NCBI GenBank assembly: GCA_025352065.1
Contig: JANXUC010000056.1
Location: 1 to 64,000 of the forward strand
Length of the DNA: 64,000 nt
Reading direction: 5' to 3'
DNA from: Acidobacteriaceae bacterium
GTDB lineage: Bacteria > Acidobacteriota > Terriglobia > Terriglobales > Acidobacteriaceae
Shown here: positions 1 through 64,000 of the stretch, piece after piece
How the letters are laid out: every line of letters starts with the position of its first letter
Numbering within the stretch: the stretch's first letter is position 1
The notes under the pieces: generated by a model
The model's database searches: none
What the model was told of the DNA's origin: nothing
The model's input: the letters and a program-made list of their open reading frames with translations, nothing else
Made by a program: the position numbers and the translations under genes

Positions 1-59
1 TGTGTTCGCGTCCTCGGAGAGTTCTGCTCAAAAACCTCTTGACAGCGGGCTGCGTCGTT

Positions 60-105
60 AGAGACGGAATGACAAACTTTTAGAGGTTTCAAACAACCTC
101 TAAAA
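60..105. repeat. Inverted-repeat hairpin, probable remnant of the small dispersed element
   Basis: A perfect 11-base inverted repeat, TTTTAGAGGTT at 78-88 and AACCTCTAAAA at 95-105, encloses a 6-base loop. It follows the string CGGAATGACAA at 65-75. The same order (CGGAATGACAA, then a T-rich stretch, then CAACAACCT) is found at the right end of the element at 33377-33522, so this is probably a shortened copy. The A and T runs flanking the stem would also let it act as a two-way terminator; that role is inference. The rest of bases 1-248 holds no gene I can recognise. Confidence 0.5.
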
Positions 106-248
106 TTGCGCTTCTTAGTTACGGCAGGCAGGATGGCTGCAATCGCAAGTAGCTTTGGCTGCAAGCGCCCCGGCCTTCTGGCAATGGGTACTGTAAAAAG
201 TGTATTGGGTTGCTGGTGCGGGTCGGGCTCCAACTTCAACTATCGGGT

Positions 249-686
249 TCAGGCCGGAGAACCATCCAAAACTTCGTTGATGCTGTTGGCCAGAACGTGT
301 ACGTCGGTTTTCGAAATGGTGGCTAGAATTCCCACCTTGTGGGCCGCCTCAGCCAGTTGTAGGGAGGCGTGCAAAGTTAGGAGCATGATCCGGGCCTTGG
401 GAAACTCTTTCAATATAGCGGCAGAGGATTCTAGCCCATTCATGAGGGGCATGGAGAAGTCCATCAGGATCAGCTGCGGACTGAGGAGGCGATTTTTCAT
501 CACGCCCTCGGCGCCATCAACAGCTTCTCCGCAGATTTTCCAACCAGCGCAAGACTCGAGAAAGGTCCGCAGACTTCGACGGAAGATCGCGCTGTCATCG
601 ACGATTAGGATTCTCAGGGGCGTCAACCTTAGGTCCAACCAAACTTTAGCACTACCGCACACTTTCGACGAACTCGGAATCATCAC
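249..686 (-). CDS. Single-domain response regulator (receiver domain only)
   Basis: This 145-residue protein is a CheY-like receiver with no output domain. The acidic pocket is the DD pair in the motif ILIVDDSAIFRR near residues 30-31, the phospho-acceptor is Asp76 in LILMDFSMP, and the conserved Thr and Lys lie in MLLTLHAS and TISKTD. Its closest look is to NarL-family receivers that have lost the LuxR-type DNA-binding domain. The first about 20 residues are poorly conserved, so translation may start at an internal TTG around 626 just before TPLRILIVDD. No kinase gene is adjacent on this strand. The histidine kinase at 1556-2956 is a possible partner, by proximity only. Confidence 0.85.
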   Translation of the reverse strand: MMIPSSSKVCGSAKVWLDLRLTPLRILIVDDSAIFRRSLRTFLESCAGWKICGEAVDGAEGVMKNRLLSPQLILMDFSMPLMNGLESSAAILKEFPKARIMLLTLHASLQLAEAAHKVGILATISKTDVHVLANSINEVLDGSPA

Positions 687-834
687 TCGTTCAGGTGTCC
701 CTTTGAACAGCTTCTCAGTCTGGCAGGGAGGAATGGGACAAACAATACAGGCTTTACCCTAGAGATGGTTTAAAAAGGCCTATTTTGAGGGCGGCAATGC
801 CCACAGACGAAGCGCAGATAATTGGTGGCCAGAG

Positions 835-865
835 GGATCCTTCGCTGACGCTCAGAATGACAAAT
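835..865. repeat. Dispersed TCATTCTGAGCG-type motif
   Basis: Read on the minus strand this stretch gives TTTGTCATTCTGAGCGTCAGCGAAGGATCC, a dispersed motif I know from many environmental bacterial genomes. When translated it produces the familiar spurious peptide CHSERQRRIP. It is related in wording to the TTGTCATTCCGA core of the elements at 4284 and 33377. The surrounding bases 687-982 contain no other recognisable feature. Confidence 0.5.
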
Positions 866-982
866 CCGATTAATTGAAGCAAGCTGGGCATAGTGCACTC
901 CGCTGCACTGATACTTTAGTGTGGTGGGCGCTACAGGAACTACCGTATGGGTTTCAACCGGCATTCACCTTAACCTTGATCT

Positions 983-1417
983 ATGCGCGCCCTTCGAATT
1001 CTGGTAGTCGACGATCACGCGATGGTCCGAAGTCGCCTGTGCTCCTTGCTCCGCACCAGGCCGGAATTCGAAGTGGTATCGGAAGCCTCCGACGGACTCC
1101 AGGCAGTGGAGATGGCCAGGGCCCTGCAGCCCGACGTTGTTGTTTTGGACATCAGCATGCCTAGCATGGGCGGAATCGAGGCCGCCCCGCAGATTCGGCA
1201 AGGCGCGCCCGGTGCTCAAATCTTATTCGTGAGCCAACACAATTCCTTGAGCGTGGTCCGGGAAGCTCTTTCCACCGGCGCCCGCGGCTACGTTGTAAAG
1301 TCCGACGCGTCGGCGGATCTGGTCGAGGCCGTTTTTGCCGTCAGTCAGGGGATCGAGTTCGTGAGCCGCAAGTTGGTTTACAACTCACCAAACTCTCAAC
1401 CTTCAGCCACTTCTTGA
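983..1417 (+). CDS. Single-domain response regulator, NarL-type receiver
   Basis: This 144-residue receiver has the acidic pair D10-D11 (ILVVDDHAMVRSRL), phospho-acceptor Asp56 in VVVLDISMP, Ser84 at the switch position and Lys106 in GYVVKSDAS. The sequence ends about 30 residues after the receiver fold, where NarL/FixJ proteins carry a LuxR helix-turn-helix, so there is no DNA-binding output. It lies 138 bases upstream of the histidine kinase start on the same strand and is the most likely phosphotransfer partner. How it produces an output without a DNA-binding domain is not visible; it could act by protein contact or as a phosphate sink. Confidence 0.87.
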   Translation: MRALRILVVDDHAMVRSRLCSLLRTRPEFEVVSEASDGLQAVEMARALQPDVVVLDISMPSMGGIEAAPQIRQGAPGAQILFVSQHNSLSVVREALSTGARGYVVKSDASADLVEAVFAVSQGIEFVSRKLVYNSPNSQPSATS

Positions 1418-1555
1418 TGTTTTCTCGGATGTTGCTAGTTTTTGAGTGGTGTGTATACTCTAGTGTTTGGTACTCGGAGTTTCTTCCGCGCCGTGGTTTC
1501 TTCCCTTTATATATCGCCACCGGGCCCCTTCAGTGAATTCGAGTGTGGCACCCAC

Positions 1556-2956
1556 ATGGCAAAGGCTCCAAACGAACCTTTCGAAGAAGTAGCAGAGCCG
1601 GGCCGCAGCGGTGTTTCCAAGGCGTCCGCCTGGCGAGCTTTTGCCTTCGGTGTCGTCTTATTGCTGGCCAGTGGCCTGGGCATTTACCTGATGGCGGCGC
1701 GACTTCTGGACAAACAAAAGTGGATTGCTCATACCCTGGAAGTGAAAACCATTGTTGCTGAACTGACCTCCAACATCTTCCGTCTGGAAAGCGCGCGCCG
1801 CGGTTACGTTCTGGTGGGAAATCAAATCCAGCTGGACAAGTACGCGGACTCGGCGGAGAAGATTGCTTCCCTGACTGCGATGCTGCGAGATTTGACGCGC
1901 GATAACCCGGCTCAGCAGGCGAACCTCGACACCCTCGAACGGCTCAACCGTCAGAGGGGGTTGTTTTTGGACGAGTCGATCAATCTGCTGAAATACTCCC
2001 GAGAAAACGTTCCGCGACAGGTGGAAATCACACGGGAGAGTACGCAAATCGGAGGCAACATTGCCGACCTCCTGCGTTCGATGCAGGTAGAAGAGGGGCG
2101 CTTGCTGGCCTTGCGCTCGAAAAGCTGGACGCGGATCTACGGAATCATGCTGGCCGCTATCGCTCTTGCGGTGATGCTGGCCGTTGTACTGCTGGGACTC
2201 AGCTTGCGGGATCTGCGCAATGAACTCCGCCTCCGTGAGGCTGCTGAGCAATCCTACCGTCGGCTCAGCCATCGACTGCTTCAAGTGCAAGATGAGGAGC
2301 GGCGGCGATTATCGCGTGAATTGCATGACAGTCTGGGGCAGTCGCTCGTAGGTCTGAAGATGGGACTGGAGATGCTGCGCGACCCGCTGGCGCAGAAAGA
2401 AAAGATCATAGACGAATCCATCGAAATCCTGGATCAATCCTTAGCCGAGACCCGCACGATGTCATACTTGTTGCACCCGCCCTTGCTGGATGAAGCGGGT
2501 TTTGCCGTAGCGGCGAATTGGCTGGTGGAAGGATTTTCTAAACGCAGCGGGATCGCGCTCGAGTCGAGTATTCCTGCGGGTCTGCCCCGGCTTCCTCCCG
2601 AAATTGAGCTGGCGTTGTTTCGAGTTCTGCAGGAGTGCCTGACCAATATCCATCGCCATTCCGGCAGTGCGACCGCCCGCGTCGACCTCAGCTTTGCGGG
2701 TGGACGGGTAGTTCTTAAAGTTTGGGATGACGGCAAAGGGCTTTCGTCGGAGGCGATGATGCGCTTTCGAACCAACTCGAGTTTGAGCGTTGGGCTGGCC
2801 GGAATGCGGGAACGAGTGGAAGAATTGGGCGGAAGCTTGATCATCACGTCGGATGCAAAAAGCACACTTGTCATGGCAGCCGTACCTCTGAAGTTCGCTC
2901 CGACAACCTCGGATGCTCCCTCCAGTCAGCGAACCCTTCGCACTTCCGCCGCGTAG
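1556..2956 (+). CDS. Membrane histidine kinase, CHASE3 sensor with HisKA_3/HATPase (NarX/DegS-like)
   Basis: This inner-membrane sensor kinase phosphorylates NarL-family response regulators. From the ATG at 1556 it has 466 residues. A first membrane helix lies near 28-48 and a periplasmic CHASE3 domain follows, with the typical LESARRGYVLVGN motif. A second helix sits near 194-216. The HisKA_3 box EERRRLSRELHDSLGQS places the phosphorylated His at about 257. The ATP-binding part shows ECLTNIHRHS (N box), DDGKGL (G1) and GLAGMRERVEELGG (G2). An in-frame GTG at 1442 would add 38 residues of non-signal-like sequence, so I prefer 1556, though its ribosome site is weak. The receiver just upstream and the NarL regulator at 5007-5681 are candidate partners. 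The ligand is unknown. Confidence 0.9.
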   Translation: MAKAPNEPFEEVAEPGRSGVSKASAWRAFAFGVVLLLASGLGIYLMAARLLDKQKWIAHTLEVKTIVAELTSNIFRLESARRGYVLVGNQIQLDKYADSAEKIASLTAMLRDLTRDNPAQQANLDTLERLNRQRGLFLDESINLLKYSRENVPRQVEITRESTQIGGNIADLLRSMQVEEGRLLALRSKSWTRIYGIMLAAIALAVMLAVVLLGLSLRDLRNELRLREAAEQSYRRLSHRLLQVQDEERRRLSRELHDSLGQSLVGLKMGLEMLRDPLAQKEKIIDESIEILDQSLAETRTMSYLLHPPLLDEAGFAVAANWLVEGFSKRSGIALESSIPAGLPRLPPEIELALFRVLQECLTNIHRHSGSATARVDLSFAGGRVVLKVWDDGKGLSSEAMMRFRTNSSLSVGLAGMRERVEELGGSLIITSDAKSTLVMAAVPLKFAPTTSDAPSSQRTLRTSAA

Positions 2957-3260
2957 AGTTTCCCCACCCGGCCGCCGGGGGTACGTGTTCTTCCGCCAAA
3001 AGCTACAGTCCCCTTCGGATTCCCAAGATTCTCCTTCAGCGTGTACTTTGAGGTTACTTCGGAGGTGAGGTGGCGCAGGTTTTTGCCGTTTCCCTTGTCT
3101 TAGGCTGAATTGTAGCGGAACGGCGACAGGTTCAGCCACGCCTCACCCTCCTTTGTCTGCGGGTTAAGATGGCGCAGAGTGCTCAGTTGTAATTCAAGAA
3201 CACACACACACAACACGAAGCCGAGCAATTGGCTTTTTAATTCTCTCAAGGAGAAAGACC

Positions 3261-3503
3261 ATGAATTGGGATCAGGTGGAAGGTAAATGGAAGCAGATGA
3301 AAGGCTCCGTTAAGCAGCAGTGGGGAAAGCTCACCGATGACGATCTGGACATCATCGCCGGCAAGAAGGACGAACTTGTGGGCAAGATTCAGGAACGCTA
3401 CGGAATCTCCAAAGAAAAAGCGGAGCAACAACTGAAGGACTGGGTGGCGGTCAACCCGGCTTCCGAAAAAGCCGATCTAGGCCGGGAAAAGAAGGCCAGT
3501 TAG
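3261..3503 (+). CDS. CsbD-family stress protein
   Basis: This is an 80-residue, charged, helical protein of the CsbD family, small cytoplasmic proteins that accumulate under general stress; their biochemical role is unknown. The hallmark MNWDQVEGKWKQMKGSVKQ start and the KLTDDDLDIIAGKKDEL core are present. The start is fixed by AAGGAG at about 3249-3254, a few bases before the ATG. A second copy is at 20815-21063. The gene sits directly ahead of a BON-domain protein on the same strand, 101 bases away, and may be co-transcribed with it. Confidence 0.92.
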   Translation: MNWDQVEGKWKQMKGSVKQQWGKLTDDDLDIIAGKKDELVGKIQERYGISKEKAEQQLKDWVAVNPASEKADLGREKKAS

Positions 3504-3604
3504 AAGTGTCGTCGTCTTCCGAGCCGCCCACGCAAGCGGGCGGCTCTGTTCTAGGCAATATAGGCGCGGAAGCAGGGCAAACACAGAACCGGAATGGAGT
3601 AAGC

Positions 3605-4189
3605 ATGTTGCGAAACATTTTTTCAACTATTTTTTCAGGGTGGATGGCGGGCGCATGGTATCGAGCTGGAATTTTAAGTCTTGCGCTGGCTGCAGGCGCG
3701 CCTTTCGCCAGCGCTCAAGCGGCTGCACAACCTTCCGAGCGAGTGGTGCAGCGTATCACGAAAGAAATTCGGCATGAGCTTCTAATGCTCCCAAATCTGG
3801 GCGTTTTCGATCACCTGGCTTACAAAGTGGACGGGAACAAAGTCACTCTGCTCGGATCCGTCTCACGACCGACCTTGAAGCGCGATGCGGAGAGTGCGGT
3901 GAAGGGCATTGAGGGCGTGGAGCATATCGACAATCAGATTGAAGTCTTGCCTCCGTCGCCGATGGATGACAGGCTTCGCCGTCAACTATTTCAGGCCATT
4001 TATGGATTTGCTTCCCTGGAACGATATGCGCTTTCGGTGAACAAACCCATTCAAATCATCGTAAAGTCGGGCCACGTAACCTTGGAAGGCGTTGTGGACA
4101 GCGAAGCCGACAAGAACGTCGCTGGCATCCGTGCCAATAGCGTGCCAGGGATATTCTCTGTGGAGAACAACCTTACGATTTCCAAATAG
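3605..4189 (+). CDS. Secreted protein with two BON domains
   Basis: This 194-residue protein has an N-terminal signal segment (hydrophobic stretch ILSLALAAGAPFASAQA, about residues 20-38) followed by two BON domains. The first, around residues 50-115, contains KVTLLGSVSRPTLK and GIEGVEHIDNQIEVLP. The second, to the C-terminus, contains VTLEGVVDSEADKNVAG and VPGIFSVENNLTI. BON proteins of the OsmY type act in the periplasm and protect the envelope under osmotic stress. I chose the ATG at 3605 because GGAG lies just upstream and the signal peptide then sits at the N-terminus; a GTG at 3506 would add 33 polar residues. A strong terminator follows. Confidence 0.88.
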   Translation: MLRNIFSTIFSGWMAGAWYRAGILSLALAAGAPFASAQAAAQPSERVVQRITKEIRHELLMLPNLGVFDHLAYKVDGNKVTLLGSVSRPTLKRDAESAVKGIEGVEHIDNQIEVLPPSPMDDRLRRQLFQAIYGFASLERYALSVNKPIQIIVKSGHVTLEGVVDSEADKNVAGIRANSVPGIFSVENNLTISK

Positions 4190-4209
4190 TCCAGCTGAGA
4201 TGGTCTAGC

Positions 4210-4243
4210 AATAGGAAAGCCTCCTTAGGGAGGCTTTCCTATT
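4210..4243 (+). terminator. Rho-independent terminator after the BON gene
   Basis: A perfect 15-base inverted repeat (AATAGGAAAGCCTCC at 4210-4224 and its complement at 4229-4243) encloses a 4-base loop and is followed by T-rich sequence. It begins 20 bases after the BON stop codon and closes the CsbD-BON unit. Confidence 0.9.
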
Positions 4244-4283
4244 TTCGTGCTGGAAAATAAATCGGAGCCGGCGTGAGCGCTCC

Positions 4284-4427
4284 AGGAGCTTGTTGAAAAA
4301 CACTTAGAATTTGTCATTCCGAACAGTTTTATGGTGAGGAATCTGCTGTTTTCCTGAGGTTTCAATCAGTGGAAATTCTGAAAGAAGCCCTGAACGGCCA
4401 TCGGCAATACTTTTTCAACAACCTCCT
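4284..4427. repeat. MITE-like inverted-repeat element, copy A
   Basis: The ends are 17-base inverted repeats differing at one position: AGGAGCTTGTTGAAAAA at 4284-4300 and TTTTTCAACAACCTCCT at 4411-4427. Inside, at 4311-4352, is a core reading TTGTCATTCCGAACAGTTTT followed by ATGGTGAGGAATCTGCTGTT. The core recurs inverted at 33453-33492 within copy B. The element has no coding capacity. Its right end runs into the stop codon of the Lmo0937 gene on the minus strand, so it may double as that gene's 3' hairpin. Mobility is inferred from the two copies only. Confidence 0.7.
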
Positions 4428-4575
4428 AGGCGATAGAGCGTCCCTGAATCAGGCGGATCAGGACTACAACGACAGCGATGACCAGAAGAATGTGAATATA
4501 TCCCCCCAGGGTGTAAGAGCTCACGATCCCGAGCAGCCAGAGCACCAACAAGATCACAAAGATTGTCCAAAGCAT
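4426..4575 (-). CDS. Lmo0937-family small membrane protein
   Basis: This is a 49-residue protein with two hydrophobic helices. It starts MLWTIFVILLVLWLLG, has a short loop SYTLGGYIH, then LLVIAVVVVLIRLI and a short polar tail. It fits the Lmo0937 family of small inner-membrane proteins of unknown function that are common beside stress genes. The stop codon overlaps the inverted repeat of element copy A. A closely similar paralog at 17476-17625 carries a stop at codon 3. Confidence 0.85.
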   Translation of the reverse strand: MLWTIFVILLVLWLLGIVSSYTLGGYIHILLVIAVVVVLIRLIQGRSIA

Positions 4576-4801
4576 GAGGTTCGATTCCTTTCCTGTTCTA
4601 AAATTCGTACCATACCGATTGGCTGCGATATCTCGTTGAGAAGCCTACTCGCAAGCAGGAGCGCGGACCATCGGGTTAACGCCGTAGCTGGAATTCAGCA
4701 GCAGATCCTCCCGCGAGTTTTACTGGTTTTACCCGATGGCCTTAGGCGGGGAGGACTAGATAAGCTCATAGGGTGTATCCCAAGTGGAGGTTTTATTTTT
4801 T

Positions 4802-5089
4802 ATGGAAGCAGTAGACCTAGTTCCGCTTCGCGCAGCCGTGCTTTGCGCGAACTGTGAATTCATCAGCGCGCAGAAAGATGCAGGGCGGTGCGCCGCTTGT
4901 GGAAGCTCAGCGGTATTCTTTTTGTCGCGTGTGCTGGGCAGTTTAGGAGGTCTTCTCCCGTCCGCCGCAGAAGCCAGAAACAGCGACGCTCGGACGCAGT
5001 CTCGGCTTATACGCTGGCCGGTGCCGGGCTTAGCGTCGGTACAACCTGCACGATATTATTCCGAACCGCGTACAAAACTAGCTCGCTGA
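4802..5089 (+). CDS. Small zinc-ribbon protein
   Basis: The 95-residue product contains CANCEF and, 14 residues later, CAACGSS, a four-cysteine zinc ribbon, within the first 45 residues. The sequence RAAVLCANCEFISA resembles a small acidobacterial protein family with no known function. A GGAGG about 12 bases upstream supports the ATG at 4802. The C-terminal half is low-complexity and overlaps the 3' end of the response regulator on the other strand (5007-5681). The true functional part is therefore probably only the first 50 residues, and the tail may be eroded. Confidence 0.55.
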   Translation: MEAVDLVPLRAAVLCANCEFISAQKDAGRCAACGSSAVFFLSRVLGSLGGLLPSAAEARNSDARTQSRLIRWPVPGLASVQPARYYSEPRTKLAR

Positions 5090-5681
5090 CGGAATGCAGG
5101 TCCAGTTTGCGCATAATATTGGAGCGGTGAGTTTCGGCTGTTTTTACGCTCAGCCCAAGAGCAACAGCGACTTCTTTCGTGCTCTTGCCTTCCGCTAGAA
5201 GCTGCACTACTTCGCGTTCGCGCGGTGTGAGAATCTCTTTTTCGATCCCCGGCTTGCCGCGCAGAAACGAATCCAGCATCAACTCCGCGACCTTGGAAGT
5301 AAAGAATGTTTTGTTTCGCTGCAAAGCCTGTACGGCGACGAGCAAATCGCGGCCAGCATCGGACTTGAGAATGTATCCTCGGGCGCCGGCATCCAGAACC
5401 TCTCGCACCACTTGGTGAGATTCGTGGACAGTCAAAACGAGAACTTTAGCCGTCTCCTGAGCTTTGATGATCTGACGCGTAGCTTCCAGACCGTTGAGCT
5501 CCGGCATGCCGATATCGAGAATGATGACGTCGGGCTTGAGGGCAGCAACCTTTTCAACAGCTTCGCGACCGTTCGACGCCTCGCCACATATTTCCCATCC
5601 GGGCTGCGTCATCAAAATGGAACGAATACCATTGCGCACGACTTCATGGTCATCGGCTAAGAAGATTCGACATGGGGGCAT
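5007..5681 (-). CDS. NarL/FixJ-family response regulator (receiver plus LuxR HTH)
   Basis: This is a two-domain DNA-binding response regulator of about 224 residues. The receiver has the DD pair in IFLADDHEVVRN, phospho-acceptor Asp in VIILDIGMP (about residue 56 from this start), Thr in VLVLTVHES and Lys in GYILKSDAG. The C-terminal LuxR-type helix-turn-helix reads LTPREREVVQLLAEGKSTKE and continues through SVKTAETHRSNIMRKL. The ATG at 5681 has AGAGGTG at a good distance; an in-frame GTG at 5690 would lie too close to it. The histidine kinase at 1556-2956 is the only full kinase in the window and a plausible partner. Confidence 0.92.
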   Translation of the reverse strand: MPPCRIFLADDHEVVRNGIRSILMTQPGWEICGEASNGREAVEKVAALKPDVIILDIGMPELNGLEATRQIIKAQETAKVLVLTVHESHQVVREVLDAGARGYILKSDAGRDLLVAVQALQRNKTFFTSKVAELMLDSFLRGKPGIEKEILTPREREVVQLLAEGKSTKEVAVALGLSVKTAETHRSNIMRKLDLHSVSELVLYAVRNNIVQVVPTLSPAPASV

Positions 5682-6000
5682 AGCGATCACCTCTTGAGCT
5701 CTTAACTATACATGCTGTGTCATCCCCGTGGGAATCAGGGTTTTCCTGTACGTCGCCAACCGTTTTTCTGTCTGGCCGCAGTTCCGTAGTTCAACTTCCG
5801 CCTTCCAAAGGGGTTGGACTGGGCGGTGCGCAGACCCAAAACTAGGTCTGCAGTAAGCCTGACGCGGTTCTTACAGGGATTACCCTATTCAATCCGGGCG
5901 TGCTTGCTCCTACACTGAGGCCATCCATAAGCGAGAGCTTTCAAACAAGTTTTGCTGAGCCTACTGGCGAAGCTGAAATTCTACAAACTGGAGCAACACG
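5682..6000. other. Intergenic region with divergent promoters, no gene seen
   Basis: About 320 bases separate the divergent response regulator (minus) and the GroEL-fragment operon (plus), so promoters for both should lie here. I see no convincing -35/-10 pair and no coding sequence. GGAG about 8 bases before 6001 serves the next gene. Confidence 0.4.
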
Positions 6001-6207
6001 ATGCCAAGACAGCGCGAAGCAATGAACACCGTGGCTGCGAAAGAAGAAGAAGAGACCTTTCGGCAGTTTAAGGAATTGGTAGCAAACACAAAGTTGAATG
6101 CCATGATGGCGTCGACGCGATGTGTGAATCTTAGCGAAGCACGAACAGAATGGATCACTTCGTCGAGAGACGGATTTGTAGAAGCGTTTCAGTGGGGGCA
6201 CGCATGA
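6001..6207 (+). CDS. Small hypothetical protein, first gene of the GroEL-fragment operon
   Basis: This is a 68-residue, mostly helical and charged protein (VAAKEEEETFRQFKEL) that I do not recognise. Evidence that it is real: an ATG at 6001 with GGAG 8 bases upstream, and a stop codon that overlaps the start of the next gene in an ATGA arrangement (6204-6207), which implies translational coupling. It has no signal peptide or membrane helix. Confidence 0.55.
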   Translation: MPRQREAMNTVAAKEEEETFRQFKELVANTKLNAMMASTRCVNLSEARTEWITSSRDGFVEAFQWGHA

Positions 6208-6818
6208 GCGCCCAACTTGCCATGGTCGAAAGTGGCGTGTTGCGGCAGGTAGGGGAAATGCTTGTCTTTCGCGCAAAGTTAGATGGCGCACAATTTGACT
6301 GTGGATATCTCTCTCCCTACTTCGTGACGCACCCTGAGCGCATGGAGGCTGTGTTGGAGGACGCCTACATACTCATTTACGAAGCGAGCATTAGCCTTAA
6401 GGAGGACATACTCCCCCTCCTCGACCAGATCACGAAACTCGGTAGACCTTTGCTTATAGTTGCCGGGGATGTTCTCGGCGCTGCGCTCGCAGCACTTGTC
6501 GTGAATAATCTACGCGGCGAATTGCGAGTTGCCGCCGTCCGAGCGTCGGGCTCCCGAGCGCAGCAGAAAAAAGTGTTCGAGGACATTGCTGTGCTTACCG
6601 GCGCTAGGATTGTTGTGGAAGGTTCCAGTGTTGAACTGAAAGACATATGTGTTGCCAATTTGGGCCAGGCGAAGCAAGTTACAGTCGGCAAGAACAGCAC
6701 GGCGATTAAAGTGAAGGTGAAGGGCGACCAGCTTTGTTTTCAACCGCAACCGTACAGTCAGCCCAAGGCCGATCGCCTACTTTTACCAAGTCCTGCTCTT
6801 AAGGAGTGCGCGCTGTGA
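6204..6818 (+). CDS. Stand-alone GroEL apical-domain protein
   Basis: The 204-residue product aligns with only the apical, substrate-binding part of GroEL, about residues 188-336 of the E. coli protein. It contains FDCGYLSPYFVTHPERM, LPLLDQITKLGRPLLIVAGD, LAALVVNNLRGELRVAAVRA, EDIAVLTGAR and NLGQAKQVTVGKNSTAI. The ATP-binding equatorial domain and the C-terminal half are absent. Residues that form the polypeptide-binding groove in GroEL (Tyr/Ser/Tyr/Phe of YLSPYF, Leu pairs, VV of LVVNN) are kept. The usual PGFGDRRKA loop is altered to ASGSRAQQKK. The last 45 residues look unrelated to GroEL. Start and stop both overlap neighbouring genes, and the frame is intact, which argues for a retained gene. 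An ATP-independent holding role is inference. Confidence 0.8.
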   Translation: MSAQLAMVESGVLRQVGEMLVFRAKLDGAQFDCGYLSPYFVTHPERMEAVLEDAYILIYEASISLKEDILPLLDQITKLGRPLLIVAGDVLGAALAALVVNNLRGELRVAAVRASGSRAQQKKVFEDIAVLTGARIVVEGSSVELKDICVANLGQAKQVTVGKNSTAIKVKVKGDQLCFQPQPYSQPKADRLLLPSPALKECAL

Positions 6819-7039
6819 AGATGTTGCTATGGGCAGGATTGCTGATGGTTGTGCTTGGGATTGCATCTCTGGTGGTGCCCATTCCGCAGACCGAGAGGCA
6901 TGGCATCCAAGCCGGAGATCTCCATATTGGAGTTCAGACGAGCCACAGCGAGCGTGTGCCGCCCGTCGTCAGCGCTGTGCTGATTGTTGGCGGGATCGCA
7001 TTGAGCATTGCTGGCGGACGTACGTTGTCGAAGGCCTAG
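6815..7039 (+). CDS. Small inner-membrane protein, third gene of the GroEL-fragment operon
   Basis: This 74-residue protein has a hydrophobic helix at the N-terminus (LLWAGLLMVVLGIASLVVPI). A polar middle follows, with GIQAGDLHIGVQTSH, then a second helix (VVSAVLIVGGIALSIAGG). It resembles a widespread small bacterial membrane family of unknown role. The GTG at 6815 overlaps the upstream TGA (GTGA) and has AAGGAG at 6801-6806, 8 bases upstream, so I prefer it to the GTG at 6806 and the ATG at 6821. Confidence 0.75.
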   Translation: MKMLLWAGLLMVVLGIASLVVPIPQTERHGIQAGDLHIGVQTSHSERVPPVVSAVLIVGGIALSIAGGRTLSKA

Positions 7040-7225
7040 TTTCAATTTAGTAGATAAGCATGGTCACAATTGCTCAGCTATCTCTATTAACAAGCCTGAT
7101 ACTTAGGGTTGGATGAGAAGTTGCCGGGCTTTCTGGCAGCAGACCTCTTGTGTTCCGATACACAAACAGTTCTCACAACCTACCAGCGACCGTGCGACTT
7201 ACTCGGAGAAAATACAGGAGGCACC

Positions 7226-7957
7226 ATGAAACTATTCAAGAGTTTTGCAGCCGCACTATCCCTAGCCGTACTCTGTATGCTTGCAGTCCCCAGAGCCTCA
7301 GCCGATGACTGGAACCGTGAGACTATTGTTACCTTCAGCGCACCCGTGGAAGTTCCGGGAGTGGGCGCGCAGACTTTGCCAGCTGGCACGTACATCTTCA
7401 AGATTTTAGACAACAATGCTAACCGTCATATAGTCCAGATTCTTAATCAAGACAAGACCCACGTATTCACGACGATCCTAGCTATCCCGAATGTTCGTCT
7501 GAAAACTACTGACAAAACGACCATTACTTTTAGCGAACGCCCCGCAGGACAACCAGAAGCTCTGAAAGCATGGTTCTATCCGGGACGCGACTGGGGAGAA
7601 GAATTTGTCTACACGAAGTCGAGAGCCATGGAGCTAGCCAAGGAAACCAACGAGCCTGTTCTAGCGACTTCAGTAGAGATGGCGGCAGCTCCGGTGGACA
7701 CCTTGAAGACGTTGCCGATTGAGGCCGTTGGAGCCAAAGGTGAGCCCGTCGAATTGACAAAAGTGGTTGAAGCTCCGCCCGCTGCCGTAGAGCCAGCACC
7801 TGTGGTAGCGGCGGCAGCGCCCGCAGTTGAGCCGCAAATGGTAGCGACCAACACTCTACCGAAGACGGCCAGCTCCATGCCGTTGATTGCATTGTTTGGA
7901 TTTCTATCGCTGAGCGTAGGTTTTGGTCTCAAGCTGGCCTCCAAGCGAGATGCCTGA
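7226..7957 (+). CDS. Secreted protein with LPKTA C-terminal sorting signal (sortase substrate)
   Basis: From the ATG at 7226, which has AGGAGG upstream, the 243-residue product has a signal peptide ending in RASA (about residue 26). A conserved domain follows (FSAPVEVPGVGAQTLPAGTY, then IVQILNQDK and ITFSERP), and then a Pro/Ala-rich linker of about 50 residues. The C-terminus is a textbook sorting signal: LPKTA at 211-215, a hydrophobic helix, and the basic tail KLASKRDA. The globular part resembles a common acidobacterial secreted family of unknown function. A class D sortase gene lies 1.1 kb downstream on the same strand, so covalent anchoring by that enzyme is a reasonable inference. Confidence 0.85.
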   Translation: MKLFKSFAAALSLAVLCMLAVPRASADDWNRETIVTFSAPVEVPGVGAQTLPAGTYIFKILDNNANRHIVQILNQDKTHVFTTILAIPNVRLKTTDKTTITFSERPAGQPEALKAWFYPGRDWGEEFVYTKSRAMELAKETNEPVLATSVEMAAAPVDTLKTLPIEAVGAKGEPVELTKVVEAPPAAVEPAPVVAAAAPAVEPQMVATNTLPKTASSMPLIALFGFLSLSVGFGLKLASKRDA

Positions 7958-8055
7958 ATTGGATGAGGCTGCAACGGGGTGGCGGGCGACCGCCGCCTCT
8001 GTTTCAGTTTTTTCAGCATCCACTAAGGTGCCGATTCGACGAAAGTGTCCCGCGG

Positions 8056-9078
8056 ATGACCGCACGACCTCCAGCACGCATGTGCAACAAATGTGGGTGG
8101 GATAGGACGCTGCGATCTCTGGGTGCCTCTCTTGTGCTGATCTTGTTGAGCAGTTTCGCCCAACCTCAAGCGGCTTTATCGTTGCAAAATCAAAAAGCGA
8201 ACGACTACACCATTCACGTAAGTGTGGATGAGGTTGTTCTGCGCGCGACTGCGCAAACCAACAAAGGAGTCCTTGTCTCGGGACTGGGCAAAGATGACTT
8301 CCAGGTTTACGAAGACGGAGTGCTGCAGCAAGTTCGGCATTTTAGTCACGAAGATATTCCAGTTACGGTCGGCCTAGTCATGGACAATAGCGGCAGCATG
8401 CAGCCGAAGCGCGACACCGTGATTGCGGCCGCCATGGCTTTTGCGCGCTCCAGCAACCCGCAGGACCAGATGTTCGTGGTCAATTTCAACGAGAAGGTGG
8501 CGCTTGGCCTTCCGGTCAATAGGGCCTTTACGGATAACGTCGGTGAGTTGGAAACAGCCTTGTCACGGACTCCTGCGACGGGGGAAACGGCGCTGTACGA
8601 TGCGGTTGCTGTAGCTTTGGAGCACCTGCAGAGGGGTAATCGCGACAAGAAGGTACTGATCGTGATCAGCGACGGAGGCGACAACGCCTCCAAGCACAAC
8701 TTGGCGCAGATCAGGGCTATGGCGGCGCACTCCGATGTGATCCTCTACACCATTGGGATTTTTGATGAGGAAGATGCTGACCGGAACCCGCATGTATTGA
8801 AGCAACTGGCCAAGGACACGGGCGGTGAGGCTTTTCTGCCAAAGTCCTTGAAGAGTGTCCCGGCTATCTGTGAGCAAATCGCGCGCGATATCCGAAACCA
8901 ATACGCAATCGGGTATGTACCCAGCAATAAGAAACCCGACGGAACTTACCGAATGATAGAGCTCAAGGCCCAGGCGGCGGGCTACAAGCATTTGATAGTG
9001 CGCACTCGCTCTGGATACTACGCCCTGCCGAAGACTTTACCTGTGGCGAAAAATAAAGCCGATGCCGTCCATAAGTAA
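8056..9078 (+). CDS. VWFA-domain secreted protein (VWFA-related acidobacterial family)
   Basis: From the ATG at 8056 the protein has 340 residues, with a hydrophobic export segment (SLGASLVLILLSSFAQ) near 21-36. An acidobacterial-type lead domain (VSVDEVVLRATAQTNKG, then DDFQVYEDGVLQQ) is followed by a von Willebrand A domain. The metal-binding DxSxS motif is complete (VMDNSGSM, Asp110, Ser112, Ser114), as are TGETALYDAV and VISDGGDN. The start is uncertain between 8056 and 8080. The final residues include LPKTLPVA but no hydrophobic helix follows, so this is not a normal sorting signal. The gene overlaps the sortase start by 17 bases, implying one transcript. VWA proteins usually mediate adhesion or protein assembly. 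Confidence 0.85.
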   Translation: MTARPPARMCNKCGWDRTLRSLGASLVLILLSSFAQPQAALSLQNQKANDYTIHVSVDEVVLRATAQTNKGVLVSGLGKDDFQVYEDGVLQQVRHFSHEDIPVTVGLVMDNSGSMQPKRDTVIAAAMAFARSSNPQDQMFVVNFNEKVALGLPVNRAFTDNVGELETALSRTPATGETALYDAVAVALEHLQRGNRDKKVLIVISDGGDNASKHNLAQIRAMAAHSDVILYTIGIFDEEDADRNPHVLKQLAKDTGGEAFLPKSLKSVPAICEQIARDIRNQYAIGYVPSNKKPDGTYRMIELKAQAAGYKHLIVRTRSGYYALPKTLPVAKNKADAVHK

Positions 9079-9679
9079 GGAACAGGTACTTGCTGAAACC
9101 CGACCCCAGAGTCTGCTTCGTTGGAGCCGCTACGCATTGTGGAGCTTAGGTGTGCTTGCCCTTGGCTATGTCGGATTGGCTGCATTGGATGCGCGGATCT
9201 ATCAGGCGAATGCCGAACTTTTTCTGAACAGCCAGATTCGCGCGCAGCAGAAGCACCCGGGCAGATTTTCTCAAGCGCAATCAGTGCAAGCAGCAGGGGT
9301 ACTTGGACGCATCGTGATCCCCAGGCTTGGAATGTCCATCGCGATACTGGAAGGTACAAAGCCACGCGTGCTGCGGCTCGGAGTTGGGCACATTGAAGGG
9401 ACGGTACTTCCTGGGGAACTCGGCAATAGCGGCATCGCCGGACACCGCGATACTTTCTTCCGCGACCTCCAGGACATCCAGGCTGACGACGAGATTCAGG
9501 TGCAGACTTTAGCTGGCCTGTACCGCTACAACGTAGACTGGGTGAAGGTGGTGGCGCCCGACGACGTCGGGGTTCTGGCGCCATCGGGCGAATCCGCGCT
9601 CACGCTGGTGACTTGTTATCCCTTCTATCTGGTGGGCGCTGCGCCTAAGAGGTTCGTCGTGCATGCGCTAAAGCGCTAG
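9062..9679 (+). CDS. Class D sortase
   Basis: This is a 205-residue cysteine transpeptidase with one N-terminal membrane helix (about 23-43). The catalytic triad is intact: His128 in IAGHRDTFF, Cys185 in TLVTCYPFYLVG and Arg197 in APKRFVV. TLVTC and the LGRIVIPRLGM region match class D sortases. Sortases cleave LPXT-type signals and attach proteins to the cell surface or polymerise them. In diderm bacteria such enzymes are sparse, with roles largely unknown. The clustered LPKTA protein (7226-7957) is the obvious substrate. The TAG stop shares the CTAG tetranucleotide with the stop of the convergent gene at 9676-9876. Confidence 0.93.
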   Translation: MPSISKEQVLAETRPQSLLRWSRYALWSLGVLALGYVGLAALDARIYQANAELFLNSQIRAQQKHPGRFSQAQSVQAAGVLGRIVIPRLGMSIAILEGTKPRVLRLGVGHIEGTVLPGELGNSGIAGHRDTFFRDLQDIQADDEIQVQTLAGLYRYNVDWVKVVAPDDVGVLAPSGESALTLVTCYPFYLVGAAPKRFVVHALKR

Positions 9680-9876
9680 TTCTCTTTGACCTTTGCTGCC
9701 AACTCTTGAAACTCTTTCGCTTGCTGGTGACTAGCCTTGATTTGCGCGAGTTGGCGAGACTTTTCGCTCGGAAGCAACAAAACGATGGCCTCAAGTTCAG
9801 TGGCCGCACTGTGTGCATGCTCAGCCTCTCGCACCATTAAATGCTCAAACTGCCGCACTGACTCATTGTGATCCAT
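9676..9876 (-). CDS. Small helical hypothetical protein
   Basis: This 66-residue protein is rich in Glu, Gln, Ala and Lys and predicted to be fully helical (ESVRQFEHLMVREAEHAH and SHQQAKEFQELAAKVKEN). I do not recognise a family. The ATG at 9876 has a strong AGGAGG four bases upstream, which is why I prefer it over longer upstream frames. It lies downstream of the general-stress gene at 9986-10546 on the same strand and may be co-transcribed with it. Confidence 0.65.
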   Translation of the reverse strand: MDHNESVRQFEHLMVREAEHAHSAATELEAIVLLLPSEKSRQLAQIKASHQQAKEFQELAAKVKEN

Positions 9877-9985
9877 AAATCCTCCTGGTTTCCTATTTCC
9901 GCTGCTTGTTACTTCTTGGAACAGTTTCGCAAGGATGTTGACGGCGGAGAACCACATTTCCGCCGCCAGCACAGCCTCTGACAAA

Positions 9986-10546
9986 TTAAGCGACGAGAAC
10001 GGTGTGGATTGCTTCGTGTATGTGCATCTGTTCGGCGCCGGAGTTGTTGAGGATGTTGCGAGCATGTTGCACTTCGCTCGCCGTACCGTGTGCGATCAAC
10101 AGGAACTTGCCCGCCTTGACGGAAGCCTCGTAGTTTACGATGCTGTCCTTGGGGATGCCGAGGCTGAATAGTCCGGCTCCCAAAGCGCTCAGTCCGCCCA
10201 TGACAGCGGCGCCTTCCAAGGCAGCGACGATCCAGGTTACGACCGGGCCAGCCGCGACGAGCGGGCCTACGCCGGGGATCAGGAAGAATGCAGATCCAAA
10301 TAGCATGCCCCAGAGTCCTCCCCAAAAGGCTCCAGCTTTGCCCCAGTACATCATGCGGTCGCCCGTGTTATAAAAGCCGACCACATTTTCTTCGGAATGG
10401 TAATCGCTGCCGATAATGGAGAGTTTTTTGACGTCGAAGCCGCTGTCTTTCAATTCCTTCACAGCAGTTTCAGCACCGGAATGCTGTGCGAATACTGCCG
10501 CTACGGAGCTGCAGGGATTGCGTTGAATCGTCGTGGTACTTGCCAT
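9986..10546 (-). CDS. General-stress protein of the YflT/GSP17M type with central membrane segment
   Basis: The 186-residue protein has an N-terminal alpha/beta half (VAAVFAQHSGAETAVKELKD, VKKLSIIGSDYH) characteristic of the general-stress 17M-type family. A central Gly/Ala-rich hydrophobic region follows (FWGGLWGMLFGSAFFLIPGV, VTWIVAALEG), and a C-terminal half ends VKAGKFLLIAHGTASEV. Proteins of this family are associated with stress response and membranes, and no activity is known. AAGGAAG upstream supports the ATG. It sits in a run of small stress genes that includes the metallothionein immediately upstream. Confidence 0.85.
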   Translation of the reverse strand: MASTTTIQRNPCSSVAAVFAQHSGAETAVKELKDSGFDVKKLSIIGSDYHSEENVVGFYNTGDRMMYWGKAGAFWGGLWGMLFGSAFFLIPGVGPLVAAGPVVTWIVAALEGAAVMGGLSALGAGLFSLGIPKDSIVNYEASVKAGKFLLIAHGTASEVQHARNILNNSGAEQMHIHEAIHTVLVA

Positions 10547-10582
10547 TTTTGATCTTCCTTTGAGTTCTTCGGTTGCTGTTTC

Positions 10583-10741
10583 TTAGACGGTGAGTGGGCA
10601 AGCGCCGTGGTTGCACTGGCAAGCAATCTCGACTTTGTTCGATCCCGCATCCTTACAGGCCGTTCCACAGTACTTTTCAGTAGACTGGACCGAGCACTTA
10701 CATGGCAGATGCGCGCATTTTGTTGGTTCCTGAGGCGTCAC
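10583..10741 (-). CDS. Bacterial metallothionein (SmtA/BmtA-like)
   Basis: This is a 52-residue Cys-rich protein. The pattern KCAHLPCKC, then KYCGTACKDAG, then IACQCNHGAC gives nine cysteines with two histidines in the layout of prokaryotic metallothioneins, which bind zinc, cadmium or copper through a metal-thiolate cluster. No ATG is in frame; the only reasonable start is the GTG at 10741, with AAGAAG upstream as a weak ribosome site. An in-frame stop about 75 bases further upstream limits the alternatives. It lies 36 bases upstream of the general-stress gene on the same strand. Metal-responsive control cannot be judged from sequence. Confidence 0.82.
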   Translation of the reverse strand: MTPQEPTKCAHLPCKCSVQSTEKYCGTACKDAGSNKVEIACQCNHGACPLTV

Positions 10742-10874
10742 GTTATTCTTCTTAGATATTCCAAGATCGGGGTTCTCAGTCTCTCCAGTATCCGACTCTT
10801 GGTGCCGTCAAAACTGGTCAAAAGGAGACAGTTCAGAGTTCCATTGCGTTTAAGGTTAGGGTTGGGTGGCACTC

Positions 10875-11845
10875 ATGAAACCATCGAGAGTTCTAAGTAC
10901 GGCAATCCTTTACTGTCTTGTCGGGGCTATGGCGCCCGTATATGCGCAGGACGAAAAGCAGGATAAACGCCAAGAGCAAGCCAAGCCCGACAAGCAGGAC
11001 AAGCCCGATCAACCGACTAGGCCCCAGAAACAGCAGCAAGATGAGAATCAGCAACAACAGCGCGCCCAGCAACAACAGAATCAGAAACAGCAGCAGGATC
11101 GCGCGCAACAACAACAGAAGCAGCAAGATGAGAATCAGCAGCAATAGCGCGCACAGCAAAATCAGAAGCAGCTGGAACTTGATCGGCAACGGCAACAACA
11201 AAACGCGCAGGGCCAGCAGCAACAGCAGCGGCTTTCACAACAGCGTCAGCAGCAGCTGATAACGCAGCTACAGCAACGCATCACGCAGTACTGCCAGCAC
11301 CAGGACGAGGAACAAGGGGAACGGCAACGCCAAGCCCGGTAGCAACAGGCAGCGCGGCTTCAGGAACAGAATCGCAGAGCCCAGTTCCGCTTTCAGGAAG
11401 AGTACTTAGAGCGGATGCGCCAGCAGCGAATCCGCATCGATGACGACCGTGACCACGACTATGATCGTGACCCGTATTTCTACACGGCTCCGATTTACCG
11501 CTAACAACCGTGGGCAGCTATTACGAGACGAGCCAGTATGGCGCAGACCTGCTACGCCGCGCCGTCAACTACGGCTATGAAGAAGGTTTTCGTACAGGAG
11601 AAGCGGATCGGGAGGATCGCCGGCAATCCGACTATCGGAATGCTTACGCCTATCAGGATGCGACCTATGGCTACACAGGCTACTTCGACCAAGGCGAGTA
11701 CAACTAGTACTTTCGTGAAGGCTTTCGTCGCGGTTATGAAGATGGATTCAGCAGCCATTACCAATATGGCAACAACTCCAACGGCACCGACAGCGCGCTA
11801 GTCGCTATCTTGGGTCCTGGACTTCCAGTCGCTGCACAGAGATAA
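10875..11845 (+). pseudogene. Broken Gln-rich secreted protein with FREGFRRGYEDG-type C-terminus
   Basis: The start is intact: ATG at 10875, signal peptide STAILYCLVGAMAPVYAQ, then a long Gln/Arg/Glu-rich region. The frame is broken by TAG at 11145-11147 and TAG at 11339-11341, both within Gln runs and explained by CAG to TAG changes. It is then broken by a shift of frame near 11500, just after YTAPIYR, and by a TAG at 11705-11707. Reading across the breaks restores a continuous protein: SYYETSQYGADLLRRAVNYG, EEGFRTGEADREDRR, then YFREGFRRGYEDGF, ending at 11845. That C-terminal pattern belongs to a secreted acidobacterial family I recognise but cannot name functionally. Four separate lesions make this a pseudogene. 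Confidence 0.8.
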
Positions 11846-11877
11846 CGACTAGGGCTGATCGATGCAAGAGGTGAAAG

Positions 11878-11905
11878 GAAAGGCAGCCTGTGAAGCCTGC
11901 CTTTC
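11878..11905. terminator. Hairpin between convergent genes
   Basis: A 9-base perfect inverted repeat (GAAAGGCAG at 11878-11886 and CTGCCTTTC at 11897-11905) lies between the end of the broken Gln-rich gene and the convergent gene ending at 11934. There is no clear T run on either side, so termination strength is uncertain. Confidence 0.5.
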
Positions 11906-11933
11906 GCAAATGTAAAACACAAGGGTGACGGCT

Positions 11934-12356
11934 CTATGTTGCGAGATTTTCGGTTGTCCAGCGACCGAAGAAATGAATGTTCTGTGCGTGGTTGGCTCGC
12001 AAAACTGATTCGACGATTTTTTTCTGCTCTTCGGTTCCATCGGTACTGACGGAGAGTAGAGCGTTTCCTTCTTCTAGCGTTGCGGCCGCATCGCGCAGGC
12101 CCTTCTCTTCCCCCGCGAACAGCTGCAGAGCGCGAACCACACGCATACCGGCCCCATGCTGATCTCCAAGAGGATCCAGAGCCTCGAGGCCTTTTTCCCC
12201 AAAGAAAAAGGACACCTGTTCCTCGCCGAAGCCCTCACGATTTAGCGCTTCCACCGTGGATCGTAGATATTTGAGGGTATCCAGGGTAGCCGTCATTAGA
12301 TTGATGAGCCGAGGGGACCCTGTGGTCTCCGGTTCTGGATTCACGGAAGCATTCAT
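11934..12356 (-). CDS. Hypothetical protein, possible general-stress fold
   Basis: The 140-residue protein is soluble and has no signal peptide. Segments such as YLRSTVEALNREGFGEEQV, FFFGEKGLEAL and NALLSVSTDGTEEQKKIVES suggest two alpha/beta halves like those of the general-stress 17M-type proteins at 9986-10546, but without the membrane part. That likeness is a visual impression. AAGGAG lies close before the ATG at 12356. The membrane protein at 12423-12596 is just upstream on the same strand and the two are likely one transcript. Confidence 0.7.
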   Translation of the reverse strand: MNASVNPEPETTGSPRLINLMTATLDTLKYLRSTVEALNREGFGEEQVSFFFGEKGLEALDPLGDQHGAGMRVVRALQLFAGEEKGLRDAAATLEEGNALLSVSTDGTEEQKKIVESVLRANHAQNIHFFGRWTTENLAT

Positions 12357-12422
12357 GAATATCTCCTTGAAAGTCTTGGGGGATCCGAGTTCGCCTGCTG
12401 GCTACAAAGCTGCGCCAGCGGG

Positions 12423-12596
12423 TTAAGCTCCAGTATCTTTCTGGCGCGTGGCTTTGACGCCGGTTAGAATTCCCAGCCCGACCAGCACGACCGCGGCTAC
12501 GACAATCCAATGTTGAGGAACGTGCAAGATCGTAGCCCCATAGATCAAACCCACGATCATAATCAGGTATCCAAGCACGTAGAGTCCGAACGACAT
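12423..12596 (-). CDS. Small two-helix membrane protein
   Basis: This is a 57-residue protein with two hydrophobic helices (FGLYVLGYLIMIVGLIYGAT and WIVVAAVVLVGLGILTGV) and a charged tail (KATRQKDTGA). No function is known. GGAGG a few bases upstream picks the ATG at 12596 rather than the longer frame starting at 12620. It precedes the hypothetical gene at 11934-12356 on the same strand. Confidence 0.7.
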   Translation of the reverse strand: MSFGLYVLGYLIMIVGLIYGATILHVPQHWIVVAAVVLVGLGILTGVKATRQKDTGA

Positions 12597-12800
12597 AACA
12601 ATCCTCCCTCGTAGACGCAATAAAGCTAATCAATTGGCATGCAACTCAAGCTCCCAATCGACCTCAAGTGTACGAAAAATATGGAGCCGGGTCTGTTCAA
12701 TACGGCTCACTTCCGACGGTCCTCGCGGGAATCCCACTACCTTCCAACTGTGAGCAATTTTGAGCAGAATTCCCAAACCAGAGGGCATAAACATTAGTGC

Positions 12801-13331
12801 ATGGCTTCTAGTGGAACCTTGCTCTGCATACACCGCGACCCCAGTCAGATGAGCATGCTAAGGCAGAACGGGTACGATCTGCTCACCGCGACGAACGGCC
12901 ACGACGGTCTCCGTCTCTCCATGTCGCAAGCGGTAGATGCGATTGTACTTGAACACCAATTAGGCCTTCTGGATGGCCTAGCGGTTGCTTCTGAAATCAA
13001 ACAATTTCAGCCCAAGGTTCCGATTGTAATGTTGGTTGAAAGCTTGGAATTGCCCAACGGAGCGTTGAACTCGGTGGATGCCGTAGTTGCCAAGTCCGAC
13101 GGACCTCATTTTCTATGCGCGGCCGTCGACTTCGTGGTCAATATTAAGCCGAGGCATCATCTGGACCGAAAGGCTAACGGTCACAGTGTACGAGGGCCGC
13201 ACTTGAGCCCTCCACACCCTAGTCATGAGACAGGGCGCCCGGAGATAGTCGCGACGGCCCTAGAGGACTACGCGCGTCCCTTCTCGCCGGAAGTCTGGCA
13301 AAGCATTTTGAATGGGACGGTCCAATTTTGA
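12801..13331 (+). CDS. Degenerate receiver-domain protein (phospho-Asp replaced by Glu)
   Basis: The first about 120 of 176 residues follow the CheY fold order: LLCIHRDPSQMSMLRQNGYD, VDAIVLEHQLGLLDG, VPIVMLVESLEL, VDAVVAKSDGPHFL. At the phosphorylation site the usual LLD is VLE, a Glu in place of Asp, which can mimic permanent phosphorylation. The first acidic pair is also reduced (HRD in place of DD). The C-terminal 55 residues are polar and unrecognised. No ribosome site is obvious before the ATG at 12801. It could be a constitutively active or phosphorylation-independent regulator; this is inference. Confidence 0.7.
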   Translation: MASSGTLLCIHRDPSQMSMLRQNGYDLLTATNGHDGLRLSMSQAVDAIVLEHQLGLLDGLAVASEIKQFQPKVPIVMLVESLELPNGALNSVDAVVAKSDGPHFLCAAVDFVVNIKPRHHLDRKANGHSVRGPHLSPPHPSHETGRPEIVATALEDYARPFSPEVWQSILNGTVQF

Positions 13332-13393
13332 AGTACAAGCAAGATTCCACGTTCGCAAGAATAGAGGACAATCCACGGCTCGGAGACAGGCCC

Positions 13394-13662
13394 ATGCATG
13401 CCATAGCGCTAACTAGCTGCCCTCATTGGAGGAACTCCCATATTTGCGTTTCTCAGCCCAAGAATTGGCAAGAGAAAATTAGGATCTTTTTGCTGCTTCG
13501 CCCGGTCCGATGCCAAGGCTGCCTGCGCGCCGCTTCTACCGTCCGCTGTTCCTAGCAACACCGTTGCCACCCGGGAGGGTTTTGGAGTGGAAAAGAACAG
13601 CCCGACGTATCCACACAGCGGAGGAATTCAAAAGCCCGGGCGAAATATACCGCAAGGCATGA
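13394..13662 (+). pseudogene. Frameshifted small zinc-ribbon protein
   Basis: Reading from the ATG at 13394 gives MHAIALTSCPHW, then a basic stretch and LLLRPVRCQGCLR. This matches a small zinc-ribbon family whose members end RPFRCxxCxxRFYR. The RFYRPLFLATPLPP continuation is present but in another frame, shifted by two bases near 13528. The second cysteine of the first knuckle is Trp (CPHW for CPxC). One frameshift plus a lost ligand suggest decay. Bases 13332-13393 hold nothing else I can recognise. Confidence 0.4.
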
Positions 13663-13681
13663 TTGGCCTGGTTCCTAGCTC

Positions 13682-14914
13682 TTAGGACGGATGTGGCTCG
13701 CCTAGAATGCAGCGCACGGTATCTCGCGCAATAAGGAGTTCTTCGTCAGTCGGGATGACGTAGGCGGCGAGACGTGAACCTTCCAGGCTGATAAGCGTTT
13801 CGGTGCCCGAGAAAGTCTCGTTCTTCGTATTGTCCAGGCTCAAGCCAGTCCATTCGATTCCCGAACAAATCTGGGAGCGGATTTCCGCGGAATTCTCTCC
13901 AATCCCTCCAGTAAAGACGACCGCGTCAGCTCCTCCCATCGCGGCCAGATAAGCGCCAATGTATTTTCGCACGCGATAACAGAAGATTTCCACCGCCAAG
14001 GCCGCGCGAGGGTTGGTTGCGCGTTTCTCAAGCAGAACACGCATATCGCTGCTCACGCCCGAAATGCCCAGCAATCCCGATTGCGTATCAAGCATTGTTT
14101 CAACCTCGCGGGACGAAACATTTTCCTTGGAACACACAAAATTGATGATAGCTGGGTCGAGATCGCCAGAACGTGTTCCCATAACCAGTCCTTCGAGCGG
14201 CGTCATACCCATTGACGTATCAATCGGGTGTCCGTTTCGAATTGCGGCAACGGAACATCCATTACCGAGATGCAAGGTGATGACGTGCGTTTGCTCTTGC
14301 GTCAAGCCCCGCAAGACCCTGTAGCGATAGGAAACATAGCGGTGCGAGGTGCCGTGAAAACCGTAGCGTCGGATACGGTGGCGCGGGTAGAGATCGTAAG
14401 GGATGGCATACAAGTAGGCGTGCTCCGGCAACGTGTGATGGAAGGATGTGTCAAACACCGCGACCTGGGGCGCCGTCACGCCAAGCAGTGTGCGCACAGC
14501 ACGGATGCCTGCTATGTTGTTTGGGTTGTGGAGAGGAGCGAGCTCGGCGCAATCCTCAATGCCTTGTAACACGTCGTCCGTAATCACAGCCGACTCGGTG
14601 AAGCGTTCGCCGCCATGTACAACACGGTGTCCGACTGCGTGGATATCCGACGGACTTTGCACTTCTGCAACGCCCGATTGGTCCGAAGCAATCCAGCGAA
14701 TTACGAAGTCAAGAGCCGAAGGAATATCCGGCAGGGCCGCTGTGAACTTGCGCGAACTCTCTCCGTGGATTGCGATTTGCGCTTCTGGGCCGAAGTGTTC
14801 TACCTCGCCCCGCAGCAGGCGCACGTCGGTACTCCGCTCGATTCGGTCGGAATCGGTGACGATGAGTTGGAATTTTAAGCTGGAGCTACCGGCATTCAGG
14901 ACAAGGACGTTCAT
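13682..14914 (-). CDS. ackA: Acetate kinase
   Basis: This 410-residue cytoplasmic enzyme converts acetyl phosphate and ADP to acetate and ATP (EC 2.7.2.1). Family landmarks are present in order: VLVLNAGSSSLKF at the N-terminus, HRVVHGGE, VFDTSFHHTLP, RRYGFHGTSHRYVS, HLGNGCSVAAI, DTSMGMTPLEGLVMGTRSGD and VFTGGIGENS. Length matches the family. It lies 62 bases downstream of the phosphoketolase gene on the same strand, so the two form an operon. Phosphoketolase would supply the acetyl phosphate, and no phosphotransacetylase gene is nearby. Confidence 0.97.
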   Translation of the reverse strand: MNVLVLNAGSSSLKFQLIVTDSDRIERSTDVRLLRGEVEHFGPEAQIAIHGESSRKFTAALPDIPSALDFVIRWIASDQSGVAEVQSPSDIHAVGHRVVHGGERFTESAVITDDVLQGIEDCAELAPLHNPNNIAGIRAVRTLLGVTAPQVAVFDTSFHHTLPEHAYLYAIPYDLYPRHRIRRYGFHGTSHRYVSYRYRVLRGLTQEQTHVITLHLGNGCSVAAIRNGHPIDTSMGMTPLEGLVMGTRSGDLDPAIINFVCSKENVSSREVETMLDTQSGLLGISGVSSDMRVLLEKRATNPRAALAVEIFCYRVRKYIGAYLAAMGGADAVVFTGGIGENSAEIRSQICSGIEWTGLSLDNTKNETFSGTETLISLEGSRLAAYVIPTDEELLIARDTVRCILGEPHPS

Positions 14915-14976
14915 TCGAAACTATTCCGGAACAGAATGACATTTCAGGTGGAGCAAGCTCGGCTGCTACACGGTTT

Positions 14977-17379
14977 CTAGTACGGCCACTTCCAGTTCTT
15001 GATTTCCGGCATATCATCGCCGTGCTCGATTACATATTGCCTGTGGTCGACCAGCCGGTCGCGCAGGAATTGCTGAAAGTGGGCTCCAACACGTTGCAGA
15101 CGAGGAACACGACCGACAACGTCTCCGGCCAAATGGTAACGGTCCATATCGTTCTGAACCGTCATGTCGAATGGAGTGGTAGTGGTACCTTCTTCTTTAT
15201 ATCCGCGGACGTGCAGGTTGTCATGGTTCGTTCTGCGATAAGTGAGGCGGTGAATGAGCCAAGGATAGCCATGATAGGCGAAAATTATGGGCTTGTCGAC
15301 GGTAAAGATCGAGTCAAATGCGTGATCGGAAAGGCCATGAGGATGCTCGCTTGGTGGTTCCAGTGCCAGCAGATCCACAACGTTCACGAAGCGTATCCGA
15401 ATGTCCGGAAAGTGCTGGCGCAGCATGTCGACGGCAGCCAAAGATTCTAATGTAGGAACGTCTCCAGCGCAGGCTATGACGGCATCTGGCTCCGCCCCTT
15501 GGTCCGTGCTGGCCCATCTCCAGATGCCGATGCCAGCGGTGCAGTGACGTATCGCAGATTCCATGTCCAGCCATTGCGGGGAGGGTTGCTTGCCCGCAAC
15601 GATGACGTTCACGTAATTGCGACTGCGGAGGCAATGGTCGCCGACGGATAAAAGCGTATTGGCATCGGGAGGCAAATAAACGCGCACGACGCCCGCTTTT
15701 TTGTTCACGACGTGATCGATAAAGCCTGGATCCTGATGACTGAACCCGTTATGATCCTGGCGCCAGACGTGCGAAGTCAACAAATAATTTAGAGATGCGA
15801 TAGGACGTCGCCACGGAATATGGCGCGTAACTTTGAGCCACTTCGCGTGCTGGTTAAACATGGAATCGACGATGTGGATAAAGGCTTCGTAACAGGAGAA
15901 GAAGCCATGTCGCCCGGTGAGAAGATAGCCTTCCAGCCATCCCTGGCACATGTGCTCGCTCAGCACTTCCATCACGCGTCCGTCCCGCGCAAGGTGTTCG
16001 TCGGTCGGCAGAAGCGGCTCCATCCAGACTTTATTGGTGGATTCGTATAAGGCGTCGAGACGATTGGACGCAGTCTCATCGGGGCCCACTACGCGAAAGT
16101 TTTGTGCTTGTGCATTCAGCTTCATCACGTCGCAAAGAAATTTGCCGAGGATTCGAGTTGCTTCTCCGTCGACGGCTCCAGGCTTCGGAACCTCTATTCC
16201 AAAATCGCGAAAGTCGGGCATGACTAAGTCTTTCAGGAGCAACCCGCCGTTGGCGTGCGGATTGGCTCCCATTCTTCTTGCGCCCCTGGGAGCGAGGTCC
16301 GCGAGCTCGGCAATCAGCTTTCCTTCGGCGTCAAAAAGTTCCTCTGGTCGGTAGCTTCGCATCCATTCTTCCAACTGCCTAAGGTGTTCGGGATGAGTCG
16401 CTATTTCCGATAGCGGAACTTGGTGAGATCGCCAAGTCCCTTCGGCAGGCTTTCCGTCAACCACCTTGGGGCCGGTCCAACCCTTCGGCGTGCGCAAAAT
16501 GATCATTGGCCACAGAGGTCGTTCCATGTCCGCTTGCGAATGCGCTTGATCTCGGATGGCATGAAGTTCGCTGACTGCACTTTCCAATGCGGAAGCCATC
16601 AGAGGATGCATCAACTCTGGCTCGTGGCCTTCCACAAAATACGGCTTGTAGCCGTACCCGGTGAAAAGACTCACCAGTTCGTCGTGCGTCATGCGCCCGA
16701 GAATCGTGGGATTTGCGATCTTGTATCCGTTCAGATGCAGAATGGGCAAAACCGCCCCATCGCGAACCGGATTCAAGAACTTGTTGGAATGCCAGCTTGC
16801 AGCCAGCGGACCCGTCTCCGCCTCTCCGTCGCCTATGACACAACACGCTAACAAATCGGGGTTGTCGAACACCGCTCCATAGGCGTGCGCAAGACTGTAT
16901 CCAAGTTCGCCTCCTTCATGAATCGAGCCGGGAGTTTCTGGGGCGACATGACTGGGAATGCCTCCAGGAAAAGAAAACTGTTTGAAAAGGTGCTTCATTC
17001 CAGCTTCGCTCTGCGGTATGTTTGGATAAAACTCGCTGTAGGTGCCTTCGAGGTATGTGTTGGCGACAAGCCCGGGACCGCCATGCCCGGGACCAGCTAT
17101 ATAGATGACGTTTAAATCGAGTTTCTTGATAAGCCGGTTGACGTGAGCGTAGATGAAGTTGAGTCCCGGGGTGGTACCCCAGTGGCCGAGTAAGCGCGGT
17201 TTTACATGCTCTATCTTTAGGGGCTCTCTCAGAAGAGGATTGTCATACAAATAGATTTGACCGACAGAAAGGTAATTCGCCGCCCGCCAGTATGCATCGA
17301 TGCGGCGAATTTCGTCCGGGGAAAGTGGCGTTGGTTGCAGCGATGTCCTTGGGAGGATGGCTGATTGCGCAGGAATCAT
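14977..17379 (-). CDS. xfp: Xylulose-5-phosphate/fructose-6-phosphate phosphoketolase
   Basis: This thiamine-diphosphate enzyme of about 800 residues cleaves xylulose 5-phosphate or fructose 6-phosphate with phosphate. The products are acetyl phosphate and a triose or tetrose phosphate. Motifs seen include [11 protein letters not shown], the long run [58 protein letters not shown] and [20 protein letters not shown] near the C-terminus. GAGG about 9 bases upstream favours the ATG at 17379; a TTG at 17394 would add five residues. It is the first gene of a two-gene unit with acetate kinase. Confidence 0.97.
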
Positions 17380-17475
17380 GGGAACATACCTCAACGAGCA
17401 GTATCAGAATTTGCGCTTGGCAAAACTCCGCCTCAACTCCATCTTAGTCCTGGCAACCAATCCCGAGAAGGCCGT

Positions 17476-17625
17476 TCAGACTGCGCTGCGACGGCCCGTC
17501 ACCAAATTGAAGACTAAAACGATGAGCGCTACAACCAGCAACAAGTGGATCAGACCTCCGCCGATGTGAAGGCTGAAGCCGAGAAGCCACAGAATTCCTA
17601 GAATCACAAAAATTGTCTAAAGCAT
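17476..17625 (-). pseudogene. Lmo0937-family membrane protein with stop at codon 3
   Basis: The frame from the ATG at 17625 reads ML, stop, TIFVILGILWLLGFSLHI, then LLLVVALIVLVFNL and ends at 17476. It is exactly as long as the intact paralog at 4426-4575. Codon 3 is TAG (17617-17619) where the paralog has TGG for Trp, a single-base change. Initiation at the downstream GTG (codon 7) might still give a shortened protein, so inactivation is likely but not certain. Confidence 0.8.
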
Positions 17626-17933
17626 GTTGTTTCTCCATTTTGAAAATTGCGGACATGGCTGAGAAGATTCTGCCCTCTCCTAAATAGGAGAGAGGGGAGC
17701 TTCAGAATGCCGCTCCAAGAATTCTGCTTCCTTTGCTCCCACAATGCTGTGCAGGATTGCTCACATGCAAATATCAAGAGTGAGCAGTTTAGACCAGTTA
17801 TGTTTTGCCTCCGGGGTGATGATGATGGAAGAGGCAGGCAAGCGCTCTGTCTTTTCGGGGGGGACTGCACTAAGTCAGCCTGCCCGACAAATTCTCTTTA
17901 CTTAGTTTTGCAGATATTACAAAGGAACAGATT
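17626..17933. other. Intergenic region, no gene recognised
   Basis: About 300 bases between divergent genes. It must carry the promoter of the SYLF gene, and AAGGAA lies just before that gene's ATG. I see no other coding sequence or repeat here. Confidence 0.4.
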
Positions 17934-18653
17934 ATGAAAAAACTAATGTCAGTGCTGTTAATGGGTTTTATCGGCCTGTTCGGAACGATGGCTTGGGCGG
18001 GCTCAGCACGTCAAGATACCGAAGCGCGTCTACAATCTTCCGTCGATGTCCTCCACTCCATTATGGGTGCCCCGGATAAAGGTATTCCTGAAGAAGTTTT
18101 GACCAGTGCAAAGTGCATTATGGTAGTGCCGAACCTGATCAAGGGCGGCTTCATTTTTGGCGGTAAACACGGACGCGGAATTGCATCATGCCGCACTAGC
18201 GCAGGTAACTGGAGCGCGCCGGCATTTGTCTCCATCGGTGGCGGAAGCTGGGGATTGCAGATCGGCGTGGAAGGCGTTGACTTGGTTGTGCTGGTGATGA
18301 ACGATCAAGGGTTCCAGCATCTTCTGTCCAGTAAATTTGCATTGACGGGCGAAGGATCGGTAGCTGCGGGTCCGGTTGGTCGCCATGCTTCCGCGGGCAC
18401 GGATTGGAAGATGAATACGGAAATGTTGACCTACTCGCGTTCCAAAGGCGTGTTTGCGGGCCTTACGCTGGAAGGCGCAGTTGTGGAACAGGATAACGAC
18501 TCCACGCATGCGATCTACGGCAGGCACATGGAATTTGGGAACATTCTTTCTGGCAAGGCGTCAACCCCGAAGAGCGCATACGCGTTCGTCAAAGCGGTTT
18601 CTGACGCCGGTCAGAAGGCAAAGAGCGCAGAAGTTAAAGAAGACAACAAGTAG
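17934..18653 (+). CDS. Secreted SYLF (Ysc84) lipid-binding-domain protein
   Basis: This 239-residue protein has a signal peptide (LMSVLLMGFIGLFGTMAWAG, residues 4-23) and a full SYLF domain. Motifs are KCIMVVPNLIKGGFIFGGKH, GRGIASCRT, WSAPAFVSIGGGSWGLQIG, DLVVLVMND and TYSRSKGVFAGLTLEGA. SYLF domains bind phosphoinositide-type lipids in eukaryotes; the bacterial role is unsettled and probably envelope-related. It is followed 115 bases later by the Dps gene on the same strand. Confidence 0.92.
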   Translation: MKKLMSVLLMGFIGLFGTMAWAGSARQDTEARLQSSVDVLHSIMGAPDKGIPEEVLTSAKCIMVVPNLIKGGFIFGGKHGRGIASCRTSAGNWSAPAFVSIGGGSWGLQIGVEGVDLVVLVMNDQGFQHLLSSKFALTGEGSVAAGPVGRHASAGTDWKMNTEMLTYSRSKGVFAGLTLEGAVVEQDNDSTHAIYGRHMEFGNILSGKASTPKSAYAFVKAVSDAGQKAKSAEVKEDNK

Positions 18654-18768
18654 TATTGTCGGCAATTCCGCTGGCTGGGACCATGTGGTGGTCTTGGCCA
18701 GTTCTGCCGTCACAGACAATTGCGAACGCATCAATCCAATCAGACATTAGAAGAGAAAGGCGACAATC

Positions 18769-19374
18769 ATGGCAAAGACTACAAATATTCTAGAAGCTAC
18801 CAAGAAACGTGTGACAGCTCAACCCCGGCTCCATCAAAAAGCAGCTGAAATTCAACGCTACGGCACCGTAACGCCGATGTTGCCACTTGATCTGGAAGAG
18901 CCCGTGCGGCTCGAAATGACGGAGCATCTCAATCAAGTTGTTGCGGATACGATGACACTGCGCGATCTTTATAAGAAATCGCACTGGCAGGTTGCGGGCC
19001 CGACCTTTTATCAACTCCATCTGCTTTTCGATAAACACTATGGCGAACAAGCGAACTTGGTAGATGCGATTGCCGAACGGATTCAGCTTCTGGGTGGAAT
19101 CAGTATCGCGATGGCGGCAGACGTGGCCGAAACTACGCACATCCAGCGGCCACCACGCGGACGCGAAGAAGTACCGGTTCAGATCTCCCGCTTGGTGGAT
19201 GCTCACCAGATCATTGTTTCCGAAGTACGCACGATGGCACCCCGGGCGACTAAACTTGGGGATGACGGAACGGCCGACCTGCTAATCAGTGAAGTGCTGC
19301 GCACCAATGAGCTCCAGATATGGTTCTTGAGTGAGCACTTGGTCGACATGCCTTTAATACACGCAATTGGATAG
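18769..19374 (+). CDS. dps: Dps-family ferritin-like protein
   Basis: This 201-residue protein belongs to the Dps family, which oxidises and stores iron in a dodecameric shell and protects DNA from peroxide damage. Ferroxidase residues are seen in LYKKSHWQVAGPTFYQLHLL (His72) and FDKHYGEQ (Asp88), followed by ANLVDAIAERIQLLGG. It is longer than the usual about 165 residues because of an N-terminal extension of about 35 residues, rich in Lys and Arg (EATKKRVTAQPRLHQKA), that could bind DNA. A small basic protein follows 15 bases later, then a terminator. Confidence 0.92.
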   Translation: MAKTTNILEATKKRVTAQPRLHQKAAEIQRYGTVTPMLPLDLEEPVRLEMTEHLNQVVADTMTLRDLYKKSHWQVAGPTFYQLHLLFDKHYGEQANLVDAIAERIQLLGGISIAMAADVAETTHIQRPPRGREEVPVQISRLVDAHQIIVSEVRTMAPRATKLGDDGTADLLISEVLRTNELQIWFLSEHLVDMPLIHAIG

Positions 19375-19389
19375 CGAAAGGAACGCAAC

Positions 19390-19551
19390 ATGCCAGATAC
19401 AGGCGGAAGACGAGAAATTCAGCGCTTTGTAAATGCGAAGGAAGCAGAAACGGTGAAGGAATCGAAGAAGCTGGAGTCGCAAACAAAACAAAAGTCAGCG
19501 AAGACGGATGTGAGCAGTAAAGCCCGGATTGCTAAATCGAAAAAGAGCTGA
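19390..19551 (+). CDS. Small Lys/Ser-rich basic protein downstream of dps
   Basis: This 53-residue protein is very polar and basic (FVNAKEAETVKESKKLE, then SKARIAKSKKS). No family is recognised and it is probably disordered. Support for the gene is AAGGAA before the ATG, close spacing to dps and a strong terminator right after its stop. A nucleic-acid or Dps-related role is only a guess from charge and position. Confidence 0.65.
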   Translation: MPDTGGRREIQRFVNAKEAETVKESKKLESQTKQKSAKTDVSSKARIAKSKKS

Positions 19552-19594
19552 ACACTTGGCAATCGCGTCTTGGTCGATTGCCAGGTGTTTTTGG
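19552..19594 (+). terminator. Rho-independent terminator of the SYLF-dps unit
   Basis: ACACTTGGCAATCG pairs with CGATTGCCAGGTGT, 14 bases per arm with one G-T pair, and is followed by TTTTT. It begins at the stop codon of the small basic gene. Confidence 0.92.
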
Positions 19595-19605
19595 GGCTGT
19601 CATCT

Positions 19606-20710
19606 ATAGATCGACGTAACTTTCTTGCTGGCGGCGGAAAAACGGCGGTGGCGGCTTCCGTAGCTTTACGAACTTGGCCGTTTAACGATCCTAAACCGGG
19701 GAATACTCAGCCCTCAGAAGCAAAGTTGCTGACAGAGCTGGGGCCCACAGATGTGGAGATCCGGGCTCATCCACGCGTGCACCCAGCGGACATAACACGC
19801 AGCCGTGGACAACCCGTGTTCTTGATAAGGAGCACTGGATTATTGGCATTGACGAGCTCCGGCGTTTACCGGCGGTTGATCCCATGGCCCGCGAGACGAT
19901 TCTCTCGCTCGGAGCTTCCTGGAAAATCTTGAGGTTGCTGCAAGGCACTACGGTTATGCAGTGGAATACAACGTCATCGCACATTCGCTGGCAGAGGCCG
20001 ATGTGATTAATTTTCGGCTCCATGCAGTCAACGCAGTGGCACAGCCGCTAGATCAAATTCACCTACGGAGAACGGTTCGAAACGGATATCTCGCCAGCGA
20101 GATCCGAACTGCCGATATTGCTTCCATCCTGAACCCCCATGAGCCATTCCACTATTCCCCGAAAGGCTCCGCTGGCGCGAAGTATCTCGTAGAAGGAACG
20201 GTCGAAGCAAATCGCCAGCAGGCATACCGCGATCCGGCCGAGGAAGAACTCGCCAATTGGATTCGCTGGTCGGCAGCCGATGCCGCGAAGCGCAGGAATG
20301 GCCTGACGCGCGCGGGCATGGAAATTGAGGGATTGGCTGGATGGTACGTGAGCCATTTTTATGATCGTGCCAACGTGTTGTCGAAATCTTTCCGTGAAAC
20401 AAACGTGAAGCAAGTGATCGAACGGGTTCATCAGGGCGCTGGATGGCTGGTAGTTTCCAGCAAAGAAGGCAGTATCTCGATGCTGATAGAAACCTGGAGG
20501 CTATTTCAGCGAATGTGGCTGCAATTGCGGGACAAGAAAATTGCGATCCATCCGATGACGCAAATGCTGAAGGAGACTCTCTGGCGCGAACAGGTAGCCA
20601 AGAATTTGGGCGTTGACGGCGTGCCGCAGTTCATTCTGCGAATTGGAAATATCAGCTCTTATCCAAATCCGGCAAGTTTACGGATGCCTCCCAGTTGGAT
20701 TGTGCAGTAG
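19606..20710 (+). pseudogene. Frameshifted Acg-family FMN-binding oxidoreductase
   Basis: Three frames read in succession make one protein of the Acg type (nitroreductase-like, FMN-binding). Frame one gives a twin-arginine-like start (SIDRRNFLAGGGKTAVAASV). Frame two, from about 19770, gives PSGHNTQPWTTRVLDKEHWI and LPAVDPMARETILSLGA. Frame three, from about 19915, gives FLENLEVAARHYGYAVEYNV and then about 250 intact residues including AGMEIEGLAGWYVSHFYDR. Each step equals loss of one base. The C-terminal part alone (19961-20710) is an open frame but lacks the GHNTQPW flavin-site motif. The exact original start is unclear. Confidence 0.8.
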
Positions 20711-20769
20711 AAAGCCCTTAGTCAAACCGACCAGGCCGCCGCTGGCCCTCCGGAGCGGGAACGAAAGAA

Positions 20770-20799
20770 AGGAGCTCCAAGTATGGAGGCTCCTCTTTT
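20770..20799 (+). terminator. Terminator between convergent genes
   Basis: AGGAGCTCCA (20770-20779) pairs with TGGAGGCTCCT (20784-20794) with one bulged base, followed by CTTTT. The upstream AAAGAA run could give a weaker T run for the minus-strand gene ending at 20815. Confidence 0.75.
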
Positions 20800-20814
20800 A
20801 GGGGGGAAGACAAG

Positions 20815-21063
20815 CTAACTGGCCTTGCGGTGCAGATCGGTCTCAGTCTTAGCCGTTGCGGTCGCTTGCCAAGTCTTTTTCCATTCCTCGACCTGTTTGT
20901 GCGCTTCTTCTATGGCAATGCCGTAGCGCTCTTGAACCTTGCCAACCAGGCGCTCAACACTTCCTTCAATGACTTTCAAATCATCGTCCGTCAGTTTGCC
21001 CCATTTTTCTTTAACACTACCTACCATTTGATGCCAGTTGCCTTCGATGCGATCACTGTTCAT
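20815..21063 (-). CDS. CsbD-family stress protein, second copy
   Basis: This 82-residue CsbD protein has MNSDRIEGNWHQMVGSVKEK and KLTDDDLKVIEGSVERLVGK. Its C-terminal tail is Ala/Thr-rich, unlike the copy at 3261-3503. GGAG about 10 bases before the ATG at 21063 supports this start over a frame beginning 10 codons earlier. Confidence 0.9.
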   Translation of the reverse strand: MNSDRIEGNWHQMVGSVKEKWGKLTDDDLKVIEGSVERLVGKVQERYGIAIEEAHKQVEEWKKTWQATATAKTETDLHRKAS

Positions 21064-21165
21064 GGTGATGATCTCCTGTAACGAATGATTCACTACTCGC
21101 TAGGTTGAATATATGTGGGAGAGACCGTAGGTGACTGTTCAGAATCGCTCACATTGCACGACTAT

Positions 21166-22533
21166 CTAAGGCAGTACATTTTCAAACGTCGGGTTGGAAT
21201 GGCGCAGCGGGAGACTCATCTCTCGACCCATCGCGACTGGTTTGGTCAGCGGAGTCGCTTTCAACTGGTCCAAATGCTTGAGCACGTCCTGCCAGTCATC
21301 CTTCTCCCGCTTGGTATGGAACGCTGCAGCAAGGTCAGAATAGAAACGCAGAATGTCTTCTCGCAAAGCAGGTGTCGTCTGCTCAAACTTCCTATCCGCT
21401 AGTTGGGAGAGGAGCTTGGCGTAAGAGTCGTCGGTAAGCGAATATTCTGCTGCCATCGTCGGTTTTCCAGTGTCAAAATCGCAATTTGGAAGCACCAGGG
21501 AGTTGGCACGCACTTCTTCGAGAAAGGCCCGATACTGATCCACGGTTGTATTGAAGCTCTTGAAATACATGTCTTCGGTTTGGGGCGTGGGATTGTTGAA
21601 CGCCAAGCTTTTAAAGGGGCCGATCTTCGGCACAAATCGAAGGAGTGCAGCCAGGACGCGTGTCCCAAATCCGGGTTTGCTGTAATCCTTCCCCCACTCT
21701 TTTTCGTAGTTGGCGCGAGAAAGACGGTACAAGAACTTTTTCTTCGCGAAATCGGGTGTTTCACGCATCGTGTCTTTCTTGTGGATTTGTAACGCTACTT
21801 GGGTCATCTTCGGAATGAGCCGACTGACCGAGAAGCGATAAGTGCTCACCGCAAGATCCTCGTGCGTAAGCACATCTTTTAGATCTAATCCGTAGACCAC
21901 GGGAAATGCTCTTTCCAATAACAGCTTGGAGACTTTAAAGCCGATAAAATCATGGTATTGCTGAGGCGCGTAACGCTTCTTTGCAACCTGGGTCATGTCG
22001 AACCCAAATTCCGTTTTCAGATGCGCTGCTTTGTCTTGAGCGTAGCGCACAGAGTCACCAAACTTTGCGCGCAGCTTTGGATACTCAATGGCGACCGCTT
22101 GGTTGATTGCAGGATGACCGGTAATGTCCGAGGCATAGTGCGAAAGAGCACCCAGCGCGAAGGCATACTCGTTTACATCCTGGCTTTCGAGCAAAAGCTC
22201 TTTCACAAAGTCCCCGCTGCGGACGTAGTGCACCAATTCGCTGAATTCGACGCTACCAAACGGATAGTAGCCCAGATCCTGGATTACAGCACCGCCATAA
22301 GCGTAGGCGTGCGCTTCCTTGATCTGGTCTTCGGTCAATCCCGGGTAGCGTTGCAGCAGGAGAGGGCGAATCTCGTCCGCCCAAAGGAGATCAACAATTT
22401 CTTCGTGAGTCAGAACGGAATATGCGGGCGAGCCAGTGCTGCACATGAGCACGACAAGAAAAAGCGCAGCTGCGCGTGTTATGAGCAGGCGCCAACTCGC
22501 GAGGATGGTGACCGGCGACCGAGCGGAGGACAT
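21166..22533 (-). CDS. Secreted zinc-dependent phospholipase C-like protein
   Basis: From the ATG at 22533 the product has 455 residues and a signal peptide (ITRAAALFLVVLMCSTGSPA). The first third carries motifs of the zinc-dependent phospholipase C fold: SVLTHEEIVDLLW, HAYAYGGAVIQDLGYYPFG, FALGALSHYASDITGHPAIN, whose His and Asp residues would bind zinc. The remaining two thirds are helical and unassigned. The substrate is not known; S1/P1-type nucleases share the fold. The start follows the DUF3309 stop codon by four bases, so the two genes are coupled. Confidence 0.8.
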   Translation of the reverse strand: MSSARSPVTILASWRLLITRAAALFLVVLMCSTGSPAYSVLTHEEIVDLLWADEIRPLLLQRYPGLTEDQIKEAHAYAYGGAVIQDLGYYPFGSVEFSELVHYVRSGDFVKELLLESQDVNEYAFALGALSHYASDITGHPAINQAVAIEYPKLRAKFGDSVRYAQDKAAHLKTEFGFDMTQVAKKRYAPQQYHDFIGFKVSKLLLERAFPVVYGLDLKDVLTHEDLAVSTYRFSVSRLIPKMTQVALQIHKKDTMRETPDFAKKKFLYRLSRANYEKEWGKDYSKPGFGTRVLAALLRFVPKIGPFKSLAFNNPTPQTEDMYFKSFNTTVDQYRAFLEEVRANSLVLPNCDFDTGKPTMAAEYSLTDDSYAKLLSQLADRKFEQTTPALREDILRFYSDLAAAFHTKREKDDWQDVLKHLDQLKATPLTKPVAMGREMSLPLRHSNPTFENVLP

Positions 22534-22537
22534 TGTT

Positions 22538-22693
22538 TCAAATCCGACCGAGAACAATCAGAATGACAACGACGAGAATTACAAGCCCAGCTCCGCCGCT
22601 TGGAAAATAACCCCAGTCGCGGCTATGCGACCATCGCGGTAGCGCACCAACGAGCATCAAGATCAAGACCACCAGCAAGATTGTTCCAAGCAT
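22538..22693 (-). CDS. DUF3309-family small membrane protein
   Basis: This 51-residue protein has MLGTILLVVLILMLVGALP, the conserved polar loop WSHSRDWGYFPSGG, and a second helix ending LIVLGRI. This matches the DUF3309 family closely. Function is unknown; such proteins often appear in stress-induced gene sets. It sits immediately ahead of the phospholipase C-like gene. Confidence 0.9.
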   Translation of the reverse strand: MLGTILLVVLILMLVGALPRWSHSRDWGYFPSGGAGLVILVVVILIVLGRI

Positions 22694-22789
22694 GTTGAGC
22701 TCCTTTTTTCATTTCTGCCGTCTGTTCGCCGAGACGGCAACCCTCTTGTGGGAGGATTGCCGCTGGCTATAAACATCGTTATCAATCAA

Positions 22790-24097
22790 CTAGGGGTTTT
22801 CCCCACCGCCACCACCGTTGGGCTTCGGCTCATTGCGATTGGGCTGCGGATGGTCTTGCTGCTTCTGCTGCTGCTGCTGCTGCTTTGTCTGCCTCTGTTC
22901 AACATGCTGGGTTTGCTGCTGGTGCCTCTGTTCGAGCTGCTGAGTCTGCTGCTGATGCTTCTGCTCGACTTGCTGGGTCTGTTGCTGACGCCTCTGCTCC
23001 ACCTGCTGATTTCTTGCCTGACTGGCGTTTTGTTGCGCCTGTCTCTGGTGCTCCTGATCCTGCTTTTGCTGGAGTCTCTCATGGTCCCGGTTTTGCTGTG
23101 TGGAGAGCTTTTGCTGCTGTTGCTGGTATTTCTGGTCCAGTTTTGGATTTCCCGTGTCCTGAGCAGCCGAGGGGGCATGCGGCTGAATCTCTTTCGCGTG
23201 CGTTGCGGCAGGCGGGCGAGGAACGTTGTTCTCTGGTCGCGCAGCCTGAGGACTAGCTGGTGACTGTTCCGCCGCATGATTGGCTCCGGGGGGACGAGGA
23301 ACATTGTTCTGCGGTCGTGCGGCTGACGCATTGGCTGGTGACTTTTCCGCGGTGCGATTGGACGGAGGATGATACGGCGCCCCGGCTTCTTTGGCGGGTA
23401 CTGCGCCTCCGCGAAAGTCTCCCGGCTTGGCGGTTGCGGCTACGGGCGGTTTTCCCTGGTTGGCAGCGGACCTGAGTTCGGGGTTGGCGTGAGCTGTTTG
23501 TTCATGCTGCCTCTGAGCAGCGACCGGTTGGATATGTCGCCCATTTCCTGCATTCTCTTCTTGGTGGGTTGGGCGCGCTTCGATCCCGCCGTTTCCGCCG
23601 TTGTAACTCACATGATTGTTAGAGTTGTTATTGATGACGGTCGTGTTATAGGTGTTGTGAATATTCGTGACGTTTACGTTGTTCACCTCACGGTTATAGA
23701 AGAAGCGGTCATGTTCCCATCTTCCGCCTTCGTAGCCTCGACCGAAATAGCCATAGCCGTAGTCGATTCCGCCATAGAAGCCGATTTCGGAACCCCAATA
23801 GCCCTCGTGAAACAAGAATCCGTTGCCGCCCCAACCCCAATACGGTGGGGTCCAGAGGTAACCGACTTCCGGTGCTTCAATCCAGGTTCCGGGGACCCAG
23901 TAATAATCGTCTTCGCCGTAAGCCCAATAGCCGGGCGTCCATAGGTAGCCGTCGCCGGGACAGAACGGCTGCTCATAAATTGGTAGTGCGGGCGGACCGA
24001 AGGAAACCGAAATACCGATTTGCCCAAAAGATGCTGTCGAAACCACGACCAACACCAGTGCGAACAACATAGAACGGAGGGACGGGATGATGCGCAT
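22790..24097 (-). CDS. Secreted YXWGXW-repeat protein with Gln-rich tail
   Basis: This 435-residue protein begins with a signal peptide (MLFALVLVVVSTASFGQ) and then YXWGXW-type repeats: GYLWTPGYWAYGEDDYYWVP, GYLWTPPYWGWGG and FLFHEGYWG. Next come an Asn-rich stretch, a Pro/Ala region with a near-duplicate block (NNVPRPPGANHAAEQSPA and NNVPRPPAATHA), and a tail of repeated VEQxxQQQTQQ units. It is likely exported to the envelope; function is unknown. AAGGAG precedes the ATG. It lies in a same-strand run with the next two secreted proteins. Confidence 0.85.
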   Translation of the reverse strand: MRIIPSLRSMLFALVLVVVSTASFGQIGISVSFGPPALPIYEQPFCPGDGYLWTPGYWAYGEDDYYWVPGTWIEAPEVGYLWTPPYWGWGGNGFLFHEGYWGSEIGFYGGIDYGYGYFGRGYEGGRWEHDRFFYNREVNNVNVTNIHNTYNTTVINNNSNNHVSYNGGNGGIEARPTHQEENAGNGRHIQPVAAQRQHEQTAHANPELRSAANQGKPPVAATAKPGDFRGGAVPAKEAGAPYHPPSNRTAEKSPANASAARPQNNVPRPPGANHAAEQSPASPQAARPENNVPRPPAATHAKEIQPHAPSAAQDTGNPKLDQKYQQQQQKLSTQQNRDHERLQQKQDQEHQRQAQQNASQARNQQVEQRRQQQTQQVEQKHQQQTQQLEQRHQQQTQHVEQRQTKQQQQQQKQQDHPQPNRNEPKPNGGGGGENP

Positions 24098-24155
24098 TTG
24101 TTCTCCTTATCGCCTATCTCTTATTGCCTAATCTCTGAGTACCTGTCTCGAACTG

Positions 24156-24809
24156 CTACAGCGAAATGTTGATCGCAATTGCGACTCTGGGATACCCGCG
24201 GTTGTACAAGTAATAGCCGTCGTCTACATAGTTGATGTAGACATCATCGGTGTCATACCAGTTGCTGGCCCAGTATTCCGGCCATGGATCGACTGGGCTG
24301 AACCAGTAACCGCGATACTGAAAGCGCGGGTATCCGTTTGTGACAAGGTAGGGGAGTCCATAAATACGGAATCCATGGCGGGGCCCGAAATAGCCGCGGA
24401 AGTGATCGTCGGGAATACGGTATCCGTCGTAGCCGCCACGCTGCTGCCAAGTACGATGTTCTGTTCTCCAGCTTTGAGCGCGATGCTGCCGCCAGGCTGA
24501 TTGCACGATTCGGCGCCCTTCCGGACGGCGCGCCGCATGGTCATTGCCGCGCTGGCGTGGGACGCGCTGCTGCTGAGCGCGTTGCGGTTGCGGACGCTCT
24601 TGATTGACCTGCCGGGATCGTGTGTCTTCCCGCTGACCGCGCTGCTCCTGCCGCTGCGGTTCTGATACGCGATGCTGTTCCCCCTCCGCGGGCTTGCCTT
24701 GCTGCTCGTGGTCACCGCCCTGCTCGTGTCGATCCTGTGCATAGGCGGAAGTGCCGATCCCAAGAAGCAAAGCCAGCGTCGCGGTACTGAAGAATCCAAA
24801 CGGTTTCAT
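24156..24809 (-). CDS. Secreted Gln/Arg-rich protein with conserved C-terminal domain
   Basis: The 217-residue product has a signal peptide (ATLALLLGIGTSAYAQ), a Gln/Arg/Glu-rich middle (residues 26-110) and an aromatic C-terminal domain. That domain shows IPDDHFRGYFGPRHGFRI, FQYRGYWFSPVDPWPEYW and YVDDGYYLYNRGYP. This C-terminal domain occurs in many acidobacterial secreted proteins; no activity is known. It lies 21 bases downstream of the OmpA-type gene and is probably part of its transcript. The intact domain layout is similar in style to the broken gene at 10875-11845, but they are not copies of each other. Confidence 0.75.
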   Translation of the reverse strand: MKPFGFFSTATLALLLGIGTSAYAQDRHEQGGDHEQQGKPAEGEQHRVSEPQRQEQRGQREDTRSRQVNQERPQPQRAQQQRVPRQRGNDHAARRPEGRRIVQSAWRQHRAQSWRTEHRTWQQRGGYDGYRIPDDHFRGYFGPRHGFRIYGLPYLVTNGYPRFQYRGYWFSPVDPWPEYWASNWYDTDDVYINYVDDGYYLYNRGYPRVAIAINISL

Positions 24810-24830
24810 AAGTGCCTCGATTCCCGACCC

Positions 24831-26414
24831 CTAACGCGGGCTTCCGGTAGTGACTGGCGTGCCGATAGCCTCGCCGGATACCAGCAACTCCACTCTTCGA
24901 TTTTGCTGACGGCCGGCAGCGTTGTCGTTGGTAGCGACGGGCAAAGTGCTGCCGAAACCAGCTGCTGTAACCGAGTTTGTCGTAACACCTTGTTGCACGA
25001 GATAGTCGCGCACCGAGCCAGCTCGATCCTCCGATAAGGTCTGATTCATGGCGTCGCCGCCGACGTTATCGGTGTAGCCACCGACTGCGATGTTGAGCCC
25101 CGGATAAGATAGCAGAATGCCTGCAACCTTCGCCAGCTTCTCGCGCGCTCCCGATTTGAGCGAATACTTTCCCGTGTCAAACAAGACATCGGACATGCTG
25201 ACGATGAGTCCACGCGCGCTGTCGCGCGTTTGAAGGATCAGATTCAATTGCTCGGACAGCTTCAGGCGCATGGCAGCTTTGTCTGTGTCCGCTTGTTGAG
25301 CGCTCTGCTGAGCTTGCTGAGCGACTAAACGGGATTGGTCGGCATCGGCTTGAGCGGCGGAGATTGCACTGGCGGATGCCACCTGGCTATTCGTCAAATC
25401 AGACTTAGCTTGAGCTGTTTGCGAATTCGCGATGGCTGCGTCATCCTTCGCCTTTGCTGCATCCATTTCCGCTTGATTCTTGGCGGCCTCTGCACTGGCG
25501 GCATCCGACTGGGCGGCCTGCTTCTGACGCATTGCCTCGTCGGCTTGAGTTTTTAAGCGGGCCTGTGCTTCAGAGGAATTGTTGCGTTCGTTGGCCAAGC
25601 GCTGCTCGGCAATCTTTTTGACTGCAATGGCACGCGCATCCTCGGCTGTTTGCACGGCCTCGCGGGATACCGCAATCAGAGGCTTTCTGTCGAGGTGCTT
25701 GTCGGTGGCGTAGGTATCCGCGTTGTTCATCAACTGGACAGCGTGCTGGTAACTGTCGGCGGCGTACATTTCTGCACCTTCGGATTGCGCGATGCGAACG
25801 GCATTGCGCGCTTCAAAGAATTCGAGCGGTAAATTGGCATTCAGAATCACGGGATCAAATTTGTAGCCGGTGGGAATATAGCCACCGCGTTCCATCAGCT
25901 CATACTTCGCGTTCACGGGCTGGATGCTTCCTCTGGTGTCGGGACGAATTACGTTTTCAAGAACGACCACATTGCTGGGCTGCCGCACTGCATAATAGGG
26001 TTCCGCAGTAACGATGAGGGCAAATGCCTGCAGGTCCGTCGTAACGTCCAGTTTGCTGCGATGGTTGTCCCCGACTAAGACTTCGCCCAGGTTCACGGCC
26101 CGGCCTTCGGGCGAGATCGCCCACAGAATGTAGGTCAGGTATTCGTTGCCGAAGCTGGTTGGTTTCTGCAGGTTTGCAAACTCCACTTCGATGGACATGG
26201 TTCCGCGTTTGCTGTTGATCTTGGCTTGTCCATTCGCCGACGGCATCAAGTCCGTGCCTGCAAAATCCAGTTTCGTGGCTCCGCTACGGTGCCGATAAGT
26301 AACTGCAGGCGCGGTGCGACTGACTACATTGACGCGGAAAGTGGGGGTTGGATTCTGAGCCAGTCCAGCCAGGCTTCCCAGGATCGTCAGGGTCAAGAGC
26401 AATTTCGTTTTCAC
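24831..26414 (-). CDS. OmpA-family outer-membrane/peptidoglycan-binding protein with long coiled coil
   Basis: This is a 527-residue secreted protein with a signal peptide (LLLTLTILGSLAGLAQ), a unique N-terminal half, an Ala/Gln-rich coiled coil around residues 265-385, and a C-terminal OmpA domain. The OmpA part shows VLFDTGKYSLKSGAREKL, GYTDNVGGDAMNQTLSEDRA and QQNRRVELLV, which bind peptidoglycan. It starts with GTG preceded by AAGGAA. The coiled coil could span the periplasm. It is likely the first gene of the unit that continues into 24156-24809 and perhaps 22790-24097. Confidence 0.88.
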   Translation of the reverse strand: MKTKLLLTLTILGSLAGLAQNPTPTFRVNVVSRTAPAVTYRHRSGATKLDFAGTDLMPSANGQAKINSKRGTMSIEVEFANLQKPTSFGNEYLTYILWAISPEGRAVNLGEVLVGDNHRSKLDVTTDLQAFALIVTAEPYYAVRQPSNVVVLENVIRPDTRGSIQPVNAKYELMERGGYIPTGYKFDPVILNANLPLEFFEARNAVRIAQSEGAEMYAADSYQHAVQLMNNADTYATDKHLDRKPLIAVSREAVQTAEDARAIAVKKIAEQRLANERNNSSEAQARLKTQADEAMRQKQAAQSDAASAEAAKNQAEMDAAKAKDDAAIANSQTAQAKSDLTNSQVASASAISAAQADADQSRLVAQQAQQSAQQADTDKAAMRLKLSEQLNLILQTRDSARGLIVSMSDVLFDTGKYSLKSGAREKLAKVAGILLSYPGLNIAVGGYTDNVGGDAMNQTLSEDRAGSVRDYLVQQGVTTNSVTAAGFGSTLPVATNDNAAGRQQNRRVELLVSGEAIGTPVTTGSPR

Positions 26415-26504
26415 GGTATTTCCTTCTGGCAGATGCCTGCCGCGTTCTGCTTAGTTGCGATTTATCAGTTATGGAGCAACGCTGGGAGGGATGTTTTGGT
26501 TACA

Positions 26505-26699
26505 TCATCCTTTTCCGACGTGGATATTGGAAACAGAGTGAAACAGGCCGGAAACATTCAAAATCCACAAAACCACAACGATTACTACAACAGCATTCAG
26601 AATCGATTTGATGGTTCCCTGCATGGGGATATAGCGATTGACCAGCCACAGCAGAACACCCACAACGATGAGAACTTCTACCAGTTGAATTAGAGGCAT
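26505..26699 (-). CDS. Thivi_2564-family small membrane protein
   Basis: The 64-residue protein has two hydrophobic helices (LIQLVEVLIVVGVLLWLVNR and ILNAVVVIVVVLWILNVSGL) joined by YIPMQGTIKS, the signature of the Thivi_2564 family. Function is unknown. It is 90 bases upstream of the OmpA-type gene on the same strand. Confidence 0.88.
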   Translation of the reverse strand: MPLIQLVEVLIVVGVLLWLVNRYIPMQGTIKSILNAVVVIVVVLWILNVSGLFHSVSNIHVGKG

Positions 26700-27166
26700 G
26701 ATCTTGGACCTTTCGTGTTTTGCAAGTACGCACTTCTTCGCTTCGTGGGCGCGCCATTCTCGCGCTCAACGGCTGCGAATTCGACGTCGTGGCTCTCAGC
26801 GCACGCGCAGCGTAAGTATAGAATGACAGCTAGCGTTCGTTGCGTCTGAGCAACATTGCTCACATCAGGAGATGGGGGAGCTCTTATTGGAGGGGGTTTT
26901 CGACCGAAAGCGGAGATCCGAGGCCTAAAGAGGATATCTGGGCTTGTCTATCACTTAGAACGTACTTTTTGGACGTGCTACTGCGGCAGAGCTTGGCGCG
27001 TACTATCGAGAGCTGCGTAGCGCACTGGGAGCCCCATCCGCCGAGCACTCAAATTCCTGAGCACACTCGAAGCATACTTTGTAGGATCTTCGTTTGATTG
27101 TGAATACGCGGCTCATGTGGCTGTGATGGCAACCGAAGATAAGTTGAAAAAGCCAGCGCGCCGGGT
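26700..27166. other. Intergenic region, no gene recognised
   Basis: This 467-base stretch has short open frames on both strands but none with a ribosome site and recognisable content. A frame around 27055-27166 reads FLSTLEAYFVGSSFDCEYAA, which looks protein-like but has no start and no family I can name. It could be a gene remnant. Confidence 0.3.
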
Positions 27167-28153
27167 TCATCGATCCTGGTCGCGCCGACGTTCTTCGCAG
27201 CTTCCGTTAGCATCCAACCAAGTCAGTAGTTCGCGAATACTGGCACGGGCCAGGGCAATCGCGCAGTCGGCGGCTCCGTAGTAAATGTTGAGCGAGTCGC
27301 CATCGGGATCCACGGTGTACCCACACGGAAATACGACATCGTTCACGTCGCCGCTACGCTCGTACTCAGCCTCCGGTCCAAAGATCCAGGAATCTCCGCG
27401 GATCAGAACCTTTTCCGGACTCTCCAAATCGAACAAAGCCAAACCTAAGCGATACAGACAACCCGAAGGCGTGTGCCGCACTCCGTGATAGAGCACGAGC
27501 CATCCGCGGGAGGTTTCGATCGGTGGCGGCGACAGGCCAATCTTGTTGGCGTCCCACCAGGCGCCGCGGCGCGCTTCCAACATCAGGCGATGGCTGCCCC
27601 AATGGCGAAGGTCGGGAGAGTAGGAAATCCACATGTGAGCGCCGAGGGATGTCACGGGACGATGAATGAGTGCCCAGAATCCACCTATTTTTCTAGGCAG
27701 AAGCGCGGAGTCTTTGTCTTCTGGCGACATGATGACGCCATAGCGTTCAAACTTCTTGAAATCTTTGGTCAACGCTAAAGACACGCCGGGGCCGCCTCGC
27801 GAATACGAGGTATAGGTGACCGCGTATTGCTCTAGTTCAGGAACAAACGTGATGCGAGGATCCTCGATGCCCCAAAGCTCTTCGGGATAGTTCTTAGGAT
27901 CGGGCATCATTGTTGGTTCAGAATCAATCACCCAGCCGTCTACGCCATTGGCCGAACGAGCCGCGCAAAGATGAGACAACCCCCGTCGATCTTCAACGCG
28001 GCACAATAGCAAAGTTGTTCCGTCCGCTAAGCGCGTGGCGCCCGCGTTAAACACACTGTTAATGGGATACGGCCAGTGCTTGCCGGTTAGGATCGGGTTT
28101 GCGGGATGACGAAGAAGTAAGTCTGCATAGCTGGTAGGTGGGACAATGCTCAT
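27167..28153 (-). CDS. GH130-family glycoside phosphorylase
   Basis: The 328-residue protein is a five-bladed beta-propeller enzyme of family GH130, whose members phosphorolyse beta-mannosides (mannosyl-glucose, mannooligosaccharides). Seen motifs: NPILTGKHWPYPINSVFNAG, CRVEDRRGLSHL, ELWGIEDPRITF, VLYHGVRH and VFPCGYTVDPDGDSLNIYYG, which fit the family order. No signal peptide, so it works in the cytoplasm. It lies downstream of the glycosyltransferase gene (28504-30876) on the same strand, with one tiny gene between. Together they suggest synthesis and recovery of a mannose-type oligosaccharide; the exact sugar is not visible. Confidence 0.9.
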   Translation of the reverse strand: MSIVPPTSYADLLLRHPANPILTGKHWPYPINSVFNAGATRLADGTTLLLCRVEDRRGLSHLCAARSANGVDGWVIDSEPTMMPDPKNYPEELWGIEDPRITFVPELEQYAVTYTSYSRGGPGVSLALTKDFKKFERYGVIMSPEDKDSALLPRKIGGFWALIHRPVTSLGAHMWISYSPDLRHWGSHRLMLEARRGAWWDANKIGLSPPPIETSRGWLVLYHGVRHTPSGCLYRLGLALFDLESPEKVLIRGDSWIFGPEAEYERSGDVNDVVFPCGYTVDPDGDSLNIYYGAADCAIALARASIRELLTWLDANGSCEERRRDQDR

Positions 28154-28160
28154 AAGGAAT

Positions 28161-28379
28161 TCATTTCACACCATGCACATGTTTAACTAGGCCACGAGAA
28201 GCCAAAGTGGGTATTGGGGGAGTACTCTTCGCCGCCTGGAACCGATTCTTGGTCGGCACTCGGCCAAAAGCGATCTGGCGGGAAACTGCGGATTGGAGTG
28301 GACTCGATTCTTCTACAAGAAGGTCGTGCCATTCCAGTTCGCTTTGCGCTTCGTAGTTGTTTATCGTAGCGTTTGACAT
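28161..28379 (-). CDS. Small hypothetical protein between GT4 and GH130 genes
   Basis: This 72-residue polar protein (EAQSELEWHDLLVEESSPL, then a basic C-terminal half) is unknown to me. The ATG at 28379 is chosen because the preceding frame is non-conserved in style; the ribosome site is weak. It ends 8 bases before the GH130 start and so is probably in the same transcript. Confidence 0.5.
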   Translation of the reverse strand: MSNATINNYEAQSELEWHDLLVEESSPLQSAVSRQIAFGRVPTKNRFQAAKSTPPIPTLASRGLVKHVHGVK

Positions 28380-28503
28380 TGTGTTTTCTTTGCGGAGAGA
28401 GTTGCTAGGCCCTCGTTCCGAGGCGGATTCAAAAGCCGCCAGCTTTAAAACCGTTGGAAAGGAACAGATCGTTCTCGGCCGGTGCGTCCACTGAGTCGTG
28501 GGT

Positions 28504-30876
28504 CTATCCACAGATTTCTGATTTCTGCAGCAGTCGCATTTCGACTAGCGCGAGAAGAAAAGCTAAGGTTGATTCGGCTCCCTGATTTTCATTTACGCGC
28601 TCGGGATGAAGTCCGTCGCGGCAACCACCAGTAGTTGGATCATACAGGGAAACCTGCAGATCGTTGCTTCCCAAAAACCAATTGAAGGCCGTCCAAGCCG
28701 CTTGCCGCCAGTGCTCGTCCCCGGTCAATCGATATGCATCGAGACACGCCGAAACCGAGCCGCCGGCTTCCACCGGTTGTTGATCGAAACGAGCGCGCTC
28801 GAATCCCTTGCGGTAAAAGCCCTGCGAGCCAATGGGCACGAAATGATTTGTTTCACCGTTGCGCTGTACGGTACCAAGCCAGTTCAGAGCTTCGAGACCG
28901 ACTGCGATCATGCGTTCATTTCCGGTGCGGCGACCCACAAGAAGAACAGCTTGCGGCAGTCGAGCATTGGAATAAGCCAGAATGTCTTCAAACCACATCC
29001 ATTCCGCAGATCGATTGCCGTTATAATTATCAAGCAGTCGAGTGGCCAGAACAGAACTCAGTTTCTGAGCATCCCGATCGCCTGGGAATCCGGTTAGATA
29101 TTCTTCAATCCCCAACAAAGCGAAGGCCCAGGCACGGGGGCTAGTAAACGCAAGCACAGCCGGAATTGCAAGCTCGAAAAGACGTCCCGCCGCGCCACGC
29201 AAGCTCTGGTCCCTGGAGCAGCCAAGAACAGCTCCAAGCGCCCATAACGCCCGCCCATGGCTGTCTTCCGAACCTTCATCCTCTGCCCACTTGCGCTCAT
29301 AGTTGAAGAAGTTTCGAAATCGGCCATTCGCATGATTGAAAGCGTGTCCGAGGAAAGCGAGGTAGCGCGCAGCCAGATTGTCGACCGTCGCTTTCGCCTG
29401 CCCTTCTTGGGTGTCCCCGCAGTGTTGCAGGAGGGTAGCGAGAATGAGTGCGCGGGCGTTGTCATCGGTAGTATATCCTTCATTGTAATTTGGAACACCA
29501 AAAATTGCATGTTGCAGCATGCCGGTGTCGTCCGTCAAACGATGCAGGTGATCGAGTGTGAGCGTAGGCAGCTTGTTCAGTTGCTTTTCTGCAGCCGTGT
29601 CCATGAAAGTTACACGCGGATCCTGCATGCGATCACTGCGAGCCTGCGTGAAACTCGCCATGTATCCTTGCGCGGCCTTCTTCCAAACCATATCCCGGGC
29701 ATACAGATAAGCGCGTTTGCGCATAGCATGACGCAGGGCGGGTGTATCCAGGAGTTCAATCGTCTTTTGCGCAATAGCATCGGGATTTTGGAACGGAACC
29801 AGTGCGCCGCGGCGGTCGTCCAGGAGTTCAATCGCATGCCAATAGGGAGTCGAGATAATCGCTTTCCCGGCGCCCAACGCGAAAGCCAGCGTTCCGGAAA
29901 CTACTTGCGCCTCAAATCGGTAAGGCGTGATGTAGATATCCGCTGCGCCAATAAACTCCGCCATTTCATCGGGAGTGACGAAGCGATTGTGGAAGACCAC
30001 GTTCTCCGCGACTCCCATTTCCTTGGCCAACGCTTGCAGGGACTCGCGATAGTGATCGCCCTCGCGCCGGAGTATGTGGGGATGGGTTGCGCCCGCAACC
30101 ATATAAACAACGTTTTTATGTCGCGACAGAATCTGCGGCAACGCTTTTATAACGTTTTCAATTCCCTTGTTCGGCGAAAGTAGTCCGAACGTCAGAAGAA
30201 CAGCTTTTCCCTCAACGCCAAAGCGATCTTTGTAGAAGTTGGGATCTAAAAACGGCAGATCCGGAACCCCGTGCGGAACCATATCGATCTTGCTGCCCGG
30301 AACCCTGTAGATCTCCTGCAAAAACTGGGAGGAAAGCTGACTCATCACAATCAGGCGGTCGGAACGCTCTGCAATCTGCTCCATTACCATCATTTGATCG
30401 GCATTTGGCTCGCGCAGAACGGTGTGCAGAGTGGTTACTACGGGCATCTTCAAACCGCGCAAGAAGTGCAAAATATGACTGCCAGCCGGTCCGCCAAAGA
30501 TGCCATACTCATGTTGCAGGCAGACCATGTCGATGTTGTTGAAGTTCAGAAATTCGGCGGCTTCCTGATAAGACTTCAGATCGTCTTGCGAGAGGGCCCA
30601 GCGCACGCGCGCCGGATAGTCGTACCCTTCTTCCGTATCGTTCACGGGCAGAGCCAGCAAGCGAGCTGTCCCATACTCGGCCGCGATTGCCGCACAAAGA
30701 TCTGTGGTGAACGTCGCAATCCCACACTGGCGCGGAAGGTAATTTCCAATCACAGCGATGCGGCTCGGCTTCGAGTGTGCTTTCAGGCGAGCGGAAGAGT
30801 CGACTGATCGAGTTACTGGCTCGGGCGCAATGACTTCCAATATGCGCTCGGGCAAAGTTGCGTCCAATGTAGACAT
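28504..30876 (-). CDS. Two-domain protein: GT4 glycosyltransferase fused to an alpha-helical carbohydrate domain
   Basis: This is a 790-residue cytoplasmic protein. Residues about 38-415 are a GT-B, family 4 glycosyltransferase: IGNYLPRQCGIATFTTDLC, QHEYGIFGGPAG, LTFGLLSPNKGIENVIKALP, DIYITPYRFEAQVVSGTLAF. Residues about 440-790 form an alpha-helical, (alpha/alpha)-barrel-like domain (NYNEGYTTDDNARALILATL, EDSHGRALWALGAVL, VEAGGSVSACLDAYRLTGD) similar to glycosidase-type folds. One polypeptide may thus make and trim the same sugar. With GH130 downstream it fits a mannosyl oligosaccharide pathway, an inference from context. Confidence 0.85.
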   Translation of the reverse strand: MSTLDATLPERILEVIAPEPVTRSVDSSARLKAHSKPSRIAVIGNYLPRQCGIATFTTDLCAAIAAEYGTARLLALPVNDTEEGYDYPARVRWALSQDDLKSYQEAAEFLNFNNIDMVCLQHEYGIFGGPAGSHILHFLRGLKMPVVTTLHTVLREPNADQMMVMEQIAERSDRLIVMSQLSSQFLQEIYRVPGSKIDMVPHGVPDLPFLDPNFYKDRFGVEGKAVLLTFGLLSPNKGIENVIKALPQILSRHKNVVYMVAGATHPHILRREGDHYRESLQALAKEMGVAENVVFHNRFVTPDEMAEFIGAADIYITPYRFEAQVVSGTLAFALGAGKAIISTPYWHAIELLDDRRGALVPFQNPDAIAQKTIELLDTPALRHAMRKRAYLYARDMVWKKAAQGYMASFTQARSDRMQDPRVTFMDTAAEKQLNKLPTLTLDHLHRLTDDTGMLQHAIFGVPNYNEGYTTDDNARALILATLLQHCGDTQEGQAKATVDNLAARYLAFLGHAFNHANGRFRNFFNYERKWAEDEGSEDSHGRALWALGAVLGCSRDQSLRGAAGRLFELAIPAVLAFTSPRAWAFALLGIEEYLTGFPGDRDAQKLSSVLATRLLDNYNGNRSAEWMWFEDILAYSNARLPQAVLLVGRRTGNERMIAVGLEALNWLGTVQRNGETNHFVPIGSQGFYRKGFERARFDQQPVEAGGSVSACLDAYRLTGDEHWRQAAWTAFNWFLGSNDLQVSLYDPTTGGCRDGLHPERVNENQGAESTLAFLLALVEMRLLQKSEICG

Positions 30877-30967
30877 CCCTAGACCCTTGTATTCCTGATC
30901 TCATTATTGCTGAGAGCAGTTCCTTGAGCTGGTCAAGATTGACCAGTCTCGTATCGAGCTAAGGTGC

Positions 30968-31156
30968 ATGCTAACGTTCATGAAACCCAAGGCAGAACCA
31001 TCCCTGTCGGCTCGGTGCCCCACTTGTGGCGCTGAAGCAGGAGAAAAGTGCGAGCTCAGCACAGGACAACCTCGAACTCAACCTCATGAAGAGCGCCGTC
31101 TCGCGAGCGCTAAGAAAACGCCTAGCACCGCAATCGACACAGAGAGGAAATCATGA
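30968..31156 (+). CDS. Small zinc-finger protein coupled to the alcohol dehydrogenase gene
   Basis: This 62-residue protein contains CPTCGAEAGEKCELSTG followed by QPHEERR. The CxxC, Cys and His pattern is that of a small zinc finger seen in several bacterial phyla. The stop overlaps the ATG of the dehydrogenase (ATGA at 31153-31156), so translation is coupled. The start could be the ATG at 30968 or at 30980. Function is unknown. Confidence 0.65.
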   Translation: MLTFMKPKAEPSLSARCPTCGAEAGEKCELSTGQPRTQPHEERRLASAKKTPSTAIDTERKS

Positions 31157-32256
31157 CAACCGCCGAACTCGATCTCGAAACTAAAGAAGCCAAGGCTCCA
31201 CAAGACAATTCGACTATGAATGCTTTGGTCTATCACGGTCCCGGTAACAAAGCGTGGGAGAGCGTGCCACGCCCGAAATTGCAAGCTCCAACCGATGCGA
31301 TTGTGCGGATTACCACATCCACAATTTGCGGAACCGATCTCCACATTTTGAAGGGCGACCTGCCCGATGTAACTGACGGACGGATTCTTGGGCACGAAGG
31401 CATCGGCATCGTCGAACAGGTTGGAACATCCGTCTCGGAATTTCACGTCGGCGACAAGGTCATCATCTCGTGCGTGACGGCCTGCCTGAAGTGCGACTTT
31501 TGTAAAAGAAGTATGTATTCCCATTGTCGGCACGGCGGCTGGATTTTGGGCAACACGTTGGATGGAACTCAAGCTGAATATGTCCGCATCCCTCACGCCG
31601 ATGGAAGTCTTTATATTTTCCCTCCAGGCGGAGACGAAGAAGCGCTCGTCATGCTAAGCGACATTTTCCCGACTGGCTATGAGTGCGGCGTGCTCAACGG
31701 GCAAGTGAAGCCCGGCGACCGGATTGCTATCGTGGGTGCCGGACCAATCGGGCTCGCCGTTCTGCTTACAGCGCAATTCTATTCACCAGCAGCCATCATC
31801 ATGATTGACCTAGACGGCAAGCGCCTCGCTGTCGCTAAACAGTTTGGCGCCACCACGGCAATCAACAGTTCGGATGGACAAGCCGTCAAGCACGTGATGG
31901 AACTAACGCACGGAGGAGGCGTCGATGTCGCAATCGAGGCAGTCGGGATTCCCGCAACCTTCGATATCTGCCAGGCCATTGTCGCGGCAGGTGGGCGGAT
32001 TGCAAACGTGGGCGTCCACGGCAAACCAGTGCAGCTGCATATGGAAAAGCTTTGGGACCGAAACATCTCGTTAACCACGCGACTCGTGGATACGAGCACA
32101 TTACCCATGCTGCTGAAGGTGGTTCGTTCGGGCAAACTCGATCCGCGCAAACTGGTGAGCCATCGCTTCGCGATGAGCGACATCCTGCAGGCTTATGACA
32201 CTTTCGCGAATGCCGCTAAGGAAGGCGCACTCAAGATCGTTCTGACCAATGCTTAG
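31153..32256 (+). CDS. Zinc-dependent alcohol dehydrogenase (MDR family)
   Basis: The 367-residue enzyme belongs to the medium-chain dehydrogenases. The catalytic zinc site is seen in ICGTDLHILKG and GHEGIGIVEQVG. The structural zinc cysteines lie in TACLKCDFCKRSMYSHC, and the NAD-binding motif is VGAGPIGLAVLL. Substrate is not predictable; the closest feel is to secondary alcohol or formaldehyde-type dehydrogenases that act in the cytoplasm. GAGAGGAAATC precedes the ATG. Confidence 0.93.
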   Translation: MTTAELDLETKEAKAPQDNSTMNALVYHGPGNKAWESVPRPKLQAPTDAIVRITTSTICGTDLHILKGDLPDVTDGRILGHEGIGIVEQVGTSVSEFHVGDKVIISCVTACLKCDFCKRSMYSHCRHGGWILGNTLDGTQAEYVRIPHADGSLYIFPPGGDEEALVMLSDIFPTGYECGVLNGQVKPGDRIAIVGAGPIGLAVLLTAQFYSPAAIIMIDLDGKRLAVAKQFGATTAINSSDGQAVKHVMELTHGGGVDVAIEAVGIPATFDICQAIVAAGGRIANVGVHGKPVQLHMEKLWDRNISLTTRLVDTSTLPMLLKVVRSGKLDPRKLVSHRFAMSDILQAYDTFANAAKEGALKIVLTNA

Positions 32257-32439
32257 TTGTCGCTGTGTGAGGAATGACTAGTGTTTCTATCCAGCAATAG
32301 CGAACCGGACTAGCTTCTGGCGGTCATCAGGTGCGCAGGCTCTTCGAGAATATCGAGCAGCGCGTTAGCGCAATTCACCCGATTTCTTTTTTCCCCCACC
32401 GCCTCCCGACACGACGCTACGAGGGTTTGCGCGGAGTAA

Positions 32440-32900
32440 GCGTGCGCGGAGCTTGGACTGACTGGCTGGCTGGAAGACTTCCATCTGGGAGTTGCGCGCA
32501 TGTTCGAGGATGCATTGGACAGCTAAGTCCGAATCAACGAATTCCTTGCGCAATGACAGAGGCAAGTCGACGGAAGTGCGGCTTTCGTGAAGCAACTTTT
32601 CCCAAGCTGCAAGGCAAGGCTCAACCCCACTTGGCGGGGGACGATGTAAAAAGCATTGGCCAGCGTGCTGCCGGGCTAGCCGATCCAGTGCTGAACTGTT
32701 CGGAACTGCCCTGGAGAGGCACGATGGCTTGGCACTTCCCTCATCAACTCTTTGTGCAATTCGCGAATGAGACGGACGCAGAGTGGAGGCCTCTTGAGCC
32801 GCGAAATCTCATGCTCCAAGGCAACGACGTGGTTGCCAACTTCTCGCATTTCTTCAGGACTGCGATCTACAGCGGCCCCTGCTGCGGCCGCCAGTGGCTT
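32440..32900 (-). pseudogene. Remnant of a Fic/DOC-family protein
   Basis: On the minus strand the text EEMREVGNHVVALEHEISRL, then RLIRELHKELMREV, then SPGQFRTVQHWIG is the region leading into the Fic domain of adenylyltransferase-like Fic proteins. It is cut by TAG at 32676-32678. After a frame change it continues RPPPSGVEPCLAAWEKLLHE, again as in Fic proteins. The catalytic HPFxDGNGR motif is missing, and no intact N-terminus is found. Both strands carry long but meaningless open frames here. The rest of 32257-33063 holds nothing else I can recognise. Confidence 0.7.
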
Positions 32901-33063
32901 GCTGCCTCCACTTCGATTGTTCTCAGAGAGAAAATATATCGTCCGTATTTTCTCTAACTCAAGACTGCTGCCAGTTCTGCTGTCTTTTTTGATGTGGGAT
33001 CAAAATATTTTGCTCTAAACTAAAAACTGACATTGATTAGTTTGCAAATGAGGTGCTTTATGA

Positions 33064-33237
33064 ATGTTGTATCTTTCGTCCCCCGAAATCAAGCAGAACC
33101 TAACCACCGAACAACGAATGGAGCTGATTTTGGATCTCACCCGTCGGATGGACTTGTTGGAGGATCTCTTAAAGTCGGCAAGAGAGAAATGGCATTTGTC
33201 CGAGGATGGTACATTGCAGCGTCCGCGGAGCTGCTGA
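33064..33237 (+). CDS. Small charged helical protein
   Basis: This 57-residue protein (SSPEIKQNLTTEQRMELILD, LTRRMDLLEDLLKSAREKWH) is predicted fully helical. GAGG lies about 10 bases before the ATG. No family is recognised. The coherent amphipathic helix pattern makes this frame the most convincing in the region, but it could be chance. Confidence 0.4.
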   Translation: MLYLSSPEIKQNLTTEQRMELILDLTRRMDLLEDLLKSAREKWHLSEDGTLQRPRSC

Positions 33238-33376
33238 GAATCTAGCCGTATTGCTCTCGCGACAAGCCAGTGTAAATTCCTGGTCCAGTCGAATCGCGCT
33301 TGTAACCTTGACTATGCTTACATCAGCCAGCGTACCTCAAACCCAACGTCTTGCGACAGCGCCGAATGAAGCGCTT

Positions 33377-33522
33377 TAGAGGCTTGTTAAAAAAGCATTC
33401 TCGGCAGTCATGCGCAGCTTGTTTCAGTGCATTGAACTAACTGAAACGCAGCAAACAGCAGATTCCTCATGATAAAACTGTTCGGAATGACAATCTTTAA
33501 AGAGTTTTTCAACAACCTGCTA
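33377..33522. repeat. MITE-like inverted-repeat element, copy B
   Basis: The ends are imperfect inverted repeats: TAGAGGCTTGTTAAAAAA at the left and TTTTTCAACAACCTGCTA at 33505-33522. The inner core at 33453-33492 is the reverse complement of the core in copy A, with only a few differences. The element stops six bases before the stop codon of the minus-strand gene at 33528, the same arrangement as copy A beside the Lmo0937 gene. It is noncoding. Confidence 0.7.
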
Positions 33523-33527
33523 GAAGT

Positions 33528-33995
33528 TCATGGAATGACTTTCCATGCCATCCAGGCTGTCAAGAGTCCCCGCAGGCTCCAAGCAATTGTGCGCAGCCAG
33601 TTAGTGGAGACAAGCTTTCTACACACGGAACGTTCCAAGCTGTTTGCGAGGCGATTGTGGAGTGGAATCTGAACGAGCGCAGTGGAACCCCAAATAACTG
33701 CCAGCAACAGGACGCCCGTCGTGACGCCCCATCTGGGCACAAGAGCTGGCCTGAAGAAGAAAAGCGCGGCAGCGCTTAGAAGTTCCGCAAGCATCGGGGG
33801 ACCCACCACCCATTGCGTCCGACCCGTGTGTTGCTGATGGTACTGTTTGAATTCGGAAGGTCCCGCCAATAGAAACAGAGGGTAGTGCACCAACTGCACA
33901 AACCAGATCAGGCCAACCATTGTCCAAGTCGCAGAGAACTGAACTAGCAGAATCAGTTTGGTTAGTTCGTCAGGCTTGGGAGCCGGAGGGATCAA
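33528..33995 (-). CDS. Four-helix membrane protein of unknown function
   Basis: This is a hydrophobic protein of about 155 residues. Helices are seen at WTMVGLIWFVQLVHYPLFL, PPMLAELLSAAALFFF, GVLLLAVIWGSTALVQIPL and near the C-terminus, with a conserved-looking YHQQHTGRTQWVVGPPM between the first two. It resembles uncharacterised small inner-membrane proteins. The start is uncertain: a TTG at 33995 with AGGAAAG upstream looks best, while the open frame extends to 34067. Confidence 0.65.
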   Translation of the reverse strand: MIPPAPKPDELTKLILLVQFSATWTMVGLIWFVQLVHYPLFLLAGPSEFKQYHQQHTGRTQWVVGPPMLAELLSAAALFFFRPALVPRWGVTTGVLLLAVIWGSTALVQIPLHNRLANSLERSVCRKLVSTNWLRTIAWSLRGLLTAWMAWKVIP

Positions 33996-34003
33996 TCGGA
34001 GAC

Positions 34004-34320
34004 CTAACTTTCCTGGCGATGATGCCGGTACGCTTGCAGGAGGATGGCAGCGAATGGAATCCACCAAATCAAATCATTGGTGAGGATCGTCCCTCCCGCG
34101 CGCCAGGGCAACGAGCCGCGCAGCGCGGCTTGCAGAAAGCCCACGGGTCCGAAGATTTTTCCCAGCAAGCCAACCAGGACGATAGGCCAGTGCCGCAGCG
34201 GATCCCGGGCAGCGAGCGGAAATGCGACCACAAATATCCTCCCCACGCCACATTGTAGATCGCTGCCGCCCATAGAGTGATCCGCAACCAGCGCGAGGTA
34301 GCAGAGTTGTCTTTCACCAT
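34004..34320 (-). pseudogene. Small membrane protein with frameshift and internal deletion
   Basis: The ATG at 34320 begins SRWLRITLWAAAIYNVAWG. After a one-base shift near 34240 the frame continues IFVVAFPLAARDPLRHWPIV and GLLGKIFGPVGFLQAALRG, ending LIWWIPFAAILLQAYRH. Both parts belong to one small membrane family I recognise by sight. In intact members about 50 residues separate the WG and AARDPLRHWP motifs, so a piece is also missing here. It lies just upstream of the membrane gene at 33528-33995. Confidence 0.55.
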
Positions 34321-34375
34321 ACTTGCCGACACTGCACAAGTACCAACAGTCGCGGATGGCCTTCCCGCTCGAGCT

Positions 34376-34409
34376 ATAAAAAACGGCTGGGTCAATAGCG
34401 CCCAGCCGT
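34376..34409 (-). terminator. Rho-independent terminator of the fasciclin gene
   Basis: On the minus strand ACGGCTGGG (34409-34401) pairs perfectly with CCCAGCCGT (34391-34383) across a 9-base loop and is followed by a run of six T. It lies 27 bases after the fasciclin stop codon. Confidence 0.92.
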
Positions 34410-34435
34410 CACATCCAACACAGATATACCGCGAA

Positions 34436-34924
34436 CTACTGGGGCAAAAGCACCGAGTCGATTACGTGGATGACGCCGTTGCTGCATTGAATGTCGGTCT
34501 TGACAACATTGGCGCTGTCAACCATGACCTTGCCGCCTTTGGCCATAACCTTAACGCTTTTGCCGTTGACAGTCTTGGCTTCCGTCAGCTTAACCACATC
34601 CTTGGCCATTACTTTTCCGGAAACTACGTGATAAGTGAGGATCGCGACCAGCTTCTCTTTATTTTCAGGCTTCAGCAGATCTTCTACCGTCCCGGCAGGC
34701 AGCTTGGCGAACGCCGCATCGGTGGGGGCGAAGACTGTGAATGGACCCGCTCCCTTGAGCGTGTCGACCAAGCCAGCGGCCTTCAGGGCAGCAGCGAGAG
34801 TCTTAAAGTCTCCAGCTGCAACGGCGGTATCTACGATGTCTTTCTTGGATGCTGCCAGTGCATTGCTGCTGAAGGTAAGGGCCAGCATCAAAGCCAGCAA
34901 GCCCGTAACGTAGATTCGTTTCAT
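34436..34924 (-). CDS. Secreted fasciclin (FAS1) domain protein
   Basis: This 162-residue protein has a signal peptide ([17 protein letters not shown]) and one FAS1 domain: [67 protein letters not shown]1 domains are adhesion modules in surface and periplasmic proteins. AGGAGAAA precedes the ATG. A second FAS1 gene at 44897-45328 is very similar over the domain but lacks the signal peptide. Confidence 0.95.
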
Positions 34925-35228
34925 GGGGGTTTCTCCTAAATCAAGACTGATTCAGCCGATTTTCAGCTGTCGTAACAGGAGATTAAGAAAAGTCCTTTTC
35001 CGATTGAGAAAATTAAGCGAAAGCGCGGATTCGTTTTCTTCGGGATGGATCGGAGTCTTTGATTTGTCACTCGGATTAAAAGGCAGGGTTGTATGGACTT
35101 TTTTAGCAAGTACGCGAGATGCGGTTGGTCTTTTCTTTTTAATCAAATCTATTTAATTTAAGAGAATCTTCCTGCGGAATGGCTTCATCCAAGAACTTGG
35201 TAGATTAAAAAAAACGGAGATGAGTTAA

Positions 35229-35420
35229 ATGTTCACAAAAGGTCATTGGATGATTCTAGCGGCGGCATTTTTGTCATTCTTGTTTTCGGTTTCTCTGTGG
35301 TTCGGATTCGGTATGAGCGCCAATAAAGAAGCTGGCCTATTCGTTGGCATCTGGGTGCCATCCATTCTTTCGGCAGGAACCTACTTCCAACAGGCGGCAC
35401 GAGGAAAGCGAAATGTCTGA
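35229..35420 (+). CDS. Small membrane protein
   Basis: The 63-residue protein has two hydrophobic helices (MILAAAFLSFLFSVSLWFGF and AGLFVGIWVPSILSAGTYF) with a short basic tail. No function is recognised. CGGAGATGAG before the ATG at 35229 gives a reasonable ribosome site. Its end overlaps the next small gene by 8 bases, so they are a coupled pair. Confidence 0.7.
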   Translation: MFTKGHWMILAAAFLSFLFSVSLWFGFGMSANKEAGLFVGIWVPSILSAGTYFQQAARGKRNV

Positions 35421-35556
35421 CACCGGCATCTTCATCGTTGGTTTTTTCACCTTTCTGCTGCTGGGTGGTGGCTTCACCTTTAGCGTGTTAGAAATTCAAC
35501 GTTTCGGTCGAGAGGCGGTGGTCAGAGACGAGACGAACAAGCGGAGTCGGCAATGA
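35413..35556 (+). CDS. Single-helix membrane protein
   Basis: This 47-residue protein has one membrane helix (TGIFIVGFFTFLLLGGGFTF) followed by a charged cytoplasmic tail. It overlaps the preceding gene and is followed by an SDR gene 31 bases later. Function is unknown. Confidence 0.6.
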   Translation: MSDTGIFIVGFFTFLLLGGGFTFSVLEIQRFGREAVVRDETNKRSRQ

Positions 35557-35587
35557 CCCGTGCATGTCCAGAAGGTGGAACACTTCG

Positions 35588-36322
35588 ATGAACGAATCGT
35601 ATGTCATCTTCGGGGCCTACGGAGGCGTGGGCTCTGCCCTGTGCCGCCGCCTCTCCAAGCAAGGCGCACATCTTCTGGTGGCAGGCCGAGACGAAGTGCG
35701 TCTGGCTAGCCTAGCCGCAGAAATCGGAGCGGAGTCTTTTTGCCTTGACGCCAGCAACCTGCGACAGGTGGAGTCTTGCCTGCAACGAGCCACGGAATTG
35801 TATGGTTCTATCCATGGTGTAGCCAATTGCGTGGGTTCGCTTCTTCTCAAGCCCGCGCACTTGCTCTCCGAAGAAGATTGGGATGCGACGATCAACACAA
35901 ATCTGAAGTCAGCCTTTGCAGTAGTTCGTGGTGCGACCGTGAGCATGGCACAGTCTGGCGGATCTATCGTCCTGCTCTCCACGGCTGCGGCGCGCATTGG
36001 ACTGGCCAATCACGAAGCAATCTCGGCCGCCAAAGCGGGCATCGAAGGACTGGCGCTTGCCGCCGCCGCCTCCTACGCCTCGAAGGGAATACGAGTCAAT
36101 TGCGTTGCGCCCGGTATGACTCGCACGCCTCTCACGGCCAAGCTACTGCAAAATGAAATGATGGCGAAAGCGTCCGCCAGCATGCACGCACTCGGACGAA
36201 TCGGCGAGCCGAACGATGTGGCTTCCGCGATCGAGTGGTTGCTCAGCCCTGAGCAGAGTTGGGTAACGGGCCAGGTGATTGGCGTGGACGGCGGACTCTC
36301 CCGAATTCGCTCTCGAGCCTGA
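35588..36322 (+). CDS. Short-chain dehydrogenase-like protein lacking the catalytic Tyr
   Basis: This is a 244-residue Rossmann-fold protein. The nucleotide site YVIFGAYGGVGSALCRRL and the NCVGSLLL segment are typical of SDRs, and the end WVTGQVIGVDGGLS is classical. The active-site Tyr-xxx-Lys is changed: NHEAISAAKAGIEG has Ile at the Tyr position and keeps the Lys. I recall a distinct SDR subfamily with a similar NHEAI sequence, so this may be a family feature rather than damage. AAGGTGG lies upstream of the ATG at 35588. Substrate is unknown. Confidence 0.82.
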   Translation: MNESYVIFGAYGGVGSALCRRLSKQGAHLLVAGRDEVRLASLAAEIGAESFCLDASNLRQVESCLQRATELYGSIHGVANCVGSLLLKPAHLLSEEDWDATINTNLKSAFAVVRGATVSMAQSGGSIVLLSTAAARIGLANHEAISAAKAGIEGLALAAAASYASKGIRVNCVAPGMTRTPLTAKLLQNEMMAKASASMHALGRIGEPNDVASAIEWLLSPEQSWVTGQVIGVDGGLSRIRSRA

Positions 36323-36358
36323 TACGAATCGAGGTGACCATCGAACCTGAGTATCTCC

Positions 36359-37021
36359 CTAGGGAATTGTGGTAATAAGCGCTGTGCACGGTCTGTCGCC
36401 CAACTTGCAGTAAGTGTGGGGTACGCTGGAATCAAAGTAGATTGAGTCTCCAGCCTCCAATTCGTAACCGTGGCCGCCGATCGCAACCACGAGAGATCCG
36501 GAGAATAAGTACAACAATTCTGCTCCCGCATGAGTGTGCGGTTTCAGTTTTTCCTTGGCAATCTTCTGGAACTCCGCATGGTAGGCGTTCACTTTCCTTG
36601 GTATTGCCCCGTAATCGAGAGCTTCGAAAAAGTAGGATACATCGGATGTTCCTGGGCGTTCGGGAAAGCGTTGGCGGTCCCGTTTCTTTGCCACCGCCAC
36701 TACGTGCCGCTTCCGCTCGTCGGTGAAAAAGTGTTCTAGCCCAACGTCGAACACAGTCGCGATACGCGCCAGCGTGGGCAAAGTGGGATGGAGCTTTCCG
36801 CGTTCGAGCTTGGATAGAAGGGCTGCTGAAAGCCCGGCATGTCGGCCCAGCTCTACCAGCCCAAGCTTCTTTCGCAGACGGAGAGCTTTCAGCTTCTCAC
36901 CAATCGCGTAAGGCTTAAGCCAGTTCGACACCGTTTCTTTCGCACTGGCAGGCTCAGCTTGCTTACCGTCCGAGGGAGGCGGAGCTTCGTTATCCCGTCC
37001 ATTGGTTCCGATTCCGAACAT
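36359..37021 (-). CDS. XRE-family regulator with C-terminal cupin domain
   Basis: The 220-residue protein has a helix-turn-helix around residues 40-95 (KLKALRLRKKLGLVELGRHA, LSAALLSKLERGKLHPTLPT). A small-molecule-binding cupin follows in the C-terminal half (KLKPHTHAGAELLYLFSGSL, LEAGDSIYFDSSVPHTY). This layout matches PuuR/SutR-type repressors, which sense small metabolites such as polyamines or sulfur compounds. The N-terminal 30 residues are polar and unusual. It is convergent with the SDR gene; the target genes are not evident. Confidence 0.92.
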   Translation of the reverse strand: MFGIGTNGRDNEAPPPSDGKQAEPASAKETVSNWLKPYAIGEKLKALRLRKKLGLVELGRHAGLSAALLSKLERGKLHPTLPTLARIATVFDVGLEHFFTDERKRHVVAVAKKRDRQRFPERPGTSDVSYFFEALDYGAIPRKVNAYHAEFQKIAKEKLKPHTHAGAELLYLFSGSLVVAIGGHGYELEAGDSIYFDSSVPHTYCKLGDRPCTALITTIP

Positions 37022-37704
37022 CGTAATCTCCTATCTCATCAGTAAAAATGTATTTCTTTACACTCAATTATATAGATGCGAAAGGAGCAGGAACGTCGCA
37101 ACTTTCCGCAGCGAACCCCCTAGCTCGGAATACCTCTTGGCACCGTCCATCGCGCATCTGCTGGCTTGTCTGTTTGCCTTTTACCAGCGAGACAATCTCG
37201 AACCGGATATTGCTTCCAGTATTCTCAAAACACGATCTAGCTCGAGTTCAGTCCAGCCCGGCAGTAGGTCGAGACATCTCTTAAATAGAGCGTTTTTGAG
37301 GGCTCTAGTTACAGTCTTTGGAGAGCATGGGGTGGAGCCTTCGGAATGGCCACCTCCCCCTTAGTGCCCCGAGAGTCGGTCTGCAGAGCATCGCTGAACC
37401 ACGTTCCCAATCCCGTCAACTAAGAGTCGGACGCTGGTCAGATCGAGCACTGCTGTCCCGGCTCACGGGCCACTCCAGCGGTCTGAACCGTTCGTGGGCG
37501 CTTAGTCGAACGAGCGGCCTACGACGCCCAGTCGAGGACCAAGATTTTTAAGGGTTGCAGCTTTCCGGCTTGTTTTAGTTTAGCGACAAATTTATTGACC
37601 ATTGTGAATCCTGAGGTTGGAGGTTGATATCTATTTGGGTAGAGAGCGTTTGCCGCAACCGGAAGGCTCTTTTTTGACCAAAATTGAACTCAGGAGAAAC
37701 AGAC
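37022..37704. other. Long intergenic stretch without a recognisable gene
   Basis: Nearly 700 bases show no frame with both a ribosome site and a recognisable sequence. The promoter of the XRE-cupin gene should be at the left. A minus-strand ATG at 37602 with a 27-codon frame (MVNKFVAKLKQAGKLQPLKI) is too short to judge. Just before 37705, AGGAG serves the next gene. Confidence 0.35.
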
Positions 37705-37914
37705 ATGGCAGAAAATACGGCGGATACTCGTACTTGGCCAGACCTCGCGATTAGCCTTTACGACCGGCTTACAGGCAGAGGAGCCGAAATTGAATACGAA
37801 TTCAACAACCTGGAATTGTCAGTTCCGAGCGCAGTGGGTGCGCAAGCGGAGCATGCCAAGTGGATCATCAAGGGAATGGTGAAGATCCGGACCCGCGACA
37901 CCGCGAAACACTAA
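37705..37914 (+). CDS. Small conserved-type hypothetical protein
   Basis: This is a 69-residue soluble protein: TWPDLAISLYDRLTGRGAEI, EYEFNNLELSVPSAVG, WIIKGMVKIRTRD. I recall similar short proteins in Acidobacteria but no function. AGGAG lies 8 bases upstream of the ATG. The next gene starts two bases after its stop, implying one transcript. Confidence 0.7.
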   Translation: MAENTADTRTWPDLAISLYDRLTGRGAEIEYEFNNLELSVPSAVGAQAEHAKWIIKGMVKIRTRDTAKH

Positions 37915-37915
37915 A

Positions 37916-38290
37916 ATGGTAGCCTTCCTGGAGGTCACCGCACTGCTGGAAATCACCCTTGCTGGCTCAACGATTGATGGGTCAAAGATTTCGTTGAGGG
38001 GGAACGGCTCGCGGCTCGAGGTTGACCTGCCGGATTTACGCACAGCACTTTTGATCAAGCGGCACTTCGAGAGTATGTTGAACATGATCGATGCGGTCTT
38101 GCGATCAACTGGCTTGGTTCTTAGTCTGCGGCTGCAAAGCGCTGAGCTAGGCCGCCTTGGATATGGGGCTGAGCCGACTTTCATGGGGCGGCTGGCGGGT
38201 TGCTCCGGTCTGGAGCTTCGGATATTTCCGTTCCTATGGGCGGTATCCAGATCGTTCTTCGGCTCAAACCATAGGGGCAAGCGCACTTAG
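37916..38290 (+). CDS. Hypothetical protein paired with the preceding small gene
   Basis: The 124-residue protein has a regular alternation that suggests beta strands (LEITLAGSTIDGSKISLRGN, LEVDLPDLRTALLIK) followed by helices. There is no signal peptide. The start is immediately next to the upstream stop codon. No family is recognised, and the C-terminal 30 residues look less ordered. Confidence 0.55.
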   Translation: MVAFLEVTALLEITLAGSTIDGSKISLRGNGSRLEVDLPDLRTALLIKRHFESMLNMIDAVLRSTGLVLSLRLQSAELGRLGYGAEPTFMGRLAGCSGLELRIFPFLWAVSRSFFGSNHRGKRT

Positions 38291-38355
38291 TTTATTCGGG
38301 CCGCTCCGTTCCAGGAGCGGTCTTCGCAACTTTGGCCATTCGGTTTGGAGCTCAA

Positions 38356-39840
38356 ATGCAATTAGCGACTGATTCCCGACCACTGGTTTTGCTGACTGGA
38401 GCCACCGGTTACATTGGAGGGCGACTTCTTAAGGGTCTTGAAAAGGCGGGTCGATCCGTTCGCTGTTTAGCCAGAAATCCTCAATTTCTGCAGACTCGCG
38501 TAGCGGCTAAAACTGAAGTTGTTCAGGGAGACTGCTTGGAACCGGCTTCGCTGCCTGCGGCCATGGCAGGAGTACATACGGCTTACTATCTGGTCCACTC
38601 CATGGGTTCCCCTGGTAAGTTTGAAGAAGAGGACCGCCAGGCGGCTCGTCATTTTGCCGATGCGGCACGGCAGGCGGGCGTGCAGCGCATCATTTACTTG
38701 GGCGGACTGGGCGAACAGGGCCGCGCGCTGTCGGCCCATTTACGGAGTCGGCAAGAAGTAGCGGACATTCTCCGATCTTCTGAAGTTCCAGTGATAGAAT
38801 TTCGCGCATCGATTGTGATCGGTTCGGGTAGCCTCTCTTTTGAAATGATTCGAGCTCTGGTCCAGCGCTTACCGGTCATGATTTGCCCGCGCTGGGTCGC
38901 TGTAAAAGCGCAACCGATCGCGGTCGAAGATGTGGTTGCCTATCTGCTGGCAGCACTGGACCTGCCCGCTGGGGAATCCGCGATGTTCGAAATCGGTGGC
39001 GCTGACCAGGTGAGTTACGGCGAGATCATGCAGGAATACGCGCGGCAGTGCGGTTTGCGGCGGTGGACGATTTCAGTCCCGATTCTGACGCCTCGCCTTT
39101 CCAGCTTGTGGTTGGGCTTAGTCACGCCAATTTACGCCCGCGTCGGACGAAAGCTAGTCGACAGCTTACGGAATCCAACACTGGTGTCGGATCCATCCGC
39201 ACTCGGAATGTTTAGTATCAGGCCAAAGAACTTGCAATGGGCTATTGAGAGAGCTTTGCGGAACGAAGATGAGGAATTTGCGGCAACGCGCTGGTCCGAT
39301 GCTCTTTCGTCGGCGGGGAAGAGTGCTTCGTGGGGTGGAGTGCTCTTTGGAACTAGACTAGTGGATTCTCGGAGTGTGCAGGTCTGCGCTTCGCCTGCAG
39401 CTGCGTTCGCACCCATTCGGAAAATAGGCGGAAAAAATGGCTGGTACTATGCCGGGTTCTTGTGGTGGCTGCGCGGCTTTCTTGACATCCTGATAGGTGG
39501 AGTTGGCATGCGACGGGGGCGGCGGAATGCGCAGACTCTGGCTGTGGGCGACGCGCTGGATTTCTGGCGCGTGGAGAAATTCGAACCCGACCAAAGATTG
39601 AGTCTGACTGCTGAAATGAAAGTTCCTGGGCGCGCCTGGCTCGAGTTTGAGGTTGAACCAGTCGGCGAGGGGGCAGATTCAAAAATATCAACGATTCGGC
39701 AAACCGCAATTTTCGATCCTGCGGGTCTCGGTGGTCTCGCGTATTGGTGGGCGCTCTACCCGCTTCATCGATGGATTTTTGCAGGCATGCTGCGCGCGAT
39801 CGCAACCCGGGCGGAAATGGAAGCGGCCAATTCGGCCTGA
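38356..39840 (+). CDS. NAD(P)-binding SDR fused to a DUF2867 domain
   Basis: From the ATG at 38356, with GGAG just upstream, the protein has 494 residues. The N-terminal half is an atypical extended SDR (VLLTGATGYIGGRLLKGLEK, VHTAYYLVHSMGS, RIIYLGGLGEQG). From about residue 330 it carries a DUF2867 domain (NGWYYAGFLWWLRGFLDILI, VGDALDFWRVEKFEPDQRL, GLAYWWALYPLHRWIF). This two-domain architecture is widespread in bacteria; reported relatives act in redox or lipid-related steps, but no firm substrate can be given. Confidence 0.92.
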   Translation: MQLATDSRPLVLLTGATGYIGGRLLKGLEKAGRSVRCLARNPQFLQTRVAAKTEVVQGDCLEPASLPAAMAGVHTAYYLVHSMGSPGKFEEEDRQAARHFADAARQAGVQRIIYLGGLGEQGRALSAHLRSRQEVADILRSSEVPVIEFRASIVIGSGSLSFEMIRALVQRLPVMICPRWVAVKAQPIAVEDVVAYLLAALDLPAGESAMFEIGGADQVSYGEIMQEYARQCGLRRWTISVPILTPRLSSLWLGLVTPIYARVGRKLVDSLRNPTLVSDPSALGMFSIRPKNLQWAIERALRNEDEEFAATRWSDALSSAGKSASWGGVLFGTRLVDSRSVQVCASPAAAFAPIRKIGGKNGWYYAGFLWWLRGFLDILIGGVGMRRGRRNAQTLAVGDALDFWRVEKFEPDQRLSLTAEMKVPGRAWLEFEVEPVGEGADSKISTIRQTAIFDPAGLGGLAYWWALYPLHRWIFAGMLRAIATRAEMEAANSA

Positions 39841-39850
39841 GACGATCCAG

Positions 39851-40156
39851 TCACTCTTTCTCAAGTAACTCGACCGAATTGCCAGCGGGATCTGTAATGT
39901 AGACCGACTTTGTTCCGTCTCGATGTGCTTTCAAGGGCCCGAAATCGCCAGCTTTCGGCGTAAAGAAACCCAGATGCGGTGGATGTTGAGAAGCAACCAC
40001 CAGAGCCAGCTTTATATTCGAAAATTGCACTAACGCCCAAGTATCGTCCTGGTAAAGGACTTCACAGTTGAAATGGCGACGATACCAATCCAGGGCCGGT
40101 GGAATTTCGTTGACTGAAATTGCGACGTGATCGACTGTATCTAAACTGCTGCTCAC
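39851..40156 (-). CDS. VOC-family (glyoxalase/dioxygenase fold) protein
   Basis: This 101-residue protein is a single VOC module: VDHVAISVNEIPPALDWYRR, WALVQFSNIKLALVV, SVYITDPAGNSVELLEKE. One metal ligand His is seen near the N-terminus and a Glu at the C-terminus, as in VOC enzymes that work as dimers. Translation starts with GTG. It is convergent with the SDR-DUF2867 gene. Substrate unknown. Confidence 0.85.
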   Translation of the reverse strand: MSSSLDTVDHVAISVNEIPPALDWYRRHFNCEVLYQDDTWALVQFSNIKLALVVASQHPPHLGFFTPKAGDFGPLKAHRDGTKSVYITDPAGNSVELLEKE

Positions 40157-40307
40157 TTGAGCCCTCGGAGTTTGGAATGACTGCGCTTTCGGAAACTGTT
40201 TCTATAGATGACTCTTTGAGGGAGTGGATTCATCGAACGCAAGCGATCAATGGCAGTTTCCGGAGTCCGACGTGTTTGAAAATCATCTAAACGACTCCTA
40301 GACAATT

Positions 40308-41039
40308 ATGACCAGTGCGGAAACAACTTTAATGCAGTCGGCGGCAACCGAAGATCCAATCTCCAGGCTTCTATCGGTTGAACGCGTAACGAAGGAATAC
40401 AAGACTGATGGCGAGCCGGTTCGAGCTCTTCATGACCTCTCCATCGAAATTGGCTCGGGCCGGTTCGTCGCTCTTGTTGGACGGAGCGGTTGCGGCAAAT
40501 CCACGCTGCTCAATTTGGCGGGGGCTATGGATTTTCCCACCAGCGGACACGTGTTGCTGGACGGCATTGCTACGGATCAGCTTAGCGAAACGCAATTGAC
40601 GCAATTGCGCCGCGAAAAAGTCGGCTTCATTTTTCAGTCGTTCCAATTACTGCACACGTTGAGCGCGATTGAAAACATCGAACTTCCGCTCTTGCTGGCG
40701 GGGCACGGAAATCCTCGACCGCAGGCACGGGAGCGGCTTGTATCCGTCGGGCTCGCGGAACTGGCCGACCGCATGCCCCATCAACTCTCCGGTGGTCAAA
40801 TGCAGCGGGTGGCCATTGCTCGCGCGTTGGTTCACTCGCCCCGTATCCTGCTCGCAGATGAGCCCACCGGCAACCTGGATACAGCAACCGGGAACTCTAT
40901 TCTCGAAGAACTCCAGCGCATCTGCATTGCGCACAAGACGACCATCTTGATGGCGACGCATAGCGCCGAATCGGCTTCTTTCGTCGACACGGTTGTCCAC
41001 ATGCGAGATGGACATATTGAGGAGATTGTGCGCTCCTGA
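40308..41039 (+). CDS. ABC transporter ATP-binding protein (LolD/MacB type)
   Basis: This is a 243-residue ATPase with Walker A GRSGCGKSTLL, Q-loop FIFQSFQLLHTLSAIENIEL, signature LSGGQMQRVAIARAL, Walker B ILLADEPTGNLD and the switch His in MATHS. It belongs to the LolD/FtsE/MacB group that works with FtsX-type permeases. The permease gene starts two bases after the stop codon. Together with the lipocalin-like gene it forms an AttEFGH-like export operon. Confidence 0.95.
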   Translation: MTSAETTLMQSAATEDPISRLLSVERVTKEYKTDGEPVRALHDLSIEIGSGRFVALVGRSGCGKSTLLNLAGAMDFPTSGHVLLDGIATDQLSETQLTQLRREKVGFIFQSFQLLHTLSAIENIELPLLLAGHGNPRPQARERLVSVGLAELADRMPHQLSGGQMQRVAIARALVHSPRILLADEPTGNLDTATGNSILEELQRICIAHKTTILMATHSAESASFVDTVVHMRDGHIEEIVRS

Positions 41040-41040
41040 T

Positions 41041-43605
41041 ATGGCGTCCCTGTCGCTTTTCTCCCGCCTGATCGTTCGCCCAGCTCGGCGCGAGCCCGCT
41101 CGCTCACTTCTTATAGTCCTCGCTGTTGCCTTGGGTGTATCCGTTGTGCTGGCGATCGATCTTGCCAGCAGCGCGGCTGCGGGTTCGTTTCGTTCTTCCA
41201 TGGAAACATTGGCGGGCGACAACGATCTTGAGGTCACTGCCGTTGGCGGCGTGGCAGATCAAATCGTCGGGCAGTTGGCGATTCTTCCCTACTCGATTCG
41301 AGTGAGTCCGCGAATTGAAGATCACGCTACCGTCGTCGCCAGCGGCGAAACTGTGCCTCTCATCGCTATCGATGTCGTCGCCGAAGCTAACAGCCACAAA
41401 GACCAGCAGGCTCAAAATCAGAATGTCGACAGTCGCAAGATCGAGACTCCTAAGATCGACGGCTTCAAGCACATCAATGATGCTGACGCGATTTGGACCA
41501 CCCGGCAACTTGCCGGGAAGGTTGGGGACAAGATCACGCTCCTGATCAACGATCAAAAGCGGGACTATACAGTTCGCGGCTTCGTTCCCGAGTCAGCGCA
41601 GGTCAACGGAAATGTGGTGTTGATGGACATCGCCGCTGCACAGAACGCGACTGGCAAGGCGGGCCATGTCGACCGCATTCTGCTCAAGGTTCCCGAGCAA
41701 CCAGGTTTCGATGTCTGGCAGCAGAAGTTGCGCGCCGTTCTCCCGAGTGGAGTTGAGCTGAATGCGCAAGGAAGCCAAACCGCCGCGAATCGGCGCATGC
41801 TCTCTGCTTTCCGATGGAACCTTGGTATTCTGAGTTACGTCGCTCTTTTGGTCGGAGCGTTCTTGATTTACAACACGATTTCGGTTTCCGTCGTCCGCAG
41901 GCGAGCCGATATCGGCACGATTCGAGCTCTTGGAGCCAGCCGTAATACGATCCTTGCAGCATTTCTGGCGGAGGCGGCAGTCTTCGGATTTGTTGGAGCG
42001 GTTCTCGCGTTGCCACTGGGACGGCTGATGGCGACAGGAGCGGTACGGCTTCTGGCCACGACCGTCGACGCGCTCTACATTTCCAGCCGCCCGGGCTCCC
42101 TAAGTCTTTCCGGCGAATCCGTAGTTTTGGCGTTGGTCGTCGGCATAGGCGTTGCAGTTGTTTCCGCTCTGGCGCCTGCTCGGGAAGCCTCCCTGGTGCC
42201 GCCGACGGAAGCGATGGCGCGTGGAGCCCGCGAATACACGATTCGCGTCGAGCGCACCCGCGATGCTTGGATTGCGTTGGCGTTAGCCCTTGCCGCTGCA
42301 CTTGCTGCGCGCTTTCCCGCTATTGCCGGCAAACCGCTGTTCGGATATCTTTCCGCTCTGCTGCTGATTGCGGCCTCCGCACTTGCGATTCCTGCCCTGG
42401 TTTTCTGGATCACTTCGGTTGCCTCCACAACGCTCAGGAAATTCATGGGCGTGGAAGCTATGCTCGCGTCCCGCAGCCTGGCAGGTTCGCTTCGGCGCAC
42501 ATCGGTGTTAGTCGCGGCGCTCTCCACCGCCATTGCGATGATGACTTCGGTTGGCATCATGGTTGGCAGTTTTCGGCAGACCGTAACCACGTGGATGGAT
42601 AGCCAACTTCCCGCTGACCTCTATTTACGGCCCGCCGGCGATCCGTCTGCGGACCGGCATCCCACAATCGCTCTCGATTTAACTGATCGCATCGCCAGGC
42701 TTCCGGGTGTGGAAAGTGTGAGCCGCTTTCGCGCCTACGAAATTCAATATGAAGGTTTGCCCGTGACGCTGGGTTCGGCGGAAACCAACTTGTCGCGCTT
42801 TTACCAGTCTTCCGGTTTCTTATCGCGACGACCGGCCAAAGACGTGCTGAAGGAACTCTTGTCGCCCGATGCTGCGATTGTTAGCGAGCCCTTTGCCAAC
42901 AAACATCACGCGAAGGCAGGCGATGTTCTCACTCTGCCGCTGGGCGAGAAACTTGTGAAGTTGCGCATCGTCGATATTTTCTACGATTACGCCAACGAAC
43001 GTGGTTACGTCATTCTTGATCGTTCCACCATTTTGCGCTATCTGCCCGATCCCTCGGCTTCGAATCTCGCCGTCTATTTGGCTCCGGAAGCCGATCTGGA
43101 AACTGTGCGCAATGAAATTAAGGCGTCAGCCGCACACAGTGAAGTGTTGATTTTTTCCAATCGCGACATCCGGCATGAAGCCATCCGTATATTCGACCAG
43201 ACGTTTGCCATTACTTACGCACTGGAGGCGATTGCGATCCTCGTCGCAGTGATGGGCGTTGCTGGCGCGCTGATGTCGATCGTCATTGACCGGCGCCGTG
43301 AGTTTGGACTACTCCGCTTTCTGGGAGCCGCATCCTCTCAAATCCGCAAGCTCATTCTCGTCGAGGCGGGGTTGATCGGCATTCTCTCGAACATTGCAGG
43401 CGTCGTCCTGGGAGTGCTGCTTTCGTTAGTCCTTATCTTCGTCATCAATAAGCAGTCGTTTGGATGGACAATCCAGTTTCACTGGCCCGTCGCAATTTTG
43501 TTAGGCGCGCTGACCGGCGTCTACGTGGCAACCGTGCTGGCGGGCATCTATCCCGCACGGATCGCGCAGCGCCTGAATCCAATTGAGGTGGTCCATGAGG
43601 AATAG
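41041..43605 (+). CDS. FtsX-family ABC transporter permease
   Basis: This is an 854-residue inner-membrane protein. It has an N-terminal helix (LLIVLAVALGVSVVLAIDLA), a periplasmic domain, and a first FtsX segment with helices around residues 270-400 (ILSYVALLVGAFLIYNTISV, VVRRRADIGTIRALGASRN). A second periplasmic region follows, and a C-terminal FtsX segment (LEAIAILVAVMGVAGALMSI, FGLLRFLGAASSQIRKLILV). The two FtsX halves in one chain match AttF/AttG-type or LolCE-like permeases. It likely extracts or moves envelope molecules in concert with the ATPase upstream. Confidence 0.93.
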   Translation: MASLSLFSRLIVRPARREPARSLLIVLAVALGVSVVLAIDLASSAAAGSFRSSMETLAGDNDLEVTAVGGVADQIVGQLAILPYSIRVSPRIEDHATVVASGETVPLIAIDVVAEANSHKDQQAQNQNVDSRKIETPKIDGFKHINDADAIWTTRQLAGKVGDKITLLINDQKRDYTVRGFVPESAQVNGNVVLMDIAAAQNATGKAGHVDRILLKVPEQPGFDVWQQKLRAVLPSGVELNAQGSQTAANRRMLSAFRWNLGILSYVALLVGAFLIYNTISVSVVRRRADIGTIRALGASRNTILAAFLAEAAVFGFVGAVLALPLGRLMATGAVRLLATTVDALYISSRPGSLSLSGESVVLALVVGIGVAVVSALAPAREASLVPPTEAMARGAREYTIRVERTRDAWIALALALAAALAARFPAIAGKPLFGYLSALLLIAASALAIPALVFWITSVASTTLRKFMGVEAMLASRSLAGSLRRTSVLVAALSTAIAMMTSVGIMVGSFRQTVTTWMDSQLPADLYLRPAGDPSADRHPTIALDLTDRIARLPGVESVSRFRAYEIQYEGLPVTLGSAETNLSRFYQSSGFLSRRPAKDVLKELLSPDAAIVSEPFANKHHAKAGDVLTLPLGEKLVKLRIVDIFYDYANERGYVILDRSTILRYLPDPSASNLAVYLAPEADLETVRNEIKASAAHSEVLIFSNRDIRHEAIRIFDQTFAITYALEAIAILVAVMGVAGALMSIVIDRRREFGLLRFLGAASSQIRKLILVEAGLIGILSNIAGVVLGVLLSLVLIFVINKQSFGWTIQFHWPVAILLGALTGVYVATVLAGIYPARIAQRLNPIEVVHEE

Positions 43606-44695
43606 ACTTGCCGGCTTGATCACCATATTCCTGATTGGGAACTCAATCGCTGTGAGCGCCTGGGCCGCCGACTACAAGGTAGCGCTACCCGGCTATCACT
43701 ACCAATTTCCCCGCGATCACTTCAATCACCCGGACTACCAGACGGAATGGTGGTACTACACGGGCAACTTGAGGGCCTCTGACGGGCACCGATTCGGCTT
43801 TGAGTTGACGTTTTTCCGGCAAAGCATTTCACGCGATGCGAATCCGTCGCCCTGGCACATCCACGACCTCTACTTGGCGCATCTTGCGTTGAGCGACATT
43901 AGCGGACACCGGTTTTATCATGAGGAGCGCATCAGTCGCGCGGGTCCAGGGATGGCTGGCGTGGACGAGAACACCGGCGTGATTTGGAACGGCAACTGGC
44001 AGGCACAGCGGGAGGAGGATGCGCAGCAATTGCGCGGAATCGGCCAAGAATTTGATATTCAGCTGAACCTCAAAACTCAAAAACCTCCTGTGATTCACGG
44101 CCGAGATGGAATTAGCCGGAAGGCCGAAGGCGTGGGACATGCGTCGCACTACATTTCGTTCACGCGGTTGCTCACTTCGGGATCTATCGAGCTCAAAGAT
44201 GACACTTATAAAGTAGAAGGTACGTCGTGGATGGACCACGAATTCTTCACCGAGTCTCTGGATCTTACCGATAACGGATGGGATTGGTTGAGTTTGCAGC
44301 TCGATGACAACACCGAGCTGATGCTCTATCGCCTGCGTCACAAAGACGGGACCATCGAACCATATTCTTCGGGCACCTACGTCGATGCACAAGGCAAGAC
44401 GACTTTTCTCTCGCTGAAAGATTTCAGTATGACTCCTGGTGGCGAGACCTGGAAGAGCTCGCAAAGCAAGGGAACTTACCCTGTCCGATGGCACGTATCC
44501 GTCCCGAGCCTCGCGATCAAAGTCGATGTTGCTACGCCGCTTCCAAATCAGGAACTCACCAGCGCTATTGGCCCGAGCTACTGGGAGGGTGCGATTGATA
44601 TTACAGGACAGCGCGCCGGCATTCCGCTGCACGGCGTCGGCTACCTGGAGATGACCGGCTACGGCGTGGCTCATGGAGCGAGCGTGGCACCTTGA
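43595..44695 (+). CDS. Secreted AttH/CrtC-type lipocalin-like protein
   Basis: This 366-residue protein has a signal peptide (LAGLITIFLIGNSIAVSAWA) and the double lipocalin fold of the AttH/carotenoid hydratase family. Motifs are FPRDHFNHPDYQTEWWYYTG, GHRFGFELTFFRQ, HDLYLAHLALSD, EGTSWMDHEFFTESL and WDWLSLQLDDNTELMLYRLR. The ATG overlaps the end of the permease gene by 11 bases. In other bacteria AttH partners LolD/FtsX-type transporters; a role in handling hydrophobic molecules at the envelope is inferred. Confidence 0.92.
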   Translation: MRNRLAGLITIFLIGNSIAVSAWAADYKVALPGYHYQFPRDHFNHPDYQTEWWYYTGNLRASDGHRFGFELTFFRQSISRDANPSPWHIHDLYLAHLALSDISGHRFYHEERISRAGPGMAGVDENTGVIWNGNWQAQREEDAQQLRGIGQEFDIQLNLKTQKPPVIHGRDGISRKAEGVGHASHYISFTRLLTSGSIELKDDTYKVEGTSWMDHEFFTESLDLTDNGWDWLSLQLDDNTELMLYRLRHKDGTIEPYSSGTYVDAQGKTTFLSLKDFSMTPGGETWKSSQSKGTYPVRWHVSVPSLAIKVDVATPLPNQELTSAIGPSYWEGAIDITGQRAGIPLHGVGYLEMTGYGVAHGASVAP

Positions 44696-44896
44696 GCGAT
44701 GGCTCGTTTCGCGTTACACGCGTCGGTGGATTTTCGCTCACTGCGTCTGTTTTACGTGGCAGGCAAACAAGCAACAAGCTTTTACACTCCGAAGCACGCA
44801 ACGGTAAAAAAAGGGTTCGCGTTTCATGTTGTTCAACTGTTTTATCTGTACGGTTAATTTATTACCTAATTCGATAATCGCACAGGAGAAACTCTT

Positions 44897-45328
44897 ATGA
44901 CGCAAGCTACACTCGCAACCCACGATATCGTTGATACTGCGGTCGCTGCCGGTTCTTTCAAGACCCTGGCAACTGCCTTAACCTCCGCCGGGTTGGTGGA
45001 CACAATGAAGGGAGCGGGACCTTTCACAGTTTTCGCTCCGACCGACGAAGCCTTTGCCAAACTACCCGCTGGCACAGTCGAGACTCTGCTGAAGCCGGAA
45101 AATCATGATAAGCTGCGCGGCATTCTGACCTATCACGTAGTGCCGGGTAAGGTTAGTGCGGCCGATGTGGTCGCGCTGACCTCAGCAAAAACCGTGAATG
45201 GGCAGTCCCTCAAGATCGCCACTCACCACGGTGGTGTGACAGTCGATGCCGCGAACGTGGTAAAGACCGACATCGTTTGCAGCAACGGCATCATTCATGT
45301 GATCGATTCCGTTATCCTGCCCCAGTAA
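44897..45328 (+). CDS. Fasciclin (FAS1) domain protein without signal peptide
   Basis: This 143-residue protein is almost entirely one FAS1 domain: [64 protein letters not shown]. It is close to the secreted protein at 34436-34924, but its N-terminus (TQATLATHD) is not a signal peptide, so it should stay in the cytoplasm unless exported another way. GGAG precedes the ATG. A strong terminator follows 80 bases after the stop. Confidence 0.93.
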
Positions 45329-45408
45329 CATTCCTTGAGATGAGGTAGCTTGTCGGGGATACAGCTCGACCTTGAAAACTTGAAAGCGCATGCTTTCAGC
45401 AAAATTTT

Positions 45409-45443
45409 GGATGGCACGAGAGAACATCGTGCCATCCTTTTTT
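45409..45443 (+). terminator. Rho-independent terminator downstream of the second fasciclin gene
   Basis: GGATGGCACG (45409-45418) pairs perfectly with CGTGCCATCC (45428-45437), followed by six T. Confidence 0.93.
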
Positions 45444-45800
45444 GCTGGCCTTTCGGGCTCTTCTTTCGTCCTGATTTAGGTCCCTACGCTTTCGAGGTGT
45501 TGCCAGCCAGGCCTTTGGCGGCAGATCGAATGTACGCGGCATTACATCCGCAGCTGCGCGAAATTAGCGACCAGAGAATCGAAACTTTAAATGCAGATGT
45601 TTCTCACATCGTCCTGCGACATCAAGGCGGTGCGCTGTCTTCCTTGGTGTCCAGTCACGCCATTCAACGGTATCGCCGGCCAGCATTGGAGTTCTACGGA
45701 AGGCAGGTGAAGCGCTTGGCGTGAACTGCTGCGGGACACGTTCGAGATCTAATCAACGAGCAAATCGTTCTTTTGACAGCTGCTGGCGTCGACTTTCTAA
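45444..45800. other. Intergenic region with one doubtful open frame
   Basis: A plus-strand frame from 45350 to 45724 runs through the terminator and reads AFEVLPARPLAADRMYAALH and ALSSLVSSHAIQRYRRPALE. It has no ribosome site and no family I can name. I treat the region as noncoding or as an old remnant. Confidence 0.35.
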
Positions 45801-45977
45801 TCATGTGAGCCCGGAGAGTGCGGAAAACCTCAACATGGCGGGAACCATGACCAGAAACCCTACCGTAACCCAGATCACCATCGACTGCGCCGAGATGCGG
45901 TTGGTGCCCAGCTTCATCGTGATGCCGCACACTCCCCACAGAAAGATGGCGATGACAGCGTAGAGCACCCAGTGCAT
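45801..45977 (-). CDS. Truncated EamA-like small membrane protein
   Basis: The 58-residue product begins HWVLYAVIAIFLWGVCGITM and ends after a second helix (MVIWVTVGFLVMVPAML). It looks like the first two helices of the half-size EamA (drug/metabolite transporter) proteins, whose usual length is about 140 residues, so it is probably cut short. The ATG overlaps the stop of the upstream EamA gene (ATGA). Function is unknown, and it may be a decayed partner subunit. Confidence 0.55.
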   Translation of the reverse strand: MHWVLYAVIAIFLWGVCGITMKLGTNRISAQSMVIWVTVGFLVMVPAMLRFSALSGLT

Positions 45978-46417
45978 CACAGGCCTCCGAGTGAGAGTAT
46001 GGAAATTGCAGCCAAGGCCAATACGACCCCGCCTATCTGTACACGATTCAGCCGCTCGCGCAGAAAGATGACAGCCAGAACGACCGTAAGTAACGGATAA
46101 AGACCGGTCACAGGCGTCACTACCGATACGTTTTCCGCTTTCAGCGCAGCGTAATAGCCCAGGATGCCAAGGCCGGTCATGAACCCAGTAAGCACCCCAA
46201 ACGAAACGCCTTTCCAATCGCGATCCAGCTTCCAGCGCATCCGGAATAGCATGGCCAGCGCCACTGGCACCATGCCGAACGAAAATAGTACTTGCAACTG
46301 AAACGGACTTGCCGAAGCTGAGCCAATCTTCGCCAAGAATCCCCATAGTCCTTAGAAACCGATGCAGAGCACTGCATACAGCACCCACACGGGGAATCTC
46401 CCTTGACTACTGGGCAT
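45977..46417 (-). pseudogene. EamA-family transporter with internal stop
   Basis: From the ATG at 46417 the frame reads SSQGRFPVWVLYAVLCIGF, then TAA at 46352-46354. It continues in the same frame GLWGFLAKIGSASASPFQLQ, MTGLGILGYYAALKAENVSV, PLLTVVLAVIFLRERLN and ends at 45977. The total of 146 codons equals a normal half-size EamA protein with five helices. A single substitution explains the stop. Translation could restart at 46336, giving a protein missing only the first helix. The start overlaps the end of the SIS gene, so this was part of the sugar operon. Confidence 0.75.
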
Positions 46418-47486
46418 CTGTAGCGGGCCTCTTTTGATTGAGCAAACCGTATTCGTCTTCCACAATGTAGGAACAAACGCGAAAGGTATCGCAATCAACT
46501 CCAGAGAGTCCCGCGAGCCGTTCTGCGGCGAGCTGGATCGGCAGCACATCCAGAATGAACTGCCAGTTGGCATGGACTTCGGGAATCTCCAGCGCGAGAT
46601 GGCCGGAATCCTCCGGCAACTTTTGTCCGACCAACATCACGGAAGCGCCGAGTTTTTTCAGATCGTCGGCAACGGCAAAGTCTTGCACGCGCATGATGGC
46701 AGGGTCGGTCCAAATACAGAACCGCATTCCGGGCACAACGGTCTCCTGCGGTCCGTGCCGAAAGCCGCTCGTATTCATAGCGGTCGCAGGAGATTTTGCA
46801 CCCTCCTCCCAAAGCAATCTGGCTTGATAGCAACTTGCTTGACTGGGGCCGCGCGCCAGGAAATAGCAGGTCGCTTTCGGTGCGAGCCAGGAAGAGTTGG
46901 TCAGTTGTTCCCGCCATACGTCTAATTTTTTTTCTACTGCTGCTAACGCGCGCGAAAGCGATACGCAAGAATCCTTGAAATCGCTGTTATCGAAAGTTGC
47001 CAGCGCCGTCGCTGCGACCGCCAGAGTGGAATATGTATTGACCGAAATGGCGTAATCGAGCGCAGCCGGAATGATGATCGCCACTGCGGATTCCTTGGCC
47101 AGCGGACTATCCGGCGAGTTCGTAATACCGATCAGCGAAGCGCCCCTCTCGCGAATCTTTGCGATCAGCTGAACAATTTCAATGCTGCGGCCTGTCCGGG
47201 AAATCGCAATCACGACTGAGCCGCGCGGAATCGAGGTGAAGTGCATGAGCTCTCCAGCTTCCACCGTGAATACTGGGCGACCTCGCTGGCTAAAGAGAGC
47301 GCCAGCACCGAGTGCCGCGTTCCAACTGGCGCCGATGCCGGTCACAAACACATTCCGGGATTCCCGCACCAGCGCGGCAGCTTCGCTCAGTGCAGCGGAG
47401 CCTTCTCCATTGAGCCCCGCAATCGCCCGCTGCAACTGACTTGGCTGGCGATATATGTCTTGCAGAAAATGACTCGTCGCGGGCAT
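46407..47486 (-). CDS. Double-SIS sugar-phosphate isomerase/deaminase (AgaS/GlmS-isomerase type)
   Basis: This 359-residue cytoplasmic protein has two SIS domains: VFVTGIGASWNAALGAGALF and VVIAISRTGRSIEIVQLIAK in the first, CYFLARGPSQASCYQARLLW and FRHGPQETV in the second. It corresponds to the isomerase half of glucosamine-6-phosphate synthase without the glutaminase part. Such proteins typically isomerise or deaminate amino-sugar or keto-sugar phosphates. It lies downstream of the enolase-superfamily gene and is probably in the same transcript. Confidence 0.9.
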   Translation of the reverse strand: MPATSHFLQDIYRQPSQLQRAIAGLNGEGSAALSEAAALVRESRNVFVTGIGASWNAALGAGALFSQRGRPVFTVEAGELMHFTSIPRGSVVIAISRTGRSIEIVQLIAKIRERGASLIGITNSPDSPLAKESAVAIIIPAALDYAISVNTYSTLAVAATALATFDNSDFKDSCVSLSRALAAVEKKLDVWREQLTNSSWLAPKATCYFLARGPSQASCYQARLLWEEGAKSPATAMNTSGFRHGPQETVVPGMRFCIWTDPAIMRVQDFAVADDLKKLGASVMLVGQKLPEDSGHLALEIPEVHANWQFILDVLPIQLAAERLAGLSGVDCDTFRVCSYIVEDEYGLLNQKRPATDAQ

Positions 47487-47576
47487 CTATTTGCAATCCT
47501 TCCGTCGGTTGGCTTGGCCTCACGGCTGCTGTTTGACCATTTTCAAGAAAAAGAATCTTACACGAGCGGCAGGCTG

Positions 47577-48755
47577 CTAGAACGTATTGGAAGATGAGAA
47601 AAGAGTTTCGCCCTTCACTTTGATCTCAATATCCACAAGGTACTTCCGGGCGGCTTCAAAATTAATCGAGATGCCGAGACCGGGCTCTGCTGGCGGGAAA
47701 ACCCGACCTTCGGCATCGCGATCAAGGTGATTCATCGTAAGTTCGCGAGCCAGCGGCTTAGGGGCAAACGGATACTCGCAAATCTCGTGCTCACTTAAAC
47801 CGGCATACGGTTGCAGAGAAGCACTCAATGCAAGATGCGACGTGAAGGTGTGGTTAACGAAGGTGACTCCACGCGCGTTCGCATATTCGGCTACGCGCTT
47901 CGCCGGGCCGATACCGCCGATGCGCCCGCAATCAACCTGGACATATCCCACCCGTCCATAGTCAATCAGATGTTGCGCCATGTAAAAATTGTGAGCGCCC
48001 TCTCCACCTGCCAGTTTTACTTTCCTGCTACGGCCCGCCAATTGGCCGTAAGCCTCAAGCGCGCTGGTATGGAAGGGCTCTTCCAACCAAGTAGCTCCAA
48101 CGTTCTCCAGAACAGGCAAACGACTTGCTGCTGCGTCCACGTTGTCGCCGAAAATCTGCCCCGCATCGACTAGAAGAATCGCATCCGGGCCGAGACCTTC
48201 GCGCGCGGCAACGAATTGGTCTACATCGTCTTGCAAGCTGCCTTTGCCGATGGGCCCCCAGCCAAACTTCACTGCGCGGAAGCCACTGCTTCGCGCATTG
48301 GCGGCAAACTGCCGCGTTTCTTCCGGTGTGTCGCCAAACAGTTGCGAGGCGTACGGAATCTTGGGATAGATCTTGTCGTACCCAAGGAGCCGCCAAACCG
48401 GTTCGCTGCGCGCCTTCCCTAGCAGATCCCACAACGCAATTTCAACGCCCGACCAAGTATGAGGCGCTTGTAGCAGGTCCATGCTATCGAGTTCGATTTG
48501 CGCAGCGATGCGAGCGATATCGCTCGGACGGTCGAGAGTCTGGCCCAGTACCGATGCTCCCACCGGCCGACACGCGCCGTGCGACATAGGACAAACAAAC
48601 GCAGCAATCGAAACAAGTGGCGACGCTTCGCACTCTCCCCAGCCAACAGAGTTCCCACCTGCAACCCGCACCAGCAGGGCGTCCTGGCTGCCATCGCCCT
48701 CGGTCGTCACCTCCGGCATGGAGAGGCAGAAGAAGTCTACAGACTCAATTTTCAT
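47577..48755 (-). CDS. Mandelate racemase/muconate lactonizing enzyme-family protein (enolase superfamily)
   Basis: This 392-residue protein has the MR/MLE layout: an N-terminal capping domain and a TIM barrel. Metal-ligand positions are seen in ILLVDAGQIFGDN, TWLEEPFH and KLAGGEGAHN. A basic residue lies in RAVKFGWGP, and a His near the end in VTFVNHTFTSHL. Members dehydrate sugar acids or racemise acids; the sugar context suggests a sugar-acid dehydratase. The start overlaps the stop of the PocR-AraC regulator gene by four bases. Confidence 0.88.
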   Translation of the reverse strand: MKIESVDFFCLSMPEVTTEGDGSQDALLVRVAGGNSVGWGECEASPLVSIAAFVCPMSHGACRPVGASVLGQTLDRPSDIARIAAQIELDSMDLLQAPHTWSGVEIALWDLLGKARSEPVWRLLGYDKIYPKIPYASQLFGDTPEETRQFAANARSSGFRAVKFGWGPIGKGSLQDDVDQFVAAREGLGPDAILLVDAGQIFGDNVDAAASRLPVLENVGATWLEEPFHTSALEAYGQLAGRSRKVKLAGGEGAHNFYMAQHLIDYGRVGYVQVDCGRIGGIGPAKRVAEYANARGVTFVNHTFTSHLALSASLQPYAGLSEHEICEYPFAPKPLARELTMNHLDRDAEGRVFPPAEPGLGISINFEAARKYLVDIEIKVKGETLFSSSNTF

Positions 48756-50656
48756 GAAGCGACCGGGCGGCGAAACTCATGCAAGCGCCCTTGCTCTTCT
48801 GTCGCGGCGGGCGCCAAATTCGCATAGCGGGAAGGATCGCTGGCGTATTCTCGCGGCGTGCAATGCATGTACTTCTTAAATACCGAAGCAAAATAAGCGG
48901 GACTGCAGAAGCCGCATCGTTCCGCAACTTCTGCCACGTTCAATCGCGGGTCGAGTAACGTTCGTTTCGCCAGATCCACTCGCTGCTGAACCAGAAAATT
49001 CTCCAGCGTCATTCCCGTCGTGCGTCGAAACACGCGACTCAAATGTCCGGACGAAAGATGCAGCGCCGCCGACAGATCTTGTATACGAACGCTCGCCGCG
49101 CCGTGCTCCTCAATATATTGCGAGACGGCGCGCACGATCTTGTGCTCCCTCTGGCTGTAGGTTGAAGCAATGTGGCTGGAGAGAAACTCGACGAATCCGC
49201 GGAAAGCTTCGCCGACGCTAAACGGAGTGGGTGCACGCAATATCCCCGTAACGGCTTGCTCCTTAGCTGCATTCACGCGCTGCGTGTCTCCGCCTGCGGA
49301 AATAACCTCCAGAGCAACGTGTTCCACCGCCCACGTCAAAGTCGCCGGAAACTGCTGCGAGCGCGCGGCAGAGCGATCCGTGGGCAATGCTGCCGCCAGA
49401 AATTCCCGCGCAGCTGCAGCCGACCCTTCATCCTTCAAAATCGCCCGCATCAGGCGCCCGAACGATTCAACCGGCTGGCTTACTTGCGGCGATGAATCCT
49501 GGGAAAACACAACATCACCTCCACCCGAAGCCAGCGCCGCAGCCGCTTCCTGATAAGCCTGAAGCAGCTCCACTGGCGAGCGACGACCTCGGTCGATGCC
49601 AACTCGCGCAGGCTCAGCCCACTGCGCACGAACGGCCGCAAGGATCGATTCTGCCATTTCTTGTAATGAAATACGCTCGTGACTTCGGTTGCGCACTTCC
49701 AACGACGTAAGAATGCAGATTTCTCCGGGCCGCAGAACCATAGCAAGAGTATTCGGCCATTGTTGACATAAATCTTCTACGGTATGCGACAGTCGATTCA
49801 GCGTCAGTTGGTGCGCGAGGTGAGCGCGATCACCGGGATTGTCGGCGCTCGGTGCGACCTGCAATACAAGAACGCGCTCCGGCACTCGCTGCAGCCCCGC
49901 GCGCTTCACCAAATCGTGCAACTCTTCCTGATCTTCAATGTCGCCCGAAAGTAGGAGAGCGGCAAGCTCCTTACGATCCAACGCAAGCTGACGGTCATGG
50001 TTGCGCTGCGTCTCTGCAATAATCCGCAGCCGCTTCCACGAGTTTGAAATATATCGCGCGAAAAGCTCGAGGATCGTTACCATATCCGCGACTTGCGCCT
50101 GGGTCACAACCGGCACGTTATAGTATGCCGCCTCCAGCGTAGCAAAATTGATGTGCGGCTGGCCCGCCAGCGTCTCCGCTACCACACGGAAACCTGCTGG
50201 TGTCGGCGGCCCGGTCAAAACCTGCCCTGAGAACAGCGTACCCAGATACTGCCCGTCGGAAATGACAGGCACCGCAATATCAGTCAGTCCTACATAGCAG
50301 GAGTAAGCCTGACTGCACCCAGTGGCACGACAACGCTTTTGCGCGGGAATATCCGACGTGGCGCAGGTCTCTTCCTCATGCGCGCCAAAGCCGTGCACTA
50401 AATCGCAAAAGAGCGTGCTCGGTGAGCTTCGATTCGTGGCCGCACCCGTGGGCTGTAACTGCACCAAGGCATCCCCGGTGCCAATGCGGTTCTTGAATTT
50501 AGGCTTCGCAGGATCAAGATCTTCATTCCACATGAGCTCGACATTCCGGATTGGCCCTGCATTGTTCACCAATAGGAGGAAATGCTTGAAAAGCTCAAGG
50601 TCCTTCTGGAATTCCTGCTTTAGTGCGCCGCTCAAAGTGGTAGTCAGTTTCTTCAC
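48752..50656 (-). CDS. AraC-family regulator with PocR sensory domain
   Basis: This is a 634-residue regulator. Residues about 15-190 form a PocR ligand-binding domain (CDLVHGFGAHEEETCATSDI, GCSQAYSCYVGLTDIAVPVI, GTLFSGQVLTGP). The middle is helical, with a likely AraC-related linker. The last about 110 residues are two AraC helix-turn-helix units (VRIQDLSAALHLSSGHLSRV, VAEVAERCGFCSPAYFASVF). PocR domains bind small molecules such as diols or sugars. It overlaps the enolase gene and likely controls the sugar genes on both sides. The PocR cysteines could bind metal, an inference. Confidence 0.93.
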   Translation of the reverse strand: MKKLTTTLSGALKQEFQKDLELFKHFLLLVNNAGPIRNVELMWNEDLDPAKPKFKNRIGTGDALVQLQPTGAATNRSSPSTLFCDLVHGFGAHEEETCATSDIPAQKRCRATGCSQAYSCYVGLTDIAVPVISDGQYLGTLFSGQVLTGPPTPAGFRVVAETLAGQPHINFATLEAAYYNVPVVTQAQVADMVTILELFARYISNSWKRLRIIAETQRNHDRQLALDRKELAALLLSGDIEDQEELHDLVKRAGLQRVPERVLVLQVAPSADNPGDRAHLAHQLTLNRLSHTVEDLCQQWPNTLAMVLRPGEICILTSLEVRNRSHERISLQEMAESILAAVRAQWAEPARVGIDRGRRSPVELLQAYQEAAAALASGGGDVVFSQDSSPQVSQPVESFGRLMRAILKDEGSAAAAREFLAAALPTDRSAARSQQFPATLTWAVEHVALEVISAGGDTQRVNAAKEQAVTGILRAPTPFSVGEAFRGFVEFLSSHIASTYSQREHKIVRAVSQYIEEHGAASVRIQDLSAALHLSSGHLSRVFRRTTGMTLENFLVQQRVDLAKRTLLDPRLNVAEVAERCGFCSPAYFASVFKKYMHCTPREYASDPSRYANLAPAATEEQGRLHEFRRPVAS

Positions 50657-50767
50657 AAATTTCCCCCGTCCACAAGGAATCCAGATTTTAGTACGGGAAA
50701 TTCAAAAGGAGAAGCATAAAAACGGCAGAAGCCACCGCTTAAAGAGCTTTTGTGTTGATTAAACGCC

Positions 50768-51565
50768 TCAGGAGTGTGCGCGAACCGTAAGTCCGCCGTC
50801 AACTAGCATATCCGTACCTGTAATAAACGATGAGTTCTTTGCCACCAGAAAAAGCGCCGCGTCGGCCACGTCAGAGGGCAAGCCGCGCCTCCCCAGAGGG
50901 TGTAGGTCCGTCGTCTGGGCCGCCAACGCCTCTGGATTCGGCGACTGGCGCAAGTATTCGTCCCAAAGCCGCGTATCAATATATCCGGGACGAATCGCAT
51001 TCACGCGGATCCCCCGCGGTGCCAGTTCCAACGCCAAGTTTCGCGTAAGAGCTACCAGCCCAGCCTTCGAACATGCGTATGCAACCGAGTCCGGGAAAGC
51101 ATGTGTGGCATGAACGGAACTGATATTAACGATGGCTCCGCCGGTCGACGGAAATAGTCGCAGCGCAGCCTGCGTCAGCGCAAACGCGCCGCGCAGGTTG
51201 ATGCCAAGAATCATGTCCCAATCCTCAAGCGTCGTTTCGGCAAAGGGCTTTCCAATTTCCACGCCCGCATTATTGACCAGGATATCGATGCGTCCGTGCC
51301 GCTCGCCAATTTTTCCAATCGCTGCGTGAATCTCGTCCAGGCGCAGAAGATCTGTCGGCAAAAACTCAGCCGACAAGGGCGGATGGTCACCAGAAATTTC
51401 GGCGGTAGCAGCGATTCCGGCGGCAACGTCCCGGTCCAGCAAAATGACCTGAGCGCCTTCCCAGAGGAAGCGTGCCGCAATGGCCTTGCCAATTCCGTGC
51501 GCCGCTCCGCTCACAACAGCTACGCGATCTTTCAGCGCTTGAGGTCTTGTGCCATTGAGGTTCAT
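50768..51565 (-). CDS. Short-chain dehydrogenase/reductase
   Basis: This is a 265-residue classical SDR: VAVVSGAAHGIGKAIAARFL (cofactor site), ILVNNAGVEIG, NISSVHATHAFPDSVAYACS with Tyr-xxx-Lys intact (YACSK), and the ending TGTDMLVDGGLTV. In the sugar locus it is likely a sugar or sugar-acid dehydrogenase. The ATG overlaps the stop of the GH36 gene (ATGA), so the two are co-translated. Confidence 0.93.
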   Translation of the reverse strand: MNLNGTRPQALKDRVAVVSGAAHGIGKAIAARFLWEGAQVILLDRDVAAGIAATAEISGDHPPLSAEFLPTDLLRLDEIHAAIGKIGERHGRIDILVNNAGVEIGKPFAETTLEDWDMILGINLRGAFALTQAALRLFPSTGGAIVNISSVHATHAFPDSVAYACSKAGLVALTRNLALELAPRGIRVNAIRPGYIDTRLWDEYLRQSPNPEALAAQTTDLHPLGRRGLPSDVADAALFLVAKNSSFITGTDMLVDGGLTVRAHS

Positions 51566-53790
51566 GCCGGTCCTTGGTTGGCGGTTGAGATGCCCGCAGG
51601 CATCGATGCGTGATTCTCTCCAGAAACTTCCTCCAGAAAAATTATCTCGGAACTGTTGGACTCAGAAAGCCGAACGCGTAAACCTGTTTGCATCAACTGC
51701 GAACCGCTGACCGTCGCATCCGGAGACGAGTGATCATGGAACCGCACTCGATAGCGCGCCTTGGGCTGCAAACCTTGCAACGAAAACGTGTGCTCGCCTT
51801 CCGCCGCAACGCTGCCGCGAAACGCATAGACTACGCCGCTGCGTCGCTGTGGATCGAAGTACTCCATACCATCCCACCGCACGCCATCCGGCCGTTCCGA
51901 AATATGATACAGATGCGCATCGCGAATATAAGGACGCAGTTCCGTTTTGTAAAGACGAATCTCTTCCTTGGCCGCAGCATGCTGTTCGGCGTTCCAGGAT
52001 GTGGTGTCGAGCATGATCGTAAGCCAGCCCATCATGCCGCTGCGCAACATGTAGCGGAAATTCTGGATGTTGGGAGTTGGCCACCGCTCCACGTAGTCCT
52101 CCAGCATGGCGGCAGGAAGAACAAAACTGGTGTCGTAAAACGCCCGCCGGTTCGAAAGCGGATCGTAGGTGTCGGTGATGGAAAAATAATCTCCGTGCGC
52201 CGCTGAACCGAAGTCCACCATCCGCCCACCGTCGTTACACACCTCGAGCAGCAATCCAGGGTGTTCGGCACGAAGATGCGAGTGAATATCGTAGTAAGCG
52301 CGAACCGCGTGATAGCTCACATCCGTCGAGTTTGCGCTGCGGACGAACGTGGAGCCAGAATCACGGTAGATGCACTTGTTCAGCGAGTCCGGCGGCGCGT
52401 GGGGATGATCGGTCGCGTCGCACCCCTGCGCGACAAGGTAGCCATCGTGCTCCAGCATATCGAGCTTGTAGTCGGTAACAATGCGATCAGTCTCTTTCTG
52501 AGCCCATGCCTGCGCTTTCGGAACGCCGAGATCTACCGTCAACCCTTTGAATGCTTCTGGCTTCCAGGTTACAGGCGGATCGATTGTCAACCATCTGCGC
52601 ACTTCAGGATCGCGAACATTCAGTGCACCGGGTTGAGTGTCCAAGGCAGCCTGCGTCCAGTCCACCCACAGCCCGAACCTTAAGCCTTGCGAGTGCGCAT
52701 AATCGGCAATCGGAGCGAGGCCATTCGGAAACTTCTTCGGATCAGGATACCAATCTCCCACCCCACGAAACCATCCTGCGTCGATGTGAAACATTTCCAA
52801 TCCAAGTTCAACCGAATCGCGAATCATGCGGCGAGCAATCTCTTCGTTCACTTCCATGCCACCGCCCCAGCTGTTGTTGACAGCCAGAGGATATTGCGGA
52901 TCTTTCCATGCCGCAGGGTTTCCCAACACCTCGCGAACCCACGGCCGCAAAGTGTTCCCTGCAGCGTCGAGGCCGCCCGAATTGGCTCCCAAAAATACGT
53001 GCGGTGTTTCAAAAACCTCACCCGGCTTCAGTCGCGTGCGATAGGGGCCGGGATTTGGATTCAGCCCAACCTCACCTCGTAGAGAATTGCCTTTGCGAGC
53101 CAAGGTTAGATGAGTTCGCCCACTGAATTCGATGCCGACATACCACCCCTCCTGCGCTGCATCCTTCCGCTGAACAAGAAAGTACGGAATAACTTCCCGC
53201 GATTCCCCCGGACTCGGATGCCCGTAAGTGCTCGAAGTCCCCTCCCACTGCGCGCCTTCAGCGAGTGCCACCAAGTGCGTGCCGACGGCTGAAGGCGTGT
53301 CCGCGCCCTTCTCTATATACAAATGCTCCAGCGAATCATTCGCAGAAATTTCCCAATCGAAAGCGAAGCTATTCTGCAGTGGAATCCAAACCTCGCGGGA
53401 ATCCAGGTTTTCAATCCGGATGTCGTGCTCAACCGGACCGTGGGCGGAGCGGGCGTTCCAACGCCAAATCAGCCGCAAATGAGGAGATGCAGAATCAAAA
53501 ACGTAGGAGACAGAAGTCGCCGAGATATTACTTGCAGCGGGGTTCAAGACCCAAGCAATCGGCACCGATTCCTCGCCAACCTGAGCACTCTCAATCAGTT
53601 TCTCGGACGCGCGATTCAGCCAGGCTGGCTGCGTAGAGCTTTGCAGGCTCACCAAGCGCGGAGCTTTCGACGAAGCTTCCAAACTGAGTTCCGTGTCCCC
53701 AGTTTTCAGGGTTGCAACTTGCCCGCTCGCAAACCCACCGACCATTAGCAGCGCACAGATTAGCGTGATGCGGATTGAGGTTTTCATCAC
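51562..53790 (-). CDS. Secreted GH36-type alpha-galactosidase-like glycosidase
   Basis: This is a 742-residue protein with a signal peptide (ITLICALLMVGGFASGQ). It has an N-terminal beta-rich domain and a TIM-barrel catalytic domain with PLAVNNSWGGGMEVNEE, FHIDAGWFRGVGDWYPD, FGLWVDWTQA, DYKLDMLEHDGYLVAQGCD (likely nucleophile Asp) and YFSITDTYDPLSNRRAF (likely acid/base Asp). A C-terminal beta-sandwich follows. GH36 enzymes cleave alpha-galactosides; other activities exist in the family, so the substrate is not certain. It is downstream of the TonB receptor gene and couples to the SDR. Confidence 0.88.
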   Translation of the reverse strand: MMKTSIRITLICALLMVGGFASGQVATLKTGDTELSLEASSKAPRLVSLQSSTQPAWLNRASEKLIESAQVGEESVPIAWVLNPAASNISATSVSYVFDSASPHLRLIWRWNARSAHGPVEHDIRIENLDSREVWIPLQNSFAFDWEISANDSLEHLYIEKGADTPSAVGTHLVALAEGAQWEGTSSTYGHPSPGESREVIPYFLVQRKDAAQEGWYVGIEFSGRTHLTLARKGNSLRGEVGLNPNPGPYRTRLKPGEVFETPHVFLGANSGGLDAAGNTLRPWVREVLGNPAAWKDPQYPLAVNNSWGGGMEVNEEIARRMIRDSVELGLEMFHIDAGWFRGVGDWYPDPKKFPNGLAPIADYAHSQGLRFGLWVDWTQAALDTQPGALNVRDPEVRRWLTIDPPVTWKPEAFKGLTVDLGVPKAQAWAQKETDRIVTDYKLDMLEHDGYLVAQGCDATDHPHAPPDSLNKCIYRDSGSTFVRSANSTDVSYHAVRAYYDIHSHLRAEHPGLLLEVCNDGGRMVDFGSAAHGDYFSITDTYDPLSNRRAFYDTSFVLPAAMLEDYVERWPTPNIQNFRYMLRSGMMGWLTIMLDTTSWNAEQHAAAKEEIRLYKTELRPYIRDAHLYHISERPDGVRWDGMEYFDPQRRSGVVYAFRGSVAAEGEHTFSLQGLQPKARYRVRFHDHSSPDATVSGSQLMQTGLRVRLSESNSSEIIFLEEVSGENHASMPAGISTANQGPA

Positions 53791-53880
53791 TACTTTTATC
53801 CTGGAAGGGCCACTGGAGCTGGCCCAGAAATAATGCCAGCTCCATGTGCTACTCAGACATCGTTGCTAGAACGTTTCAAG

Positions 53881-56800
53881 TTAGAAGAAGAAGCGGAACC
53901 CAATTTGCATGGTTCGCGGGGGATTGTTGAGATTCAGCCCTCCCTTTTGGAGAACGCCTCCAAAAGTTGCGGAGCTGGGGTTGGCGTCGATTGGTCCGAA
54001 ATTGGCGTGATTGAAAATGTTCTGCGCTTCCAGCCGGACTTCAACATATCTCGCATCGTCGCCACCGAAATGGATCTTCTTGAGCAGGGTAGCATCGGTA
54101 AAGAAGCTACCGGGATTCCGAATTCCAGGTAGTAGAAATCCTGCGTTGCTCAAGCCAAAGTTCGGGGTGTCCGCAAAGGCAGATGAATTCAACACCACCG
54201 GGTGGTGGCCCTGTTGGTCGGCATGCACAAAGTTCCCGTTTGCGTCGACCAACGCACTTCCGTAGTTTCCAGATGTACCAATCGGCGTCCCTGCGTTTAG
54301 CGAATAACGCAAGGCTGCTCCAGGAGCGGTTTGCCCGCTCGTTCCGTTCAGTCTGGTCCCAATTTGAGGAGTGAAGACCGGCGTGCCCGCCGGACTCCAT
54401 GTGGTGACACCGGCCACATTCCAGCCTCCAATAACGCCATTTAACAATTTCTCGCCAAAGCTATTGCCTGTGTTCATGAACTGGCGTCCGCGTCCGAACG
54501 GAAGCTCGTAAGAATAGTTGAGCAGAAGCGTACGTGGCAGCTCATAGGTCGCCAATCCATACGCCTCCATCAGGTTGTGTGGATCTTGCAGTATGCCCCG
54601 TCCGGCTGGTCCGGCGTGCTGAATATCCTTGCCACCGGTGTTGGTAAGAGTTCTGCGATAGGTGAATGATCCTAACAGGGTGAGTCCGTGGTAGCCCCTC
54701 GTTTGCAATTGGAAATTGAGGAAATTCGACATCGATCGACCCCAGGTAGCTTGCCCTGGCGTCGCACTTGAGTATTGTGGCGAAAGCCCAAGCAACTGGG
54801 ATACTGAAAGTGTCGGCTGACTTGCAAACTGTTGCGACTGCCCGAAAAACGGATTGGGAACTTGCGTCGAAAGATTGTTCCCCAGTTGGTAGTAACTCAA
54901 CGGGATGTTGTTGAGGCTCCATCCCCATAGCGGCATGAGCAGATGAATTCCCCGGGTCCCTGTGTAATCTACGGAAGCAACCCAACTGCGTCCGATTTGG
55001 CGCTGAATACTCACGTCCCAGGTATAGTCTTCGGGACTGTCAAAGTGGCCGATTGTGGAAGCGCCGCCCTGATCCGGATTGGCCGCCTGACCAAAAGTCT
55101 GGAAACCATAGTCTTTGTTGGTCTTGATGACTGGAAAATAGCCCAAATTGGTGCCCGCCGCTTGCCCAGGGAACGTGCCTAAGCCGTGATCCGGTCCAAG
55201 TTCGGAAATCCAATGCTGCTGGTCCAGCGTCGAAACCTGACTAAACGTAATACTGTTGTAGTAAAAACTGAAGAAGTCGGTGGAGAGGCCGTTCAGGCCT
55301 TGATAGATGATTCCCGCGCTGGCGTGCAGCACCGTGTAAGGATCGATCGAGTAGGCCATGCCGATGCGAGGCTGGAAATTCTTCCAGTTCGTGGTGTAAA
55401 GGTTTTTCTGCGGATATTCCGGCGAGTTGAGGAAAACCACTCGCCCCGTGGCGCCTTGCGTCAGCCAAGCTGGTTGGGGCAGGTTAGCCAGGGCCGGAAC
55501 CGCTGCCGTAACTTGGCTGTAGTCCCACCCTGCGTTAGGCGTCAACACGTTCTTAGCATGGATGTCGTATTGAATGGCTGAGCTTTGTCCCGGCGCGTAG
55601 CTGACGGGCGAGCGGCCTCCGTCGTGATCCCAACGCAAGCCGAGTTGAAGGGTGAGCTTCTTGTTGACCTTCCAGTCATCCATGGCAAATGCACCCTCGT
55701 TCCATCCATGAGGAGAAATATTCCAGTTGCCCCATTGGAACGCGTGCGAGGATCCCATCATCAGCTCTGCCAAGGCAAAGCCTGTCGACGAGTCACCGGG
55801 GTTGAGGTAACTTTGAACGGAGCCTCCGCCCGGATTGATCCATGCAACGCCGGTATGGTCTCCGCCATGCTCATTGAAGCGCAGGAAGTACTGCTCGAAC
55901 CCGACCTTCAGCGTGTGTCGACCGAGGATCTTGGTGAAGCTGACGGAGCCGTTGGCGTTCTGGTTAATAAACGTATCAAACTCTGATCCGCCAACGTTGG
56001 AGAAACCAGGAAGATTGAGTACGGGTGCGATGTGGCTGGTGGTGCGGGACGGATTATTGATGATGAGCGGGTCGAATCCCCACTGCGTAATATCCACGTT
56101 CGGATCCGGGTCGGAACCGTTGCCGGAGACTCCGTCGCTGTACAACTTGGATACGCTAAATCCCAAGTGGGCCTCAAGGACCGATGTAGGCGAGACGACC
56201 AAGCTGTATTGCAAGCTGCCAGTGACATCGTGATCGCTGGTTACCGATCGAGCAGCGTGAGCAAATGGGGCGGGGATACGATCCGTCAACCTGGAACGGC
56301 TGAAACTAAGATTGAGACGCTGGCTGTTGGAGAGGTTCTCATCCACGCGGGCAAAGAAACGGTCTGTGGGCCGCGTGGTATTAATCGAATCAACGCGATC
56401 ATTGGTATAGCCGTTCTTCTGCGGTGTGTGGTTTGGCAGGGGATATAGAGCCATGTAGTGCGCGAAGAGCGTGCTTTGTAAAGAAAGCGACGCGTTCCCG
56501 GATGGGCAAGTGCCGCCGGAAACATCCGCAGCGGAGCATATTTTCCCGCCCGCCAATCCGTTGATCCCAACTGGCGCTCCGGGCACGCTCGCATATTGCG
56601 GGCGTACTCCGGCAGAGATGTTGTAGGGGTCGAAAAGTGCAGCGTAGGTTGTCGGGTTATTGTTATTGTCGAAAGCAAGGATAGTCTTGGAAAAATCTCC
56701 GTTGCGTTGCTCTGCGGTCGGAACCGTGCTAAGTACGGTTTGACCGCTGGAGTAGCGCTCACCTTCCCATGCGAAAAAGAAGAAGGTTCGATTCTTGCCG

Positions 56801-57777
56801 TCGTACAGATGCGGAACCGATAGCGGTCCGCCCAGCGAAAACCCATAGTTGTTCTGACGAAAAGCTTGCTTAGCCAGGCTCAGCGAATCGTTTTGCCAAG
56901 TGTTCGCATTCAACGCTTCGTTACGGAAGTATTCGAAGGCGCGTCCATGAAACCTATTCGCGCCGGACTTGGTGCTGATCGATATCGTACCGCCGGAGTA
57001 CCGACCGTGATCAGCAGTTAGAATGCCGCTCTCGACGCGAAACTCGCCGATGGCGTCAGGCGTCGGAACCGCGCGGTTACTGGCGTTGAATTCAGCATCC
57101 TGAATTTGATTGCCATCTACTGTAATACTGGTGCCGTTGACTTGCCCGCCAGAGACGGAATACGAGTTTCCGTTATTCGCTAACAAGTACGCGGCGTTGC
57201 CAAGCGACGCAATCTGGTTGCTGAGCGGGCCCTGGCCCTGCACAGCCGGTATCACTGAAGTCAGATCCAAACTGTTGCGATTGAGCTGCGGAAGCTCCGT
57301 GATCATCTTGTTGTCCAGCACCGTGGAAGCATTGGTGTTATCCGCCTGCAAAAGCGACTCGGTGGCTGTCACCGTCATCGATTGCTGAACCGACGCTGGC
57401 TTCAAGGAGAAGTCCAGGTTGATGCGGTCGGCGAGATGGACCGTCAGATGCGAGCGCTTGACCGCACCAAAGCCATCTTTGGTCACCGCAACCTCATACG
57501 GACCGGGGACGAGTTGCGCAAGGAAGTACACACCCGCGCTATTCGATGTGTTGGTGTATGTAACACCCGTCGCCAAGTTGGTTGCCGTAACGGTAGCGGC
57601 ATCGACCGAAGCTCCGGTTGCATCGGTGACCACACCGGTGACCTGCGCGTTGGAGGATTGCGCGCTAAGAAACGAGCTTGCTCCCAGCAGGATGGTGACC
57701 AGTAGCACGGCCAGCGTCCCCGCCTTCACTCCATTCCCGAACCATTGAGTCCGCAGAATCTGCTCGCTTCTTTGCAT
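53881..57777 (-). CDS. Oar-type TonB-dependent receptor with carboxypeptidase-regulatory N-terminus
   Basis: From the ATG at 57777 the receptor has 1298 residues. A signal segment (GTLAVLLVTILLGASSFLSA) is followed by a carboxypeptidase-regulatory-like domain (VTGVVTDATGASVDAATVTA, SAGVYFLAQLVPGPYEV). Next come a plug (SVQQSMTVTATESLLQADNT, LPQLNRNSLDLTSVIPAVQG), a long outer-membrane barrel, and the terminal strand TMQIGFRFFF. Such receptors import large ligands such as glycans in acidobacteria. GAGGAGG lies before two close ATGs; spacing favours the second. It precedes the GH36 gene on the same strand and probably takes up the substrate or product. Confidence 0.95.
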   Translation of the reverse strand: MQRSEQILRTQWFGNGVKAGTLAVLLVTILLGASSFLSAQSSNAQVTGVVTDATGASVDAATVTATNLATGVTYTNTSNSAGVYFLAQLVPGPYEVAVTKDGFGAVKRSHLTVHLADRINLDFSLKPASVQQSMTVTATESLLQADNTNASTVLDNKMITELPQLNRNSLDLTSVIPAVQGQGPLSNQIASLGNAAYLLANNGNSYSVSGGQVNGTSITVDGNQIQDAEFNASNRAVPTPDAIGEFRVESGILTADHGRYSGGTISISTKSGANRFHGRAFEYFRNEALNANTWQNDSLSLAKQAFRQNNYGFSLGGPLSVPHLYDGKNRTFFFFAWEGERYSSGQTVLSTVPTAEQRNGDFSKTILAFDNNNNPTTYAALFDPYNISAGVRPQYASVPGAPVGINGLAGGKICSAADVSGGTCPSGNASLSLQSTLFAHYMALYPLPNHTPQKNGYTNDRVDSINTTRPTDRFFARVDENLSNSQRLNLSFSRSRLTDRIPAPFAHAARSVTSDHDVTGSLQYSLVVSPTSVLEAHLGFSVSKLYSDGVSGNGSDPDPNVDITQWGFDPLIINNPSRTTSHIAPVLNLPGFSNVGGSEFDTFINQNANGSVSFTKILGRHTLKVGFEQYFLRFNEHGGDHTGVAWINPGGGSVQSYLNPGDSSTGFALAELMMGSSHAFQWGNWNISPHGWNEGAFAMDDWKVNKKLTLQLGLRWDHDGGRSPVSYAPGQSSAIQYDIHAKNVLTPNAGWDYSQVTAAVPALANLPQPAWLTQGATGRVVFLNSPEYPQKNLYTTNWKNFQPRIGMAYSIDPYTVLHASAGIIYQGLNGLSTDFFSFYYNSITFSQVSTLDQQHWISELGPDHGLGTFPGQAAGTNLGYFPVIKTNKDYGFQTFGQAANPDQGGASTIGHFDSPEDYTWDVSIQRQIGRSWVASVDYTGTRGIHLLMPLWGWSLNNIPLSYYQLGNNLSTQVPNPFFGQSQQFASQPTLSVSQLLGLSPQYSSATPGQATWGRSMSNFLNFQLQTRGYHGLTLLGSFTYRRTLTNTGGKDIQHAGPAGRGILQDPHNLMEAYGLATYELPRTLLLNYSYELPFGRGRQFMNTGNSFGEKLLNGVIGGWNVAGVTTWSPAGTPVFTPQIGTRLNGTSGQTAPGAALRYSLNAGTPIGTSGNYGSALVDANGNFVHADQQGHHPVVLNSSAFADTPNFGLSNAGFLLPGIRNPGSFFTDATLLKKIHFGGDDARYVEVRLEAQNIFNHANFGPIDANPSSATFGGVLQKGGLNLNNPPRTMQIGFRFFF

Positions 57778-57931
57778 AAACATCCTCCTCAAAGTTTCGT
57801 TGGCCCAGCGCCTCGAATTTCGATCTCGCGGCGCCAAAAAACGACACAAGTTGCCGTCCACTGTTCTATCGGCATTGGTTAAGTACTGCTATGCGGGATC
57901 AGGTTATTTTCTTTGTTTAAACTGCAGGGGG

Positions 57932-59635
57932 TTATTTCGGCGTATTCGCCGGAACCGGCGTTTGCACAGGTTCTTCCAGCTTCAATAGCTGGTCGGCACT
58001 TACATGATCGATTTTCTGGATGGTTCCAGAGGGCCAGTGGATTTCCAGCGAAACCTTGTTCTCTGCACCCAGGCCAAAGTGAACCCGTAGATCGCTCGAC
58101 GACGCATACCCTACGCTATTGGCTACCCGTGCCACCTGAGTCCGACTCGCGCTCTTACAAACAACCTTGGCGCCCAACGCCGACCGATTACTCCTCGTCC
58201 CCTCCAGAGAAAGTTGCAGCCAATGCTGGGCGGGACTCCGATTCATCCACAATTCAATTGGCTCGTTGATCGACGACACCGCCACATCAATCCGCCCATC
58301 GTTATTGAAATCCGCAAACGCCATGCCGCGATGGAGACGACTTACAGAAAAATCTGCGCCCGCATCCGACGACACATCCATAAATTTTCCGCCCTCATTC
58401 TTGAGAACCTTATTCGCCTGCGGCTCATTCGCGTCAAGGCCACCGTTCGCGAGAAAAAGATCGAGCTGGCCATCATTGTCGAAATCCGCGAATCCGCATC
58501 CCCATCCGTTCCAGCCGCGACTCAGCGCCAGCAGTCCACTCGAAGCGCTGGCATCCTCAAACGTCCCATCACCACGATTTCGAAACAGCTCAAACGTTTC
58601 ACCGCGAAGTCCCGTCATGACAATATCCGGAAGACCATCTCCATCGAAATCCCCGAAGTCTGCGCCCATCCCCGAGATTTGACGCCCGTCTCCGTTGTAA
58701 GCAACTCCGGCCTGGATGCCAACTTCTTTCAGCTTGCCGCCACCAAGACTGCGGATCAGCAAATTACGATCATTGTCATTCGCAATAAAAATATCAGAGC
58801 ACCCATCGCCCTCGCTGGCAATCGCAATACCCATTCCCTTCCCCAACACCTTCGCCAGTCCCGCCTCGGCAGAAACTTCCCTGAACGTGCCATTCCCATT
58901 GTTGTGAAAAAGCAGCACCGGCTCAGCACGATACATATCGGGATGGCAGTAGGTGCGAGTCGCTCCCGCAAGTCCGCCGCAAATTGGGTCACTCCCCGCA
59001 GCCCAATCGCAATAGTTCGACACAATTAAATCGAGGTGCCCGTCGTTGTCGTAGTCAATCCACGCCGCAGCCACCGACCACAATTTGCGGCCTTTCGCAT
59101 CGAGCCCGCTGACCCCAGCCGCTTGTGTTACATCCGTAAAAGTACCGTCGCCGTTATTTCGATACAGCGTGTTGCCGTGCACGCCGACAACATAGAGGTC
59201 ATCAAAGCCGTCGTTGTTGAAGTCTCCAACGGCAACGCCCATTTCGTATCCGCGCCCCTGCACGCACGCCTTTTGCGTAACGTCGGTGAACGTCCCATCG
59301 CGATTGTTGCGGTAAAGACGATTCCAAAAACGCGGATCAGATTTCTGCAGATTCGGCAAAGACGCACCGTTCACGCAGTAGAGATCAGGCCAGCCATCGT
59401 GATCAAAGTCAATCACGCCCAAGCCGCCAAGAACCGTTTCCACCTGATATTTGCGTCCGGAGGCATCGTTACGCAAAACAAAGTCCAGCCCGCAAGCGGG
59501 AGCCACGTTCTCGAATTGGATTGCGCCGCTCGGCAAAGGCAGGCCAAACGTTCTTCCCGCAGACTGCGCGATCAAAGCTCCGCCCAACAGCTTGGCGAAA
59601 CTGCGCCGGTTCAGTGGCTGGTTATTTTTGCCCAT
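57932..59635 (-). CDS. CRTAC1/ASPIC-UnbV-type secreted beta-propeller protein
   Basis: From the ATG at 59635 the protein has 567 residues. It starts with a twin-arginine-like signal (LNRRSFAKLLGGALIAQSAG). At least six calcium-binding FG-GAP/VCBS repeats follow (GVIDFDHDGWPDLYCVNGAS, GDFNNDGFDDLYVVG, YDNDGHLDLIVSN, GDFDGDGLPDIVMTG, FADFDNDGQLDLFLANG, FADFNNDGRIDVAVS). It ends with an ASPIC/UnbV segment (GLGAENKVSLEIHWPSGTIQ). These proteins are often found beside acidobacterial TonB receptors. The start overlaps the TPR gene upstream by 14 bases. Confidence 0.92.
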   Translation of the reverse strand: MGKNNQPLNRRSFAKLLGGALIAQSAGRTFGLPLPSGAIQFENVAPACGLDFVLRNDASGRKYQVETVLGGLGVIDFDHDGWPDLYCVNGASLPNLQKSDPRFWNRLYRNNRDGTFTDVTQKACVQGRGYEMGVAVGDFNNDGFDDLYVVGVHGNTLYRNNGDGTFTDVTQAAGVSGLDAKGRKLWSVAAAWIDYDNDGHLDLIVSNYCDWAAGSDPICGGLAGATRTYCHPDMYRAEPVLLFHNNGNGTFREVSAEAGLAKVLGKGMGIAIASEGDGCSDIFIANDNDRNLLIRSLGGGKLKEVGIQAGVAYNGDGRQISGMGADFGDFDGDGLPDIVMTGLRGETFELFRNRGDGTFEDASASSGLLALSRGWNGWGCGFADFDNDGQLDLFLANGGLDANEPQANKVLKNEGGKFMDVSSDAGADFSVSRLHRGMAFADFNNDGRIDVAVSSINEPIELWMNRSPAQHWLQLSLEGTRSNRSALGAKVVCKSASRTQVARVANSVGYASSSDLRVHFGLGAENKVSLEIHWPSGTIQKIDHVSADQLLKLEEPVQTPVPANTPK

Positions 59636-61340
59636 CGTCGTCCTGGCTCTTACTATTCCGATCGTTATACGACTTACTCTGAAACGCCTCAGAGAGCTCT
59701 TGCGCGGTGGCAAACGCTTTCTCAGCTTCGGCTGTCCGCCCCAGCTTTCTCAAAACCGTTCCCAGAATCTGATGCAGGCTTCCCTTTTCATCGGGATACT
59801 TGTGTTCCAAAACCGGCGCAAGATATTGTAGCGCCTCTTCGGCAGCGCCCGTCTGCGCCAAAGCTCTCCCCAACTCGACACGCGCGGTCACGTCAACCGA
59901 ATCACGTGCCAATATTTCGCGAAGATACGGCACCGCGGCGCCATAATCTCTTTCCTCCATGGCGAGTTTGGCCAGTGTCCGTTTCGCCGAAGTACGTTGC
60001 GGATCAATCTTGAGCGCCGCTCTAGCATTCTCGCGAGCAGCATCGTTCTTGCCAGCGCCCAGCTGTGCTTCAGCCAGCCGCTCCAATACCGCCGGATCCC
60101 CGGGCCGTCGCGCCAGCGCAGCCTGATATTCCGCAACCGCCGCATTCGCATTCGATTGCAGCCGCAGCAAAATGTCGCCTTGCATCATGTGCAGCACGGC
60201 TTCATCCGCACCGGATTTACGCGCTCGTTCCGCTATCTCTCCCGCCTCGAGCGAATAGCAAAGCGAAAGCAGAAACATGCCGTATGGTTCCAGCGACCGC
60301 TCAGGGCGCTTTTTTTCCAACATTGGAATGCTCGGGCCGCAGTCATTCAGGCTCCCCAAAGCCGCGCGCCTTCGAAGCCACAGCTCAGGTCGATCCGGCG
60401 CATCGTGATTACCGCCCGCAGGACGTACCGCAAATTCGCAGCGCTCCGCCTTCGTCCGCACGCACTCAAAAAACTTCACCGCAGTTCTACTGACCCTCGC
60501 AGAACTTGGAGGCCAAACTTCAGCTGGCCACACATGACTCGCCCTCTCCAGTACTGACAAGGAAACCTGCCCCACCGCGTTCAGGCGTTCGACCACATGC
60601 GGCCACTCACCCCGCCGCGCGGCCAGTTCCGCATCGACTAGCCAAGCAGCAAGGTCAATGCGTTCAAACTCCAAAGCGTGGTGAAGATATTTTTCCGCCG
60701 AGGACAAATCGCTGCCAGCCAAGCTCGCCCGCGCAAGGTCAGTCCAAATCCCCGGAGCCTCTGGATCCAACCCGGCAGCGCGTTCCAGCAATGGCTTTCG
60801 CCCAGCATCCGCCGCCGAAAGCGCCAGCGCCTGCAGCCGATACTCCGCCGCCAACCCCTTCTGCGAGCCGCGCAACTGATCCGACATTTTGGAGAATCGC
60901 GCCACCGCAAAATCCACAAAGGCAACCGAAGCCTCGGCTGAGTTCGGCGCCACCCGCAACGCCTTCAGGTATGCTTCCGACGCATCGCCATAGAGCTCCT
61001 GCCGGGCCAACGCCTCTCCCAAATAAGCCAATGGGAATTCTTCCTTCGGACGAAGCCGCGACGCCGCGCGCAAATATGGAACTGAATTCTTGGTTTCCCC
61101 CGTGCGAAGCAAGTCAATGCCGAGCAGCAAGTTGACAAAATAATCCTTCGCATCCAGTCGATAGGCACGCCGAAGAAGGGGCAGCGCCTCCGAATACTGG
61201 CCTTTTTCATGCAGCGCAAACGCTTGCTGCATAAGGAATTTGAGGTTCTCTTCCCCCACCGCCAACGGGCAAAGGCCAATGGCCGCCATCATAGCGACAA
61301 TTCGAAACCAACGACGGCATCCCGCTCTACAAACCTTCAT
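59622..61340 (-). CDS. Secreted tetratricopeptide-repeat protein
   Basis: From the ATG at 61340 the product has 572 residues. A signal-like segment (FRIVAMMAAIGLCPLAVG) is followed by about ten TPR-type helical repeats, for example QQAFALHEKGQYSEALPLLR and ARAALKIDPQRTSAKRTLAK. TPRs hold protein partners. The gene overlaps the CRTAC1 gene, a pairing common in Acidobacteria beside TonB receptors. The frame is open 83 codons further upstream, but that part is not protein-like. It is divergent from the gene at 61495 with about 150 bases between. Confidence 0.85.
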   Translation of the reverse strand: MKVCRAGCRRWFRIVAMMAAIGLCPLAVGEENLKFLMQQAFALHEKGQYSEALPLLRRAYRLDAKDYFVNLLLGIDLLRTGETKNSVPYLRAASRLRPKEEFPLAYLGEALARQELYGDASEAYLKALRVAPNSAEASVAFVDFAVARFSKMSDQLRGSQKGLAAEYRLQALALSAADAGRKPLLERAAGLDPEAPGIWTDLARASLAGSDLSSAEKYLHHALEFERIDLAAWLVDAELAARRGEWPHVVERLNAVGQVSLSVLERASHVWPAEVWPPSSARVSRTAVKFFECVRTKAERCEFAVRPAGGNHDAPDRPELWLRRRAALGSLNDCGPSIPMLEKKRPERSLEPYGMFLLSLCYSLEAGEIAERARKSGADEAVLHMMQGDILLRLQSNANAAVAEYQAALARRPGDPAVLERLAEAQLGAGKNDAARENARAALKIDPQRTSAKRTLAKLAMEERDYGAAVPYLREILARDSVDVTARVELGRALAQTGAAEEALQYLAPVLEHKYPDEKGSLHQILGTVLRKLGRTAEAEKAFATAQELSEAFQSKSYNDRNSKSQDDDGQK

Positions 61341-61494
61341 CGAAGTAAGCCCGAGGCCAGCATACGACGCACAGTGCGGATTCAGCAACGGGCAGCGTTG
61401 CCAAATTTGTGAAGGAATGTTCGATAAACATCGGCAATAAACAGAACAGAACGTGTATGCTTGCGGGCTAGCTCGATCCAAAGAGGCGATATCG

Positions 61495-62757
61495 ATGAAA
61501 CTTGCCACCTTCCTATTCTTGCTCCTGACCTCGACCTCCATCGCCGTGGGACAGAAAACTCTGCCCGCCCTAAAGGACGGAACCGTCATTGACGAAAAAA
61601 CAGACTTTCGTCAAGACGGCCCGCTTCACATTGAAGGCCATGTAAAGCTGAAAGGGATTTTTCTCGATCTGCGCGGACCCATCACAGTAGCTTCCGGCGC
61701 CGACCTCACGCTTGAAGACGTAAAAATCAAAGTCTCTGACCCTCCGGGCGCGGCCAACGGAACCAGTGGACTGCAATGTGAAGGTCCTGCGAAAATCACT
61801 GTCCTCCGATCCACCTTGGCCGCTGAAGGCACCGCGCACCCTATGTGGGGCCTGCAAGGCGAAGTCACCGTTGATGACTTCCAAACAAAGAACACAGAAT
61901 TCCATTTAAATCACGTGAACGCCAACCTCAATAACTTCACAATCTTCGAGTTGGAGATTTCCCGCTCGAGTAAGGTCGTGGGTCGGCACCTGCGACTGGT
62001 ATTTCTTTCCACCCATACCGGCGACGACGACAAGATCGAGTTCTCCAATATTCCCGCCGACCAGCCTTTTTCGCAAAAGCTGCGCATGGGATCGCAGGCT
62101 ACCGCCGATCTCTCCGACACGACGGTGCAACTTTTTCTGCTCTACGTGCATGGCAGCAGTGACGTGAGTTTGAGTCACATCGGACGCGCGCAACTAGCCA
62201 TCTTTCCCGATTGCAAAGGAACGCTCACCCTGCCGCACGGAATTATCGGCTCAGCGAAAACACATATACTCGTTCCAGAACTTAGCGCTTCGAACTGTCC
62301 CTTCCACATCTACCTCAACGATGTCAATGCGGACACTTGGGACGTTTACGCTCGCGGAAACGCCGATGTTACTTTCACCGGGAGCGTTATTGACGAACTG
62401 ACGGCGGATGGCAAGGCCAAAATCACTGTTCGCGATTCGGAAGTCTATGCCGACTGGCTCTCTTTCGGCGCCGATTCCACTCTGCGAGTGGAGAATTCCA
62501 CCGTCGGCGCGCTGCGACTGGCTGCACAGAGGCCGGACTTAGCAACAAGCCAGATTCGATTGAACGGACGCAGTCAAGCAACTTTTGATCACGTGAAATT
62601 CGATTGCGGTATCGTTGCCGCTGACGACTCCACACTCGCGATTCACAATTCTCTAACCCCTCCCAACTATATTCGACGCGGAGAGCATGCTGTCGTTCGT
62701 GCCGACCCCGAACTTAAAATCGAGATGCTGACGACGGATACTCCGCGGAAGAACTAA
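61495..62757 (+). CDS. Secreted beta-helix-like hypothetical protein
   Basis: From the ATG at 61495 this 420-residue protein has a signal peptide (LATFLFLLLTSTSIAVGQ). It then shows many short strand-turn units (GPLHIEGHVKLKGIFLDLRG, ADLTLEDVKIKVSD, GNADVTFTGSVIDELTADGK, STLRVENSTVGALRL). The rhythm suggests a right-handed beta-helix, as in pectate-lyase-like proteins, but I see no known catalytic motif. It is followed 21 bases later by the mutarotase-like gene, so both may serve the same sugar locus. Confidence 0.7.
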   Translation: MKLATFLFLLLTSTSIAVGQKTLPALKDGTVIDEKTDFRQDGPLHIEGHVKLKGIFLDLRGPITVASGADLTLEDVKIKVSDPPGAANGTSGLQCEGPAKITVLRSTLAAEGTAHPMWGLQGEVTVDDFQTKNTEFHLNHVNANLNNFTIFELEISRSSKVVGRHLRLVFLSTHTGDDDKIEFSNIPADQPFSQKLRMGSQATADLSDTTVQLFLLYVHGSSDVSLSHIGRAQLAIFPDCKGTLTLPHGIIGSAKTHILVPELSASNCPFHIYLNDVNADTWDVYARGNADVTFTGSVIDELTADGKAKITVRDSEVYADWLSFGADSTLRVENSTVGALRLAAQRPDLATSQIRLNGRSQATFDHVKFDCGIVAADDSTLAIHNSLTPPNYIRRGEHAVVRADPELKIEMLTTDTPRKN

Positions 62758-62778
62758 GAATTAAAGGACAAGAATTAC

Positions 62779-63771
62779 ATGAGTTGCAAGGTAAGCACCG
62801 AGTGGTCCTATCGCGGGCTGCGCACCATAGTCTTGGAGAACAAGTTTCTCCGCATCGTCGTCCTGCCTGAAGCCGGCGCGAAGATCTGGCAGATCACCTA
62901 CAAGCCCCTGGATTCCGATTTGCTCTGGAATAACCCTCGTATCGCTCCCGCTCGTCTGCCGATGAATTCGCGCTACGACGATCTGTGGAGCGGCGGCTGG
63001 GATGAACTCTTCCCCAGCGACGAAGCCGGATTGATCGACGGCGAAATCTATCCGGACCACGGCGAGTTCTGGACTGGCGACTGGCAAGCGGAGGCCTTTC
63101 ACGCGGAGAACAAGGCAGGAGTGATATTGCGTTTTACCACTCCCATCAGCGCGATTTCAGTCGAGAAAACAATCTGGATTGAACCCGATTCTGCTCGCAT
63201 TCGATTCCGTCACCAGATGACCAACCGGGGAAACGCACCTTTTCCATTTCTCTGGAAACTACATCCAGCCATGGCAGTAACTCCGCAGCACCGCGTAGAT
63301 TTCCCCGCTATGAAGGTTGTTCTGGAACCAGCATTTCCCGGAACCCTCGGCGGCGGCCCCAGCAGCTTCACTTGGCCAACCGCGAAGGTCGGTGGTAAAG
63401 ACATTGATTTACGTCCTATTCCTGCTGAATCCGAGCGCCAGCTTTACTTCTTCTACGGAACGGAGATGGCTGCAGGTTGGTGCGCGCTGACCAATACAGC
63501 GAATCGCCTCTCTTGCGGGCTAGTTTTTGACCAAAAGGTTTTCCCGAGTTGCTGGCTGTTCGCCAGCTATGGCGGATGGCGCAACTACAACGTCGCCGTG
63601 CTGGAACCCTGCACCGGGTACCCGTTGAATTTTGAAGCGATGCAAGCGGCAGGCCGCCACAAGACGTTGGCCCCAGGACAGGTTCTGGATACCGAAGTTT
63701 TGTTCACCGTGCAGGAAAATATACAGTCAGTTCAACGCATCGAAGAGGATGGGACAATCATCGCTGGCTGA
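62779..63771 (+). CDS. Galactose mutarotase-fold protein (aldose-1-epimerase-like, DUF5107/DUF4432 type)
   Basis: This 330-residue cytoplasmic protein has a beta-sandwich mutarotase fold: VLENKFLRIVVLPEAGAKIW, DDLWSGGWDELFPSDEAGLI, YPDHGEFWTGDWQAEAFH and FPFLWKLHPAMAVTP. The His and Glu positions fit carbohydrate-binding enzymes of this superfamily. Function is probably sugar epimerisation or ring opening, or carbohydrate recognition. AAAGGA lies upstream. It is convergent with the EamA gene at the right edge. Confidence 0.8.
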   Translation: MSCKVSTEWSYRGLRTIVLENKFLRIVVLPEAGAKIWQITYKPLDSDLLWNNPRIAPARLPMNSRYDDLWSGGWDELFPSDEAGLIDGEIYPDHGEFWTGDWQAEAFHAENKAGVILRFTTPISAISVEKTIWIEPDSARIRFRHQMTNRGNAPFPFLWKLHPAMAVTPQHRVDFPAMKVVLEPAFPGTLGGGPSSFTWPTAKVGGKDIDLRPIPAESERQLYFFYGTEMAAGWCALTNTANRLSCGLVFDQKVFPSCWLFASYGGWRNYNVAVLEPCTGYPLNFEAMQAAGRHKTLAPGQVLDTEVLFTVQENIQSVQRIEEDGTIIAG

Positions 63772-63778
63772 TTGATTT

Positions 63779-64000
63779 TCACGACTTTAACTTTGGCGGC
63801 GCAGCCGGCTCCATCGACAAAAGAATCGCCGCCACAATCGCCAGCACAATCCCAACTCCCTGCCCCGCCGTAAGATGCTCGTGCAGCACCGTGACCGCGA
63901 ATGCCACGGTCAGCAGGGGATACAGCGAGATCAAGGCAGTCACGATCGCAGCCTTTCCACCGGATTCCATCGCCACGAAACACGTCAGCGCTCCCAGCCC
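63779..64000 (-). CDS. EamA-family transporter, partial (continues past the right edge)
   Basis: The last 73 codons of an EamA (drug/metabolite transporter) gene are seen: LGALTCFVAMESGGKAAIVT, LISLYPLLTVAFAVTVLHEH, and GIVLAIVAAILLSMEPA. The frame is open to base 64000, so the start lies outside the window. An ATG at 63976 is internal to the helix and unlikely to be the start. It resembles the interrupted EamA gene at 45977-46417. Confidence 0.85.
   Translation of the reverse strand, partial: GLGALTCFVAMESGGKAAIVTALISLYPLLTVAFAVTVLHEHLTAGQGVGIVLAIVAAILLSMEPAAPPKLKS

Follow-up and report, generated by a model that had tools for sequence, protein, structure and literature searches.

The window, by which the whole 64,000-nt stretch of DNA analysed here is meant, comes from an Acidobacteriaceae bacterium (GenBank assembly GCA_025352065.1, contig JANXUC010000056.1) and contains a stand-alone gene for a GroEL apical domain, which lies between a small upstream frame and a gene for a small membrane protein (Table 1). 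The upstream frame ends in ATGA over the apical start codon, giving a four-base overlap, and the GTG at 6815 opens the membrane-protein frame and likewise overlaps the apical stop by four bases; the overlapping starts and stops noticed in the sequence-only reading are thus real. A promoter and terminator scan returned no site on the forward strand.

Table 1. Features of the apical-domain locus, numbered by position in the window.
Feature	Position	Strand	Basis
Upstream frame, 68 aa, possible coupled leader peptide	6001..6207	+	related to the leader peptide of 6 other copies
GGGGG, possible ribosome-binding site	6194..6198	+	sequence
Stand-alone GroEL apical-domain gene, 204 aa	6204..6818	+	NCBIfam and PDB matches, tree clade, Foldseek
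Codons 1-25, N-terminal segment (GroES 1-40 recognisable in relatives)	6204..6278	+	alignment with N-termini of relatives
Codons 26-175, apical domain with client groove	6279..6728	+	NCBIfam, PDB fragments, groove residues
C-terminal tail with stop, modelled at low confidence	6729..6818	+	pLDDT <50 from residue 181
Small membrane protein, 74 aa, weakly DUF3185-like (below cut-off)	6815..7039	+	hydrophobic stretches

Residues 26-171 of the window protein correspond to GroEL 188-332, and the rest of GroEL is unmatched in the NCBIfam models PRK00013 (E 5.8e-50) and TIGR02348 (E 3.8e-49), whose full-length cut-offs are not reached (170.2 bits against 397 and 167.6 against 582.1, respectively). Apical-domain fragments in the PDB also match the protein, so that the description of the 204-residue frame as apical-only is borne out. 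The score with Pfam Cpn60_TCP1 lies slightly under the cut-off (33.1 versus 34.3 bits), and the protein lacks the full set of equatorial, intermediate and apical domains that a GroEL subunit unites. AlphaFold2 models, computed from a shallow alignment of four rows, had a mean pLDDT of 60.6 for the window protein and 57.0 for a relative. The core is of moderate confidence, with blocks at pLDDT 62-85 lying between residue 51 and residue 170, and both termini are modelled with low confidence, the N-terminal one up to residue 46; the relative was similar. These models were used for the fold match alone and for nothing finer, and the best Foldseek match was 1srv, the Thermus thermophilus GroEL fragment 192-336 (E 1.8e-16, TM 0.86 by target length).

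When the chaperonin proteins of the genome itself, GroEL and GroES, were run against the whole window by tblastn (E up to 1), no other groEL or groES piece was found; the window gene showed 53.5% identity to the own GroEL over 155 residues, and one further GroEL match (E 0.47) was due to chance. A search of the own genome found one full-length groEL, located on contig C54 with groES adjoining. Since this gene lies on another contig and shares only the above identity with the window gene, the latter is not a fresh truncated duplicate, a possibility that had been raised along with the sequence-only reading.

Copies of the gene were gathered by a profile search that covered 398 genomes and two genera represented by 45 and 24 genomes; an initial search, of 150 genomes from the taxonomic family of the window genome, had shown a few short apical-only frames amid many normal groELs. 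There are 28 complete apical-only copies in 21 genomes, all of one taxonomic family: genus g6 has 12 copies (in 8 of its 45 genomes), genus g28 has 14 (in 11 of its 24), and G044 (genus g45) and the window genome (genus g1) have one each; the maximum is three per genome (G365). The complete frames G286:C75 and G269:C25 (202 and 201 aa) are counted among the 28, and left out are G397:C163 (split between two frames), G204:C138 (which reads through, with one residue undetermined and a stretch lacking), L067 (without its N-terminal third), L064 (differently built), L069 (partial) and pieces at contig ends (e.g. G081 and G337). The searches showed no further genome of genus g1. Among the matches listed in a search of the class (299 genomes, of which at least 74 belong to the same family), no short apical-only frame was found outside the family, where diverged copies could have escaped this search. 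With its patchy presence, even inside both genera, the gene looks accessory.

A pattern search of named genomes gave four stretches, two of which are family members in the metagenome-assembled genomes Acidobacteriaceae bacterium palsa_199 and fen_85; their gene sequences equal the G369 and G327 copies, and the names suggest peatland. Among viral contigs (IMG/VR), the leader pattern had no match and the pattern FDCGYLSPYF had two, one in a full-length phage GroEL (L181) and the other in a GroEL truncated where the contig ends (L182). In L181, the GroEL gene is, as judged by eye, accompanied by GroES and by genes resembling those of a small heat-shock protein and a DNA polymerase. At L109 (G255:C109), an apical-only gene and a full-length groEL of opposite direction are separated by about 4 kb, and the genome has a second groEL on another contig.

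The apical-only genes form a single family apart from groEL. In the careful tree, the 28 copies grouped together as one clade, set apart from 37 apical sequences of groEL (support 100/99), and in the tree with L064 included 26 copies did so with support 97/99, the bootstrap having not fully settled in either tree. The window row is the longest branch (0.83), and its place inside the clade is unsure. L064 (5012-5677, G009:C83) consists of about 60 residues of the GroEL N-terminus joined to an apical domain, with a YtxH-like gene adjoining; it fell among the groELs in a quick tree and outside them in the careful one (support 32/0), and possibly represents a second, independent origin.

The apical part of the family is under purifying selection, and its flanks are much less constrained. 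Codon models on the 28 copies, fitted on a fast tree search and to complete frames only, gave an omega of 0.203 in the apical part, as opposed to 0.641 in the N-terminal segment and 0.695 in the tail, the fast-evolving flanks of the same genes serving as internal control; the values for 26 copies were nearly equal. Pairwise apical dN/dS had a median of 0.22 and a range of 0.11-0.47 (314 usable of 325 pairs among the first 26 copies). For the window copy, whose dS to other copies is near saturation, comparison with the family consensus gave dS 1.66, dN 0.285 and dN/dS 0.17, so the dN/dS check proposed beforehand yields values far from 1 and from the neutral evolution expected of a pseudogene. 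When neutral evolution was simulated to 1.5 changes per site and without indels, 0.2% of the runs stayed free of stop codons. A naturally encoded apical domain, which the sequence-only reading had considered unusual, is thus substantiated by 28 complete copies in one clade under purifying selection.

The client groove is selectively kept across the family. The groove positions Y199, Y203, F204, L234, L237, L259, V263 and V264 are taken here to be the classical contacts for clients and GroES, and all eight residues are retained in the window copy, as had been noticed from the sequence, in a protein that is the most diverged copy and has changed at 38 of 93 groEL-invariant sites. Over the 28 copies, groove residues are kept at 97.8% versus 72.4% at other sites, with a permutation P of 0.0007 among 110 groEL-invariant or near-invariant sites and of 0.015 among 43 hydrophobic sites; for the window copy alone, P is 0.018, and 0.13 (not significant) among hydrophobic sites. 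Arginine 197 is replaced in most copies (C in 19, S in 6, T in 1, R in 2); its partner in GroEL is presumably a residue of the intermediate domain, which the family is without, and its loss would accord with release of the protein from the ring. Part of one study places the contact surfaces at 199-203, 230-244 and 256-271 and describes groove residues common to client and GroES binding (PMC1885994).

The family ancestor was an in-frame groES-groEL fusion, as follows from GroES-profile matches at the N-termini. The profile was built from 47 GroES proteins (before removal of duplicates) and applied to the N-terminal 48 residues encoded by 28 genes, namely 26 copies plus L064 and L067, the two last-found copies being absent from this set. 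Of these N-termini, 18 beat the best of 560 shuffles and 13 reached E <0.01, and the alignments that were read run from residue 1 to about residue 40; Pfam has no match to the GroES part of the family. Typical members start MTAKLATVDDRILA..VEEA..IRDGSII.RSASDKPQVGG and pass directly into MQFDCGYLSPYF, and the ancestral architecture is GroES to about residue 37 followed by GroEL 188 to about 337. The N-terminus of the window protein scores -1.2 bits with the GroES profile when taken alone and aligns with the N-termini of its relatives, with a 12-residue gap that shortens the mobile-loop part. A tethered GroES mobile loop that fills the groove in cis was considered as well and rejected, since the loop is weakly constrained and shortened in the window copy, and the N-terminus is modelled without confidence.

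A GGAGG sequence lies within 25 nt before the start in 17 of the 26 family copies checked, and about 280 nt upstream are, together with the gene, common to many pairs of loci. In this conserved leader (e.g. in L110), a short hairpin-like stretch, GCCGTGAGGCACGGC, stands directly before GGAGG and is a possible regulatory element. The upstream frame of the window was found in one of 200 genomes, its own, by a genome search at E 0.001, and a leader peptide precedes six other copies among the 28 loci inspected. When ten relatives were compared, the leader frame started with ATG in L103, L105, L110 and L114 (pN/pS 0.27-0.65) and with GTG in L106 and L115, and it was not seen in L104, L108, L119 and L125. 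The score of the window frame against the leader peptides of L103, L105, L110 and L114 was reached by none of 2000 shuffles in each case. At most, the frame is a leader peptide that some family members carry.

Homologues of the downstream membrane protein occur in 44 of 100 genomes, the own one included. By tblastn over 36 loci (apical and others), the membrane gene was found in the window, in G044 (about 17 kb away) and, as decayed remnants, at L111 and L113; these remnants lie 3' of the apical gene, frameshifted and in convergent orientation. The candidate role of the membrane gene as a conserved partner of the apical gene was rejected, as this gene is common and shows no tie to apical genes. 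Among the flanking genes sought in orthologs, which were found in 20 other genomes, the leader therefore recurs in part and the membrane gene does not, and of the three-gene operon suggested by the sequence-only reading the arrangement of frames in the window and the counterparts of the upstream frame stand, but not the conserved membrane partner.

Other neighbours recur at some of the loci. A small Cys/His-containing gene overlaps the apical 3' end in L063, L065, L112 and L119; its protein has the conserved positions ..C....C.E.ADYLE..C..H.SS.KH.SVL and, in L065 and L112, the two tested, no Pfam match. In a clustering of neighbours over 30 loci, a cluster with Crp-like regulators (two confirmed by Pfam) touched 13 loci, small membrane-type genes and a VWA gene also recurred, and no constant neighbour of the apical genes was found; without a constant partner, a membrane tether is not supported. 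In the window, 7226-7957 encodes a protein with a weak C-terminal match to LPxTATN/LPXTG-type sorting signals, below cut-off, and 7963-9078 encodes a VWA-domain protein. Genes similar to the latter lie near apical genes at five other loci, a recurrence that may perhaps reflect a common family.

The observations as a whole are probably best explained by a family of fused apical domains that hold clients independently of ATP, with neither ring nor cage. In an ancestral acidobacterium, a groES-groEL operon that had been duplicated would have lost the stretch from groES codon about 38 to groEL codon about 188 and everything past groEL codon about 337, leaving one gene for a GroES N-terminus and an apical domain, which would then have been retained, copied and diversified into the family. 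Lacking the equatorial domain, the product should be incapable of ring formation or of ATP use by the known GroEL route, and by analogy it would most likely be a monomeric, ATP-independent client-binding protein that acts like a minichaperone. We infer its translation, folding, monomeric state, client binding and cellular role from these data. That evolution arrived at the minichaperone independently, the in-frame deletion fusion giving an Acidobacteria lineage a ringless, ATP-free chaperone beside its normal GroEL-GroES, with gain, spread and loss of copies, is in our judgement evenly poised. Against a functional reading, the split G397:C163, the shortened L067 and the patchy presence fit a dispensable gene.

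The family may instead regulate the GroEL-GroES cycle, its groove sequestering GroES or competing at the GroEL ring with no holding of clients. As the groove serves both client and GroES binding according to a section of PMC1885994, and as the fusion puts a mobile-loop segment of GroES, often with its hydrophobic residues left, beside the groove, such a role is conceivable. It appears unlikely, however, in view of the weak constraint on the loop segment (omega 0.64), the loss of GG from GGI in most copies and the shortening of the segment in the window copy. Single apical domains, moreover, are without the sevenfold avidity of the GroEL ring.

Another reading, likewise improbable, takes the domain as a module that binds one particular partner, or a few, and not as a general chaperone. 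A eukaryotic kinase has reused an apical-like domain as Fab1_TCP in PIKfyve (excerpt of PMC2846930), and both the Cys/His gene overlapping the 3' end at four loci and the leader peptide ahead of several copies could supply partners; neither is constant across loci, however, and the groove is almost unchanged rather than remodelled.

Slow decay of functionless fragments of an old groESL duplicate, which would account for the shortened and split copies and for the fast-evolving N-terminus and tail, and which has a parallel in the short groEL pseudogenes of phytoplasmas (part of PMC13245659), is somewhat less probable still and suits the data least among decay, GroES/GroEL modulation and a specific adaptor. 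The 28 complete frames in one clade, the apical omega of 0.20, compared with 0.64 and 0.70 in the parts that flank it, and the selectively kept groove all speak against it. A three-gene operon tethering client holding to the membrane, to which the four-base overlaps and the related leader peptides of relatives would point, can hardly be right, given a membrane gene that is widespread among genomes irrespective of apical genes and whose other traces by the family are convergent, frameshifted remnants.

ATP-independent client holding by a fused apical domain, the preferred reading, joins a known domain with known activity to a natural ringless gene family that, to our knowledge, was not known before; among the matches listed in the open-licence literature, none described a naturally occurring apical-only gene in bacteria. 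Compared with GroEL and GroES, from which both of its parts descend by sequence, the family is without the equatorial and the complete intermediate domain and without the ATP site, and no ring is expected. Extra or atypical groEL paralogues of bacteria are also additional chaperonin genes beside another copy, but in the portion of PMC5904260 concerned they are three-domain subunits and not a lone apical domain. The groEL pseudogenes of phytoplasmas are short groEL pieces too; in the part of PMC13245659 describing them they are called non-functional, whereas the present family shows selection on one domain. The nearest natural precedent found is Fab1_TCP of the PIKfyve/Fab1 kinases, likewise a chaperonin apical-like domain outside a chaperonin (PMC2846930), which differs in being most like CCT3 (group II), eukaryotic and embedded in a kinase.

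Closest in form are the engineered minichaperones (E. coli 191-345 and 191-376; T. thermophilus 190-333 and 192-336), which comprise the same domain and groove within nearly the same boundaries, and whose apical sequence, boundaries and groove residues the window protein shares; the limits 190-333 and 191-345 given for them (PMC9138447, PMC10836027) are close to those of the family. In the part of PMC9138447 concerned, fragments 190-333 and 191-345 fold alone as monomers, and a minichaperone aids the refolding of rhodanese and cyclophilin A without ATP. Those fragments were cut by experimenters, whereas the family consists of natural genes with a GroES-derived N-terminus and a leader and tail of their own. 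Engineered minichaperones have reportedly also been used in complementation of a temperature-sensitive groEL strain. The usefulness of a ringless apical domain has so far been argued from engineered fragments; a natural version kept by selection would allow the value of client binding by itself to be tested directly, and would exemplify a large machine that dropped its motor and founded a new protein family.

What the first reader, a model, noticed from the sequence alone, without database searches (positions are those of the whole stretch)
7226..9679. Compact sortase D, LPKTA substrate and VWFA locus in a diderm bacterium
Seen directly: an intact class D sortase (His128, Cys185, Arg197), a secreted protein ending in LPKTA, helix and basic tail, and a VWFA protein with complete MIDAS, all on one strand, the last two overlapping. 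Sortases are well described in Gram-positives; in diderms their biological role is poorly known. The VWFA protein has an LPKTL string near its C-terminus without a helix, which could be an acceptor or coincidence. The trio might build a surface or periplasmic polymer.
Basis: partly seen in the sequence, partly recalled or inferred. Interest (0 to 1): 0.75.

Follow-up and report, generated by a model that had tools for sequence, protein, structure and literature searches.

The report
Acidobacterial sortase, substrate and VWA cassette
Three adjacent genes in an acidobacterium encode an enzyme that attaches proteins to the cell wall, its single dedicated target and a metal-site binding protein; the same trio recurs across the phylum, so it is a real but apparently undescribed protein-anchoring system in bacteria with an outer membrane.

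Summary
At 7226-9679 lie an intact class D-like sortase (His128, Cys185, Arg197), a secreted protein ending LPKTA-helix-basic tail, and a VWA protein with a complete MIDAS. The trio is conserved: substrate, VWA and sortase occur in that order on one strand in 65 distinct loci (window included), covering Terriglobia and at least four families of other Acidobacteriota classes. VWA and sortase frames overlap by 4 bases in 30 of 58 named loci. In this genome the sortase and the sorting signal are each unique, so it is a one-enzyme, one-substrate system. The LPKTL string in the VWA protein is coincidence: orthologues lack it. Sortase-linked VWA proteins form their own clade and share an invariant, usually lone cysteine (Cys303; 72/72 rows), rare in paralogues (5/76). 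Stress genes (Ysc84, CsbD) recur beside the trio far above expectation. A polymer is unlikely: no invariant lysine, no class C lid. Most likely the sortase links the substrate through LPKT to peptidoglycan in the periplasm, with the VWA protein as a non-covalent partner; acceptor, location and VWA role are inferred. It is a new variant of a known kind (dedicated diderm sortase cassettes).

The parts
7216..7221 (+). AGGAGG ribosome-binding site of the substrate gene
   Evidence: read from the sequence
7226..7957 (+). sortase substrate: signal peptide, all-beta ectodomain (about residues 30-150), Ala/Pro/Val/Glu-rich linker, LPKTA, helix, basic tail
   Evidence: no Pfam family for the ectodomain, no PDB fold match
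7856..7870 (+). LPKTA sorting motif (residues 211-215)
   Evidence: sub-threshold hits to NF058670 and TIGR01167
7877..7954 (+). membrane helix and basic C-terminal tail of the sorting signal
   Evidence: AF2 helix 218-242
7963..9078 (+). secreted VWA protein (TIGR03436 subfamily); start codon uncertain, ATG at 8056 or 8080 also possible
   Evidence: TIGR03436 214.6 bits; VWA fold in PDB search
8383..8397 (+). MIDAS DNSGS (residues 141-145); with Thr209 (8587-8589) and Asp237 (8671-8673)
   Evidence: conserved in trio orthologues
8869..8871 (+). Cys303, near-diagnostic of sortase-linked VWA proteins
   Evidence: 72/72 trio rows (65 distinct sequences) against 5/76 paralogues
9025..9039 (+). 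LPKTL string of the VWA protein, judged coincidental
   Evidence: not conserved
9062..9679 (+). class D-like sortase with an N-terminal hydrophobic segment; overlaps the VWA gene by 17 bases
9443..9445 (+). sortase His128
9614..9616 (+). sortase catalytic Cys185
9650..9652 (+). sortase Arg197

Best explanation
A dedicated sortase cassette of Acidobacteriota. The substrate is exported by Sec and held in the inner membrane by its C-terminal helix (inferred from sequence). The inner-membrane sortase, active site facing the periplasm, cleaves between Thr214 and Ala215 and passes the substrate to an amine of peptidoglycan or lipid II, most likely meso-DAP (inferred from class D sortases). The result is a beta-rich domain on a flexible linker of about 46 residues, tied by its C-terminus to the cell wall under the outer membrane. 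The VWA protein, translationally coupled to the sortase and without a sorting signal, is a soluble periplasmic partner that binds the anchored domain or the sortase through its MIDAS face. The recurrent stress-gene neighbourhood suggests a role in strengthening the envelope under stress. Shown here: gene content, intact catalytic and MIDAS residues, conserved sorting signal, conserved linkage, one enzyme to one substrate in this genome, stress-gene neighbourhood. Inferred: cleavage, acceptor, location, VWA partnership, stress role.
For: Catalytic residues and sorting signal conserved. One sortase and one sorting signal in the genome. Trio order and strand conserved in 58 named loci and 65 distinct loci in all; 51 of 54 substrate loci with at least 4.5 kb downstream carry a VWA and/or sortase gene there, 45 both. 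Sampled from the sortase side, 14 of 57 loci are trios and 7 more pair a relative of this substrate with the sortase without a VWA gene. Complete trios in five genomes outside the class. VWA-sortase 4-base overlap in 30 of 58. Trio VWAs form one clade with an invariant Cys. Class D subfamily 4 sortases are described as recognising LPXTA and often lying next to their substrate (PMC3617157). Ysc84 within about 6 kb in 12 of 58 and CsbD in 9 of 58 named trio loci, against about 0.5% and 0.14% expected from copy numbers.
Against: No biochemistry. The VWA gene is missing from some otherwise similar loci (L056, L057, L101, L110, L179, L182), so it is not essential to the sortase-substrate core. Support for the trio VWA clade is modest (0.57-0.62). 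The window sortase and sorting signal fall below NCBIfam cut-offs. Enrichment figures treat related loci as independent and use expected rates from copy number, not a matched control.
Confidence: 0.6

Rival explanations
1. The sortase attaches the substrate to another protein (the VWA protein or another copy of itself), building a covalent heterodimer or short polymer, as class C pilus sortases do.
For: VWA domains occur in tip adhesins of Gram-positive pili (general knowledge); VWA and sortase are translationally coupled.
Against: No lysine is invariant in 94 substrates (best 89/94) and only 1 of 72 trio sortases has a lid-like motif; the VWA protein has no conserved sorting signal; best matches are class D, not C.
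Confidence: 0.1
2. The sortase acts mainly as a protease: it releases the substrate from the inner membrane, after which the substrate is exported or stays soluble, with water or a small amine as acceptor.
For: In diderms another C-terminal sorting enzyme, rhombosortase, processes signals of the same tripartite build without known wall anchoring (PMC3237569, PMC6219818).
Against: The complete His-Cys-Arg set and class D similarity fit transpeptidation; the Ala/Pro-rich linker resembles those of wall-anchored proteins (general knowledge).
Confidence: 0.2
3. The VWA protein is a bystander: one of about a dozen TIGR03436 paralogues in the genome that happens to share the operon.
For: TIGR03436 is expanded in Acidobacteriota (5-21 strong matches per genome); some loci lack the VWA gene.
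Against: The same orthologous clade is linked to the sortase in 65 distinct loci across classes, with a near-diagnostic Cys303.
Confidence: 0.1

Closest known systems
Class D (subfamily 4) sortase / LPXTA proteins of Bacillus, e.g. B. cellulosilyticus (NCBIfam NF058671/NF058670, PMC3617157)
   Same: Best-scoring sortase class; LPxTA motif with Ala at P1'; sortase gene next to its substrate.
   Different: Diderm host; one small beta-rich protein of no known enzyme family as only substrate instead of 27 LPXTA proteins, many of them enzymes; sorting signal LPxTAS-x-PL, not LPxTATN; a VWA gene in the operon; window proteins below the curated cut-offs.
Class GN sortase with its VIT/VWA target (TIGR03784/TIGR03788) of Proteobacteria
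   Same: Dedicated one-sortase, one-target cassette in a Gram-negative (PMC3237569); a VWA domain in the locus.
   Different: There the VWA protein itself carries the LPXTG signal; here the VWA protein is separate, has no conserved sorting signal, and a different protein is the substrate. TIGR03784 95.1 vs cut-off 158.25, TIGR03788 25.3 vs 551.65 bits.
TIGR03436 VWFA-related Acidobacterial domain
   Same: VWA protein is a clear member (214.6 vs cut-off 81.25 bits).
   Different: Trio members form their own clade, are operonic with a sortase and have Cys303.
PEP-CTERM/exosortase and GlyGly-CTERM/rhombosortase systems of diderms
   Same: Same kind of job: a tripartite C-terminal signal processed at the inner membrane.
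   Different: Unrelated enzymes and motifs; here a true cysteine sortase.

Membership tests
Sortase superfamily (PF04203) | Sortase domain with His, Cys, Arg | tested here: met
   104.9 bits vs 26.6; residues present, invariant in orthologues
Class D sortase, LPxTATN-specific (NF058671) | score over curated cut-off (140 bits) | tested here: inconclusive
   137.3 bits, best of all classes but just below; 12 of the 13 other trio sortases score above 140 bits, the thirteenth (G049:C12) 129
Class D sortase (NF033746) | score over curated cut-off (165 bits) | tested here: not met
   128.7 bits
Class D sortase | cleaves LPxTA and transfers to DAP/lipid II | not testable with these tools
   substrate motif fits; no biochemistry
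LPxTATN sorting signal (NF058670) | score over curated cut-off (32 bits) | tested here: not met
   18.1 bits
LPXTG-type tripartite sorting signal (in general) | motif, hydrophobic helix, basic tail, N-terminal signal peptide | tested here: met
   an own profile of this family's tails finds only this one in the genome, E 4e-16
Class GN sortase / marine sortase target (TIGR03784/TIGR03788) | score over cut-off; VWA target carrying the sorting signal | tested here: not met
   95.1 vs 158.25 and 25.3 vs 551.65 bits; no sorting signal on the VWA protein
TIGR03436 acidobacterial VWFA | score over curated cut-off (81.25 bits) | tested here: met
   214.6 bits
Class C (pilus) sortase system | lid motif and pilin lysine acceptor | tested here: not met
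   lid-like string in 1 of 72 sortases; no invariant lysine in 94 substrates

The most novel reading that the evidence does not exclude
A phylum-wide acidobacterial envelope system in which a class D-like sortase covalently ties a dedicated beta-domain protein to peptidoglycan beneath the outer membrane, and a MIDAS VWA protein with a conserved lone cysteine is its functional partner, together acting as a stress-linked wall-to-outer-membrane tether in place of Braun's lipoprotein.
Probability: 0.25. Interest if true: 0.78.

Novelty: new variant of a known kind. Interest (0 to 1): 0.6.

Why it matters
What sortases do under an outer membrane is largely unknown. This cassette is small, conserved and has one obvious substrate, which makes the question directly testable: does a diderm sortase anchor protein to its thin peptidoglycan? 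It would also give a function to one branch of the expanded TIGR03436 VWA family and to a substrate family with no Pfam name and no solved fold.

Tried and rejected
LPKTL of the VWA protein as signal or acceptor: rejected, not conserved. Polymer/pilus: disfavoured. GN sortase membership: rejected by score. Fold identification of the substrate: AF2 model mean pLDDT 81.6, no PDB match at E<=0.001; profile search of PDB sequences empty; weak DUF2911 hits in 5 of 43 members (best E 0.046), a lead only. Cys303 as exclusive to the trio: not quite, 5 of 76 paralogues have Cys, and all five lie in the sister clade. VWA search over the phylum scored only 5 candidates per genome, so its count of 11 genomes is a lower bound. 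Literature: none of the eight searches returned a description of this cassette; the library lacks most subscription papers.

Full report
Observation. The sortase is the only one in the 4.25 Mb genome. It has an N-terminal hydrophobic segment followed by a catalytic domain with His128, Cys185 and Arg197, invariant in orthologues. The substrate has a signal peptide, an all-beta ectodomain, an Ala/Pro/Val/Glu-rich linker (median 46 residues across homologues), LPKTA, a helix and a basic tail. The VWA protein is a TIGR03436 member with a complete MIDAS; its fold search returns VWA domains.

Classification. Among sortase classes the best NCBIfam scores are NF058671 (class D, LPxTATN-specific; 137.3 bits, cut-off 140) and NF033746 (class D; 128.7, cut-off 165), ahead of GN (95), E (92) and C (84). 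The first hit among solved structures is 4d70. I therefore call it class D-like rather than a settled member. Class D subfamily 4 is described as recognising LPXTA and often lying next to its substrate (PMC3617157), which fits.

Linkage. A family-level search found class D-like sortases in 57 of 150 genomes. Around 56 of those sortase genes plus the window, 14 loci have substrate, VWA, sortase in that order on one strand; 7 have a relative of this substrate with the sortase but no VWA; in many of the rest the sortase lies beside another protein with an LPxTA/G-type tail. In all, a gene with such a tail is close by in 37 of 57 (my count). A search starting from the substrate in named genomes gave 80 loci, nearly all acidobacterial MAGs; 58 hold the whole trio, and of 54 with at least 4.5 kb downstream 45 hold both partners and 51 at least one. 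VWA and sortase frames overlap by 4 bases in 30 of 58. After removing duplicates 65 distinct trios remain, the window included. A class-level search found the substrate family in 157 of 399 genomes. Five genomes of the phylum outside the class, in four families, also have the whole trio.

Dedication. A profile of this family's tails finds one sorting signal in this genome, at the substrate, so here it is one enzyme and one target. Relatives with several sortases have several signals.

The VWA protein. Its LPKTL is not conserved and no orthologue aligned has a helix and basic tail there. Trio VWAs form one clade apart from paralogues (support 0.57 and 0.62) and share Cys303 in 72 of 72 rows (65 distinct), against 5 of 76 paralogues with a residue there, mostly Phe; it is the only cysteine after the signal region in 58 of 72. 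What it does is unknown. Because the VWA gene is missing from some loci, I take sortase plus substrate as the core and the VWA as a frequent partner.

Context. The window trio sits among BON, NarL-type regulator, YflT, acetate kinase, phosphoketolase, Ysc84, Dps-like ferritin and CsbD genes (acetate kinase named from its sequence, not scanned). Both CsbD genes of this genome lie in this window. Ysc84 relatives lie within the roughly 12 kb fetched in 12 of 58 named trio loci and CsbD in 9. With about 1.8 and 0.56 copies per genome, about 0.5% and 0.14% would be expected; the nominal p values overstate the case because loci are related. This is the basis for suggesting an envelope-stress role, and it is weak as to mechanism.

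Mechanism. Shown: genes, residues, signal, linkage, dedication. Inferred from class D biochemistry: cleavage after Thr214, transfer to DAP of peptidoglycan. Inferred from the VWA anatomy: non-covalent metal-dependent binding. A polymer is disfavoured because no lysine is invariant among 94 substrates (best 89/94) and class C lids are absent in all but one sortase. Release without anchoring remains a live rival.

Novelty. Dedicated sortase cassettes in Gram-negatives are known (TIGR03784 with a vault-like target carrying LPXTG; PMC3237569). Six sortase genes were tabulated in Solibacter usitatus (PMC3174227). I found no description of this three-gene arrangement. It is a new variant of a known kind: the VWA protein is separate from the sorted substrate, and the substrate family is unnamed and without a solved fold.

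Noticed in passing
window 8869-8871 and 65 distinct trio loci: Invariant, usually lone Cys (Cys303) in sortase-linked VWA proteins at a site where paralogues mostly have Phe; 5 of 76 paralogues, all in the sister clade, also have Cys.
   Followed up: partly
window 6150-6818 (+): Free-standing ORF matching only part of GroEL (PF00118 positions 164-332, apical-domain region; E 2.5e-8, just below cut-off); relatives near a few other substrate loci.
   Followed up: no
Bryobacterales-type loci, e.g. L159:5873-7654, 26 loci: A gene read as malic enzyme from its sequence lies between substrate and VWA genes in the same direction.
   Followed up: no
window 3270-3425 and 20815-21093: The only two CsbD genes of this genome flank the trio; Ysc84 and CsbD recur near the trio in other genera.
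   Followed up: partly
L076, L081: A different sortase with its own LPKTG substrate has a divergently oriented TIGR03436-type VWA gene next to it, possibly an independent sortase-VWA association.
   Followed up: no
L151/L152 (PMUN01000146.1) and L153/L154 (PMOK01000136.1): Two substrate copies face each other on one contig, one followed by the VWA gene and the other by the sortase gene: a split version of the trio.
   Followed up: no
window 10893-11222: Low-complexity Gln/Lys-rich (+) or Leu-rich (-) stretch with overlapping ORFs on both strands.
   Followed up: no
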